Assembly: GCA_933228675.1 (NCBI GenBank)
Contig: OW121741.1
Span: 58,430,651-58,494,650 of the forward strand
Origin: Stomorhina lunata
Lineage: Eukaryota; Arthropoda; Insecta; Diptera; Rhiniidae
Direction of reading: 5' to 3'
DNA length: 64,000 nucleotides
Each line of letters starts with the position of its first letter. The stretch's first letter is position 1. The notes under the pieces were generated by a model. The model was not told where the DNA came from. It saw only the letters and a list, made by a program, of their open reading frames with translations, and searched no databases. The position numbers and the translations under genes are program-made. Below are positions 1-64,000 of the stretch, piece by piece.

Positions 1-1320
1 GGATATATCGGCGTATGTGTAATATCATCCGTAGTTTATATGCCTAACGTAAGAATGTATTGGAATGGTGCATTTGGACTTGACATTGTAAAAAAAACGA
101 TGACTGTTAAACGATTTGAAAAAATTCGTTCGTGTTTACACTTTAGTGATAATTCGTTGCAAACAAATGATAAACTTCAAAAACTAAGACCTGTTATCGA
201 TATTCTTACTGAAAATTTTTTATCGGTACCTATGGAAGAAATGCTTTCCGTTGACGAACAAATTTGTTCTACAAAAGCTCGTCATCACCTAAAGCAGTAT
301 ATGCCGATGAAACCGTATAAATGGGGATTCAAACTATTTGTTTTATCAGGAAGTTCAGGCTTTTGCTACAAATTTGAAATTTATACAGGAACAGAAAATG
401 ACCCCATTAAAAGACTTCCAGGTGACCCTGATCTTGGTGCCAGTTCAAATGTGGTAGTGCGTTTATCCAAAGAAGTTCCGGATGATTGTTATTACAAAAT
501 ATACTTTGACAACTATTATACGTCTATTCCCTTAATAGACTACTTGGCTAAAAGAGGTATACACTCATTAGGTACTGTGAGAAGAAATAGAGTACCATCG
601 TGTAAAATGCCCAAGGATTCCAACGTAGAGTTTAAAAAAATGGATAGAGGAGGAACTATGGAATTTCTGACAAAATTCAACGGCACCACGGTATCTAACA
701 CTTTGTGGAAAGATAACAAAATGGTTCTAATGTTATCCTCATTTGTTGGAACAGAACCCACACAAATGGTTCAACGATACGATCGAAAAAAGAAGCAGTC
801 TATTAAAATTCCTTGCCCAGCTGTTATAAAACAGTATAACAAACATATGGGGGGCGTAGATTTGTTAGATAGTCTAGTTGGTAGATATCATATAAAGATG
901 AGATCACGCAAATGGTATATACGTTTATTCTACCATCTAATAGATGTAGCCGTAATAAATTCATGGCTTTTATATAAAAGATCAAAGCAAGGAAAATCAA
1001 ACATGAAGTTAATGGACTTTCGGATGGAATTAGCCAACACGTTGTGCCAAATTGATTTAAATGCTGCTCCTAAGCGTGGAAGACCTTCAGAACACCAAAT
1101 TAATATTGAAGTAAAAAGAATGAAACCCAATACTGCTCCCATTCCTCCTTTAGATGTACGTCGTGACAACGTCAGCCATTTTCCAACATTTAGTGATACT
1201 CGAATTCGATGCAAGTATCCGAATTGCACAGGACAAACTTTTACTCTATGTCGAAAATGTAATACTGCTTTATGCTTAAATAAAGAGAGAAATTGTTTTG
1301 TAGCATTTCATTCATTATAA
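1..1320 (+). CDS. piggyBac-family transposase, 5' partial
   Basis: DDE-type cut-and-paste transposase of the piggyBac superfamily (DDE_Tnp_1_7). The frame is open to base 1, so the true start lies off the window; the first ATG at 40 is internal. Counting from that ATG, the three catalytic aspartates are visible: D72 in SVDEQ, D157 in YFDNYY and D274 in GGVD. A cysteine-rich C-terminal cross-brace finger occupies residues 391-424 (C391, C396, C404, C407, C412, C419, H424). No internal stop or frameshift is seen, so this copy could be functional if the missing N-terminus is intact. It is followed by about 235 bp of 3' sequence ending in GGG-TTAA, as expected for this family. A domesticated piggyBac-derived gene is possible but less likely because the TTAA boundary is visible. 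Confidence 0.93.
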   Translation, partial: GYIGVCVISSVVYMPNVRMYWNGAFGLDIVKKTMTVKRFEKIRSCLHFSDNSLQTNDKLQKLRPVIDILTENFLSVPMEEMLSVDEQICSTKARHHLKQYMPMKPYKWGFKLFVLSGSSGFCYKFEIYTGTENDPIKRLPGDPDLGASSNVVVRLSKEVPDDCYYKIYFDNYYTSIPLIDYLAKRGIHSLGTVRRNRVPSCKMPKDSNVEFKKMDRGGTMEFLTKFNGTTVSNTLWKDNKMVLMLSSFVGTEPTQMVQRYDRKKKQSIKIPCPAVIKQYNKHMGGVDLLDSLVGRYHIKMRSRKWYIRLFYHLIDVAVINSWLLYKRSKQGKSNMKLMDFRMELANTLCQIDLNAAPKRGRPSEHQINIEVKRMKPNTAPIPPLDVRRDNVSHFPTFSDTRIRCKYPNCTGQTFTLCRKCNTALCLNKERNCFVAFHSL

Positions 1321-1555
1321 TAAAACAATTTCAAATTTCTTTTTTCAACAAAAACAGATACATTCTTTTCTTTAGATAAAAAACATGTGAAATATGTATA
1401 TTATTTTGTTTAATATAAGTATTACCATTAATGCACAGTGATGCATATATGAATCAACCATCTATTTTTTTTAATAAATGACAAAAAATTTTTTTTTTTT
1501 AAATTCGAAATTCTACTTTAATTTAAGAAATCCAAATATGCCAAAAAAAAAAGGG
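1..1555 (+). mobile_element. piggyBac element, right part
   Basis: Right portion of a piggyBac transposon; the left end is outside the window. The element ends with GGG at 1553-1555, followed by the target TTAA at 1556-1559. The next ~180 bases match family-A repeat copies at 5059 and 42556 (+) and 38870 (-). In those copies the TTAA is uninterrupted within TCAAAGCTTTAACAATG. That gives an internal empty-site control for the boundary. Bases 1321-1555 hold only AT-rich 3' sequence. Confidence 0.8.
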
Positions 1556-1739
1556 TTAACAATGATTGTCAATGTATACAAGCCTTAGAATTATAAGGTA
1601 TACACTCATAGTTTTAGATACATACGTGAAATATATAGCTTTTAAATGAATGGATATCAGCTTTGGCGGAAAATTTATTGAAGATTTACTTATTAATCTG
1701 AAGTTAGTTAACTTATTAAGATAAATACTTCAACAATAA

Positions 1740-3718
1740 CACTGCTCTACAAAATGAAACTTTTTGTGTTGTCCGGGATCACCACTATATTTTTTTTATC
1801 TGCTATAGTCCCCTGACTATAAAAATGGTCGAAATTTAAAATTTTATGGATACGATTTTTTTTAAAAAATTTTTTTCTAAAATTTGTCATTTTTAAAAAA
1901 GGAGATCCATTGATATTACCATATCTCCAAAACGGGCTGTCCGATTTTGTTGGGGAAACTGCATATAATAGCAAATTAAATTGCCTTTAAATTGTCTGTA
2001 TACAATTCTTTTAAATGCTTAATGGTTTCAGAGTTATTTGCATCGAGATATAAAAAAATCGATTTTTTGTATTAAAAGTTTCCATTTTTTTCTTTTTTTA
2101 ATTCGTAAAAAATCGAAAATGACAAAAACGTACGATTTTTTTTACGTGATTGCAAAACTGTGAATATTCCAAATAAGCCAAGCTTTATTTCATGAAGATC
2201 TATGCATAAACGTACAAGTAAGCCGTATGAAGCCTATTGTTAAAAAATGAAGTAGAGGCCACAATTTTGAAGCCAATTTCATAAAATTTGGCACAGGTTA
2301 TTTTTTGCTACGAGACGGGAAGTGTAAATCCACCAGCTGAAATCGTGGGATAAGACCAAAGCATATGTTTTCCAAATCCACTTTTTCTACTTAAACAAAA
2401 GTAACAGTCAGCATCATGATTAGATGTTTCTCTCCACATCATAGGTTTTTCAATTTGCATGTTTCCTCTGTGAAAAATACAAATTTTCCAATGAGTATCA
2501 AAAATATTTTGAAATAATATAAGTATTACTTACTGAGGGTGGGATTCCCATTTTTTTAACATATATTCACAGCTACGACAAATTGAATTAGGCGTCCAAT
2601 ATTGGCTTAAATTATCTACATCTATTTTGAAATAATCTTTAAATGAATTTTGTAGTGAAATAGTGAACTTTCGCCGGCCTTTTGCTATAGTGTATACACC
2701 ACATATATAACAAAATATATCCGGGTTATTTTTGCAGACAAATTTTCTACGTGTATTATTCATTTTTTAAAAATTCGCCAATCAAATAAATAGTTTGTTG
2801 TAATGACAACTTGACTTTTCGCGATCAGAAACGCTAGTTAAATAACATGAATGAACTAAATGAACTACTTTAAATATGTTGCATTTTTACCAAAAGTACC
2901 TATTTTTTAAAAGAAAATACCTAGGTGAATAAGGACCAAAGAATAATTTACCTGTCAAAAGTTGAATTTTGAAACACCGAATGCAATAGGCAAAAAAGGC
3001 TTATTGCAGTGACGAGTAAAAATTGGTTCAATGTGAGTAAAGCTATAAAAAATTAATGTAAAGTCATAAAAAACAGCAAAAAACTTCAAAAAAAAAACTA
3101 CTTCATTTATCAAAATATTTTCGCGGAACACACTCAAATTAATTCCAGGTATAACAGTTTCTATGACCGAGTGATAAAATTAAATTTTTTAAATGTCATA
3201 CCTTAATGAATTTAGTCAAAAACAATAATAGGCTTAATATGCCAAATTTTTGCTAAATTGGGTATTTTCACTTTATTGTCAATAAAACATTTATTGATGT
3301 ATTTTCACAAAACAAGGCTTCACTTATTTATAAGATTCACAGCTTTAACACCGTGAAATAAAAATGGCAAGTTTTTGAAACTTTCGATTTTTTAAGAATT
3401 TTTGAAAAATAAAGATTTTTCGATTTTGCAAAAAAAAAACTTTTTTTTATGTTTTTATGTCAATAACTCCACAACCGTTGATGATATGAAAAAATTGTCT
3501 TAACAAGACTTAAAGAAAATTTTGTGGTGAATCCGTTTCCAAGTTACGATAAAATAAATGGAACGACCTCTGTGAAAATCCGTAATTTTAGAAAAATTAA
3601 AAAAAAAAAAAATCGTATCCATAAAATTTTAAATTTTGGGTGTTTTTGTACTTAGGGGGCCATAATACATCGAAATTAAATAGTTAGACTTCAAACCAAT
3701 TTTTGCTGTTGACCAGTG
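1740..3718. mobile_element. 1.98-kb TIR DNA transposon with TAA target duplication
   Basis: Insertion in family-A copy 0. Its ends read CACTG... and ...CAGTG, flanked by TAA on both sides (1737-1739 and 3719-3721). The uninterrupted sequence CAATAATATTTGGG is seen at ~5248 and 42732. The terminal ~120 bp are inverted, diverged copies sharing a block around TTTATGGATACGATTTTT (about 1844-1862 and, inverted, 3610-3630). A 3-bp TAA duplication fits PIF/Harbinger (TWA) or CMC-type elements. No DDE transposase was recognised, only the Cys-rich two-exon gene on the minus strand. Confidence 0.75.
2308..2763 (-). CDS. Two-exon Cys-rich protein gene inside the TIR element
   Basis: Exon 1 is 2534-2763 (ATG at 2761-2763). 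Exon 2 is 2308-2467 and ends in TAG. The inferred 66-nt intron, 2468-2533, has a GTAAGT donor and a T-rich tract before its CACAG acceptor. Splicing keeps the frame. The protein is about 129 residues. Exon 1 carries CYICG and CRSC; exon 2 carries MMWRETSNH and DCYFC. This spacing of CxxC pairs followed by a WRE...NH..DCYFC block recurs in unnamed arthropod and cnidarian proteins, often in repetitive DNA. I recall the pattern but not an established function. It may be a zinc-binding accessory protein of the transposon or a captured host exon pair. It is shorter than the proteins I recall, so it may be truncated. Confidence 0.55.
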
Positions 3719-5686
3719 TAATATTTGGGATCTATTGTTCTTTCGATCTGTCCGATGGATGTGTGGAAAGTTTTGCTCTAGTTCTTTGTGCAATTATAAT
3801 ATGATTTAATGTATCAGCATTAAAGTAATTCCCGGTCGGGGTTATATGGGAGATAACAGTAAATGTGAACCGAGCTCGCCCATTTTCAATGCCGAACTTT
3901 TCAAGAGAAATACTTTTGTCAAATGTTGTCCCTCTAGAAAGTTTATTTTAGGCGCTATCGCTCTGAATAACGATATTGTACAACGTCTTTATACTAAATG
4001 TCATCATCGTATCTATTATAATAGATATATAATTATAATTAATAAGCTAATTAGATAATTATAATTTGTCATTTATTAGCTACTAAGAGATTGCCTTAGG
4101 CGAAGTTATATGGGAGCAATAGTCAAACGTGAACGGATTTCTCCCAATTGCAATTAAACAATTTAAATTTTCGTTGATATGTGAGATACATACATACATA
4201 TGTAGGTTTTGAACGGATATCATGTACTTAGCTGCATTTTTGTACTTCCTAGGAAGATTACCTATAATTTGATATATAATACATTCTCAAATGTTATCAT
4301 AATGTTAAAAAGTCAGACATAAAATTAAGATAAATGCAGTGTGCCTATCTGCTAAAATCAGATTTGTGGAGCTCCTGGAAGGTTATACTCATATGCATTT
4401 TACACATAATTTTAGCATATCGTCCCACCCTGAGCTCCAAAAACTCCAAAAACTTGACTAAAACAGAAACAAGTAAGAGTGGTATATTCGGCTTTGCCGA
4501 ATCTTGGGTACCCTTCACCAATGGTGTTGCAAAAGTACTTAATGTAATTCCTAGCAAAATTTGGTTATACTAGTATTATATGCAAAGAGTCTTTAAAATT
4601 AAGAGTCGGAAAAAGAAAAGCTTTTCGGTGGCGTCATCGTCTAGAATAGTTATGCACCCAAAGGTTAGGTTGGGCAGGTGGCTGATGTCAAGGGAAGCTT
4701 CACTTGGGTTCTAAAGTGGTCCCTTTGTGAAAGATAATGATTACTAGACTACAAGTAGAGAATGCATATTTAAGCCAGCCAGTAGCTTCGAAATAAAATA
4801 GACACATATTTTACGAACATTTAATAAAGTTCGATAGACCAGATAAACCATGCAGAAAAGATGTTTCAAAATGTAGATGCCTTTAAATTTGCAATAGCAC
4901 ATCGATTTGATGAAGTTTAAGTATTTTGGCATGTAACCCAAAAACACAGTGCCCAGTGAGGGTTGTGCACTTTAACTCGTAAGAATTATCCAACTAGTTA
5001 AAGTTCTTGATTAGTTATGTAAAACTCTGAAGTTAGCTGACTGATTTAGGTCAAAGCTTTAACAATGATTGTCAATGTATACAAGCCTTAAAATTATAGG
5101 GTATACACTCATAGTTTTAGATACATACGTAAAATATATAGCTTTTGAATGGATGGATGGATATCAGCTTTGTCGGAAAAGTTATTAAAGATTTACTTTT
5201 TAATCTGAAGTTAGTTAATTAATTAAAATGACACTTCATCAATAATATTTGGGATGTATTGTTCTTTCGATCTGTCCGATGGATGTTTGGAAAGTTTTGC
5301 TCTAGTTCTTTGTGCAATTTTAATGTGATTTAATTTATCAGCATTAAATCGATTACCGGTCGGGGTTATATGGGAGATTTCACTAAATGTGAATAGAGCT
5401 CGCCCATTTTCAATATCGAACTTTTCAAGAGATCAGAAATACTTTTGTCAAATGTTGTCCCTCTAGAAAGTTTATTTTAGGCGCTATCGCCCTGAATATC
5501 AATATTGTACAACGTCTTTATACTAAATGTCATTATCGTATCTATTATAATTTGTCATTTATTAGCTACTAAGAGATTGCCTTAGGCGAAGTTATACGGG
5601 ATCAATTGTCAAACGTGAACGGATTTCTCCCAATTGCAATTAAAAAATTTACATTTTCGTTGATATGTGAGATACTTACATACATA

Positions 5687-6985
5687 AAGAGTGTTCTAAA
5701 AAAAATATGCATTTACTATTTTAGACAAAATTTATCCATAGTGCAAGAAATAATTTATTTTTTGATCAAGTTAGTTTCTATAGATATGTCAGATACTATT
5801 ATTTTAGAAATTATTTATTTTCAATAGTTATTTCAATCAAAATGGACTGCGAAACAAAAGTTCGTGAAAATATAATTAAAACTTTTCAAAAAAATCCGTC
5901 ATGGACTTTTAAAAAAATAGCTAAAAATTTAAAAGTTGACCCTCGAACGGTTTCTAATGCCATCAGACGGTATAAGGAAAACCTGAGCATTGAAAGAAAA
6001 CCTGTATCAGGGAGGAAAAAAGGTCCTACAGATATTGGTAAGGCAAAAGAAGTCGAGCGACTCTTTCGAAGAGCGCCTAACACTTCTTTAAGAAAAGCAG
6101 CTCGTATGGTGAAATGTTCTACGAATTTTGCACATAGAGTCAAAGCTTATGCTGGACTGAAGACATACAAAGTCCAAAAGGGGCCAGATCGCAATGCTAT
6201 AAAGAACTTAGAAGCAAAAAAACGAGCGAAAAAATTGAAGTCTGATTTTATAAAAAAATACACCTGTTGTGTGATGGATGATGAAACATACGTACTGGCA
6301 GACTTTTGTCAACTTCCTGGTCAAGATTTTTATGTTGCTGATAAACGGGGCAATGTTCGGCAAGAGTTTCGCACAAAAAAACAAACAAAATTCCCTAAGA
6401 AGTTTCTCGTGTGGCAAGCTATTTGCAGTTGTGGCAAAAGAAGTAAAGTATTTGTGGCATCTGGCACAATAAACACAGAAATTTTTATAAAGGAGTGCCT
6501 ACAAAAACTGTTGTTACCCTTTTCAAGAGAGCACAGAGTGACGACATTTTTTTGGCCCGACTTGGCATCATGCCATTATGGAAAAAAGGCACTTGAGTGG
6601 TACTCAAAGAATAATGTCATTTTTGTACCACGAGAGGCAAATCCACCTAACACTGTCCAGAACTTCGGCCTGTGGAAAGGTATTGGGCTCTGGTAAAAAA
6701 GGAATTGAAGAACACAGGAAAGATTTCCAAGAACATGTCCGATTTTAGGCGCAGGTGGAACACATGCTCCAAAAAGGTATCAGAAGCAACTGTAAAATCT
6801 TTAATGGGAGGGTTTCCGAAAAAAGTCGATAATTTTGCAAAACCCGAGTACTAAGTAAACATTTTAATGCTAAATGATTTTGTATAATATGTCATTATAT
6901 TTGCGTATTTTGTAGAGTTTTTATATTAAAAGGTTTGATTTTTATTTAAGAAAATCCAACTACAAATTTTATTTAGAGCACTCTT
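5687..6985 (+). mobile_element. Tc1/mariner (IS630) element, DD37E type
   Basis: A 1,299-bp transposon with terminal inverted repeats AAGAGTGTTCTAAA (left) and AAGAGTGCTCTAAA (right, inverted). It is flanked by TA at 5685-5686 and 6986-6987. The uninterrupted target (ACATACATATGTAGG) is seen in family-A copies at ~4190 and ~43170. It carries one transposase gene with a frameshift. Confidence 0.9.
5842..6854 (+). pseudogene. Tc1-like DD37E transposase, frameshifted
   Basis: IS630/Tc1-type transposase from ATG 5842. Residues ~1-120 form helix-turn-helix DNA-binding regions (WTFKKIAKNLKVDPRTVSNAIRR). The catalytic first Asp is in VMDDETYV and the second in FWPDLASCH. The frame then shifts near 6650 (extra AC, or loss of one base) just before the third acidic residue. 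The remainder, with the ERYWALVKKEL block, continues in another frame to the stop at 6852-6854. Counting across the shift gives 37 residues between the second Asp and the Glu, hence DD37E. The single lesion and intact TIRs indicate a fairly recent copy that is now non-autonomous. Confidence 0.88.
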
Positions 6986-7121
6986 TATGTAGGTTTTGAA
7001 CGGATATCATGTAGTTAGCTGCATTTTTGTTCTTCCTAGGAAGATTACCTATAATTTGATATATAATACATTCTCAAATGTTATCATAATATTCAAAAGT
7101 CAGACACAAAATTAAGATTAA

Positions 7122-8174
7122 TGCATTAAACACATAGACAACAGCAGGCTACACGAACACCGACTACAAAAGTCGTTGGCTGCAATCGTCGCCTCGTAGT
7201 CAGCTACTTAATTATTTTGGGGACGGCAGCTACATTTAAGATGGCAGCTACATTTCGAAACACGTGTTTATGAGTGGTGCCAATATCGCGTTTATAAGAT
7301 GGACAAAATGACAATTTAAATTTTGATAAAAACGACATAAATTCATTTTATTAATAAACCTCCGAAATCAACGGTTTTTCTGTACCTGTGGTATGTCTAT
7401 ATCAAAAAAAAATTTATAGAAAGATTTTGGTGTGATCTCTAATAGTTTAAGAGTTATGGGCTTTTTAAATTTCAAGTATAACTTTAGAAGTTTATATCCG
7501 ATATTAACTTTTTTGGTATCAAACAAAAGCTACTGAAAATATCTTTTATATTCTTATATATTCTATATAATATTCTTTATAATGGATTAAGAGCTAATGT
7601 ATTATAAACTTATTTCTGCAACCGACTTTTTTTTATAAAAATTCGTATATCTTAAAACAATATAGATATAAGTATGCTCTTTTATATAATGAATTTTATA
7701 AAGGACATACTGGGCTTTTATATAACATGAACTACGTAGCTCTAGCACACGTAGCGTGTGAGTTAGACAGTTTAAAAAATAACTTTTTAAAATTTTACTT
7801 CTATCGAGTTAGAGTTATATAAATATAAATTTTTACATAATATTTTATTAGATATTATTATATACATTAAATATATAAATATTTTATAAGTATGTAAATT
7901 GTTTACATAAATTCTCCCCATTGTATTTGTGGTCAATAAATTCAAGTGGTTTAAATCGCTCATTTATTTCAATATTATATGGTGTTGACAGCACTAAATC
8001 TTTTATTGTCGCCAACAAAAATAGAAAATAGTTTAATTTTGGCTACAGCTACAACGGTGGTCGGTAGTCGTGTAGCCGAGTCGACTCTAAAAAATTTATT
8101 TCTATTTGAATGCATGTATTCTAATTTTGACAGGTTGTAGCCCGTAGCCTGCTGTTGGCTATGTGTTTAATGCA
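7122..8174. mobile_element. 1.05-kb MITE with ~35-bp terminal inverted repeats
   Basis: Ends read TGCATTAAACACATAG followed by MCAACAGCAGGCTAC (M = A left, C right) in inverted orientation. TAA flanks both sides (7119-7121 and 8175-8177). The target, family A, is uninterrupted at ~43316. A further inner inverted block rich in GGCTAC/GTAGCC and CGACTACCGAC lies near both ends (7150-7210 and 8040-8085). No coding frame. The superfamily is uncertain; an alternative reading of the ends would give a longer AATGCA-type duplication. Confidence 0.7.
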
Positions 8175-9376
8175 TAATGCAGAGTGTCTGTCTGCTAAAA
8201 TCAGATTTGTGGAGCTCCTGGATTTAACACAAAATTTTAGGATATTGTCCCACCCTGAATTTTATCATTGTCGATCAAAACACCATCGCTTAGACGCTAA
8301 ATTATATCTACCACAAATTACCGAATGCATCAGGATTTAGGTAATCCCCTGCGAAGGACGCTATTAAATTTCATCAAAATAAACACCTGAGATATCGACA
8401 AAACAGGAGCTCCAAAAACTTGACTGCAACAGAAAAAATTACAGACAGGTAGAAAGACGGACGGACAAACAAACAGACGGACGGACAGATTTGAATGGTA
8501 TTCGTAATCAGATTTGTGGAGTATAGATTTTAGAAAATCCTCACACAAAGAACGATGTCAAATTTCATCACAATCGGTTCATAAACACCTGAGATATCGC
8601 TGAAACAATACTTACAAAATGTAAACAAAATTTCTTAGACACGTACTTTGGGCAATTTGCTGTACATCAAATGTAGTGTTATGGCGATATCTCAATTGTT
8701 TATGGACCGCTTTTGATAAAATTTAATAACGTGATTGGCGGGGGAATTTCCTAAAATCTGATATAAAATTTATGTAGGTCCGTGCTAAAGGAGGATGGTT
8801 TTTTCTATTTCTGCATTTCATTTTTTCAACAAACATTCTCTAATGCGAACTTTGGACAATTTGCGGTACATCAAATTCAGTGTTTTGGCGATATCTCAGT
8901 TGTTTATGGACCGATTTTGATAAAATTTTACAGAGTGCTTTGGGAAACTATTTCCTACAATCTGATATATAACATATTATCACATGTACACAAGGAGTAT
9001 CTTTTTTCTCTTGTTATTTAAAAGTGTGTTTCAATCAAAAATTTTAAAATTTTCGTCTAATTTTTGGTATTTTTTCGATATTTACGGTGTTTATAAACCG
9101 ATTTTAATGAAATTTAATAGCGTTCATTGCGGGAGAATTTCCTAAAATCTGGTATATAATTTATATAAGTCCATCCCCCAGGGGCTTCAGAAACTTGATT
9201 TCAACAGACAGACGGACGTACAGACAGACAGACAGACGGACATCGCTTAATCGATTCTCCTCCCGATTCTGAGTCGATCGGTATAATTTTTATGGGGTCT
9301 ACGATCACTAATAAAAAAATTACAAACGGAATCACAAACTTATAATACCCTTTCACCTATTGGTGAAGGGTATAAA

Positions 9377-11693
9377 AAGAACTAAATACGTATTTGGTAC
9401 TTTTGCGATTAATGGGGTACAAAAGGGTAAAAAAGGGAAAATATTCAAGGGTAGGTTTTTTGCTTTTTAGCTATGGATATCTTTTAGGCTATTGAAGCCA
9501 GAAGTATAATTTATTGACTGGTAGATTGACATTGAAAAGAAATAAGCTACGTGTTTGGTACTTTTTAAAAAAGGGTAAAAACTATATTTTAGTACTTTTT
9601 TAACCCATATGTATCTTTTGAACTAATAAACACAGAAACATAATTGATATCACAAACGATAGGTAATAAAAAACTATTAAATACCTGTTTGGTACTTTTG
9701 TTAATTTGTCAGTTTTGGGTATAAAACAGGGCAAAAAAGTGAAAATTAGTAACGTCATATCTTAGAAATTAGAAGCGATAGGAACAACGTTGAAATTTGT
9801 TCGGATCGGCTGGAAAAAAGGGGACACGCATTTGGTACTTATATGAATATGGTGCTAATAAGGGTTAAAAAATGATAAAAACTGTATTTTGGTACTTTTT
9901 AAACCTATATGTATATTTTTAAATAATGAACATAGTGACGCAGTTAACATCACAATCGATAAGTAATAAAGAATTATTAGACAAGTATTTTTTAGACAAT
10001 TATTAGACAAGTACTTTTACGATAAATGAGGTACAAAAAGATAAAAACGAGAAAATATTCAAGGGTAGGTTTTTTTAAACTATGAGTTTCATTTTGGCTA
10101 ATGAAGCCAGAAGTATAATTTACAGACGGGTCGATTCATATTGAAATGCATAAGATACGTGTTTGGTACTTTTTTAATTTATTTGTTAAAAAGGGGAAAA
10201 ATCTTTTAAATCAAAAGTAATAGAAACAAAAATTAAATTAGCCTGGAATCAGCGCTAAAAAAATTAAAGGGCACGGTTCCGGTCATTTTTTAAAATTCGG
10301 CCGCTTAGGGGTAAAACAGGGTAGAAAATGGATAAATTATAATAACATCATATCTCCAAAACTAATATCATAAGAAACGAAGTTGAAATTGGATTTAGAT
10401 CGTCTGGCAAAAAAAGGGAGCACGTGTTTGGTACTTTTTTGAAAACGGAACTAGTAAGGGAGAAAAATCGTAAAAACTATATTTTGGTACTCGATAAAGC
10501 AATATCTTCTTAACCAAAAGTGATAGAAACAAAAATTAAATTGGTCTATGGTCAGCACTAAAAATTAAGGAAAACGAGTTCGATAATTTTTTAAAATTTG
10601 GCCGTTAATGGGTAAAACAGGGAAGAAAATGGTACAAATTAGTATCATATCTCCGAAAATAACATAGATAAAAACAATGTTGAAGTTGAATTTGGATCGG
10701 ATAAAAAAATAAGGGGACATGTGTTTGGTACTTTTTTGGAAATGGCACTAATAAGGGTGAAAATGTTTAAAAACTATATTTTGGTACTTTTTTAACCCAT
10801 ACGTATCTTTTGAACTAATACACATAAAGACTCACTTTGTGCCACAATCAATAAGTATTCAAAAAATATTAAACATGTGGTTGGTACTTTTACTATAAAT
10901 GGGGTTCAAAAGGGTAAAAACGGAAACATATTCAAAGGTAGGTTTTTTATCTTATAGCTATCTTTTAGCTATGAATATGATTTAAGCTAATGAAATCAGA
11001 ACTATAATTTAGGGACGTGTCGATTCACATTGAAAAAACTTAAATAAGTGTTTGGTACTTTTTTCAAATAAAGTGGTAAAAAAGGGAAAAATCGATGGCA
11101 TTATATCTTCTAAACCAAAAGTGGTAGAAACAAACATGGTCTAAGATCAGCACTTAAAATTAAGGGACAAGTATTCGGTACTTTTTGCAAATTAAACACT
11201 TATCAAATACGTGTTTGGTACTATATCGACTAATGGGGTAGAAAAGGACAAAAACGAGTAAAAAATTTAAAGATAGGTTTTTTAAGCTATGCATATTGTT
11301 TAAATCAATGAAGGTAGAATAATAATTTATAATTGATTGACATTGAAAAAATGTGACACTGGTGTACTTTTTTCAATTAAGGGGTTAAAAACAAACATTC
11401 ACAAAAATGGATTTAAACCAGCAATAAAAATTTGGTCTACTAGAGGTAAAAAGCGGGTAAAAAGGAAATTTTTGTAACGCTAAATATTCAAAATTTAAAT
11501 TGGGTTAGCAATCAAAATTGTTTAGTACTTTTCTGAAAATGACACCAGTAGAAGGTAGGTACCTATTTTGATCTACATGTATCTCATAGTTTTATTTATG
11601 TCGGAATCGATAAGCAAGTAAAAAATAATTTTGGTAAATTTTGTAACTTTGTCCATTCAAATTGTACCGCTAACGAAGTAGCGGGTTTTAAAG
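9377..11693. repeat. Degenerate array built on GTTTGGTACTTTT modules (body of a Helitron-like element)
   Basis: A 2.3-kb gene-free stretch made of diverged modules: GTTTGGTACTTTT recurs more than ten times. A GGGTACAAAAGGGTAAAAA block is seen near 9414, 10027, 10901 and 11233, and a CCCATATGTATCTTTTGAAC block near 9602, 9900 and 10793. Spacing is irregular (about 300-900 bp), so this is a mosaic rather than a clean tandem satellite. Related text appears at 29440-29790 and 30840-31180. It ends in the Helitron-type 3' terminus at 11697, which suggests the array is the internal sequence of a non-autonomous rolling-circle element whose 5' end I could not find. Confidence 0.55.
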
Positions 11694-11697
11694 CTAG
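11667..11697 (+). other. Helitron-type 3' terminus
   Basis: A perfect 6-bp stem CCGCTA / TAGCGG with loop ACGAAG (11667-11684), then nine bases, then CTAG at 11694-11697, followed by T. This is the standard Helitron 3' layout (short hairpin, ~10 nt, CTRR, insertion 5' of T). The sequence after CTAG (TATATGTATAAAATAATTC) resumes repeat C exactly where its second copy reads AATATATTTATAAA at ~25387. The boundary is therefore supported by a paralogous unfilled site. Confidence 0.6.
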
Positions 11698-12265
11698 TAT
11701 ATGTATAAAATAATTCTAATCCGAAACCTATTAATGTTAACTCAGATAAAACAAAAATGTTGGCTGTTTTTAAGTTTTTTACCAAAAGTGTTATTTGCTT
11801 TTTTAATTCTTCATCTTTTTATCAAATTTTTGTTCGAAAAACTTCTTTAGATTGATATATAAAAACACTATATTTCCAATTAAAATGTTTGTTCAATATA
11901 ATTTTATTTTGTTGTTTTTATTTATTTATTTTTTTATGATATAAATCCTAAAGCCATATGTTTTCAATTAAAGCCAAGAAGTTAAAATTGTCTGACAATG
12001 ATTGCATTGTAAGATGTTGGAATTTCATGCAGCTGACAATAAAAACGAAGCTGACAATTTTTTAAAATGTTTTGCCAATTTTAAATAGAGTGTTTAAACT
12101 ATTGTAAGATATCTGACAATTTCATTGTAAGGTGGTTGTGTGACAATGTGATGACAATGCTTTAGCTGACAACGTTGTTAACAAAAAAATTGTAAGATTA
12201 CACGATTGTAAGAAATTTTCTTACAATTTTTCTTACAATATTGTAAGATCTGACCATCATGTAGA
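11698..12265. repeat. Dispersed repeat C, copy 1
   Basis: About 560 bp matching 25388-25980 in the same order and orientation. The right half is built from iterated short motifs (CTGACAAT, ATTGTAAG/CTTACAAT) that can pair with one another, including TTGTAAGAAATTTTCTTACAA near 12204. No coding potential. Probably the right part of a DNA transposon with subterminal inverted motifs. Bases 12266-12344 show nothing. Confidence 0.6.
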
Positions 12266-12344
12266 CATAGCATAAGCGACCAAACAATGTATATAATTAT
12301 TCTTGTGAAAAAAGAAAACCATTGCAATAAATTCGTATAAAAAA

Positions 12345-13098
12345 CAAGTAAGAAAGTGCTATAGTCGGTCAAGCCCGACCATACGATACCCTTCACCACT
12401 AAGGTCAAAGGTGTTATTTTTGCTGTATAAAGACAAATATTTGCTAAATTTTGCTATGATACAAACATTTTCTCAAAACTTATATATTTAAGCTGCTTCC
12501 GACATTTGGACTTATATGAGAGCTAGGGTCAAATGTGGACCGATTATCTCGATTATCGCTATTTGGCAAATTGATGACAGTTGTTACAAAAATTATGTAT
12601 GCAAAAAATAAACTTAAAATTCTTATTATCTTCAGATTTACGAGCGTTTTAGTGATTTTGTCTCATTTAGTGCGTTTTTAAAGAAAAAATTTGGTACAGT
12701 GATTTTAGTTTACATAAGCAGTATTGAATTTAAATTTCATTAAAAAATATTGATATTTGTGGCCAATATATCAATTCCGGGAAGTGGGACCTATGGGAGG
12801 TCCCATAAATAATGGACCGATTTTGACGAATTTCAATAGCCATGGTCCCATTATCCAAATGATCTGTGCCAAATTTCATCAAATTATCTTTAAAATTGCG
12901 ACCTGTAGTTTGATTACAAGGTTTACATGGGAGTCCAGCCAGCCAGCCAGACGGACGGACGGACATCGCTAAATCGACTTAGTGATTCCAAGCCTATTAG
13001 TATACTAAAAGCTGGGTCTAAGACAAATATTTCCATGCGTTACATACATCAGCACAAACATATAATACCCTTTCCACCTATGGTGGTGAAGGGTATAA
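12345..13098 (+). mobile_element. HINE/DINE-1-like repeat family B, copy 1
   Basis: A ~750-bp element starting CAAGTAAGAAAGTGC with the imperfect hairpin GTCGGTCAAGCCCGAC. It carries a GGACGGACGGAC tract at ~12950-12965 followed by ATCGCTAAATCGACT. It ends in a CCACC...GGTGG stem-loop and GGGTATAA. Other copies are at 39960-40780 and 45020-45415. Small opposing ORFs over the (GTCY)n tract are repeat artefacts. Confidence 0.75.
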
Positions 13099-13685
13099 TA
13101 AAATAACTTCAAACCATAGGTACGTATAAGAAATATTGCATCAATTATACGACAGCAAATTGTCAACGACTCTTGAGGCGGACTCGGTGGAAGACTGACT
13201 GGCAATGCTTAGCATGGTGGATCTTGTCTGGCTAAAACGGGCGTGCGGTTCGGCAAATCAGTCATCCACAAATCGCTGATCAAAAAGCTAAATGGCAATC
13301 CTCAAACTCTATTTTTCGGAATCTGGGGAATGTGCTAGTACCTGGACATCGTAACATTCTATTCTCTTGGTTTTGCAGCAGGTGTTATGCTGTTAGGTCT
13401 GCCCACCCTCTTCCATGTCAGTTCCTTGGCCTAATTGTTGGGAACTGCCCCTAATTCTACCCTTACATAATTGTTTTAACTTACTCACCTGAGGGTTTTA
13501 CTCCATTTTGTATTTTACTCCATCATTGTAGCTCGAGTCAGTTTGGGTTTAGGTCTGTTGTACGTGAATTTTTTTTATATTTTTATTTATTGTAGTTTTC
13601 TTTTTAGAAATATTAAGTTTAAGCTCTTTATTTTTCATAATTTTTATTGGTATTATTCAGAAATAACATAATAAATTTGCACGTA
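13099..13685. other. Unassigned sequence
   Basis: Less AT-rich than its surroundings around 13170-13460. No frame, motif or repeat partner recognised. It could be the 5' part of the hAT element whose transposase relic follows. Confidence 0.3.
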
Positions 13686-13689
13686 ATTT

Positions 13690-14505
13690 GTCTATGAAAT
13701 GAAGCAGGAGAATGAAAAAAACAAAAGGTGCCTTACAATGGACGAATGGAGAAGTGCAAGGGGAAGACGGTATGTGATGGTATATTTTATAACCTGGGAC
13801 TCAGACGTATTTTTGTAACGTGTAATTCCAAGCAAACGCAAGAAACTACTAGACAAAAGGTAATGGAGTTTAATATTTCACTTGATACAAACATCGTAGC
13901 ATGTACTATAGATGCAGCAGCAGTCAATATAAAATTTGGATCTAAAAATCAAACACTGTTTCAGTTATGGTTGGCACAAGGAATTCATTTTGCAGTCACT
14001 GATGTTTTTTATGAAAAATTTCATACAAATCCAAATGTGGATGAATTTTAAACCGACGAAAGCGAAGACAATTTTAAAGATGGATGACAATAAACTTTTG
14101 AATCATTTAAAACCGATTGCTCATATATATTTGAACCTATAGGCTGTAAGAAAAACTGTTCGATATTTCAAAAATTCGTCAGTTGGTTATAATTTTTTAC
14201 AAACAAGCGTTAAAAAGCATCATAATCGGGAATTAAGTTTACTCTTAGATTTCTGCTTCTAAAACAAAGTATTCATGTGAGTTTAGAAATGCTGTCGACC
14301 TTAGATTTGCTTCATTCTATCGACTTTGAAATAGTAAATTCTTTAAAATCGTTGCTATTTGTAAAAATTACTACTCGTACTGAAGCAATTTGTCGCTCGG
14401 ATGCAAATATTATTCACGCTAAAGGGGCTCCGCAGTTTCTCCAAAATAAACAAGACTTATTTAAGAAATCCCTCATATTTCAAAAACCTGAATTATTTTC
14501 CTGAA
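13690..14505 (+). pseudogene. hAT-superfamily transposase relic
   Basis: Broken by several shifts and stops, but blocks are in hAT order. An LTMDEW...RRYVMVYF segment lies at 13730-13785 and an NLGLRRI segment at ~13790-13815. Next comes IVACTIDAAAVN (13895-13930; the Asp matches the first catalytic acid position), then LWLAQGIHFAVTDVFYE at 13965-14020. A LLFVKITTRTEAICRSDANIIHAKGAPQFL-type region sits at 14350-14440. These match the RNase-H-like core of hAT transposases; the C-terminal dimerisation part is missing or unreadable. Confidence 0.75.
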
Positions 14506-14589
14506 ATTTAGTATCAAATTATAATATGTTTTAATGAACTTATCTAAATTTTCCTACAAATTTAAACTGAAATAATTTTATTTAAAAAA

Positions 14590-14664
14590 CCGAAAACCGA
14601 ACCGAAACCGGCCGGTTTTTGGTGTTTCGCGGTTTCTCATTTTCACGGTTTTTTGCAAACCCTA
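14590..14664 (+). other. Likely right end of the hAT element
   Basis: GC-rich foldback text (CCGAAACCGGCCGG) leads into TTTTTTGCAAACCCTA. The reverse complement reads TAGGGTTTGCAAAA, the usual form of a hAT terminus. The matching left end and 8-bp duplication were not found. Confidence 0.4.
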
Positions 14665-14689
14665 CCATGGATTAATCAACCATTAGATC

Positions 14690-15140
14690 TGAATATTTTT
14701 TTAATTTAATTTGTTTTATTTTAGAATCAATATGATGGACCCAGGTTAGTCGACGATCCAAATGAATGCCATGATACTTAACTTTTGTCTGTTCTGGAAT
14801 ATTTATATTGTTTATTTGAACTGTTAGACAAGTTCGTTTTAATGTAAATGTAATTTGAATATATTTTGAAGGATTTACTTTAATCTTTCATTTGCATAGC
14901 CTTTTTCTAATTCACGTATGTGAGTTTGCAAGTGTTGGGATGCTACAATATGATCTTTGTGTATACTGATAAGTATAGTATCGTCAGCAAATGTTGAGGC
15001 GTGAGTGAATGTAGATGTTGACATATCTGCAGTATATAGTATATATAGAAGGGGACTACCTTGTGGAACACCTGCGGAGATTTTTCTTCGTGACGAGATC
15101 ACGTCTTTAGATTTTATTTTTTTACGTTTGATCATGCTTT
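14690..15140 (-). pseudogene. Jockey-type LINE reverse transcriptase fragment
   Basis: Minus-strand fragment with the RT motifs AGVPQGS (~15050-15070) and TFADDT (~14965-14985). Next comes an ELEKGYANERLK helix region, then a KYHGIHLDRRLTW block near 14740-14780 typical of Jockey/TRAS-like enzymes. Both ends are missing. The fragment at 63320-63770 is from a related element and shares the GIHLDRRLTW block. Confidence 0.8.
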
Positions 15141-15239
15141 GGGCCCTTCTATATATTATTTTTATTATTATTATTTTTATTAGTAGTATTTAAAATATAT
15201 GTATTGTAACATTCTTTATAAAATATTTAGAATAAAATA

Positions 15240-15490
15240 ATTTGTTCAAGCTCTAGTTTTTTTTTCTCTAATAAATTTAACAACTTTTTTTCTAAAAATG
15301 TTAATATTTGTTTCATTTTTTAAAACATTTGGCATAGTATTATATTTTCTTAATCCCTTGTAGAAAATGAACGTTGCATAGAATTTGTATCTGAGTGTAG
15401 TATGAAGTCCTGATTATTCCTTAGATTATACGGTTGAACATCTCCGACATATCGCATTTGTTCTGTGGGGGTTATGAACAATAAAACCAA
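15240..15490 (-). pseudogene. LINE ORF2 C-terminal fragment
   Basis: On the minus strand a QMRYVGDVQPYNLRNNQDF block (~15400-15470) shifts frame and continues as RYKFYATFIFYKGLRKYN and a lysine-rich tail. This is the C-terminal region found downstream of the RT in several non-LTR families. It resembles the LINE at 20106-23490 and may be a separate copy. Bases 15491-15563 show nothing. Confidence 0.6.
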
Positions 15491-15563
15491 TTTTATTTAA
15501 TTTTAAAAGTAAATTAAATATTTATTACTGGTAATCAGTGACAAATTTAAAAATTATAAAAAT

Positions 15564-15744
15564 TGTTGGCATCACTGTTACTAATGTCAACAAGAGTCAA
15601 AGAGAAAAAGTCAATTACAATCTGGCAGAAGAGTTGTGACCGTGAACGCGTACAAATATCTTTAGAATGTAAGAACATAGATTTAGTTTAAATAAATACT
15701 TTTAATAAATAAAAATGTTAATGTTGTTTCATTAAAACACAACA
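15564..15744 (+). repeat. 5' LTR of the Mag-clade element
   Basis: 181 bp, TGTTGGCATC...AACACAACA, with an AATAAATAAAAATG polyadenylation-type region near its end. I count four substitutions against the 3' LTR (about 2%), implying a relatively young insertion. Confidence 0.93.
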
Positions 15745-15884
15745 TAATTGTGGCGACGAGGATTTTTTTCGTTAAACAAATAAATCTACGATTCTTTTTC
15801 AAAGTTAATTCGTCCACTCTTCTCAAAAAAAAAAAAAAAAAACAATTATCGCAGAAATATTTTCAATTACAACAATATTTTAAA

Positions 15885-16858
15885 ATGGCCGAAAAGTGCA
15901 TTGAAACTTTAACCAAACTTTTACAAAATCACGATATTCTACTTAAGCAACTGGTGCAGCAAAATGGCAGCAATATCATAACCTCAAATACGGCATTCGA
16001 TCTGTCAGCCCAAATTGCAGAATTTTGCTACTACGCAGACTCAGGAGTTTTCTTTGAATCATGGTATAGTAGATACGAGCAACTTTTCAAAGAGGATGGC
16101 AAAGATCTGGATGATTCCACAAAAGTCAGAATTCTGTTGCGCAAAATTCATACCTCAAACTATGAGAAGTACTCCAATTTAATTTTGCCAAAATCGACTA
16201 ATGATTTTACGTTTGATGAAACTGTGAAAAAGCTAACCGAACTCTTTGATCCAAAAAAGTCTCTGTTTCATCGCCGGTACGAGTGCCTCCAGCTTGAGAA
16301 AAACGACGTAGAAGATTTTACCACAAATTGTGTGAAGGGTTCGAGCTAACAAAAATATCAGCCGATGAATTCAAAAGTTTGATCTTCATACTTGGTTTAA
16401 GGTCATCACGCGACAAAGATGTTCGTACTCGTCTACTATCAAAACTAAACGATGGCACACTCATTGGAATTGATAAACTTATAGCCGAATGACAAATGCT
16501 CATCAATTTAAAATCAGACGCCAATTTAATTGAAAAGCTGAAAGAGCTGAGGCCGCTGTCAACTCAGTCAAACAGACACGGTTCGTCAAAAGAAATCCTA
16601 CAAATCCACACCACGGGCAATCGCAAAATTGCAAATCATCTGACAAATCATATAGATCTCCTAACAAACCACGCACACCATGTTGGGCATGTGGCGGAAT
16701 GCACTATATGAAGGATTGTCAGTATAAAAATCACAAGTGCAACCAATGCTGCCGGGTTGGGCATAAGGAAGGATATTGTGGCTGTTTCCCCAGCAAACAG
16801 GCAAGCAAAATAAGTACCACTTCAAACTTCAATCGTGACAAAAATTCTGTCAAATAAA
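15885..16858 (+). pseudogene. gag of the Mag-clade element, frameshifted
   Basis: Capsid/nucleocapsid precursor from ATG 15885. The capsid segment with FFESWYSRYEQLFKEDG and KLTELFDPKKSLFHRRY matches the K02A2.6-like gag of Mag elements. The frame shifts at ~16335 and resumes (RSSRDKDVRTRLLSKL) before a TGA stop near 16490. Two zinc knuckles follow at ~16680-16785: CX2CX3HX4C (CWACGGMHYMKDC) and CX2CX4HX4C (CNQCCRVGHKEGYC). The frame ends in TAA at 16856-16858. Several lesions make it non-functional. Confidence 0.88.
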
Positions 16859-18230
16859 TTTCTGTTAATAGTGTAGGTGGCATACAAAACAAGCGGAAGT
16901 TCATCACCGTGCGTATAAATGGCGTCGATGTCACTCTTCAAATCGACTGCGGGTCAGATACCACAATCATTTCTTTCTCAATGTGGGAACATATTGGTAA
17001 ACCTGAACTATCAAAGCCCACATCAACAGCTCATAATGCAGATAAACGTCGTCTTAACATAACTGGTCAATTTGAATGTGATATTAGTTTCAGAAATGTC
17101 ATCAAAACTGGAATATGTTACGTGGCTGGTGACATAAACCTTCTAGGAATAGACTTTATCGAAAAATTCAATTTATGGGATGTTCCTCTTCGTGAAGTTT
17201 GCAACCATATCACACAAGACAGCTTATCTATACACTCAGTCGTATCGCAGTTCAGTGAGTTGTTTAATGGAGATTTGGGTATATGTACTAAGACGAAAGT
17301 AAAACTCCATCTCAAGCAAGGTGCAAAACCTGTCTTCAGACAAAAACGACCAATCGCATATGTAGCTCTACCACTCATAGACGAAGAACTACAACGCCTC
17401 CAAAATTTAGGAATTATTACCGCCGTTGAATTTTCCGATTGGGCGGCTCCTATCGTCGTCATCAAAAAGAAAGAGGGCAACGTCAGAATCTGTGCAGATT
17501 ACTCAACAGGTTTGAATGAGGCACTCCAACCAAATCAATTTCCACTTCCATTACCAGAAGAAATTTTTGCGAAAATTGGAAATGGTAAGGTTTTCAGTCA
17601 TATCGACCTTTCCGATGCATTTCTTCAAGTCGAGGTTGAAGAAGATTCCCGTAAGATGCTCACAATCAACACACATCGAGGACTTTTTACTTTCAATCGA
17701 CTACCACCTGGTATAAAATCTGCTCCAGAAGCGTTTCAACAGATAATGTCAACCATGGTCGGTGATTTAGAAGGTGTTGCTGCATACATGGACGACATCA
17801 TTGTCTCAGGCACAAGCGAAGCAGATCATGATCTACATTTGAAAAACGTTCTCGAGCGCATAAAAGATTTTGGATTCATTCTCAAACAAGAAAAATGTAA
17901 GTTTGCATGCGATCTGTTCGATATCTAGGTCAGGTCATAGATAAGGATGGACTTCGCCCAGACCCAGCTAAGGTAGAGGCCATAACAAACATGCCACCAC
18001 CAACTGACTTGGCGACCCTACAGTCATATCTGGGTGCTATAAATTACTACGGCAAGTATATCAAGAACATGCATGAGCTCCGCAGACCAATGGATGCACT
18101 TATCCGTAAAAATGCAGTTTGGAACTGGACAACAGATTGTCAGCGATCTTTCAACAAATTCAAAGAAATTCTGAAATCTGATCTACTCCTCACGCATTTT
18201 GCTTCAATACAATTTAAATTATTTTGTGAT
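16859..18230 (+). pseudogene. pol (protease-RT) of the Mag-clade element
   Basis: Protease: the active-site triad reads Asp-Cys-Gly (QIDCGSD, ~16945-16953) where DTG/DSG is expected, so it is probably dead. RT: fingers/palm with WAAPIVVIKKK, the catalytic Asp in HIDLSDAF, and YMDD at ~17785-17796. A frameshift at ~17915 moves the connection domain (VRYLGQVIDKDGLRPDPAK ... LQSYLGAINYYGKY) to another frame. The frame then jumps from LLTHF directly to integrase-like FCDQNGIEHIRTAPYH near 18215, so RNase H and most of the integrase core are deleted. Confidence 0.88.
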
Positions 18231-18269
18231 CAAAATGGAATTGAACACATCCGAACGGCCCCATATCAC

Positions 18270-19249
18270 TACGGTGACCATATTTTTTTAACCAAAATAC
18301 AGAACAAAAATTTATTATAAATAGTAAAATATCAAGCATACTTTTAAAAAATATTTGTTTATGGATTTGCAATATTTTTAGTTAAACACACACGCTAATA
18401 TATACATATAAAAAATAAAAAAAAAATTAAAATAGTTTTTGAGATTATTACATTAATATGCAGATAACTTCTAATATTAATTTGTACCTTTAATAAGCCT
18501 ACTAAGCAAACATTTAAGAACTCATGTGATTTGAAATTTTAAAATATAAAATAACTAATCTTAGTATTTTGAGGAATTTTGAATATTCTTTAAATTCAAT
18601 ACAACAAACTACACTTTCCGTTAAATCATTCAAATTCGAGAACTTTCAAAATTTGTGTAAAGCTTGTGTATATCTCTTTCTTTTAAATGTTTAAAATTTC
18701 CTACCCAACGTTCTTTAGCAGATTTTTTGTCCTTATTCCATTACTTCGATTGTTTTAAAGAGGTGTAACTTTTAACAATAGCTAATTTATCAAATAACTC
18801 AGTGTCATTTATATTAAGCTTGTTTCTCTTGTCCATAATGTAAACACAACTGGATTCAACCTCATCACATTTAGAAGTTTCAAGTATTGTAACCCATTTT
18901 CATACTAAAACTTCCTGATAAGCGGTATCCCATTGGTTTAAATATTTAGAACAGTCTATATAATATTAGGCTGCTTTAGACTTTTCAAAATTCACATAAC
19001 TTGTAGTCAATAAGCCTTGAATACGACTATTTTGGATAATATTTTTGGAATTTTTGTTGTAGGAAATAGAATAGTAAAAAACTTCGTAATTTTTTTTTTT
19101 TATTTTGAGACATTCAAATATAGTACAAATACAGAACATTAAACAAAATACAGAACATTTTTACACTTTTTCTATAATAATAATTTATACAGAACAGACC
19201 ACTCAAATACAGTACTGTACTCTATAATAGAGTACGTATGGTCACCGTA
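18270..19249. mobile_element. hAT-type element in the Mag integrase, exact 8-bp target duplication
   Basis: 980 bp with 13-bp terminal inverted repeats TACGGTGACCATA. Flanked by CATATCAC at 18262-18269 and 19250-19257. Removing the insert and one duplication rejoins the integrase PYH coding text with HPQSNGQAERF-like sequence. The 8-bp duplication and internal transposase relic support hAT. Confidence 0.88.
18600..19060 (-). pseudogene. hAT transposase C-terminal relic
   Basis: Minus-strand reading gives, in order with stops between, YLNQWDTAYQEVL, KWVTILETSKCDEVESS, KLNINDTELFDKLAIVKSY and SAKERWVGNF. These resemble the region before the dimerisation domain of hAT transposases. No intact frame, so this copy depended on an enzyme in trans. 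Confidence 0.55.
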
Positions 19250-19257
19250 CATATCAC

Positions 19258-19915
19258 CCACAATCCAATGGCCAGGCTGAACGGTTCGTGGATACACTTA
19301 AGAGATCACTCAGGAAAAATCAAGGGGAAGGAGGCCTAGAGAATGCTCTCCAACTGTTCTTGTCTACTTACCGCTCCACACCAAATCATAGCATTAACAA
19401 ATCACCAGCTGACCTTATGTTGGGATGGAAAGTCAGAATTCCCTTAGGCTTGCTGAAGCCAGATGTCCATCATACCAAACAAAATGATGAACGCCAACAA
19501 AAACAAAATAAACAATTCAATGATTATCATAAAGCAAAAGATCGTCAGTTTATGGTCGGAGACACAGTTGATGTTAAAGTCTATCACTTTAACAAGTTTA
19601 AATGGTCAGCAGGTACAATTAAAGAACGTATTGGCAAGGTAATGTACCGTATTTTACTACATGAGTCGATTGCGACCCCGAAAAGTACCTGCCAAAGAAG
19701 GAGTTTCGTCACTACCATTAGATGTTTTGTTCCATGAATCAAATCAACACTCATTACCACAACCTCAAAATTTGTCACAAGAACAATTGCCACAACAACA
19801 ACAAACACCTCAGCCAATCCCTAACAACCAAGAGACTGATGAAAACGTACCCACTCCAAGAAGATCCGCTAGAGAGCGAAGACATCCTCCTAGGCTCAGA
19901 GACTTTGTTTTTTAA
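19258..19915 (+). pseudogene. Integrase C-terminal region of the Mag-clade element
   Basis: Resumes after the hAT insertion with NGQAERFVDTLKRSL, then LFLSTYRSTPNHSINKSPADLMLG, the Glu-side end of the integrase core and its C-terminal domain (VGDTVDVKVYHF). A frameshift near 19660 moves the tail to another frame. That tail is Gln/Pro-rich and ends in RRSARERRHPPRLRDFVF with TAA at 19912-19914, immediately before the polypurine tract. Confidence 0.85.
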
Positions 19916-19924
19916 AGAGGGAGA

Positions 19925-20105
19925 TGTTGGCATCACTGTTACTAATGTCAACAAGAGTCAAAGAGAAAAGGTCAATTACAATATGGCAGAAGAGTTGTGA
20001 CCGTGAACGCGTACAAATATCTTTAGAATGTAAGAACGTAGATTTAGTTTAAATAAATACTTTTAATAAATAAAAATGTTTATGTTGTTTCATTAAAACA
20101 CAACA
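19925..20105 (+). repeat. 3' LTR of the Mag-clade element
   Basis: 181 bp, same length and ends as the 5' LTR, preceded by the purine tract AAAGAGGGAGA. Confidence 0.93.
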
Positions 20106-20149
20106 ATAAAAAAGGTTAAGTTTTAGGAAGCTTGTAGATTGTTCGAGAA

Positions 20150-22771
20150 GTAGAGAATGAGCGGCGTTTTTCTTCCTTTTTTCAAAAAGAACGAATACTA
20201 GAAAAAATGTAGCTGGTAATTGGTAGTTACAGTGTTGTAAACTCGTAACAATGTTGTAGGGTCACCACAGTTCAATTAGATATTCTGGTGCATCACCTAT
20301 CTCCACTGTTTTAATAAAAATTACTGTGTTAAGCTCCAGTCTTTGATGTATATTCATCCATCTTAGCGTATCTAGCATAAAATTTATAGATGTGTAACGG
20401 TTGCATTTTAATATTGCTCGAATTGCTTTATTTTGTAATTTTTGTAGTCTGTTTATTTGATTATCTGTACAGCAGGTATTTAATATAGTTGATCCATATT
20501 CAAAATGAAGTTTAATAATCGTATTATACGTGTTTATGGCTGTTATAATTGAAATTTTATTTCTAATTCTTTTAAAAAATCATATCTTCTTTCCAATCTT
20601 TTTACATGTATATACTAAATGTTCTTTGAAATTTCATTAATTATCAATTACAAACCCTAGATATTTGATACTATTTACTTTTTCTATTATTACATCATTT
20701 ATTTTAAATATTATGTTATTGTTCATGTTTATTTCCATTATTTTTGTTTTATTTTCATTTAATTTTAATTTATTCATTTTTAACCAATTGTTTATTTTAT
20801 TTATATCTGACTGCAAATTATTATAGCATATTTCATAGTTGGTGCTTCTGAGAAGAGTAATGTATCGTCAGCATAAAGTACTATTTCGCAATTTTTCAGA
20901 ACTTTTTCCATATCGTTGATATAAATAATAAATAAAAGTCGTTTTCAATCTCCGTTGATTCTACATTACTAACTTTTGTCATTTGCCTGTGATTTCTTAA
21001 ATACGATTTAAACCATTCTAGTTCCTTGTTCTGTATGCCGTATTTATATAGTTTTTTAATTAATATGTCTCGATCTATTATTTCGAATGCTCTTTTGAAA
21101 TCAAGGAAAATAGCTATAATTTTATTATTTCTCTTCTTATACTTCCATCTGTTTATAACTTAGTTAAGAGCTGTTTCACATGAGCATTTTTTTCGAAAAC
21201 CTGATTGGAATTTTGATAGAATTTTGTGTTTTTTTTATATATTCTTCTAATTGGTTCTTAACGACTTTTTCGAGAATTTTTTCACAGGTTTTTAATCCAT
21301 TTATAGGCCGGTATTCTTCACACTTTACGGTATTTTTTACTTTTTCAATTGGGGTAATTATCGATTCTTTCCAACTTCTTGGGAAAATTCCGTTTTCTAA
21401 CGAGTTGTTTACTATATGAAGTATTTTATTTAATATATCCCAATTATCTAAATAATATTAATTTATTTTTGATTTTATGGTAGTCAGGTTTATTATTTAT
21501 TTCTTTACATATCATTTTTAATTCTTGTAAATTTATTGCACGAAATTGAAATTTAATGTTTATCACAGATATATCATCTTCGTATTGCACATATTCAATG
21601 GAATTGTTTATTTCCTTAATACTATCTACAAAATAATTATTAAATTTTTCAGCCAGTTGTAAATTATCCTTATATTCTATATCATTAAATATCACAGTTT
21701 TTTTCAAAGATCTTGGGGTTTTCAGTACTAGTTCTTTTATTTTGCTCCACATTTCTATTTGATTATTTGTATTATTTATTTTGTTTTCAATGTATTTGTT
21801 TTTTTTCGTTTTCAATTTTTACTTTGTAAGTATTTCTTATAGCTTTGTAAGTATTTCTTATAGCTTTTTGGTATCTGAAAATATTTTCTCTTTTTATTGA
21901 CCTTAGTTTACTGCTAAACCATTTAGTGTTGTTATTATTTCTTTCTTTTATTTTCTTTTTTAAGGTAAGTCTTTTTATAGTTCTTTGTAAACTATTATCA
22001 AAATGATTTACATAAAAATCTAAACAATTTACTTCATTACATTCTATAATTGCACTTAGTTCATTTCTGAAGCGACATTTATTATATTTAAATATCTCCA
22101 CTTTTTTTACTTCTTCAATAGATACATTTTTGTTATTTATAAGTATATCAATTGACTCATGGTCTGCTATTTTATTATTTGTATTAATTTTAGTTGTTAT
22201 ATTTTCATTATTTGTTATTACATAGTCTATTAGGGTTTTCGAGTTTTTTGTTATTCTAGTGCACACGTTCATTATTTGTTTTAGTTCGTTTTCATTTAAT
22301 ATGCTTTCTAATTTAGGTTTATAAAAGTCTTTCTGCCAATCTATATTAAAATTTCCTATTATTAAAATATCAGCTTTCTTCACATAATTCATCCAGTATC
22401 TCTTGAAAATCGTTGCAAAATTCCGCTTTTTGGCTACTAGGTGATCTATATACCATAACTATTATAAATGATGTTTTTTCATATTTTGCTTTATATGCAC
22501 TTATCCAATATTTTGGTTCTTTAGCGTATTGATTGATTTGCTTAATGTTCCATTGCTTTTTGAAATATAAAATGACACCACCAGTTTTATTTGATTTAGA
22601 TATTGTAATAAAATGGTTATGTTGCTTCATCTCTATCTCAGATTCTTCCACTGTCTCTGTTAGATGTGTTTCTGATAATACTATAAAATCTGGTTTTGTT
22701 TCCTCAGTTATTATTTCAAGTTGATTGAAATTATTAATTAGCCATTGTATGTTGGTATACATTCCATGCAC
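20150..22771 (-). pseudogene. LINE ORF2: endonuclease and reverse transcriptase, multiply frameshifted
   Basis: Minus-strand ORF2 in several frames. Endonuclease: NIQWLINNFNQLE...DFIVLSETHLTE (22640-22760), VMVYRSP (~22450), IIGNFNIDW (~22360) and ADHESIDI (~22155). RT: PIEKVKNTVKCEEYRPIN (~21340), FLDFKRAFEIIDRDIL (~21080-21110), INDMEKV...LYADDT (~20870-20925). C-terminal: FEYGSTILNTCCTDNQINRLQ (~20430-20500) and MLDTLRWMNIHQRLELN (~20330-20390). At least five frame changes; not translatable. Confidence 0.82.
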
Positions 22772-22812
22772 ATGCTTTCGTTGTTAGGCCTCAAGTCCAA
22801 TTCTTCTCTTTT

Positions 22813-23482
22813 TTAAACTAGGTTTATTTTGATAAACTGCCATTCTCTATCATTTGTGTTGTGATTTTCATCTAGTTCTAAATTTAGTCTTCTGTTTTCT
22901 TTTACACAGTTAACACATTTTCTTATAATTTCTTCATTACATTGTCTACTGTTATGTTTTCCGTGGCATTTAAAACATATTTCTTCATTTTTGCAATCGG
23001 AAGCTTTATGATTGTATTCATGGCATTTGAAACATTGCATAACACTTGTACCGTCAAAAATTCTGCATCTTTCCCATCCAACATTGATTTTTTGATTAGC
23101 CATTATTTTAATATATGATTCATTATCTATTTTTATTTTTGCATTATAAATTGTTTTGTTAAATCTTTTTGTTTCAAACATTTTCACAATTTCCATTTTA
23201 CTATTTCCTAATACTTCATTTTGTTTTTTGATTTTTTCTAAAAGTTCTTTTTCTTGCATTTTAAAGTTCATATCTGTTACGATTATTAGCATTTCTACTT
23301 CTTTTGGAACCGTTATATCATAATTATCACTAATTTTATTTTGTATCGCTTCTTTCATTTTCTCTCTTTCCTCCATATTTTCGCTTTGAATCACTAAAGT
23401 TCCATTTTTTCAACTTTCAACATATGTTATTTTAAATTTAACCGGGTCTATTTTCTCATTCAATTCGTCTTTCGTTTTCATT
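22813..23482 (-). pseudogene. LINE ORF1 (gag-like, CCHC knuckles)
   Basis: The longest intact frame (22813-23394) encodes 193 residues ending in zinc knuckles: CFKCHEYNHKASDC (CX2CX4HX4C), CFKCHGKHNSRQC (CX2CX3HX4C) and a partial third (CVNC). An upstream segment starting MKTKDELNEKIDPVKF near 23482 is in another frame, so one shift lies at ~23400. Basic nucleic-acid-binding partner of ORF2, lysine- and asparagine-rich through AT bias. Confidence 0.78.
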
Positions 23483-23494
23483 ATACTTTGTTTC

Positions 23495-23882
23495 CAATAG
23501 CCGGGAATCGAAGAAACAGAACATAGTGGCGTTGAGTTCTATGGAGGCAGAATATATAGCGATGTGCCAAGCTGCTAAAGAAATAAGCTTCTATAGAAGT
23601 TTACTTGACGAGCTGAAATTTAAAAATTTTATTCAAAGTCCAACAGTATTGTATTGTGACAATCAAGGAGCTCTGTATTTAACGAAAAGCCAAATGACGA
23701 TGAAAAGAAGCAAGCACATTGATATACGATATCACTATATAAAGGACAAATATAATGCAAATGAAATTAAATTGGAATATGTTCCAACTGATAGTAAAAC
23801 AGCTGATATTTTAACTAAGTCTTTGCCAAACCAAAGTCATTTAAAATGTTGTAATTTATTAAATTTAAAATTAATTTTGTAA
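23495..23882 (+). pseudogene. copia-type RNase H, 3' fragment of pol
   Basis: Open from ~23502 to the TAA at 23880-23882. It shows SSMEAEYIAMCQAAKEI, YCDNQGALYL, RSKHIDIRYHYIKD and the terminal TADILTKSLP, the classical C-terminal RNase H of Ty1/copia Pol with its catalytic acidic residues. The upstream pol is missing because the LINE lies against it. The GTG at 23526 is not a start; the frame is open further left. Confidence 0.92.
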
Positions 23883-23962
23883 ATGTAATTTTATATCAAT
23901 ATGTTATTTTGATAATTATGTAATTATTTAATTGATGATAGAATTTACATTGAGGAGGCGTT

Positions 23963-24149
23963 TGTTAGAAACACTTTAATGTTTTCTATTTTGAATTTCA
24001 ATGTGAATTCAATATCAAATTAGTTTGAATAATTTGTTGAATATGAAAATATTTTTTCATATTAGTTTGTCAGAAATTTTCATACATGAAATAAGTTTTT
24101 ATTAATAAATAAATTTGTTTATAAGAAATAATATTCAGAAATTTTAACA
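23963..24149 (+). repeat. Probable copia 3' LTR
   Basis: Follows the copia RNase H stop by 80 bp and a purine tract TTGAGGAGGCG (23950-23960). Begins TGTTAGAAAC and ends TTTTAACA, 187 bp, with AATAAATAAATTTG inside. No second LTR in the window, so the right end rests on the TG...CA rule. Confidence 0.65.
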
Positions 24150-24317
24150 GCTGACAATCTCAGCTTACAATAAATTGGCAGTTCACACGATTATCAGATA
24201 TGTGTACACAAAAAATTGCCAGATCTATTGTCAGTCACAAAGCACATGAAAAATATTGTTTATTTTTGTATTATTGACTTGAAATTTATATTTGTTTATT
24301 ATAAAATATTAATCAAA

Positions 24318-24437
24318 ATGGAAAAAACAGGCAATTGCCAAAATTTTAACAGTGTATGTTTAGAAAGCTGTGAAGATGAATGTGAAGTGGAGAAAAAACG
24401 TCTCACAGTGGGATTGTGGAAAAAATTATGGAAATAA
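24318..24437 (+). CDS. Short unrecognised ORF in repeat C
   Basis: 39 codons from ATG 24318 (context ATCAAAATG) to TAA 24437. Cys- and Glu-rich N-terminal half (GNCQNFNSVCLESCEDECEVE) and a basic, Trp-containing end. Could be the first exon of the element's own protein; no family recognised. Confidence 0.2.
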   Translation: MEKTGNCQNFNSVCLESCEDECEVEKKRLTVGLWKKLWK

Positions 24438-24715
24438 GTCTGCAACTTTTAGGCCGATTTTAAAATAATTTTGGCAGAAATTTTTAAACCTGAAAAGCCT
24501 AGCTTTTACTATGGCGGCGCAATCGGCTCACAAAGTAGGGCACCTCAGACTCATAAATTACTTAAAACTATATATAATTGTCATTTTCCAACCAATTTGA
24601 GGAATCATACTATATAACAAATACAAATCCTATTTTTACAGTTTTACTAAAATTAAAATTTTTAATTTTTGTACCATACTGCACCGATTTTTTTACTAAT
24701 ATCTGATCTATATAT

Positions 24716-25290
24716 AACCAATAGGTAAAAGGGTATTATAAGTTTGCCATTCAGTTTGTAATTTTTTCATTATTAGTCTTAAAACAAATAAAAATAATAC
24801 CGATCGATCGGGGTCTAAATCGACTCAGAGAGTCGTATTTGACTATTCTTAGAATTTTAAAATCTTTTTTTTTTTTTAATGCAGTTAAAAATAAAGTTTT
24901 TTACAAAAAAAATATTTTCAATTCGGTAATTTGTGAGACATCGAATTTGGCGAAATCTCAGATTGTACCTATTTTGATAATATATATAATATCGTTTGCT
25001 TAGGAGGATTTTCTAATATCTGATATATAATTCGTGTCGGTATACTATACGTAAATTGAGGAATTTATACAAATTAAAAAAAATACAATTTAAAAGAAAA
25101 TACAAAAATTTGAATTCGGCATCGAATTTCGAATTTTTTCTCAGTTGTTAGTAGAACTACATGTTGAAATTTAATAGTATACTTGGTAGAACACTATTAA
25201 CATACAATACGTATACATGTAAGTTATGTCGGTATGCCATCTAGGAGCTCATCAAACTTGATTTCAGACTACCGAAATATGTCTTAAATT
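24716..25290 (-). repeat. Diverged HINE family A, reverse copy
   Basis: Reverse complement of the 3' end of family A: CCAATAGGTAAAAGGGTATTATAAG, a GATCGATCGGGGTCTAAATCGACTC block (~24800-24830), then GGCGAAATCTCAG and TCTGATATATAA modules. The (GTCY)n tract is eroded. Much more diverged than the other copies, hence older. Confidence 0.6.
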
Positions 25291-25981
25291 AGTGTCTCTT
25301 GAACTTTATTCATGACATAGACCTATTGTTTCAGGAAATTTCAATTTCGATCCATAATTTTTTGCTTAAAAAGTTTTATACCATCGCAAATATATTTATA
25401 AAAAAATTTTCTAATCCAAAATCTATTATTGTTAACTCAGATAAAACAAAAATGTTGGCTGATTTTATGTTTTTTGCTAAAAGTGTTAATTGCTTATTTA
25501 CTTTTTTAATTTATCTTTTAATAATATTCGAATAATAATATTCGAAAAACTTCTTTAGATTGATATATAATAACACTATATTCCCAGTTAAAATGCATGT
25601 TCAATATAATTTTATTTTGCTATTTTTATTTATTTATTTTTTAATGATATAAATCCTAAAAACCGTATGTTTTCAATTTAAATCAAGAAGTTAAATGTGT
25701 CTGACAATGATTGTATTGTAAGATGGTGGAATTTCATGCAGCTGACAGTAAAAACGAAGCTGACAATTTTTTAAAATGTTCTGCCAATTTTAAATAGAGT
25801 GTTTACACGATTGTAAGATATCTGACAATTTCATTGTAAGGTGGTTGTGTGACAATGTGCTGACAATGCTTTAGCTGACAACGTTGTCAGCAAAAAATTG
25901 TAAGTTTACACGATTGTAAGAAATTTTCTTACAATTTTTCTTACAATATTGTAAGATCTGACCATCATGTAGGCATAGCAT

Positions 25982-26524
25982 GTCATTTTTGTTTTGGCAC
26001 TTCCATCATTTATTGCTATTTTTATTTCATTACACATTTTTGTATTGTTATTTTCAATTGTTCCATACATATTTTTATTTTTATTCTCTATTTCTTTAAC
26101 GTTTCCGTATAAATTTTTTACAGCATCCACATTCTTCTCACACATCGCTTGCATTTTATCAATTTTCTTAAATCTTTCCTCATATCTTTTTTCGATTGCT
26201 TCTAGCAGAGCTTTTATCTCATTTTCATTTTGTTTTAACGAACTTTCAAATTCATTCTTATTTTCCACTAGTACTTGTTTGTTTTTAATTACACCTTCTT
26301 GGATGTCTCTTAATACAAGATCAACATTCTGAATATACAGCATACAGTCGTCGCATATATATCGCACATAATTGTCTTCATCTATTATTTTTGAGGAGTA
26401 ATTATCTGTACCCGCGCATTTTTTTGTGTAATGAAACACTTTACCACATACACCCATACATCGAAGACCACCTTCATCTCTTATCGCTGATCTGCATTTA
26501 TTGCATTTGCATTGCAGCCATTAT
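25982..26524 (-). pseudogene. LINE ORF1 fragment with PHD-like finger and coiled coil
   Basis: The minus strand from ~26522 reads CKCNKCRSAIRDEGGLRCMGVCGKVFHYTKKC, a Cys/His series of the PHD type found at the N-terminus of some non-LTR ORF1 proteins. After YICDDC, a 100-residue region of Lys/Glu/Asn heptads (ENEIKALLEAIEKRYEERFKKIDKM) predicts a coiled coil. The nearest in-frame ATG is internal (26455-26457), so the true start has shifted. The LINE part ends at ~25982, where repeat C begins; the last ~25 codons of the open frame belong to repeat C. Confidence 0.65.
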
Positions 26525-26704
26525 TAATGTTTTTCTTTCAATATTTTATTTTCTTTATTAGAATTAATAAAATATTTACTGTTTTTATGTTTTCAATAGT
26601 CTCTATCTATTATTAACACTTTTTTTTTTTTTAATTATAAATTAAGATTTCTCACAGAGCTTTTTATTTTGCTTTTTATTCAACCAGTGTTGCTAACGAA
26701 TTTT

Positions 26705-28010
26705 AACAATTGAAAAAAAAAATTGATAATAGGCTTATAGGTCGATATGATGTTACTTGGCTAACATCCTTTCCAGGCTTCGGTATCATTACAATTTTCG
26801 GATAATTTCCAAATTGTTGGATAATATCCTGTTCGTAGGATTGAATTAAAAATTATTAAAATGAATCTCACGGCTGAGTTAGGTAAAGCGCTTATCATTG
26901 AAGATGTTATTTTATCACTTCCTGGAGACTTTCTCTTCTTTAATTGCTGTTTTTACGTCAGAGAGACATAATTTGGGTGGATACAGTACTTCATTATTGA
27001 TCTCAAATGGGAGAACATAAGAGCTTGTAGTATTTGGTTTCTAAGTGATTAGCAAATGTCTCGACTTTCTCCATCGAGTTTTTAGCCCATTGACCATTTT
27101 GGAGTCTTATGGGCGATTCATATACAATTGGACATTGCATGTTTTATACAACCTTCCATAGACTGTTATCAGCTTATTTTGCAGGATTTAAATTTTGTAA
27201 ATACTTTTTAAGGTCTGAATTTTTTTGACTTCTAAGAAGGTTAAGCAATTTTCTAAGACACTGATTAAGTTTCATTTTCAGACCGGGCGATCGAAATTCT
27301 TGCCTTAGTTTTCTTTCTCTTTGTTTCAACATCTCTAGAACACTTAACACTTTTTACCATTTTATTACCATTAATTGGTGTGGATATAGTTGTCTTGAGT
27401 ATTCGACAATGTCAAAATCGTTGGCGAATGGTCCAATGATAGCTCAAGTAAAGGGCTCACTGATACAAGTTCTCGTTTTATATTCTTAGTTATTGCGAAA
27501 TCGATAAGGTCTGGAATTTTGGCAAGATCTGTAGGCCAATATGTGGGTTGCCGCTAGATATGGCTTCTTTCTAGTTTCTTTGACAGAACTGCCTCAAATA
27601 GCTGTCTACCTCTAGGTGTTGTAAGGCGTGACCCCCAGAAGATATGTTTGGCATTGTAGTCTCCTGCCGCTATAAATCTCGGGCACAAGGTTTCGAAATA
27701 GTCAGTAAATTGATTATGACTAATATTATATCTAGGTGGGCAATATATATAATATAAGAGATGGCCATTTTATAGTCAATAATATAAATAGAAGTTGCTT
27801 GTATGTGATCCATTTTGTATTCTGGCATTAGGAAATGCTTTATACTTTTATTAATTAAAATTGCTGTACCTCCACATGCTCTTCCACTAGGGTGCTTTGT
27901 GTCATAGGTATAATATCCATTTATTTTAAAAATTTCTTCAGTGTGAAGAAACAGTTGCACTTATTTTGGCTAAGGCCGTTGGCATTCCAAAAACATATTT
28001 TTAAGGAATT
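26705..28010 (-). pseudogene. Jockey-clade ORF2 fragment (endonuclease to start of RT)
   Basis: The minus strand begins near 28000 with KICFWNANGLSQNK, the Jockey ORF2 start. It is followed by LFLHTEEIFKINGYYTYDTKHPSGRACGGTAILI (endonuclease; 27870-27960), shifts frame repeatedly, and ends near 26710 with KIVMIPKPGKDVSQVTSYRPISLL, the first RT motif. Interrupted at its start by the MITE at 28012-28640. Confidence 0.75.
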
Positions 28011-28011
28011 A

Positions 28012-28640
28012 ATTTTTACTAAAGGTACGGTCAGACTCATTAAACATTTAAATCAAATATTTTGAGTAAAATATTGTCAAAACAATATAATAAAAAATTT
28101 GTGGTCACACTTGCACATTTATTTGACGATTTTTATTTGATAAAATACAGAAAAAATACGTTCAAAGTATAAACAAAAAACCAGGTTTTATTTATGGTCA
28201 CATTGAAGATTAAATATTTTCAAAAAAAATATTTGATAAAATTTTTTCAAAACAAAATTGTGTATCTAGCAATTTGTTTCTCATATTTGAGTTGTTGTTT
28301 CTCAAATTTGATGTTGTTGTTTCTCAAATTTGATGTTGTTGTTTCTGTTTGAATAGTAAACAATAGAAATGCTCAGCTGTTATTTGCCCCTGTTTGATGT
28401 TACAAAAATTTTGTAAGATTAAATAATTATTTGATCAAAATTTAATAAAATATTTGCTCTTGCGTGGTCACATTAGGAAAATTTTTATTTGCTGGCAAAT
28501 GATTTTGTTTTGTTCAAATCAACATGTTTCTTGTTTGAACCTCAAAAATATTTTGCGGTCAGACTACGAGGATCAAATATTTGATAATTTCGATTAAATG
28601 TTTAATCAATGTGACCGTAGCTTAAGTAAAATCTAAATGA
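28012..28640. mobile_element. ~0.6-kb MITE with TACGGTCA terminal inverted repeats
   Basis: Left end TTTTACTAAAGGTACGGTCA and right end (inverted) TTTTACTTAAGCTACGGTCA. Both are followed by ATTAAACATTTAA. The internal sequence repeats GGTCACA and ATATTTGA motifs and a 19-bp TGTTGTTTCTCAAATTTGA unit three times at ~28292-28345. No ORF. Exact ends and target duplication are uncertain because the repeats extend into the flanks. Confidence 0.6.
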
Positions 28641-28744
28641 GCATGCTTTGATTTTATTATTATTTTTATATATTTATTTTTAGGAAATACATTGTACAAA
28701 TATTTAGTTAGTTTTGAATTATTTTATTTATTTTGTCCGACCAA

Positions 28745-29400
28745 CACATAGTTTGCATAGTTTACAGTTTAACTCATTTTAATAATTTTGGAAATTCGTC
28801 ATACCAGCAGAAAGCTCCGTCGACTCATGCGCAACATCTTTGCTAAAGATTATAGTCTGATCAAATGCACAGTTTACGATTTAATTCATTTTGAGTAGCT
28901 TTCAGTGGTGCCACCTGAAGTTGTTCATACCAGCTAAGAAACCTTTGTCTGCTTATGCGTAACAACTTTGCTTATGATTATAACATGATCAAACGCACAG
29001 TTTACGATTTAATTCTCTTTGAGTAATTTTCTGTGGCGCCAAATGTCGGACTTTGCTCATTCCAATTCATAAACCTTCTTCGGCTTATCCGTAACAACTT
29101 TGCTGAAGATTATAGCATGATTAAATGTATAGCTTACGATTAAATTGACTTTGAGTAATTTTCAGTAGCGCCACCTGTCGGAAATTATTCATTACCAAAT
29201 AAAAAGCCTTCGCCGGCTCATGCGCTACAACTTTGCTAAAGATCATAGCATGATCAAATGTACAGTTTACGATTTAATTAATTTTTAGTAATTTTCAGTG
29301 GCGCCATCTAACGGAAATTAGTCTTACCAACTTAAAAACCTTCGCCGGCTTATCCGCAAACATCTTCGCTGAAGAGCATAACATGATCAAAATCACAATT
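28745..29400. repeat. Tandem array, five ~131-bp units
   Basis: The phase marker CAGTTTACGATTTAATT (or close variants) occurs at about 28759, 28871, 29000, 29131, 29264 and 29395. Each unit also holds AACAACTTTGCT, TATAGCATGATCAAA, GTAATTTTCAGTGGCGCCA and AACCTTCGCCGGCTTAT. The spacing is 129-133 bp except for the shortened first unit. More GC-rich than its surroundings. Not coding. Confidence 0.85.
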
Positions 29401-29439
29401 TACTATTCTATAAAGAACATACATACAATATTCCTTTCA

Positions 29440-29787
29440 ATATTCTTTGGTTTTAAAAGTAAGAGTGGGTTAAAAAGTACAAAAAAAAACTATTTTCACC
29501 CTTTTTACCCCCTATTGGACATAGTTTCAAAAAAGTACCAAACACCTGTCCGCTTATTTTTATAGCTGTTTAAAAGTAATTTTTATTTTGTTTTTATACC
29601 TATTACTTTAGGAGATATAACGTTTTAGAATTTTTCCCTTTTTACCCGTTTTTACCCTCTTAGATGCAAAAGTTCCAAAAGTCCCTTCTTCTTCGACCTA
29701 CACATCAAAAAAGGTACCCACTGTCAAAATTTTATCAAAATCGTTAGAGCCGTTTTCGAGATAGCCATTCTATAAATATATAGATAT
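29440..29787. repeat. Fragment related to the GTACTTTT array, reversed
   Basis: Contains AAAAAGTACCAAACAC, TTTTTACCCCCTATTGG and CCCTTTTTACCCGTTTTTACCC, reverse-strand relatives of modules at 9377-11693. Ends in a CAAAATCGTTAGAGCCGTTT block. No gene. Confidence 0.45.
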
Positions 29788-29795
29788 ATATACAT

Positions 29796-30653
29796 CAGTG
29801 TTGCCACTTCAGGTGTAATTACACATATCATGTGTAATTTTTATTTTCATGTGTAGCCGATGTGTAATTGACTGCATGTGTAATTTTAATATTTGTCATT
29901 TTTGTATACTAACTGTTTTCATAACTTGCATTTTAAAAAATAAATTTATGTGCGTCCCATTCGAAATCGAAATAGTGCATATAATGCAAACTTTTTATTC
30001 TAACTACATAAAAATGTTATAAAAACATACAAAACGAACTTGGGAAAATCTATAAAAATTAAAATAACATTAAAATTTAATTTTTTTTGTTTTTCTCAAA
30101 ACTTTATTTTCATACACTAGGTCCCTTTTCTCGGAGAATTTGACATATATGTTTAACAAAAAGATTTTCATTCTTCAATGTCGACTTGCAAACTCTTGAC
30201 ATGCACCTTTTGATTTTACACCTTTTGGGCTTTGGAGCCAGAAGATTATTAGATAAAAGTTTTTGATTTAAAGAATTCCTTGGAGATAGATTGTTTCCTA
30301 CTTTGCAAAAATTTATTAATGGTGGACCAATTTTTGAACCTACACAAAAAATGTTAAACAAGAAGTGGAAGATTTTCAATATAGCCGTTATATATTTAAT
30401 TTTTTTAAATCGATTTCAAATAGTATACATTAATTGTTTTCTTTCCAAGCGTTATGAAATAAAAAAAGATGAACATTCATTTAAAAAACTACAAATCATT
30501 TATTTTTTAATTTTTAACAAAAAAAAAAAAAAAATTAGTAAATTAAATTCAAAACATGTTATTTTGCCAAAATAATCATGTATAATTCCTAATTTCATGT
30601 GTAATTTTGGCACGACCCATGTGTAATTTAACATTTGGTTGGTGGCAACACTG
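29796..30653. mobile_element. hAT element, 858 bp, exact 8-bp target duplication
   Basis: Terminal inverted repeats CAGTGTTGCCAC at both ends, the classic hAT form. Flanked by ATATACAT at 29788-29795 and 30654-30661. Subterminal ATGTGTAATTT motifs repeat near both ends. An 89-codon minus-strand frame (30110-30379; basic, with several Cys) may be a relic of transposase, but I do not recognise it. Confidence 0.85.
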
Positions 30654-30661
30654 ATATACAT

Positions 30662-31198
30662 ACAATTATTGCTTGTTTAAGAATATAAGATAGGTATAGA
30701 TAGATATATAGATGTATAGAAATAACCATTTTCGATTCTCTATTTGGACCCCTTCTCGGACTAAGTTTTAAAATGGGATGTAGACGATTGAAACTTATTA
30801 GTATAACTTTACATTTCAAAAATCACCAAAATCAATTTTCCCAGTTATAGGTATTGTATTTGTAACGGGTAAGGGACCATCCCCTGCTCCGATCTTTTTG
30901 TTTTTCTGAAGTTCGGCCATTGGTAATGAATTTACTTTTATTAAGTTTGAAGTTTCTAACTTTTATGGTTTAACAAATTCAAAGATAAATATTAAAATTT
31001 GTACCATTTAGTGCACTCTTTACCCTATTTGGGTCCTTTTTGGACCAGGTTTTAAGACAAAATATATCCTATAACCATCTTAAGGGATAGTTCTAATTTC
31101 AAAATTTCATCAAATTCGGTCAAACCGTTTAGGCGTGATCCTCTTTTAAACAAACAAATAAACAAACTTACAAACACATTTATAATATATATATGTAG
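30662..31198. other. Repetitive, gene-free sequence
   Basis: Resembles Helitron-like internal text (CAAATTCGGTCAAACCGTTT, AAACAAACAAATAAACAAAC) related to 29440-29787. No frame supported. Confidence 0.4.
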
Positions 31199-31300
31199 AT
31201 CAATGTTGGGCAAAGTCTCTCTGATTCTCTCTTATTATGTATTTTGCTACCCCTAGGGTAAGCAAAATATAAATTCAGAGAGACTTTGCCCAGCATTGAT
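31199..31300. repeat. 102-nt near-perfect hairpin
   Basis: The outer arms of 26 nt, ATCAATGTTGGGCAAAGTCT..., are inverted at the right end with one mismatch. An inner stem pairs ATTTTGCT with AGCAAAAT around CCCTAGGG. The whole 102 nt folds on itself. Either a compact foldback MITE or a pre-miRNA-like hairpin; no second copy in the window. Confidence 0.75.
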
Positions 31301-31367
31301 ATAGAATCTATTATATAGAATTTATTATATAAATATAAATATAGATACATACATAAATAAAACATTC

Positions 31368-31777
31368 TTACCCAGTGTCAAACGTTTGAAATATATGACT
31401 TTTACATTTGATATCAAACGTTTTTTTCAAATTTTTTTTAAACCTGAACAGATGTTTGAGATTCACATTAATTTTCAAATGAGGGTTCATTTGAGAATAA
31501 ACGTTTATAAAATCATTATCAAACCCTAAGATGATTTGAGAATAATTTGAAAAATTGTGTTATATAAATTTGATATCAAACCATATTTTAATGTTTTTTC
31601 AAACTTTAAAAAAATGTTATGTTACAAATGTTAATGGCATTGCATTTCAAAAAAATTCGTTATTTCGGATTTTTTAAAAGTGATCCATATTTGACCATAA
31701 AACCTTGCTTAAAAAAGTCAAGATTAAAAATTCAATAATATTCATATGCATAAGTACATTTTCTTTGTTATTATTAT
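31368..31777 (+). mobile_element. Element E, left-end fragment
   Basis: Begins CCCAGTGTCAAACG after the flank ACATTCTTA, which matches the copia LTR text at 61846. Carries TTTGAGAATAA motifs shared with 46930-49253. Cut at 31778 by the reverse family-A copy. Confidence 0.45.
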
Positions 31778-33688
31778 TATACCCTTCACCAATAGGTGAA
31801 AGGGTATTATAAGTTTGTGATTCCGTTTGTAATTTTTTTATTAGTGATCGTAGAAAATTATACCGATCGACTCAGAATCGGGAGGAGAATCGATTAAGCG
31901 ATGTCCGTCTGTCTGTCTGTCTGTCCGTCCGTCTGTCTGTCTGTTGAAATCAAGTTTCTGAAGCCCCTGGAGGATGGACCTATATAAATTATATATCAGA
32001 TTTTAGGAAATTCTCCCGCAATCAACGCTATTAAATTTCATTAAAATCGGTTTATAAACACAGAAAATATCGAAAAAATACGAAAAATTAGACGAAAATT
32101 TTAAAATTTTTGATTGCCTGGTGTATATATGATAATATATAATATATCAGATTGTAGGAAATGGTTCCCCAAAGCACTCTGTAAAATTTTATCAAAATCG
32201 GTCCGTAAACAACTGAGATATCGCCAAAACACTAAATTTGATGTATCGCAAATTGCCCAAAGTACGCATTAGGGAATGTTTGTTGAAAAAATGAAATGCA
32301 GAAATAGGAAAAAACCATCCTCCTTTAGCACGGACATACATAAATTTTATATTAGATTTTAGGAAATTCCCACGTCAAGCACGTTATTAAATTTTATCAA
32401 AAGCGGTCCATAAACAACTGAGATATCGCCAAAACACTACTTGTGATGTACAGCAAATTGCCCAAAGTACGTGTCTAAGAAATGTTGTTGACATTTTGTA
32501 AGTATTGTTTCAGCGATATCTCAGGTGTTTATGGACCGATTGTGATGAAATTTAACAGCGTTCTTTGTGTGAGGATTTCCTAAAGTCTGATATGTAAACT
32601 CCACAAATCTTATTATGAATACCATTCAAATTGTACCGATCGACTCAGAATCGGCAGGAGAATTGATTTCGCGACGTCCGTCCGTCTGTTTGTCCGTCCG
32701 TCTACCTGTCTGTCTGTCAGTCCGTCTACCTGTCTGTCCTTTGGAGCTTTTGTAGTCAAGTTTTTGGAGCTCCTTTTTTGTCGATATTTTAGATGTTTAT
32801 TTTGATCAAATTTAATAGCGTTCTTCACAGCGGATTACCTAAATTCTGATGCACTCGGTAATTTGTGGTAGATATAATTTAGTGTTTAAGCGTTATTTCA
32901 CGTGTTTTGATCGACAACAATGAAATGCAGGGTGGGACGATATCCTAAAATTTTGTGTAAAATGCATATGGGTATACCTTCCAGGAGCTCCATAAATCTG
33001 ATTTTAGCAGACAGACACACTGCATTTATCTTAATTTTGTGTCTGACTTTTGAACATTATTATAAAATTTGAGAATGCATTATATATCAAGTTATAGGCA
33101 GTCTTCCTAGGAAGTACAAAAAATGCAGCTAAGTACATGATATGCGTTCAAAACCTACATTTGTATGTATGTATCTCACATATCAACGAAAATTTAAATT
33201 TTTTAATTGCAATTGGGAGAAATCCGTTCACGTTTGACAATTGCTCCCATATAACTTCGCCTAAGGCAATCTCTTAGTAGCTAATAAATGACAAATTATA
33301 ATTATCTTTATACTAAATGTCATCGTCGTATCTATTATAATAGACACGATGATGACATTTAGTATAAAGACGTTGTACAATATCCTAATTCAGGGCGATA
33401 GCGCCTAAAATAAACTTTCTAGAGGGACAACATTTGACAAAAATATTTCTGATCTCTTGAAAAGTTCGGTATTGAAAATGGGCGAGCTCGGTTCACATTT
33501 ACTGTTATCTCCCATATAACTCCGACCGGGAATCACTTTAATGCTGATAAATTAAATCACATTATAATTGCATAAAGAACTAGAGCAAAACTTTCCACAC
33601 ATCCATCGGACAGATCGAAAGAACAATACATCCCAAATATTATTGTTGAAGTATTCATTTTAATTAGTTAACTAACTTCAGATTAATA

Positions 33689-36600
33689 GATATTTAGATA
33701 GATATTTATTTATTTATTGATATCACATACAACAAGATATTTATCTTATAAATTACAGTATGTGATGTTATAATGATTACATGAATAAATGTTTAAAATC
33801 ATGACAAAAATGGTAAAATTAAAATTATAAAATTATGAATATTTAAAGCAAATATTAAAATTAATTTGGATATTAAAATAAAGCAAGACTACATAAATTA
33901 AAAGTGTATTTAACGATAAAATTGAAACAATTTTTCTTTAAATAGTGATGCATTGCCTATTAATTGTATATTTAAGGGTAATAAGTTCCAAAGACGTATA
34001 GAGTTTATTAAAAATTGCCATTCTGATATCAAACTGCGATGTCTTGGTAATATTATTTTCAGTCCTCTGTTTGATCTGGCAAATCTGAAGCGGTTGAATA
34101 AATAAGCTGGAGATTTTAAGTATATTATTTTGTGAAGCAGAACTAAAGTTTTGATTTTCAGCAAGTCGCCAATACTGACCCCAAACAACGATTTCGCAAA
34201 CGAAGATGTACTTTCATATCTTTTTACGCCATAAACATATCGTAGGGTGGCATTGTAAGCTTTAGTTAGTTTGTTTTTGCTTATGCTATCGGTACTACTG
34301 AAGATTTCACAACCATATAAAAGTTTAGGAATAATGTAAGTTTTCGCTAGTAGTTCCCGAATGTGCCTAGGCGTTACGTATTGGGTTGGATATAAGGTTC
34401 TCAGCATACCGAATAAACATCCTGTAGCGATGTTTATATGGGAATTCCACTTTAGCTCCGTGTTGAATGTTATTCCAAGATTCTTAGTAGATTCAACAAT
34501 ATCAATAGGTTCATCAGCTAATGATATAGGGTTACCTACGAGAGTGGTATCTAAAAGAATGCGCTGTGTTTTTTTTTTGAAATTCCGATAAGCTTTGATT
34601 TTTTAGGATTAAGATGTAGTCCATTTTCACAAGCACAATTGGAAACTCTACTCAGGTCCTCATTTGCCAAAGCTATGCAATGATTGATTTGTTCCTTTTG
34701 ACAACTTATATATAATTGGACATCATCAGCGTATATATGAATCTTACAGTGTAAGAGGTTAGCAGGAAGATCGTTGATATATAATGTAAACAGGAGAGGC
34801 CCAAGTATAGATCCCTGAGGTACACCTTTTTTTACAGGCATCGGTGTTGACAGTAGTTCTCCAATACTTACGGATTGACTGCGACCGGAAAGATAGGAGC
34901 TTATTAAGATTGTAGCAGAGCTTGAGAAAAAGAATTTTTGGTTAAGCTTTCGGCAAAGAACTTCATGATTAACGCAATCAAATGCTTTGGAATGATCGAG
35001 CAGTATAAGAAGAGTTACAAGACCATTATCTAATTCAGATCGTATTTCCTCAGAGACATTTATCAAGGCAGTAACACAACTGTGTTTTGGTCTAAATCCA
35101 GATTGATGGATATTTAATAAGGAAAATCTGTCCACATAATTAAAGATTTGTTGATGTAGTACTCGTTCAAAAACTTTAGAGAGATATGGCAAAATTGCAA
35201 TAGGGCGATACTCAAGCGCTGATTTCGGTACAGGTATAATTTTTGCATATTTCCAACAGTTAGGATAAATGCTTTTAGTAATAATAATGTTAAATATGTG
35301 TGTTATGTGATTTAGCAAAAACGGTAGTAATAACTTTAAAAATTTAGGGTTCATGCCATCAGAACCAATAGCGTTCGATTTGACAGATAAGCAGCTTGAA
35401 AGAACATCTGTTGTAGATATGCATTCAAAAACAAATTGTCGAGGACCTTGTTGTACATCATAAGATGTTAATAGGATGGAATTATTTGAGTTTAGTACCG
35501 ACGGAATTAGTGTTGTAGGCGTATCTATAAAACTACGATTTAATCTTTCAATATCAATGTCCTTATTTGCATATTTTGGTTTACTTCCAATCCCAATCTC
35601 CTTAATTATCTGCCATTTTTTCTTTGAACCAGCTGCAGTCGCAAAACGAGATGCATAGTACTCAGACTTAGATTTTCTAATACACTTGTTTGCGTTTCGA
35701 CGACGAGAACGAAATTCTTCGTATAGTTCAACTGTACGATAACGTTTCCAGCGCGCATATACTTCATCTCGAAGGTTTATCAAAGATTTTATTTTGTTAT
35801 TAAACCAACACTCGCTACTAGTTTTATTTTTCCGACAAGTACGAATTGGAACAGAACGCTCAAATATTTGAGATATATTGCTGTTTAAAAAACGTAGCTG
35901 ATCATCTGGCGAAGCCATATAGTAGATATCATCCCAGTTAGTTTCACAAACAAATGAGTTTAAAGTGTTGAAGTCAATGTTGCGAAAATCGCGATATGTG
36001 GGTGTTGCATTATTTTGATCTTCTGTTATAAATTCGTAAGACAGGAAGATTAGGTCATGTTTTGAAAAACAGGATGCACTAAGTTGATCAAAAAGGAGAA
36101 CATTGTCGGTATTACTAACGATAAATATGTCAAGCAAGCTACTGTTGGTAGTAGTGAAATGCGTCGGATTGATGTTGTTTACTATGTACAAGCCAATGCT
36201 CATCAAGGAATTCTGTAACTCATTATGGGATAAGATGTTCGAGTTGAAATCACTAGCTATTACGACATCCGAGTATTGAACAGATAAAAGTTCATATGGT
36301 ATATTTTTGTTAGGTCGATAAACACAACCAATCAATATTTTTTTATTGCACTGATCAATTTCAATAAATATGTGTTCAATCTGTTCATTAGCTTCAGATT
36401 TACAGACTACCTTGTAGCGAATATTTTGTTTGACATATATAGCAACTCCACCACCAAACGTTAATCTGTCATTACGTATTAATTTAAACCCAGATGTTAT
36501 AAAAAGACTATCAGGAATAAGCACGTTAAACCAAGTTTCGGTTACACAGATTATGTCGGTATTTGAATCCTCAAACAGGTACTTAAATTCATCCATCTTA

Positions 36601-36877
36601 TTTGATAGACTTTGCGCGTTTATATGACATATATTGAGACCTTTGCGCTGTTTTGAAAGTATGCGAATCAAACTTCTATTCCCTGTATTATACACAGTAG
36701 ACATATTTAAGTGAAAAAAGGCAATGCAGTTTATAGGATTTGTTACTTTGTTTGGTGAGTTTTTTTGTTTCAAATTTAATGTGAGTGTTCGACATAGGTA
36801 AGTTAATAATAAAAAGATTAGAGATCATTAATGTATTGCTAAGGTATTTGGCAATAAGTACATAAATTAGAGAAAAA
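33689..36877 (-). mobile_element. CR1-group LINE, near-intact ORF2
   Basis: 3.19-kb non-LTR element on the minus strand, inserted into family A with a short TAATA repeat at each side (33684-33688 and 36878-36882). Its 3' tail is an AATAAATAAATA run rather than poly(A). The 5' end lies about 100 bp before ORF2, so ORF1 is absent, by truncation or by family design. Confidence 0.82.
33910..36773 (-). pseudogene. LINE ORF2: endonuclease-reverse transcriptase, one frameshift
   Basis: Open from 36773 (740 codons to 34551), then continues in another frame to TAA near 33910. Endonuclease residues ~45-255: NICHINAQSLSNK, CVTETWF, VIASDFNSN, LLDIFIVSN, SKHDLIFL. RT residues ~500-735: YRPIAILPYLSKVFERVL, LILLDHSKAFDCVNH, KGVPQGSILGPLLF, and YADD at 681-684. 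The break is in a run of ten adenines (34569-34578, shown as T on the plus strand). Losing one base there explains it; downstream LLDTTLVGNPISLADEP and the C-terminal RLWNLLP block follow without further stops. No RNase H. Clade: CR1/L2-like by block style. Confidence 0.88.
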
Positions 36878-37388
36878 TAATAAGTAAATCTTTAATAAAT
36901 TTTCCGACAAAGCTGATATTCATTCATTTAAAAGCTATATATTTCACGTACTCGTACACTAAGAGAAAAATGACGATCTGATTTTAAGAAAAAAAATCTA
37001 CAATATAAGATTGCGAAATCTTGAATTTTCAATCTTGAAAATATAGCCAGTAAGATTTATATTCTTAAATTTAAGAATAAATTCTTAGTTATGAGAATAC
37101 AATCTAAAAATAAACATGTAATTTGTTTGCTTTTAAGATTTTAATCTTATTATAAGATTTTAAATCTTAATTTTAGATCGTATTCTTTATTTTAAGATTG
37201 TGATCTTGATTTCAAGATTTTATTCTTATTTTGAAGATTGTAAGTTCTAATCTTAAGATCGTATTATAGATTTGTGTGCTTGTTTTAGGGAAATTTTGTC
37301 ATAAATTGTAATCCGCCGACCAAAGTAGTTGCGAAAAAGTGAAAAACTAATTTTTTGAGAAAAAATATAAATTTAATAAGAAATATAA

Positions 37389-38390
37389 ATGGAAAATCTG
37401 AATGAAGTGATCCTTCTAAATATTCCAATAGAAGGCAATTTAGTTCCGGTGTGTGATGGGGAGTATGAAATGAACTGCCCTTCACAAGAAATTTCATGAG
37501 ATTTCTTGGACGATGACGCGTTGGTGAAAAATCTTTTGAAATAATTCGATCTGGAATGCGTTTTTCCGTACCTGCAGCGTAAGATTTTCATCATATTTAT
37601 AAATACATTAGTAAATTTCTTTATAAAAAATTATATTAATTTAATTTGTTTCAGGCTCAAATGTAACTTTTAGAAATCTTCAGTATATGAAAGCAGTGAA
37701 AAATTATTTGTCTGGAAAAATAAACAGGTTTTAATATTTTATTTAAAAAGTAAATTAAACCACTAATAGTTTTGTCCTTTAGTTTGAAATAGATGAAGAT
37801 ACACTTTCGATGCCGTCGAAGGTAGGTTAGTGGCTACAAAAATGTCCAGATGAAACTTCCACTTCATCGTCTTCTGTAAATGTGGAAGTTAACAAAAAAG
37901 TGTTTGACAAGGTAAAAGTATTAGATAATTACTTAATACATTAAAATATGTACAAAACATAAAATATTTTCGTTTATTTATATAGGATTTAGCTTCATTA
38001 TTGAATGAATCAGTAAGTGACAAAAGCATCCTAGAATTTTATGCTTCACACAAAAATTTAAACAATAACTACCGTGATGAGCTGATCCAGATTATAGTAC
38101 ATCAAATTCTAAAAAAGGATCTCGCACTTCATCCTCACGATTTCCAAGATATATTGACAGAAATACTCGTATGCACACTTTTTCCAACGGAAGATGAAGT
38201 CAAGGTATTTTTAGGATAAAATTTTTCACTAACTACCTATAATCTAAAATAAATAAATCAAAATTTTAAAATATAGGAATACTATTACATTCCTCGAAAG
38301 GGGGAAAAAATAATAAAAAATGTGTTTTATTTTATCATCAAATACGAATATTATAATAAGAAAAAACGTGCTGATAATAAGATTTTCTGC
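37389..38390 (+). pseudogene. Multi-exon gene relic inside the foldback element
   Basis: Exon-like blocks separated by GT...AG intervals. 37389-~37576 is acidic, starts with ATG, has in-frame TGA and TAA, and is followed by GTAAGA. ~37655-37727 (NVTFRNLQYMKAVKNYLSG) follows TTTGTTTCAG. A Ser/Thr/Val block at 37800-37910 contains a stop. 37986-38202 lies between ATAG and AAG-GTATTT. ~38278-38390 starts EYYYIPRKGEK. The fourth block (DELIQIIVHQILKKD ... LFPTEDEVK), followed by E-YYIP, resembles a region recurring in unnamed insect proteins; function unknown. It is either transposon-encoded or captured host exons. In-frame stops show decay. Confidence 0.45.
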
Positions 38391-38785
38391 TTGAAATCGA
38401 AACTTTTTCTGCTTGAAAGTAGAGTAAATGCTAAAAATCTTATTTTAAGAATAAAATCTTACTTTTCAAGATTGTTTGTAAGATCGCAATCTTGAAAAAG
38501 TTCTAAGAACAATATCGATAATTAAGAATGCGTTCTTATTATTTAAGATTATGTTCTTATTAATTAAGAGTGCATTCTTAAAAATTAAGAATTTAATCTT
38601 AATTAATAAGAACACATTCTTAGTTATCGATCCTGTGCTTAGATTTTTTTTAAGATTGCGATCTTACAAAGAATCTTAAAATATTAAGATTTTATTCTCA
38701 AAATAAGATTTTTCGTATTTACTCTACTTTCAAGCAGAAAAAGTTTCGATTTCAAGCAGAAAATCTTATTATCAGCACGTTTTTT
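38361..38785. repeat. Perfect 65-bp inverted repeat at the element's right end
   Basis: 38361-38425 (AAAAAACGTGCTGATAATAA...) is the exact reverse complement of 38721-38785. The pairing continues imperfectly inward for another ~35 bp. The right end is therefore a ~425-bp snap-back structure, as if a terminal unit had been duplicated in inverted orientation. Confidence 0.9.
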
Positions 38786-39120
38786 CCCTGAGTGTATGTA
38801 TCTAAAACTAAGAGTATATACCTTATAATTCTAAGGCTTGTATACATTGACAATCATTGTTAAAGCTTTGACCTAAATCAGTCCGCTAACTTCAAAGTTT
38901 TACATAACTAATCAAGAACTTTTACTAGTTGGATAATTCGTATGAATTAAAGTACACAACCCTCACTGGGCACTGTGTTTTTGGGTTGCATGCCAGAATA
39001 CTTAATCTTCATCAAATCGATGTGCTATTGCAAATCTAAGGGCATCTACATTTTGAAGCATCTTTTCTGCACGGTTTATCTGGTCTATCGAACTTTATTA
39101 AATGTTCGTAAAATAGACAC

Positions 39121-39427
39121 TAAACGTCTGCAAGAGTATACAATATTGTTCATCAAAAACGAATACACCATAGTAGTACTTAATACTTGTAGTATAAATG
39201 AGAGAATGAGTGTAACGGATATTGTCTGCTTTTGTTTTTGCTCATCCACTCTACCCACAAAGTCAGTAACTGATGCTTTTGCTTATAAGTTGAGAAAGAT
39301 AAATTTATCTGTTTACAACTGTTTCTTGTTCCAAAATACTTAGATAACTATAAGTATTTATTAGTATTTCGAATAACTTGTGTTAAATGCAAAGACAATT
39401 TCGTAGCAATAATGTTTCTATATTGAA
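39121..39427. other. Unassigned sequence
   Basis: Follows the point where family A stops matching. No repeat partner or credible frame; the open frame 38975-39343 is mostly family-A sequence read backwards. Confidence 0.3.
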
Positions 39428-41705
39428 ATACTAACATTTTTCAGTGTTTGTGTGTATATATTTTAATTGACTATAAAAATGAATAATATAGAAATAAAAT
39501 GAAATATTTGTCAAAAGAATATAAAATAAGTGAAATAAGGGGACGGAGTAAAATTTTTTAAGAATTGAAAGTTTTTAAAAATCCTATAATAATAAGAAAT
39601 TTTTTTAAAAATTTCCTATAAAAAAAAATAAAAATTTCCTATAAAATTGAAAAAAATTAAAAAAATTTCTATAAAAATAAAAGAAAATTAAAAATTTCCT
39701 ACAAAAACCAGAAATTTTTTAAAAATTTCCTATAAAAATTAAGGAAAAATTTTCTTTAAAATTAAAAAAAAAAATCTATCAAATAAGAAATTTTTGATTT
39801 TTTTTTTTATAAAAATAATAAATTTTTAAAAAATTCCCTATAAAAATAAGAAATTTTTCAAATTTTTTTATAAAAATAATTTTTAACATTTTTCAGAGTT
39901 TGTGTGTATATATTTTAATTGACTATAAAAATGAATAATATAGAAACAAAAAAAAAAGACAAGTAAGAAACGCTATAGTCGGTCAAGCCGACCATACGAT
40001 ACCCTTCACCACTAAGGTCAAAGGTGTTATTTTTCCTGTATAAAGACAAATATTTGCTAAATTTTGCCATCATACAAACATTTTCTCAAAACTTATATAT
40101 TCAACCTGTTTCCGTCATTTGGACTTATATGAGAGCTAGGGTCAAATGTGGACCGATTATCTCGAAATTTGGCAAATTGATTACAGTTGTTACAAATTAT
40201 GTATGCAAAAAATAAACTCAAAATTTTCATTATCTTTAGACTTACGAGTGTTTTAGTGATTTTTTTGTCTCATTTAGTGCGTTTTTAAAGAAGAGTTTGT
40301 ATGGGAGCTATGGTCAAATGTGGACCGATTTCAACGAAATTTGGTACAGTGATTTAAGTTTACATAAGCAGTATTTGTTTTAAATTTCATGAAAAAATTT
40401 TGATATTTGTGGCCAATATAGCAATTCCGGGAAGTGGGACCTATGGGAGGTACCATAAATAATGGACCGATTTTGACGAATTTCAATAGCCATGGTCCCA
40501 TTATCAAAAAAATTATCTGTGCCAAATTTCATCAAATTATCTTTAGAACTGCGACCTGTAGTTTGATTACAAGGTTTACATGGGGGTCCAGCCAGCCAGC
40601 CAGCCGTCCAGCCAGCCAGACGGACGGACGGACGGACGGGCATCGCTAAATCGACTCAGAAAGTGATTCTAAGTCTATTGGTATACTAAAAGGTGGGTCT
40701 AAGACAAATATTTCTATGCGTTACAAACATCAGCACAAACTTATAATACCCTTTCCACCTATGGTGGTGAAGGGTATAAAAATGTCAAAAGAATATAAAA
40801 TTAGTGAAATAAGGGACGGAGAAAATTTTTTAAGAATTGAAAGTTTTTAAAATCCTATAATAATAAGAAAATTTTTAAAAACAAGAAATTTTTGAAAAAT
40901 TTCCTATAAAAATAAAAAAATTAAAAATTTCCTAAAATATTAAAAAAAAAATTAAAAATTTGCTATAAAAATAAAAAAAAAGAATAAAAATTTCCTACAA
41001 AAACAAGAAATTTTTTTAAAATTTTCTATAAAAATTAAGGAAAAATTTTCTTTAAAATTAAAAAAAAAATTCTATCAGATAAGAAATTTTTGATTTTTTT
41101 TTTATAAAAATAAGAAATTTTTTAAAAATTCCCCGTAAAAATAAGAATATTTTCAAATTCTTTTTATAAAAATAAGAATTTTTTTAAAAATTTCCTATAA
41201 AATAAGAAATTTTTAAAAAGTTCCTATGAAAATTAAAAATTTTTTAAAAACTTCCTATAAAAATAAAAAAAAATAAAATTTCCTGTAAAATTAAGAAATT
41301 TTTGAAAAATTTCCTATAACAATAAGAAATTTTGAATTTCCTATAAAAAAAAAAAACAATTTAAAAATTTCATATAAAAATAAAAAAAACTAAATCAAAA
41401 ATTTTCTATGAGGATAAGAAATTTTTAAAAAACTTCCTGTAAAAATAAGATATTTTTTTTTAATTTTATATGAAAATAAGAAATTTTAAAAAATTTCCTA
41501 TAAAAATAAAAAAAAAAAATAAAATTTCCTATAAAATTAAGAAATTTTTGAAAAATCTTGTATTAAAATAAGAAATCTTTGAAAAATTTCCTATATAAAA
41601 TAAGATATTTTTTAAAAATTTCCTATAAAAAGAAGAAATTTTTGAAAGATTTCCTACAAAAATAACAAATTTTTGAAAAAACTCCTACAAAAACAACAAA
41701 GTTTT
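39428..41705. repeat. A/T minisatellite of ~30-bp AAATTTCCTATAAAAATAAG units
   Basis: Dozens of diverged units of AAATTTCCTATAAAAATAAGAAATTTTT type. The leader TTTGTGTGTATATATTTTAATTG...AATATAGAAA occurs twice (39445 and 39900), and GAATATAAAAT...AGGGACGGAG occurs at 39518 and 40787. That shows a ~460-bp higher-order duplication. A family-B HINE splits the second leader. Confidence 0.8.
39960..40780 (+). mobile_element. HINE/DINE-1-like repeat family B, copy 2
   Basis: ~820 bp, CAAGTAAGAAACGC start with the GTCGGTCAAGCCGAC hairpin. GCCAGCCAGCC and GGACGGACGGACGG tracts lie at ~40590-40640. ATCGCTAAATCGACTC follows, and the terminal CCACC/GGTGG stem-loop ends in GGGTATAAA. The longest family-B copy here. 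Confidence 0.8.
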
Positions 41706-41972
41706 GAAAAAAAAGTATTAAACTAGTCGAATGTCGTTTTTAGTTTTTATTTTATCCTATAAGTAAACTTCATACGACCAGCGTTCGCAAAACTGCTACA
41801 ACTTCTCTTTACTTGGATTTTGCTTTCGCTTTTCTTTCTAAAATTAACAAAAGTTCCATCCGAAGCTAAACAAAGAATCGAATGACAGACAGTTGAGAAA
41901 AACATTTGGCAGTGGTTGTTTTAAAAATTTGAATTTTGATTTTGCCTTTCTTTTAAAGAGTGCCAAAAGTAA
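41706..41972. other. Unassigned sequence
   Basis: No gene. Shares a loose style (TTCGCTTTT, AACAAAAGTT, AAATTTGAATTTTG) with 46040-46190, so it may be an old repeat. Confidence 0.3.
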
Positions 41973-44550
41973 CAAGTAAGAGTGGTATATTCGGCTTTGC
42001 CGAATCTTGGATACCCTTCACCAATGGTGTTCCAAAAGTACTTAATGTAATTCGTAGCAATATTTGGTTATACTAGTATTATATGCAAAGAGTCTTTAAA
42101 ATTAAGAGTCGGAAAACGAAAACCTTTTCGGTGGCGTCATCATCTAGAATAGTTATGCACCCAAAGGTAAGGTTGAGCAGATGGCTGATGTCTAGGGAAG
42201 CTTCACTTGGGTTCTAAAGTGGTCCCTTTGTGAAAGATAATGATTACTAGACTACAAGTAGAGAATGCATATTTAAGCCAGCCAGTAGCTTCGAAATAAA
42301 ATAGACTCATATTTTACGAACATTTAATAAAGTTCGATAGACCAGATAAACCATGCAGAAAAGATGCTGCAAAATGTAGATGCCCTTAGATTTGCAATAG
42401 CACATCGATTTGATGAAGTTTAAGTATTCTGACATGCAACCCAAAAACGCTGTGCCCAGTGAGGGTTGTGCACTTTAATTCGTACGAATTATCCAACTAG
42501 TAAAAGTTCTTGATTAGTTATGTAAAACTCTGAAGTTAGCGGACTGATTTAGGTCAAAGCTTTAACAATGATTGTCAATGTATACAAGCTTTAAAATTAA
42601 AGGGTATACACTCTTAGTTTTAGATACATACGTGAAATATATAGCTTTTGAATGGATGGTTATCAGCTTTGTCGGAAAAGTTTACTTATTAATTTTAAGT
42701 TAGTTAATTAATTAAAATGAACACTTCATCAATAATATTTGGGATGTATAGTTCTTTCGATCTGTCCGATGGATGTTTGGAAAGTTTTGCTCTAGTTCTT
42801 TGTGCAATTTTAATGTGATTTAATTTATCAGCATTAAATCGATTCCCGGTCGGGTTTATTTGGGAGATTTCACTAAATGTGAATAGAGCTCGCCCATTTT
42901 CAATATCGAACTTTTCAAGAGATCAGAAATACTTTTGTCAAATGTTGTCCCTCTAGAAAGTTTATTTTAGGCGCTATTGTCCTGAATATCAATATTGTAC
43001 AACGTCTTTATACTAAATGTCATCATCGTATCTATTATAATTTGTCATTTATTAGCTACTAAGAGATTGCCTTAGGCGAAGTTATACGGGATCAATTGTC
43101 AAACGTGAACGGATTTCTCCCAATTGCAATTAAAAAATTTAAATTTTTGTTGATATGTGAGATACTTACATACACATGTAGGTTTTGAACGGATATCATG
43201 TAATTAGCTGCATTTTTGTACTTCCTAGGAAGATTACCTATAATTTGATATATAATACATTCTCAAATGTTTTCATAATGTTCAAAAGTCAGACACAAAA
43301 TTAAGATAAATGCAGTGTGTCTGTCTGCTAAAACCAGATTTGTGGAGCTCCTGAATTGTCGCACTCTGAATTTCAACATTGTCGATCAAAACACCATCGC
43401 TTAAACGCTAAATTATATCTACCACAAATTACAGAATGCATCAGGATTTAGATAATCCCCTGCGAAGGACGCTATTAAACTTCATCAAAATAAACATCTG
43501 AGATATCGACAAAACAGGAGCTCCAAAAACTTGACTACAACAGAAAAAAGGACAGACAGGTAGACGGACGGACATGTAGACGGACGGACGGACAGACGGA
43601 CGGAGGTCGCGAAATCGATTCTTGTGCCGATTCTGAGTTGATCGGTACAATTTGAATGGTATTCATAATCAGATTTGTGGAGTATATATATCAGATTTTA
43701 GAAAATCCTCCCATAAAGAACGATGTCAAATTTCATCACAATCGGTCCATAAACACCTGAGATATCGCTGAAACAATACTTACAAAATGTAAACAAAATT
43801 TCTTAGACACGTACTTTGGGCAATTTGCTGTACATCAAATGTAGTGTTATGGCGATATCTCAATTGTTTATAGACCGCTTTTGATAAAATTTAATAACGT
43901 GCTTGGTGGGGGAATTTCCTAAAATCTGATATAAAATTTATGTAGGACCGTACTAAAGGAGAATAGTTTTTCATATTTCTGCATTTAATTTTTTCAACAA
44001 ACATTCTCTAATGTGTACTTTGGGCAATTTGCGATACATCAAATTCAGTATTTTAGCGATATATCAGTTGTTTATGGACCGATTTTGATAAAATTTTACA
44101 GAGTGCTTTGGGAAAATATTTCCTACAATCTGCTATATAACATATTATCACATGTACACCAGGAGTATCTTTTTTCTCTTGTTATTTAAAAGTGTGTTTC
44201 AATCAAAAATTTTAAAATTTTCGTCTAATTTTTGGTATTTTTTCGATATTTTCGGTGTTTATAAACCGATTTTAATGAAATTTAATAGCGTTCATTGCGG
44301 GAGAATTTCCTAAAATCTGATATATAATTTATGTAAGTCCATCCTCCAGGGGCTTCAGAAACTTGATTTCAACAGACAGACGGACGGACAGACACACAGA
44401 CAGACAGACGGACATCGCTTAATCGATTCTCCTCCCGATTCTGAGTCGATCGGTATAATTTTTATGGGGTCTACGATCACTAATAAAAAAATTACAAACG
44501 GAATCACAAACTTATAATACCCTTTCACCTATTGGTGAAGGGTATAAAAA
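41973..44550 (+). mobile_element. HINE/DINE-1-like repeat family A, copy 3 (full length, reference copy)
   Basis: 2.58 kb and uninterrupted. CAAGTAAGAGTGG start with ATTCGGCTTTGCCGAAT hairpin (~41988-42004). Two (GTCY)n tracts lie at 43550-43605 and 44380-44415, each followed by a CGAATCGATTC...GATTCTGAGT block. The terminal stem-loop TTCACC-TATT-GGTGAA is followed by GGGTATAAAA. Two such tail blocks suggest a composite of an inner and an outer HINE. It serves as the empty-site reference for insertions in copies 0, 1 and 2. No coding frame conserved. Confidence 0.8.
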
Positions 44551-44778
44551 CATAAGCAGCCTCGTTGCTTTTGAAAGTCACGAGCAGTCGAGCTGAAGAA
44601 CTTTTTTGTGTTTGAAAGTTGTAAGTCATAACTTTCAAATACAGAAAAGTTATTTCATTTCGGATGCTCACTTTTTTGTTTTTCTGCGTAAACACATCTA
44701 CATAGTATATATTTGTGTGTATGATCGGTAAATGCATGTGTAAAATAAGATGACGAAATTCGTCTACTTGCCTGTGTT

Positions 44779-45765
44779 CCCTGTAGGAAATGTCAATAGT
44801 GAAGGTAGCACTAGCGCTTGTTCTGCGAATAGCCAATTGTCTTTTTTATATAGTTAGGTAACTGGTTGCACACAGTGATTTCTTCGATTTAGTAAACCTT
44901 GCACATCTTGCAGACCTAGTATATTTCATATAGCACTAAGCCTACATAAACCAAAATATCGTTATCTATTTTCTAAAAAAAAATTATAACGATAAAAACT
45001 TTCCCAGATCGTACCCAAACAAGTAAGAAAGTGCTATAGTCGGTCAAGCCCGACCATACGATACCCTTCACCACTATGGTCAAAGGTGTACTTTTCCTGT
45101 ATAAAGACAAATATTTGCTAAATTTTGCCATCATACAAACATTTTCTCAAAACTTTTATATTTAAGCCGTTTTTGTCATTTTGGCTTATATGGGGCCTAG
45201 GGTCAAATATGGACCGATTACCTTGAAATTAAGCAAGTTGATTACGGTTTATACAAAAATTATGTATGCAAAAAATGATCACAATTCTCATTATCTTCAG
45301 ATTTACGAGTGTTTTAGTGATTTTTGCCTTATTTAGTGCGTTTTGACAGAAGAGTTTGTATGGGAGCTATGGTCAAATGTGGACCGATTTCAACGAAATT
45401 TGGTACAGTGATACCAAAATGGAATTTTTACTTTTTAGTTATTTATTTTTAATAAAAAAAGAAAAAGAAAATTAAATTGCTGATTTTACTGATTAACTTT
45501 TTTTATCGAACTATATTTTGAGGTTTTTGTCCAACTATTAAGGAATTCTTATTAGGATATGAGAACCGTATACATATTTTGGAACCACTAAATCCACAAT
45601 CCCAAAAAATTTACAGAAATTGTTTAATTATTTTCCATAAAATATTTTTCAACCCACTGTGCAATGCTGACCCCATATTAAATTATTTAACTTAAATGTT
45701 TATTGTGCATACATACTATGTACATTATCATCAATAGTGAATCACTATTGACATTTCCTACAGGG
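44779..45765. mobile_element. ~1-kb inverted-repeat element
   Basis: Ends CCCTGTAGGAAATGTC + AATAGTGA at 44779 and its inverted copy at 45742-45765 (24-bp TIR). Just inside the right end is a perfect palindrome CAATAGTGAATCACTATTG (45732-45750). The flanks CCTGTGTT and CCTGTTTC are a poor 8-bp match, so the superfamily is only suggested as hAT. Contains a truncated family-B HINE. Confidence 0.6.
45020..45415 (+). mobile_element. HINE family B, copy 3 (3' truncated)
   Basis: Starts CAAGTAAGAAAGTGCTATAG with the GTCGGTCAAGCCCGAC hairpin, follows family B to TTTGGTACAGTGAT, then stops before the (GTCY)n tract. Nested in the inverted-repeat element. Confidence 0.75.
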
Positions 45766-46399
45766 TACCTGTTTCTCTGTCTTAAAAAAATAAATACAAC
45801 GGCTATAGGTGAGTGAGTATGTTTGTGTCAAAAAAGTTAGAGAAATTAAAAAATATTTGTCTGCTTTTACCTACTCAGAATGAAAAAAATCAAAACAACG
45901 AAAACCATTCAACAGCGACTGAATAAAACTTTTGGAAACGAAGGCGCTGCTTTTGACATTGCTTTTGTTACTTATTAAAACCAAAAGTTGACGAAGTTGT
46001 AAATTTCAACCCGATTAATGTTTTATGTTTTGTACGACTGTTTAGAAATAACTTTTCTCTTTGACTTTTGATTTCGCTTTTGTGTTTTTGCAAAAGTTAA
46101 AATTGAAACAATTTGAAATTTTAAAAAGTGGAGGAAAGCAACAGCATTGAAAAGTAAAAATTTTGCGACTTTTGGAATTTTGACTTAAGTTTTATTAACA
46201 CTGCATACGACATACTATAAGTTATCTATTGTATAACCACTAATACTCATTCCATCCATTTTGCAAAACTATAGGAAAATAAATATGTTATTCTCATTGT
46301 CTTTTTACCCACTCAGACTTAATTAGTGGGAGAATACAACAATACTCACTTATAACAAAAAACTTAACTACTCATCAATACACACTCAAAATTGTAAAA
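45766..46399. other. Unassigned AT-rich sequence
   Basis: No frame above background. Only weak similarity in style to 41706-41972. No function assigned. Confidence 0.3.
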
Positions 46400-46815
46400 C
46401 ACAGAAATTGATATACACGGATGGAACTATGCAGATGTTTAATAGACACATATCACTTTCGAATCCAAGTGACGCTGCCTTAGACATCAGGCACCTGCCC
46501 AACCAAAAATTTGGGTCCATAACTATTCTAGATGATGACGCCACCGAAAAGCTTTTCGTTTTCCGACTCTTAATTTTAAAGATTCTTTGCATATAATACT
46601 AGTATAACCAAATATTGCTAGGAATTACATTTAGTATGAACAAAAGAAAATTAATATATATATGAAGCATTTGTGTGGGGCTCAACTAAGTCAGTAATCA
46701 GAAACTATGTAATTATCAATATATTCTTACGATTTTGTACTTTACTTTTGGAACACAATTGGTGAAGGGTATCCAAGATTCGGCAAAACCGAATATACCA
46801 CTCTTACTTGTTTTT
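46400..46815 (-). mobile_element. HINE family A, 5'-end fragment, reversed
   Basis: Reverse of the family-A start: ends at 46815 with ACTCTTACTTG, the ATTCGGTTTTGCCGAAT-type hairpin and CACCAATTGTG. About 100 bp at ~46636-46735 has no counterpart in copy 3. The rest matches 42040-42200. Confidence 0.65.
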
Positions 46816-46929
46816 TTTTTACCTAACAATAAAAAAAAATTATATTTTAAGCTAAAGAATTCAAATATGATGCACCGTTTTCAGAAACAAAATAAACAAA
46901 CCCAAAAATATCAAAAATACGACGCCATT

Positions 46930-49253
46930 TTATTTATGTTCCACATGTAGATGATATCCACATTTGAAAAACCTTTGAGAATGAGTTTTGATAATGATTT
47001 GAGAATAAAGGCATTTCTCAATTTGAGAATAAAGACCCTTTTTGTTGAGAACGCTATTATTCTTTATTTGAAAAAAGATTTATTTTCAAACAGAGGTTCG
47101 AAAGGCTCAATTCCTAATTCCATATTTTAAAATCAAATTTATTTTAGTGTTTATATCATTTCCATAATACATTCACCTGAATCAAGTCATAAGCCTTAAC
47201 TTTTAAGAATTAATTCTTAGGGAATTTAAAATCAGTTAGATTTAATTTAAATTATTTCAATTCTTAATCTTATACAAAAATAATTAAAAATTTTATAAAC
47301 AAATCATTTTGTAAAGGCATACAAAAATAAATGTATTCAAACGAACCCTACAGTTCCAAAATATATAATACCTATAAAAGAGCGGAATAAAATAAATCTC
47401 AACGAAACAAGTCCTTAACCATAAAATAAGTTTCAGGATTGCATTAGGGATTAAATATCATTTAATACCCATGAAAAAAAGTCCCCATTTTAGAGGATAA
47501 AGAAATTACTCTTTCTTAAGTTATTGGGTTAAAAAAGGGTTTTTAAGCTGAGATGATTTCCATCTCGATTTTAACAAAACCGTGGACTTGGTTTGTCTAA
47601 AAAACATGTATGAAAAGTCATATGATTAAAATGTGATTTATTCATTTTACATTTACATATTACATTTTCTAATTGTACTCAATTTTGTAATTTTATTCTA
47701 ATTCCATCATAATTGTGTATGTATCTCAGCTATGTAATATATCTTCCTGCTAAGGGACTGATGTTTTTTAGAGACTGCAGGGCATATACAAATAACATTT
47801 TTGTAGAAAAATTCAAAAATTTATTAAGTTGACTTAGGCGAAATTTAAAAAAATAAAGAAATTATAAAACTGAAAAATGTTTGTGTGTTTCTGTTCGGAT
47901 GATAATCTTCGCTTTATGTTGATATTTGTTGGACACAATAATAATAATTCGTATTTATTCAAGCCCTCAAATTATACATAATGTGAGGTTTTCGCTCTGT
48001 CTAGAATTAGGGATAATCCTCCTGATGAGATGGTCTAACCAACCATCGAAACGCGTCGAGGAAAGGTTTCCCCACCAACATTTTTTGGTTTTATCAAAAA
48101 ACTATTTATTACAATAATAAATAATTGTAATAAATTGGGATTCTTAGTGCAATACACTACAGTAAAACTTTTTAAAAAAATCTTTGTTATTGGTCATAAG
48201 ATCAGAAAAACTATTTAAAATAAAATATAGATATGTGTATCTATATTTAAATTTTTTGTACACATAATCTATAATCTCATCCAGATTCGAAAACATATAA
48301 AATTCATTATTTCGCAGCAACACAACTAAACCAGAGATAATATACTCTTACATATTAGCACATTTTACATGTATATGTATGTATTTACAAAAACTAATGT
48401 CACAAAAAACAAATTATTTTTATAAATTTTTTTAGAAAAAAATTTTAATTAAGCAGATTCCTTCACTGATTGAATTTCTGGTAAAGATTAGGTCATTATA
48501 AACGAAAGACCATTAATATTACTATATTCCTGCATATCTAAATATCTTTTAAAAGTTATAGTTTAACAAATAAATGCAAAATATACACAAGTTTGCGGTG
48601 AAATAGCCACATTAGGGTAGTTCCGTTTTGTTGAACGAACATTAAAGAATACATGCATACTTTTATTAAATGTGTATGCTTTCTGATAAAACATAAGAAT
48701 ATTTTAATAGGTTATGATAAATTTTGTTCTATTTTATATCTAGGGTTTTTACAAACAATGTATATCGCACTTGATCCAATAATACCCTATAAATTAAAAC
48801 TTCAATTTTCGTTTTTTGGTTTGATATACTTTTATTCAATGAGTGGTATAGTTTAAAAAACTTTTCCCTCGAAAAAGTCAGAATTTAAGTTTTTGATTTA
48901 AAATCAAGTATCTTTAGTTTATATCCACCCTAATGATTTGCACAAAATGAATTACCAAAAAATATTTTAATTCAATTTGGACTGGTTTTAATTAAGAATA
49001 AAAAATGTTAATTCAAATTGGAGTAGAGGAATGAAGAAACATTTTATTCATTCAAGTTGATTTTAAATTCCCATGTGAATCAATTCACTAAGAATTAAAA
49101 ATCAACACATTTTTTTAATTGTTTTATGGGAATTAAACTTAAGGTATTGTTAAATCATTTTTGAATTCCTAGGAATTAAGCTAATATTTAATTAAGCCTT
49201 TCGAAGCTCTGTTTTCAAATCACCCTCAATTTGAGAATAAACCTTTTTTCTTA
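46930..49253. mobile_element. Element E (long inverted repeats), non-coding
   Basis: Right end ...TTTTTTCTTACTGGG followed by TAGTTATTC of a copia LTR. Inverted subterminal match: TTTCAAACAGAGGTTCGAAAGGCT on the left (~47090) against its inverted copy on the right (~49195-49218). TTTGAGAATAA recurs near both ends. The left end is not clearly defined. The interior (47110-49190) has no credible ORF but contains a hammerhead ribozyme at 48017. Confidence 0.5.
48017..48062 (+). ncRNA. Hammerhead ribozyme, type I (Penelope-like-element style)
   Basis: All invariant core positions are present in order. Helix I: TCCTC (48017-48021) pairs with GAGGA (48058-48062), five base pairs. Core CTGATGA is at 48022-48028. 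Helix II is GATGGT (48029-48034) with ACCATC (48042-48047), six base pairs and a 7-nt loop. GAAA is at 48048-48051. Helix III is minimal (A48051-T48056, C48052-G48055). The nucleotide before the predicted cut is C48057, giving the preferred GUC triplet. A very short helix III and the GAAACGCGTC string are typical of ribozymes in Penelope-like retroelements, which act in pairs. No Penelope RT or GIY-YIG frame was found beside it, so this may be an isolated pseudo-LTR fragment. Confidence 0.75.
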
Positions 49254-49334
49254 CTGGGTAGTTATTCTCTTTTGTACCTTCATTCGAATAAAACGTTTTT
49301 TTATTTCTGAAGAAGTTTCTTATCTGCCCAAGTA
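49254..49334 (+). repeat. 5' LTR piece of the copia-type element, left of the LINE
   Basis: TAGTTATTCTCTTTTGTACC... GAATAAAACG ... AAGAAGTTTCTTATCTGCCCAAGTA matches the 3' LTR text at 61850-61932. The LTR is cut at 49334 by the LOA-type LINE and resumes at 55492. Bases to the left are element E. Confidence 0.75.
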
Positions 49335-49562
49335 GGTTAGGTTAGGTTAGGTTGAAAAGGTGATGCCAGGGAAGTGGCATCTTCACTCGGAGACCTTCTG
49401 GTCCATTGTGATCCTTTCTGAAATTAAAAGAAATGATAGCGGAAAAAGAAAGAGGGAAAAGAGTGAAGAGAGAGGGGTTCTGAATAGTGTTAGGAGATGG
49501 AGAATAGAGTGAGGAAGAGAAGTGCTGTCAAGGAAACCTAATTGTAGGGAAAGAGACCTTTT

Positions 49563-52500
49563 TTATCTAAGCCAACTGAGTCCGAGTATGAACCCAACAA
49601 CGTCAGTCAGCTCGCACTGCTGTATGTCGCCTAGTTCATCAAGAAATCTGTTACCTAGGAATTTAAGTCTCTTGTTTTGGAGCATAGGACAGTGGCAGAG
49701 GATATGCTCAACCGTTTCGGATGAATCCGCGTCCGAGCATAGTCTGCAAATGTCCTGAATTGCTCCATCCCATCTGTTTAGCCTGGAGTTTAGGGCACAG
49801 TGGCCAGTTAGAAAACCTATACATTTCCTGAGACTGGTTCTGCTAAGACCTAGCAGTAGCTTAGTCTTGCGTATATCCAAGTCGGGCCATAAGGTCCTAG
49901 ATATCGTGCAAGTGGCCAAGTTGTGCCAGTTCCTAGCTGTTTCCTCACCGATCCAGGACTTGATGCCCATAAAAAGGTGACAAATAGGTGGGGCTATCTC
50001 TGTCACCGCGGACAACAGTTCCTGACTCGAGCCAAGTCTAGCGACTTCGTCAGCAGTTTCGTTGCCTTCGATGTCGCAATGACCAGGAACCCAGCAGAGT
50101 CTTACCCTATAAGTATTAGAAAGGCTAATGATAGCTAATCTACAAGACTTTACTAGTTTTGAGGTGATGCTACATCCTTCTAGGGCTTTGAGGGCAGCCT
50201 GACTATCGACGTAGATGGTCACCTCGCTATCTACAGGAATATTATGTGAGATAAGTTCAGTGGCTTTCAGGATGGCGAAAATTTCCGCCTGAAACACACT
50301 GCACTCATCTCTAAGCCTGTAGGATTTCCTAATGTTTTGCTCCTTTAAGAAAACACCCGCCCCAGTGCCGATTTCCATTTTAGAACCATCTGTGAAGATC
50401 GAGTTCCCCTCAAAGAGGGATTGACGATTATCCCAGCTGGTTCTATCAGGAATGACGACCTCTGGTGCTGAACTGAACAACAGTTCCTTGACAACGTAAT
50501 CAGATACAGTTGAACCTGACTCGAAGTGAGGGACGATCATTCGGTTCAGTATGCTAGTGTGTCCTACCTGCCTGTGCCTAAGTATACCCGACTCATGTAG
50601 CCTCAATAGACATCTAGTTGCTGTTCCCTTTATAAATATATCTAAAGGGAAAAGAGACAGCATCACGTCTAGGGCCGCCTGAGGAGTGCTCCTTAGGGCA
50701 CCAGTGATACCTATGCTGCTGCATCTTTGTACTTTGTTCAATAGACTGAGAAAGGAGACTTTGTTTACTGCCTGCCACCATACTGCGCACCCGTAGGTCA
50801 GAACTGGTCTTACAATGGTCGTGTATATCCAGTACACTACCATTGGGTTTAAGCCCCAGCTCTTACCCACAGAATTCCTACAGAAGTAGTAAGCATTAAG
50901 TCCCTTTTTCATTCTCTCAAGCGTGTTTTTCTTCCAAGATAACTTCCTATCCAGAATGATTCCTAGGAATTTAGCTTCTAAAGAAAGACCTAACTCTATC
51001 CCATTAAGTACTGGAAGTTTGAAATTATCAACCTTGTACCTCCTGGTGAATAGGACTAGCTCTGTCTTTTCAGGGTTGACCCCCAGTCCTTTGTCACTGG
51101 CCCAGGAGGAGAGGTCACCTAGTGCCGATTCCATAATTTCGCTGATTGTATTCAGATATTTACCTGATACCAGTATAACTACATCGTCAGCGTAGGCGAC
51201 AATCTTCCTGCCTAGTTGATCAAATTTTTTAAGGATGACATTGATCGCCAGTAGCCAAAGTAAAGGAGACAACACCCCCCCCCCTGTGGAGTACCTCTTG
51301 TGACCATTCTACGAGTGTTGCAGTCTCCTAGACTGGAGTTGATTATCCTGCTGTTCAGCATGATTGTTATCCACTCCACCAGAAAACCCTGCACACCCGC
51401 GTCTATGAGTGCTTTCTTAATGGCGTCAGTCGTGATATTGTTGAAAGCTCCCTCGATATCTAGAAAAGCTGCCAGTGTATAATCCTTGAAATCCAGCCCT
51501 TTTTCGATAAAACCAACCACATCATGAAGTGCACTCTCGACAGATTTACCCTTTAGGTAAGCATGTTGAGCGGTACTTATGATATGTGTTTCTAACGAGT
51601 TCCTAAGATAAAGGTCAATCAGTCGCTCTAGTGTCTTCAGAAGAAAAGACGATAGGCTGATCGGCCTGAAATCTTTTGGTTTTGAGTGACTAGCCTTCCC
51701 TGCCTTTGGTATAAAGATCACCCTAACCTCTCTCCATCCACCTGGAATGAAACCTCCAAGTAGACAGCTAACGAAAATGGAACGAAGAATTAATAGACAA
51801 TAGTCGGAGGAATTTTGGAGCATGGCAGGGATAATGCCATCTGGACCTGCCGATTTATACGGCATGAACGTGTTCACGGCCCATTTGATTCTCTCCATAG
51901 TGACAATCCTATCTATCAGACTATTCGTTTCTGCGTCCGATTCTACCAAAATTGATGTATTCAAGACAGGATTCGAGATCATGTTGCCTGGGAAATGAGT
52001 GTCAATGAGCAGATCGAGTGTCTCTAGGTTCGATTCCGTCCACGAGCCGTCCGACTTCTGGATGAAACTAGGAACCACTGGGTTCCTGGATAACATCCGT
52101 CTAAATCTTGACAGCTCGTTCACTGAATCGATGGACTCGCAGTAGCTTTGCCACGTGGTCTGTTTGGCCCTTCTGAGATCGCTCTTATATCTGTTGAAAG
52201 CCTCTTTATACCTAGACCAATCCTCATCCGAGTGAGTGAGTTTGGCCTTATTGAACAACCTCCTGACTTTAGTTCTGAGATCTCTAAGATCCGTAGACCA
52301 CCATCTAGGTTGTTTGCGTTTACCCGGGAAGGTTAAAGGACAGCTTTCATGGTAGCTGTCCATGTAACTTTTGCTGAGTACTGACACCAGGGCATTGCAT
52401 TCCTCCTGAGTGTAAACACCCAGGGGGATACTCTCTGTCCTGGTATCAAGGAGCCTGCTAAAGTTTACCCAGTTAGTTTTCCTGGGATTCCTAAAGGGTT

Positions 52501-53233
52501 CTCTTTTAACCTTATTGAAATTCACAGTAAAGGAAATCAAGCAATGATCCGAGAAGGAGCATTCGCTTGATACCCTCCACTTCTCAATGAGGTTATCCCT
52601 ACTATTAGTCAGCGTTAAGTCTATCACTTCTTCTCTATCTTTCACCCTGAAAGTTGGCATATTGCCCGTATTACAGATAAAAAGATTGTTAGTAGTGATA
52701 AAATCAAAAACTGACTCACCTCTTACATTTATATTACTGCTGCCCCATTGGTAATGATGTGCGTTGGCGTCGCAACCCAGGACTAGGGGTGTTTTTTTGT
52801 CCATGGACTCCACCAGATGGCGGACATCACTACCCGGCGGGTCTTCTGCCTCGTACGGTAGGTATGCTGAAGCCAATGCGAAGATTACCTTCCCTTTGAC
52901 CTCCTTTGCGACAACTGTGAGATCGCCATTGCTGTAGGAATTAAAGAATTGTAAATTAAGTTCACTTTTAGCTAAAATGCATGTTCTTACCTTGTCGCCC
53001 GTACTTGGTGTATATAAATTGTAGCCTGTGACCTTTAGTCCGCATACCTTGTTTCCGCGGATCCAAGGCTCCTGGACTAAGGCCACATCTACATTAGAAT
53101 CGACAAGAAGTCTTGTCATTTCGGCTGAAGCTGCTTCACAGTGGTGTAGATTCAACTGCACCACCAGCAGCTTCTTTGGTTCCCCCCTGTTTAGAATATC
53201 TAAACTTGACGGCACCAATACCGAATTTGACAA
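49563..53233 (-). pseudogene. LINE ORF2: endonuclease-RT-RNase H, one frameshift
   Basis: First part 53233-51212: endonuclease (VVQLNLHHCEAAS, VALVQEPWI, GCDANAHHYQWGS, SFSDHCLISF), then RT fingers (FRPISLSSFLLKTLERLI, AAFLDIEGAFNNI, VTRGTPQGG). The frame breaks in a run of ten C/G at 51275-51284. Second part 51275-49563 (570 codons): YADD at residues 28-31. RNase H shows its four acidic residues D296 (FTDGS), E331, D357 (YVDSQ) and D409 (NETADE). A C-terminal CX2C...H...C finger lies at residues ~510-529. Terminal stop TAA at 49563-49565. A single homopolymer slip is the only lesion seen. The frame opens without an ATG ahead of the endonuclease, so translation may couple to ORF1. Confidence 0.9.
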
Positions 53234-54960
53234 TACCTCTTGCCGATTCTATTTTCTTGAAGGATTCCAAATCCACGGAAAATTTGAAATCCTTCCCCTT
53301 ACCCTCCTTACAACTTGTGGAAGATATAACCTTCCACTCCGTTGTAAGGAAATCATTCGTTTCTGCAAAGCAGACAGTATGGTTTCCGTGGACCTAACAG
53401 GGTTAGGGAACCATACCGACAGAACACTTCTTAAGGGTAACCTGGAGGCTTCTACCACATCGAGTTTGGCGGACGGACAGAGGTCGCTGCAGCCGCCAAC
53501 CACAGTTTTTAGGAATTCGTACGATTTCCTATTACTGCAGTTGACAATCTTCACTCCCCTCCGCCATTCCGCACCCTCGAAGGATATGGCCTCCTTGGAA
53601 CCCTCAAAAAGGCCAATGTCATCAATGATCCGAGCTTCAATCAGCTCCCATAGACCACTCTTGATCCTGCTGTAGGGATCGTTGTGATCAATGACAGCTG
53701 CTTGAAGTGTATCAAGGCTCACTGACTTCTTGACCTTTTTGCTAGTAGAGGGTTGCTCATCACTAGACCTAGCCCTCTTGGCGCTAACCTTTCGGTTACA
53801 TGCCTGGGGATCTAGGGATTTGCCGCCCTCTGTCACCTTACCCGCTTTCACAGAACCAGTAACGGTTTTGTCGGCGGCAGGCTTGTTCGGTTCCGCCTTG
53901 CGAGATTTGGCTGTTTCCGCCACAGTCACCACGGGGGTGGCTGTGGATTCAACGGCGATCCCTCGCCTGGCGCAAGCAGAGGAGATACCAAGAAGCTCCA
54001 GGGTGGGGCCGTAAGTTTTTTCAAACTTAATGACACTCTGCCTGTGCCTCTTAGTCATCTTCCTCTCCTTAGGCTTGAGCAGCGTAGGATCTCTATTGGC
54101 CATCCTTTTGAGATAGGCCAAAGAGTTCTTTGTGCCACTTTTCGCCTTATCAAATTTCGTTCGACAGGTTGACTGTGGCGGAGAGACCTCCACAGCATCC
54201 TGTCGAGCGAGCTGTCCTTTCGAGGAGAGTGGGCCTTCCAGAGGTGGATCCTCCTGAGCCACCAGCTCCTCCGAACTAGCAGACGCTGATGTGGATCCCG
54301 CAGATTCCTGAGCGGAAGTCGAGACCTTATCGGTGACGACTACCCTATCAGGAGTCGACGGTACCACATCCGCTACTTGCTTGGTTCCGGCGGATATGAT
54401 GGGTTCAGTCTGATCCAACTGCTCTTCCTTTCCTACCCCAAGTGCACCGCACCGGTTCCCTTCCTCCTCTAAATCAAGAGGCGTCGGAACTGATTTGGGT
54501 GGACTCTGGCTGGTCGAGGCCTTTACAGCCTCTTCCTCCAGGGAACCACCCAAAATCTTCTCCGTGTCCTGTTCGGATTCAGCTGAGCTGGAAACTGATC
54601 TATTCCTTGAGGTAGCCCCCTCCACCTTTTCCCGAGTTACTGAAGGAGATCCCGCTTGAGTTAGTTCTGAAGCTGAGATCACCGTGATCTCACCTTCAGA
54701 GTCAGACTCAAGCGTGATGTCCGCCAGTGACAGTGGCTCCGGTGGAGAGGGAGGAATCCAGTAGGACCTCTGTCGCTCCCACTATTTCCTCTAGGTCCGT
54801 CAGTAATTGTCTCTCCTGACGGAGAATGTCCGAGTCTATGTCACTTAAAGTCAGTACGTCAATATCGTCTTTCCCTACCGTGTCCCGTCTAACCCTGAAG
54901 CTATCCTCCAGGGAGGTCTCGTTCTTGTCCGTGTCGATTTGTTTTTTTATTTTTTTTTTT
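53136..54960 (-). pseudogene. LINE ORF1 with DUF4780-like C-terminal domain
   Basis: The central frame 54682-53249 (477 codons) starts at a GTG, and the frame extends ~100 nt further to a TAG, with no ATG. Upstream acidic sequence (SLEDSFRVRRDTVGKDD ... LTDLEEIVGATEVL) lies in another frame, so a shift sits at ~54770. The N-terminal half is a low-complexity Ser/Glu/Thr/Pro region and the middle is basic (ERKMTKRHRQS, SKKVKK). The C-terminal ~150 residues (EFEGAEWRRGVKIVNCSN-like, SVWFPNPV, LQKRMISLQRSGRLY) resemble DUF4780, an arthropod retrotransposon domain. A second shift at ~53310 moves the end (KFGIGAVKF) to another frame, which stops at 53136. No CCHC knuckle found. Confidence 0.75.
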
Positions 54961-55491
54961 GTTTTTTTTTGTTTTGTATGTTATGTGCTGAAATTTTGAA
55001 TCCCACGAGTACGGGGGAAAGAAGGTCGCCTACGTCATAGCCCCCAATAACGCAAGAGCAACTGGATACTGCAGGAGGCGTCAAGGTATCCTACAGTGCA
55101 CCGTTGAAACACAGTCTCCTAGGGGGCTGACTACGCAATTCGAATCGAAAGAAACTAAACACAAAAACCTACCCGCTTAGGGCGAATAGGTTTGAATGCA
55201 GTTACATTCGAATCGAAACAGCGCAGTAGCCCCCTTGGTAACCCCCGACTGCGAACCGAAAAGCCCATAGGCACGGTCAAAAAACGCAATAACACCGGGG
55301 CTTGGGGGGGGTAGTTTAGAGTAGAACCCACTACTACCTGTTTGGTTCGCGAGGGATATATCCCTTACCGCTCACACGTGATTGGGGAAGCAGTCACTCA
55401 AGCGGTGACTGATTCCTCACTCACGTATGAGAGGCATTCCCCTATCCACCACCTGGGGACGCGCCCTCTAGGGATTAGGTTCCCCCGAGGG

Positions 55492-55513
55492 ATCTGCCCA
55501 AGTAAATTCAACA
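55492..55513 (+). repeat. 5' LTR end of the copia-type element, right of the LINE
   Basis: Duplicated target then AATTCAACA, the end of the LTR. It is followed directly by GGTTATAGGCCCAG (55514-55527), the copia-type primer-binding site that pairs with an internal part of initiator tRNA-Met. Confidence 0.75.
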
Positions 55514-55535
55514 GGTTATAGGCCCAGTAAGCGCC

Positions 55536-56180
55536 ATGGAAAAAGTTATAAATATTGAAAAGCTTACTGGGAGAGAGAATTACCATCAATGGAAATTCAC
55601 AGTGGAAAAACGCCATGAAGTTGCAGGGCTATTAGAATTCTATATATATATTCTATATATTTCGTCAAGCCTGTATGTTCACATTCAAGATGAAACTAAG
55701 GCCAAATGTATTTGGGTCAAACTAAAAGCCATGTACGATGATTCGTGGTTGGCACGTCGTTGCGGCTTGCTTAGGAAATTAACAACAACTCAGCTGGTAA
55801 ACTTTCAAAATGTTAGTGAGTACGTTAACACAATAATTAATACAGCGCCCAAGTTAACCCAAATTGGAATGGCGGTGAACGAGCAGTGGGTCGGGAGTTT
55901 GCTATTAAGTGGTCTACCTGATCATTTTGCTCCAATGATAATGGTCATTGAAAGTAGCAACATAAAAGTGACCGCTGACACCATAAAAACAAAATTATTA
56001 CAGGATTTTGATACATATAATTTTTCGTCAGAAGAATCAGCATTTTATGGTATGTTCTAAACCAAAAAACAATGTGAAAAAACAAAGAAGTTCGTGTGCT
56101 TCAATTGCAAAAAGGAGGGCCATATAACCAAATATTGTAAAGCGCCGAAACGAAGACAAATGGCGGGAACAGCGAATAGA
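55536..56180 (+). pseudogene. copia gag with CCHC knuckle
   Basis: ATG 55536 opens a 174-codon frame. It has the copia N-terminus (IEKLTGRENYHQWKFTVE), then LVNFQNVSEYVNTIINTA and LLLSGLPDHFAPMIM, the UBN2-type gag. It ends TAA at 56058-56060. The zinc knuckle CFNCKKEGHITKYC (CX2CX4HX4C) follows at 56097-56138, after the stop. A compressed segment near residue 30-50 suggests a small internal deletion. Confidence 0.85.
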
Positions 56181-58860
56181 CATTGGCGGCAAGTTTTATG
56201 GCAAAGTTTGAGAATAACTGGTTAATCGATTCAGGTTCAACAGCCCATATGGTAAATGACAAAAATTTGTTTGTGAACTTCAAACTGTGTGAAGAACAGC
56301 AGTATATAAAATAAAATAAAAGTCTTAAAGTCACTGGTAAAGGAACTATTCGTTTACAACAAATGTTAAACAACAAAAGAGTACATAAATATAGAAAAAA
56401 TTTAATTTCAGTAAGCCAACTAACTAAAAAAGGTTTCCAATTTATTTTTAAAGGTGATCAGTGTAGTGTCAAAAAGGACGGTCTACTTTTCTTAAGAGCT
56501 TTTTTGAATAATGGGATGTTTACACCTAATTTTAAAAAAATACAACAAAACTTTTTAGTTACTAGTAAAGCGATTTGGCACAAACGACTTGGTCATCCTG
56601 GTGACAAAAAATTGAGTGTCTGGTTTCCAAAAAAGTGTTAAGCTTTGATGACAATAGCGTGGAATCACGTGCTTGCAGTTCATGTTTGCAAGGTAAACAG
56701 TGCCGTTCGTCTTATAAGTCAACAACAAATCGTACATACAGACGTGTGTGGTCCAATGAAAGAGAGGTCTATGGGTGGAGCTGTTTACTATGTGTTATTT
56801 CTTGATGATTATTCTGGTAAATTTTTTGTGGAAGTTATGAAAAATAAGTCCGAAGTGTCAAAATTATTTGAGAATTTTAAAAACAGGTAGATAATCAGAC
56901 CGGTAAAAGAATTAAAATACTTCGTTCAATGTTATTTGATGCGAATTTAAAGAAGTTTTATTGGGCTGAATCTGTAAGTACCGCTGCATATTTGTTGAAT
57001 TTATTGGCAAAGAAGGCTATAAATGACAAATCCCCTCAAGAAGTTTGGACGGGTAAGGCTCAAACTGTGAATCATTTGTGTGTATTCGGTTGTGTTGGAA
57101 TTTTGTTCATACCCAAAGAGCTCCGGCAAAAATGGGATGCAAAGTCCAAGAAGTGTTTTATGGTATGGTATAGTCAAAATACAAAAGCCTACAGAATGTA
57201 TGATCCTGTAAAGAAAAGGATACACGTAAGTCGCAATGTAAAATTTTTAGAAAACCAAAATCCCATAAGTGCTTCATCGCCCATATGTGATCAAGAAGTA
57301 GCAAGGATAATAGATGACACCCAAGACTCAGATGTTTTTTGCGAAGAAATTTAGGAAGTTCAATCTCAGTCAGATGAAAAGTCTACGCACGATAATAATG
57401 AGTAGCGAACACAGTTACAAGAAGAAGAAGCAACACCCCATCGTTTTTCTAGAAAAAGAAAACCTTCAAATAAGCCTGATTTTTCCAATGCTAGTTCTGA
57501 TGATCCCAACAATTTTAATGAAGCAATTTAGATAAAAATCGATGGCTTAAAGCCATTCAAAGTGAAACCAATTCTCTTTTGGAAAACAATAAGTGGAGTG
57601 TTGCGAAAGATAGTCAACATATAAGAAAATTGTCTACAAAATGCGTCTTTAGAAAGAAAAGTGAAGAAGGGGGTACGAGATATAAGGCAAGATTAGTTGC
57701 CAGAGGTTTTGCGCGACATGCTGGTGTTGATTACACGGAAACGTACTCGCCCGTAATGAGATATAATACGCTAAGATTTTATTAACAGTAGCTTTGGAAT
57801 ACGATTTGCAAATAAACCATTTGCATGTATGCACAGTATTTCTTCAAGGTAATCTTAACAATGAAATTTATATCGAAGTTCCTGAAGGTATAAGTGTACC
57901 AGAAGGTCATGTTTTGAATTTGAAAATAAGCCACTTTACGGTTTAAAACAAGCGTCGAGAATGTGGAACGAGAAGTTAAACCAAAAACTAAAAAGTCTTG
58001 GCATAAGACAATTGAAGACAGACCAGTGTGTTCACATAATATATGAAAATACTGATGACGTTATTATTATTGCTGTATACGTGGATGATCTTATTGTTTT
58101 ATGGAAAAATGAAAACGTGAAAAACTTGTTGGTTAAAAGGTTGAGTTTAAAATGAAAGACCTTGGTCAGGCTAAACAATTTCTCGGAATGAGAATTACTT
58201 ACAACCCAGGAAAAGATATATCCATAGCTCAAACTTCACACATAGAAACTTTATTAGAAAGGTTTGACATGCTTTCATGTAATCCAGTTTCTCCTATTCG
58301 CCGCTCAGGTCACCCGACCAAACATCAGTTTTGCCGTAAATCTAAGCCGCTTTAATAACAACTTCAGTATGCAACATTGGATAGCTGCTAAACTAATTCT
58401 ACGTTATTGCAAACTTACTTTTGAGAAAAATTCCAGTTTTGAAACTACATGGTTTAGTGATGCAGATTATGCCGCAGATCCGGAAGAATGGAAGTCAGTA
58501 AGCGGATATGTGTTCATAAAGAAAGGCGGTGCAATATCGTAGGGTGAAGCTGAATACGTGGCTATGGGTTTGGCAGTGCAGGAATTACTCTGGTTACTAG
58601 GCCTGGAAGAAGAGCTGCTCAACAAATTCTTGTGTCCAACAATACTTTGTTGCGATAATCAAAGTGCCATTCAACTAACTTAATGAGTGCTATCATGCAA
58701 AAACAAAACACATCGATGTGAGAAATCACTTTATTAGAGACACATACTCGCAAAAGGTTTAACATTAAAATTTGTAAGCTCAACTGTTATGGTAGCAGAT
58801 ATTTTTACCAAGCCACTTTGCAAAGTTCAGATTAAAGATTTTATAAACAGTATGTTCTTT
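56181..58860 (+). pseudogene. copia pol: protease, integrase (core deleted), RT, RNase H
   Basis: Protease WLIDSGSTAHMV (56219-56254). Integrase N-terminal HHCC piece WHKRLGHPGD (~56577-56606); first catalytic region HTDVCGPM (~56740). The segment that should hold the second Asp and the Glu is missing between RIKILRS and MLFDANLKKFYWAE (~56925). RT: KARLVARGFARHAGVDYTETYSPV (57685-57755), a stop after NTLRFY, QASRMWNEKLNQKLK, and YVDD (58078-58089). RNase H: DADYAADPEEWKSVSGYVF, then a stop within the usual GEAEYVA motif (58540-58560), CCDNQSAIQLT, and KHIDVRNHFIRDTY. At least seven lesions. Confidence 0.88.
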
Positions 58861-59882
58861 CGTTTACGTAAAAATTTTTACAAATTATTACGGAAAGTCG
58901 TTTGCTTACCCAAAACTCAGTAAGAGGGGAAATGTAAACAGAGAAAATTTTTAAGAAAAAGTGACAGTTTATTTGCTGAGCATTTGTAAAATGTTACGGG
59001 AAAAATTTTTGCCTGTAAAAGTTCAGTAACAACAACAACATGAATTAAAAACGTAAACAAAAGAAAAGCAGACACCTAAAATTTTGCAGCAATTTTTATT
59101 TATGAATAATTTGAAGTAAAAGAAATGAAATTTACTAAATTAAAGTTAAAAAGTATATCTATAATATTAATACGCAAGCACCCATTTATTATCCCCTTTT
59201 ACGCTAAAATTATACACTCTATTCTGGGAAATGTTATACCATTTAAAAGGTATTTTTCCGTAGATCAGACGAATCTATATTTTATTAAAATCGGTTCAGT
59301 TTTAAAGAATTGGTTCAGTATTTAAAAATCTTACTAACACAATAAAGAAAACTCACATGCATAGGAAATTTAACATTAAGAATCAAACAAAAGAAATTGT
59401 ATTCAAACATGTCTTCTTTTGTTTTTATTATTTGTGGTTAGAGGGTGATAAAAATTAAAGAGAATATTTATGGGGAGAAATTAGTAGACAAATATAAAAA
59501 GAAAGAGTATTTAATTTTAAAATAGGTGTTTTTGATTTGTAAAATAATTGCAACAAAAATTATTGATATTGTTTTTATTATTTGTGATAAGGAAGTGAAA
59601 GACAAAATTAATATTTTGGAAGATATGACAAAAACAGTGCTGAAAATGTAAACCTCTTAAATGTTAATTATTTTAAGTTGCATTTTTTGTGGAATTTGGT
59701 TTTTATTGCTAATACAGTTTGTTTTTCATTTTTAGAATTTGGTTTGATACATTTTTTGGGTTGATTTATTGGGATATAATTTATTACTTCAAGTAATTGA
59801 GTGATTAACATTGTGTTAAAAATTAAATTAATAATAATATACATAATAATATTAGTGTGTAATATACCAGAAGTGGGCACGC

Positions 59883-60032
59883 ATGAGATCAATAAGAGCC
59901 TTTGGCATATTTTTTAAAGAGTTTAAAGATTTTGGTGATTTATACCCAAAAATAGTTAGCGATTTAAAAAAAGAGTCTTTTGAAGGAATGTTTATAATAA
60001 TGACAGATATTATGATTATGGAAAGGGAGTAA
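59883..60032 (+). CDS. 49-codon unrecognised ORF in the Helitron
   Basis: ATG 59883 to TAA 60032. Lys/Phe-rich start (MRSIRAFGIFFKEFKDFGD) and Met/Ile-rich end. A second plus-strand frame (60065-60295, 76 codons, non-ATG start, containing SFYRLQVADNKFEIIGSLLKSS) follows in another phase. Together they read like decayed exons of a single protein, perhaps cargo captured by the Helitron. No family recognised. Confidence 0.25.
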   Translation: MRSIRAFGIFFKEFKDFGDLYPKIVSDLKKESFEGMFIIMTDIMIMERE

Positions 60033-60291
60033 ATCGTTGGACTGAATCAAGTGTTAATTCAAAATTGATAAAGGTTTATTTTTTACAGAGTCAAATGTAT
60101 TGTTTAGAAATTGACACAATATCAGTAAGGAACATAAAAAGGCATATCATGCATTCCGATCGTAATGGTTTAAATTTCATAATTACATTCCGATCGGATA
60201 GTTTAAGCTTCTACAGATTACAAGTAGCCGATAATAAATTTGAAATAATAGGATCTTTGTTAAAAAGTTCAATAAGACCTCCTTCAGTCCA

Positions 60292-60510
60292 TTAACAACC
60301 TTTACAAGTTTTGACATCTATACCACAAGTTTTTTCGATAAGAGTCTCTAAGCCATAGATTATTTTTTCCAACTCATTTACTTCTGAAGATGCCAAAATG
60401 GCTAATTGTGGAACATCCTGAATGTCAGTAGACTCGCCGAGAGGTACACAATTTTTATTTATAATTTCGCTACTTTGGCCAATTTGACACTCAATTGTAT
60501 GGAGTATCAT
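60292..60510 (-). CDS. 72-codon unrecognised ORF in the Helitron
   Basis: ATG at 60508-60510, stop at 60292-60294. It overlaps the end of the opposing plus frame by 4 bases. Balanced composition with Cys (CQIGQ, CVPLG, CGIDVKTCKGC) and an amphipathic VNELEKIIYGLETLIEK stretch that could form a coiled coil. Less AT-biased than the neighbouring sequence. Could be a real small exon; no family recognised. Bases 60511-61490 show no gene. Confidence 0.3.
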   Translation of the reverse strand: MILHTIECQIGQSSEIINKNCVPLGESTDIQDVPQLAILASSEVNELEKIIYGLETLIEKTCGIDVKTCKGC

Positions 60511-62041
60511 CTAAATCAGTGAGATTGCTCCACACGCCCTTTTATCAAAAACTCGTGTACTAATTACGATTATATTGTAATTAGAATTAATAGTTTTTAG
60601 TTATTTAAACTTCAAGAAACAATAAACTTTATTTTACAAAAATGTTCTTTACAGACGATTTATAAATTATGTCTTATCTATTCAGCGTCTAAGATTGAAG
60701 AGGAGTTCAAAAGATAAAAAGAAAGAAGAGATTGGAATATGCATGTGTTCTTTTGACATTTCTTTTTAAACTATATCTTCTCACAAATACATGCATACTT
60801 ATTGCACGCTTATTCTCACATATACATGACGACTTATTACATCTCGGCTAAAGCCAGACAAGAGTAATTTTTGACTTGGACCTCGGATTGTAATGACTTA
60901 AGTTTCTCTATTCACAATTTGAGTGAAAGTAACTTTTATATCCATTGCTCTCGAATAACCCTTTTTTCGTTTTTCTGTTTTTATATTTTTAAAATTAGTT
61001 TAAGAATAATTTTCAGTAAATATATGTATATCAAATATTCAAGTTCAAAACTAGAATTTTGTTAAAAAAAATAAAAAGAATAAAATGTTCAATGAGTCGC
61101 AGTTATGCAACAAAGAGCCGCGAACTTTTTTAACGCCCGCGAAAAAGTGACCCCACTTTTTATCATATATTTTCATGGTTTATATGGCATTGATAGGTAT
61201 TTTTTTAAATTATTTAGTAAATTGTTCAAAAGTTGTACCCCTAATATGCATATTTAAATTTCTTCCTATTTTCATTATTTCAAGCAAATACATTGCAATA
61301 GAAATTATGTAATAAAATTTTTATAAATGCTTTTCAATCACATGATTTTTACAAGAGTGCAATTATACTTAACTGGAACTAATTTTACTTTACGTAAACA
61401 AATTTAAACTTTTTATAGGCTTAACAATATAAGAAAATTAAAAATAAACAAACGAAATTTCACGTGGAATTTGTATTCACAATGAACTAGATGGCGGTCG
61501 ATTGTGTCGACCGCAGGATACACTAGTAACTAATTAAAAACTAAAAGTATAGGTCATTTTTTATTTATTTATTGTCTATTGTATTGCTTTTTTCTTATTA
61601 TTTCGATTTACTTACTGGATTTTTACAATTTTTCTATTCGTTTACTTTTCCTGTACAAATGATTTGGTTAGAGTAAATTCGTCCATTTATTCAGTAAATA
61701 CTCAGCTTACTGAACTTTTACTGGAAAGTAAACGAATAGACCTAGTATGAGTTTTAAATAAATAATATTTTACTGAGGATGTTGAAAATAAAAGCTTAAT
61801 TATTTTAAGTTGACATTTAACTATATAACCTTATACATACGTAAATTAGACATTCTTAGTTATTCTGCTTTGTACCTTAATTCGAATAAAACGTTTTTTA
61901 TTTCTTAAGAAGTTTCTTACCTGCCCAAGTGAATTCAACAAGTTATAATTTGAAATTTTGGTAAAACCAAAAATACTCCAATGTTTCCCCATAAATGCTA
62001 TGCTTCAAATATTCTTAAAAATTTATTTTGCCGCCTATGTA

Positions 62042-63316
62042 TCGGGTGTTTTTTATTGAGGTATAGAATTTTAAGTTGGCATCACTTTTTTAACTGGCGG
62101 CCATTTTGTCAGCTGTCAAGTGATGAATATTTAGTTTGGTTTGCCATTTCATCATGAACAGGTTGACAAAAGAACAACGCTTGCAAATCGTGCAAATTTA
62201 TTTCGAAAATAATGGTTCAGTTCGCGAAGTTTACCGCAAGCTCCGTCCATTTTATGGTCGACATAATCGTCCATCAGAGCAATTAATTCGGTTAACCATG
62301 GATCGTTTTCGCACTACGTTTACTTTATGTGATAATACGCATCCGCAGCGACGTCGAACAATGCGCACCGAAGAAACAATTGCCGCTGTAGAGCAAAGTG
62401 TTGAAGAGGACCAGCAATTGGAGCTTGTCCATCAACTTTATGGAAGATTTTGCGCAAAGATCTTGGCTTGCGACCTCACAAGATCCAGCTTGTGCAAGAA
62501 TTAAAGCCGCGAGGCCATGCAATGCGTCGTGATTTTGGTGTATTGGCCGAAAATGAGATTGATCTTGATGCTGATTTTCATCGCAAAATTTTGCTCAGTG
62601 ATGAGGCTCATTTTTGGTTGAATGGCTACGTCAACAAGCAAAATTGCCGCATTTGGAGTAAAGAGAATCCACATGAGACCCTTGAGACGCCATTACATCC
62701 ACAAAAACTGACTGTTTGGTGTGCTCTATGGGCTGGTGGAGTCATTGGGCCATACTTCTTCCGAAATAATGCTGTAGAGTCAGTTACCATAAATGGAGAC
62801 CGGTATAGAGCCATGATAACCGACTATTTTGTTCCCCAATTGGATGGCATGAATGTGGATGAGTTGTGGTTCAACAAGACGGCGCTACATGCCACACAGC
62901 GCACGTCACAATTGATTTATTGAAGGAAACATTCGATGAGCGCATAATTTCGCGGAATGGACCTGTCAATTGGCCACCAAGATCGTGCCATTTGACACCA
63001 CTGGATTATTTTCTTTGGGGATATGTGAAGTCGCTCGTCTACGCCAAAAAACCAGAAACGTTAGGGGACTTGGAAGCCAACATTCGTGGCGTTATTGACA
63101 ACATACGGCCCCATATGCTCGAAAAAGTAGTTGAAAATTGGACCTGTAGAATTGGCTTTATTCGAGCCAGCCGCGGGGGCCACATGCCCGAAATCAGATT
63201 TAAACATTAATGGCATAAAATTATCCTTCCAATAAAGCCAAATTGATGGACATTAAAACGATTTTCTTGTGTTTTATTTCAATTCGAAGTTCTATACCTC
63301 TAAAAAAAACACCCTT
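62042..63316 (+). mobile_element. rosa-like (DD41D) Tc1/mariner element
   Basis: 1,275 bp with TIRs GGGTGTTTTTTATTGAGGTA (left) and, inverted, GGGTGTTTTTTTTAGAGGTA (right), each continuing ATAGAA. TA at 62040-62041 and 63317-63318. It carries one frameshifted transposase gene. The right flank continues as a Jockey LINE fragment. Confidence 0.88.
62154..63210 (+). pseudogene. DD41D transposase, two frameshifts
   Basis: ATG 62154 (MNRLTKEQRLQIVQIYFENNGSVREVYRKL, an HTH DNA-binding start). First shift near 62405. The second frame has KIQLVQELKPRGHAMRR and the first catalytic Asp in LLSDEAHFWLNGYVNKQ. Second shift near 62875 (one base lost just before QQDGATCHTA, which holds the second Asp). The third Asp is in PLDYFLWGYVK; 41 residues separate it from the second, as in rosa elements of tephritid flies. 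The usually conserved Asp in the preceding SCDL block is His here (SCHLTPLD). TAA at 63208-63210. Confidence 0.88.
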
Positions 63317-63319
63317 TAT

Positions 63320-63770
63320 TTTCTCAATATTTGACTCTAAGGCAGTGCCCCACAATTGAATTCCGTGACATCATATTGGTTTAATAATGGAGTTATATAG
63401 AAGAATTTTTACTAATTAGCCAGTTAAGTTGGGCTGACTTTAGTTAATTTTGGGTCAATTTGGCATCTATGTGACTCTTCCACGTAAGCCGTCGATCCAA
63501 GTGAATACCCAGGTATTTCACTTCTGATTGTTGGGCGATAGATTTTCTTTTAATTTTAACTGGATGGCACGAGTCTCTACGCAATGTAAAGGTGATATGA
63601 ATGCATTTTTGTTCATTCACTTTTATTTCATTGATTTAGCCATTTTTCTATTTGAAATATGTGGTTCTATAAATTTCTAGATGCTTCAACTGGGTTTTCA
63701 TTAATACTTAGAATGGCAGTATCATCTGTAAATGTGAACGTGTTTGTATATATGGGCAAAAATCAAACAG
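63320..63770 (-). pseudogene. Jockey-type LINE RT fragment
   Basis: On the minus strand: a weak TDDTAILSINENP (RT Asp-Asp motif) near 63700-63740, ITFTLRRDSCHPVKIKRK, EVKYLGIHLDRRLTWKSHIDAK (~63455-63520), and KILLYNSIIKPI...GIQLWGTALESNI (63330-63410) with Trp codon changed to TGA. Related to 14690-15140. Confidence 0.78.
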
Positions 63771-64000
63771 TTTTTATTCCTTTGAAACCGACTTTCAACT
63801 CCAATAATAGGAGTTCGGAAAATCTAATTACAGATCTCAAATTAGCAAAAACTTCTGTATACTGAACACAATATCTTAGTTGCGCAAATTTGCGCTTCTA
63901 AGTGTAATTGGCATGAAAATTAAAAAAACGTTAAAAAATCGATTGAAGCATTCAAGTTTTTCTTCATATTTCGTCTTTTTCTGCATTTGTTTTAACATTT
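63771..64000. other. Unassigned sequence to the window edge
   Basis: Probably more of the same decayed LINE, but no motif is readable. Nothing else seen. Confidence 0.3.

What the first reader, a model, noticed from the sequence alone, without database searches (positions are those of the whole stretch)
48017..48062. Complete type-I hammerhead ribozyme in a non-coding element
Every core position is present (CTGATGA, GAAA, C before the cut). Helix I is 5 bp and helix II 6 bp without mismatch, and helix III is the minimal form seen in Penelope-like elements. The chance of all parts aligning within 46 nt is very low. No Penelope coding sequence lies nearby, so this may be an orphan pseudo-LTR or a ribozyme recruited by element E.
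Basis: partly seen in the sequence, partly recalled or inferred. Interest (0 to 1): 0.87.

Follow-up and report, generated by a model that had tools for sequence, protein, structure and literature searches.

The report
Penelope-style mobile element carrying hammerhead ribozyme
The RNA-cutting hammerhead motif is real, and it belongs to a small, gene-less mobile element with many copies in this genome whose insertions look as if made by the enzymes of Penelope retroelements.

Summary
A complete minimal type-I hammerhead (HHR) lies at 48017-48062 (+). Its 31-nt core matches 1151 places in the 728-Mb host genome, 0 for the reversed pattern. It is not an orphan: it sits in a ~320-bp copy (about 47855-48170, flanked by an 11-bp direct repeat) of an interspersed element with a 488-bp tandem unit, 31% GC and no long ORF. 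That copy lies inside a 2.1-kb inverted-repeat host element (47080-49214) that multiplied with it.

Sampled insertions carry Penelope-like element (PLE) marks: two alternative 3' ends 40 nt apart, ~118 and ~157 nt after the cut; 5' truncation; short AT-rich target duplications; head-to-head pairs but no tail-to-tail pairs. In 18 of 21 typed pairs one end is short and one long, as in the known PLE "tail". A 12-bp hairpin between ribozyme and ends covaries. ACGCGU could give a dimeric ribozyme a 6-bp helix III.

Best reading: a retrozyme-like, non-autonomous element moved in trans by a PLE. The PLE itself was not sought successfully (tool unanswered). None of 60 single insertions starts at the cut, so cleaved linear RNA is probably not the usual template. 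Cleavage is untested.

The parts
48017..48062 (+). Minimal type-I hammerhead; predicted cut between 48057 and 48058
   Evidence: 31-nt core 1151 times genome-wide
48010..48072 (+). Hammerhead with possible outer helix I (GGGA 48010-48013 / TCCC 48069-48072) and internal loop
   Evidence: Direct reading; energy of explicit folds
48051..48056 (+). Palindrome ACGCGT, possible 6-bp helix III of a dimeric ribozyme
   Evidence: kept in 96 of 108 motif copies in fetched loci (loci were picked by the core motif)
48104..48135 (+). 12-bp hairpin with loop AATAAATA, between ribozyme and 3' ends
   Evidence: covariation score 0.295 vs shuffled 0.161; but number of pairs with two-sided change not above shuffles
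48168..48173 (+). CTTTTT at site A, the 3' end of this copy
47855..48170 (+). Window copy of the retrozyme-like element (unit 282 to about 118); BLAST match 47851-48186 at 97.6%
   Evidence: edges set by the direct repeat, ambiguous by a few bases
47844..47854 (+). Left copy of TTTAAAAAAAT, presumed target duplication
   Evidence: this 11-mer occurs 11 times in the window, so it is weak evidence alone
48171..48181 (+). Right copy of TTTAAAAAAAT, overlapping the T run of site A
47080..49214 (.). Host element E, repeated with the insertion inside it
   Evidence: Six fetched loci match it at 95-98%
47082..47112 (+). Left terminal inverted repeat of E
   Evidence: 31 nt, 87% complementary to 49190-49220
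49190..49220 (-). Right terminal inverted repeat of E

Best explanation
The HHR is the ribozyme of a retrozyme-like, non-autonomous retroelement (488-bp tandem unit, no long ORF) copied and inserted in trans by a Penelope-like reverse transcriptase/endonuclease. SHOWN on sampled copies: two alternative 3' ends 40 nt apart downstream of the HHR; variable 5' truncation; short AT-rich target duplications; head-to-head pairs mostly with one short and one long end, no tail-to-tail pairs; partial and full tandem copies; a covarying hairpin upstream of the ends. INFERRED: a PLE protein recognises this region, nicks AT-rich DNA on both strands, and starts reverse transcription at site A on one strand and site B on the other; the two cDNAs are joined at their 5' ends, giving head-to-head pairs inside one target duplication. 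INFERRED: the ribozyme cleaves when two copies on a multimeric transcript pair through ACGCGU; the usual template is uncleaved (or recircularised) RNA. The window copy ends at site A and inserted into host element E before E multiplied.
For: 3' ends of 60 single-orientation insertions: A 27, B 31, other 2; CTTTTT at unit 111 and 151. 21 distinct head-to-head loci, 0 tail-to-tail in the same sample; 14 of the 17 with both ends at tail positions are A/B, plus L055 and L093 retyped by eye and L107, L116: 18 of 21, about half expected (P = .0021 for 16/19; about .0007 for 18/21 by my arithmetic). Shared flank strings mean 7.5 vs 5.8 in shuffled flanks, n = 81, also around whole pairs. Hairpin covariation 0.295 vs 0.161. 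Literature: in an anole PLE two internal RT start sites 30-40 nt apart define the tail, both strands are cut and extended, AT-rich targets, ribozyme mutants still insert (PMC11167929); in Adineta PLEs the tail is optional on one of the inverted pLTRs, head-to-head is most frequent, TSD 8-10 bp (PMC3846280 passages). Dimer: double-hammerhead fold -41.7 vs cofold MFE -44.6; monomer ribozyme fold -11.1 vs MFE -19.4 kcal/mol.
Against: No autonomous PLE was found here: every GIY-YIG search of the genome did not complete. [quoted passage not shown] L069 is A/A, L036 and L081 have both ends past A, L018, L094 and L109 have an end at neither site, L099 is unresolved; the list holds one divergent A/A pair not fetched. 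L107/L116 come from a sample chosen by A ends. Sample is the first 71.5 Mb of one contig. The hairpin's count of pairs with two-sided change (4) and of pair types (9) does not exceed shuffles (130/500 and 478/500 reach it).
Confidence: 0.75

Rival explanations
1. The copies are 5'-truncated pseudo-LTR fragments of an autonomous PLE of this genome, not a separate element.
For: PLE insertion marks; most copies are shorter than one unit (50 of 60 single insertions).
Against: The 10 of 60 single insertions longer than a unit continue into the same ORF-less unit, and one locus has a trimer and a dimer of it. In the fetched flanks no PLE-like frame was noticed by eye among the long frames printed (not scanned by profile).
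Confidence: 0.15
2. A canonical metazoan retrozyme that spreads by self-cleaved circular RNA and is inserted by a LINE.
For: Non-coding, low-GC tandem HHR unit, as in PMC7229834; copies longer than one unit fit circular or multimeric templates.
Against: Minimal rather than stable helix III; two 3' ends, tails and head-to-head pairs fit PLEs. None of 60 single 5' ends lies within 5 nt of the cut, though among head-to-head pairs L081 (3), L022 (483) and L048, L015 (8 nt) come near it; 10 of 60 start at unit 280-287, which suggests a fixed RNA start.
Confidence: 0.08
3. The motif is a chance hammerhead look-alike in an ordinary repeat.
For: Rfam score at background; the MFE fold is not the ribozyme.
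Against: Descriptor expectation 0.0024 per window. Subfamily II keeps the motif; five of its copies with a readable core carry CTGAAGA, a change at U7, the core position that tolerates change (recalled).
Confidence: 0.02

Closest known systems
Minimal type-I hammerhead ribozymes of Penelope-like elements
   Same: Open helix I, very short helix III, thought to act as dimers, located just upstream of RT start sites (PMC7761336 and PMC11167929)
   Different: Here in a unit without a long ORF; palindromic ACGCGU helix III noted; activity untested
Penelope-like elements (Penelope/Poseidon type)
   Same: 30-40-bp tail, often on one side of inverted copies, head-to-head and partial tandem copies, short target duplications, AT-rich targets (PMC3846280, PMC11167929)
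   Different: No RT or endonuclease in the unit; partner PLE not identified here
Metazoan non-LTR retrozymes
   Same: Non-coding, low-GC HHR tandem units with dispersed copies (PMC7229834)
   Different: 488 bp against the 150-450 bp reported, minimal rather than canonical helix III, PLE-type ends

Membership tests
Hammerhead ribozyme, type I | Conserved core, three helices, UH at the cut, open helix I | tested here: met
   (helix III only two pairs)
Hammerhead ribozyme, type I | Score above a curated Rfam threshold | tested here: not met
   the tool reports no match at gathering score
Hammerhead ribozyme, type I | Self-cleavage | not testable with these tools
   Needs in vitro transcription
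Metazoan non-LTR retrozyme | Non-coding tandem unit with type-I HHR, low GC | tested here: met
   488-bp unit, GC 31%, longest frame 64 aa (+) / 85 aa (-) in three units
Metazoan non-LTR retrozyme | Canonical HHR with stable helix III, as in most invertebrate retrozymes | tested here: not met
   Two-pair helix III
Metazoan non-LTR retrozyme | Circular RNA of unit length | not testable with these tools
   No RNA data
Penelope-like element | Two 3' ends 30-40 nt apart (optional tail) downstream of an HHR | tested here: met
   A 27, B 31, other 2 of 60
Penelope-like element | Head-to-head copies, tail on one side | tested here: met
   21 distinct head-to-head, 0 tail-to-tail loci; A/B 18 of 21 typed
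Penelope-like element | ORF with RT and (mostly) GIY-YIG endonuclease in the unit | tested here: not met
   so it can only be non-autonomous
Penelope-like element | An autonomous PLE in the same genome with matching 3' region | not tested
   All PF01541 searches unanswered
HHR satellite DNA | Long tandem arrays | tested here: not met
   In the sample, interspersed copies, longest run three units; other parts of the genome not looked at

The most novel reading that the evidence does not exclude
The genomic copies of this ribozyme element record a paired-initiation rule of Penelope retrotransposition: one RNA offers two start sites, A and B, and the two strands of one target each use a different one, giving head-to-head insertions with one tail. 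They would also show that PLE machinery mobilises retrozyme-like elements, and that the ribozyme-cleaved linear RNA is not the usual template.
Probability: 0.45. Interest if true: 0.72.

Novelty: new variant of a known kind. Interest (0 to 1): 0.52.

Why it matters
Thousands of minimal hammerheads are reported scattered in non-coding animal DNA with unknown role (PMC7761336, passages), and PLEs have so far been proposed, not shown, as carriers of metazoan retrozymes (PMC7229834, passages). This family gives insertion-level evidence for that link and a countable handle (A/B pairing) on how PLEs prime both DNA strands. It also sharpens the puzzle of what the ribozyme does if copies are made from uncleaved RNA.

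Tried and rejected
Loose core alone (CTGATGA..GAAA) is expected by chance in the window, so the full descriptor and copy number were used. A repeated GTCC-helix motif (CTGATGACGTCC..GGGACAGAAA) was considered as another HHR and set aside because the pair next to GAAA is not standard; not followed. HHR conservation among young copies was rejected as evidence because copies were picked by the HHR; in diverged segments the HHR differs at 6.9% against 13-36% in the other 30-nt bins with 80 or more bases compared, but BLAST anchoring may favour it and two of those bins overlap the HHR in part. Exact HHR pattern: 0 in the prokaryote and viral collections, uninformative for an animal. L1-type twin priming was considered for the inversions and disfavoured: in 17 of 21 head-to-head loci both outer ends are the element's own 3' ends. 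Sample: 99 of the 100 places listed (one left out by oversight), all on contig C1 below 71.5 Mb, plus L098 and 20 A-end loci; not random over the genome. Rows dropped: L013, L014, L016, L017 (same place as L015) and host-E duplicates L023, L033, L066, L080, L085, L089; also L097. L055 and L093 first counted as not ending at tails and were retyped by eye after subfamily II was seen. The note that subfamily II ends near unit 84 was the end of the BLAST match, not of the element.

Full report
What was claimed and what is there. The hammerhead at 48017-48062 (+) is present as described. Helix I is TCCTC/GAGGA, helix II GATGGT/ACCATC, helix III only two pairs, and C48057 precedes the predicted cut. 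A possible outer helix I (GGGA/TCCC) lies beyond an internal loop, and ACGCGT is a palindrome. Rfam at curated thresholds finds nothing in the window, and permissively only a 15.6-bit Hammerhead_3 match with E = 3.1. A full descriptor gives one hit in the window against 2 in 53 Mb of Markov-1 random sequence, both strands. The monomer's minimum-energy fold is a different structure.

It is a repeat family. In the host genome (728 Mb, 104 contigs) the 31-nt core matches 1151 times, the reversed pattern 0 times. I fetched 99 of the 100 places listed, all on contig C1 below 71.5 Mb, and one variant place, L098. One locus holds a trimer and, inverted to it, a dimer of a 488-bp unit; the two full units compared are identical. 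The unit is 31% GC; its longest stop-to-stop frames in three tandem copies are 64 aa (+) and 85 aa (-). Mapping 91 sequences on the unit shows an interspersed element with variable 5' ends.

Ends. Among 60 single-orientation insertions (11 duplicate loci dropped, HHR core required), the 3' end lies at site A (unit ~118, after the CTTTTT at 111) in 27, at site B (~157, after the CTTTTT at 151) in 31, elsewhere in 2; 10 are longer than a unit; 10 begin at unit 280-287; none begins within 5 nt of the cut. In head-to-head pairs a few 5' ends come near it: L081 (3), L022 (483), L048 (8), L015 (480). The start cluster may be a transcription start; that is inference. Flanks share longer strings than shuffled flanks (mean 7.5 vs 5.8, largest of 20 shuffles 6.35, n = 81), also around whole head-to-head pairs.

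Head-to-head pairs. 25 rows, 21 distinct loci, show two copies joined at their 5' ends; none is tail-to-tail. By unit position 17 have both outer ends at tail sites, 14 of them one A and one B; L069 is A/A, L036 has both ends at or near B, and L081 has one end at B and one between A and B (counted B/B). L055 and L093, wholly or partly of subfamily II, were typed A/B by eye afterwards. L018 and L094 have a left end that is no tail. Twenty further A-end loci gave two more A/B pairs (L107, L116), one with an end past B (L109) and one unresolved inverted array (L099). In total 18 of 21 typed pairs are A/B. From the observed A and B frequencies 0.498 is expected; P(>=16/19) = .0021 and P(>=14/17) = .0060, and about .0007 for 18/21 by my arithmetic. 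The list of 100 A ends also holds one divergent A/A pair within 2 kb (C1:179092818/179094282), not fetched.

RNA structure. A 12-bp hairpin (window 48104-48135) lies between ribozyme and ends. On 17 sequences (11 of subfamily I, 5 of II, 1 other) 93.1% of cells pair, 17 cells change on both sides (shuffled 5.8) and the covariation score is 0.295 against 0.161 in shuffles (0/500), at most 0.103 when slid; but the number of pairs with a two-sided change (4) is reached by 130/500 shuffles and the number of pair types (9) by 478/500. Much of the signal is one set of subfamily-level changes counted in several copies. Subfamily II keeps the ribozyme, in most readable copies with U7 changed. The explicit ribozyme fold of the monomer is -11.1 against an MFE of -19.4 kcal/mol; the double hammerhead with a 6-bp helix III is -41.7 against -44.6. 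In fetched loci 88 of 108 motif copies keep helix I 5/5 and the closing pair of helix II; these loci were mostly picked by the core motif and include host-E duplicates.

The window copy. It spans about 47855-48170, ends at site A, and is flanked by TTTAAAAAAAT on both sides (that 11-mer occurs 11 times in the window). It lies in host element E, 47080-49214, with 31-bp inverted ends. Six fetched loci share E with the same insertion at 95-98% and five more share its left flank. So E apparently carried the ribozyme passively; no empty copy of E was obtained.

Comparison with what is known. For the anole PLE, RT starts at two internal sites whose interval equals the 30-40-bp tail; both DNA strands are cut and extended; targets are AT-rich; ribozyme mutants still insert; no strand difference in start site was seen; the ribozyme needed protein to cleave in that assay (PMC11167929, main-text section; passages). 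In Adineta PLEs the tail is optional on one of the inverted pLTRs, head-to-head is the most frequent arrangement, TSDs are 8-10 bp where given, and one host gene was moved in trans (PMC3846280, passages). Those authors favour self-priming on an antisense template for the inversions, a mechanism my data do not exclude. Metazoan retrozymes are non-coding HHR tandem repeats, with PLEs proposed as mobilisers (PMC7229834, parts 1-2 of 6 and passages). Minimal HHRs are reported mostly as dispersed motifs, some in PLE pLTRs, possibly cleaving as dimers (PMC7761336, passages). Searches for retrozyme + hammerhead + insect, hammerhead ribozyme + Penelope-like, Penelope-like elements + pLTR + insect, retrozyme + Diptera, Penelope + head-to-head + pLTR + tail and hammerhead + Penelope + nonautonomous listed no title on this element or on a counted A/B pairing rule; the library lacks most subscription journals and I read only the papers named.

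Verdict. The element inserts like a PLE and is built like a retrozyme. It fails the autonomous-PLE test (no ORF) and the canonical-retrozyme test (minimal helix III), so I call it a non-autonomous, PLE-type retrozyme variant. The missing piece is the PLE itself: every GIY-YIG search did not complete.

Noticed in passing
window 47080-49214: A 2.1-kb repeat with 31-bp terminal inverted repeats, probably a non-autonomous DNA transposon, that carries the ribozyme element in at least 12 sampled copies.
   Followed up: partly
L093:1331-2479: Head-to-head insertion whose left copy switches from subfamily II to subfamily I sequence, as if the reverse transcriptase had changed templates between two RNAs.
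   Followed up: partly
L099:1-1006: Array of alternating inverted segments of about 185 bp built from the element around the ribozyme.
   Followed up: no
L098:940-1139: Third variant (CTGATGATGATGG) with two ribozyme cores about 106 bp apart.
   Followed up: no
L009-L098, unit position 280-287: Ten of 60 single insertions start at the same place (AAATAAAGAAATG), perhaps an RNA start; a TTTATA lies at unit 231.
   Followed up: partly
L021:1332-1699 and following bases: The 3' tail GATAAACCTTTTT is present twice in a row at the end of this copy.
   Followed up: no
L084:377 and 565; C1:2439374, 2443133, 2443602, 2649236 in the list: Another repeated hammerhead-like string, CTGATGACGTCC..GGGACAGAAA, with a non-standard pair next to GAAA.
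   Followed up: no
flanks of L011, L035, L054, L094: Element copies often sit in or next to A/T-rich repeats of the kind AAAATTTTTCTATAG.
   Followed up: no
window 49563-54682 (-), 34551-36773 (-), 40-1320 (+), 55536-57354 (+): Other mobile elements: a non-LTR element (DUF4780, endonuclease, RT, RNase H in three frames), another RT frame (nearest solved relatives are RNA-directed DNA polymerase and R2 chains), a DDE_Tnp_1_7 transposase, and copia-type gag and polymerase pieces.
   Followed up: partly
window 28827-29407: Tandem repeat of 133 bp, 4.4 copies, 79% matches.
   Followed up: no
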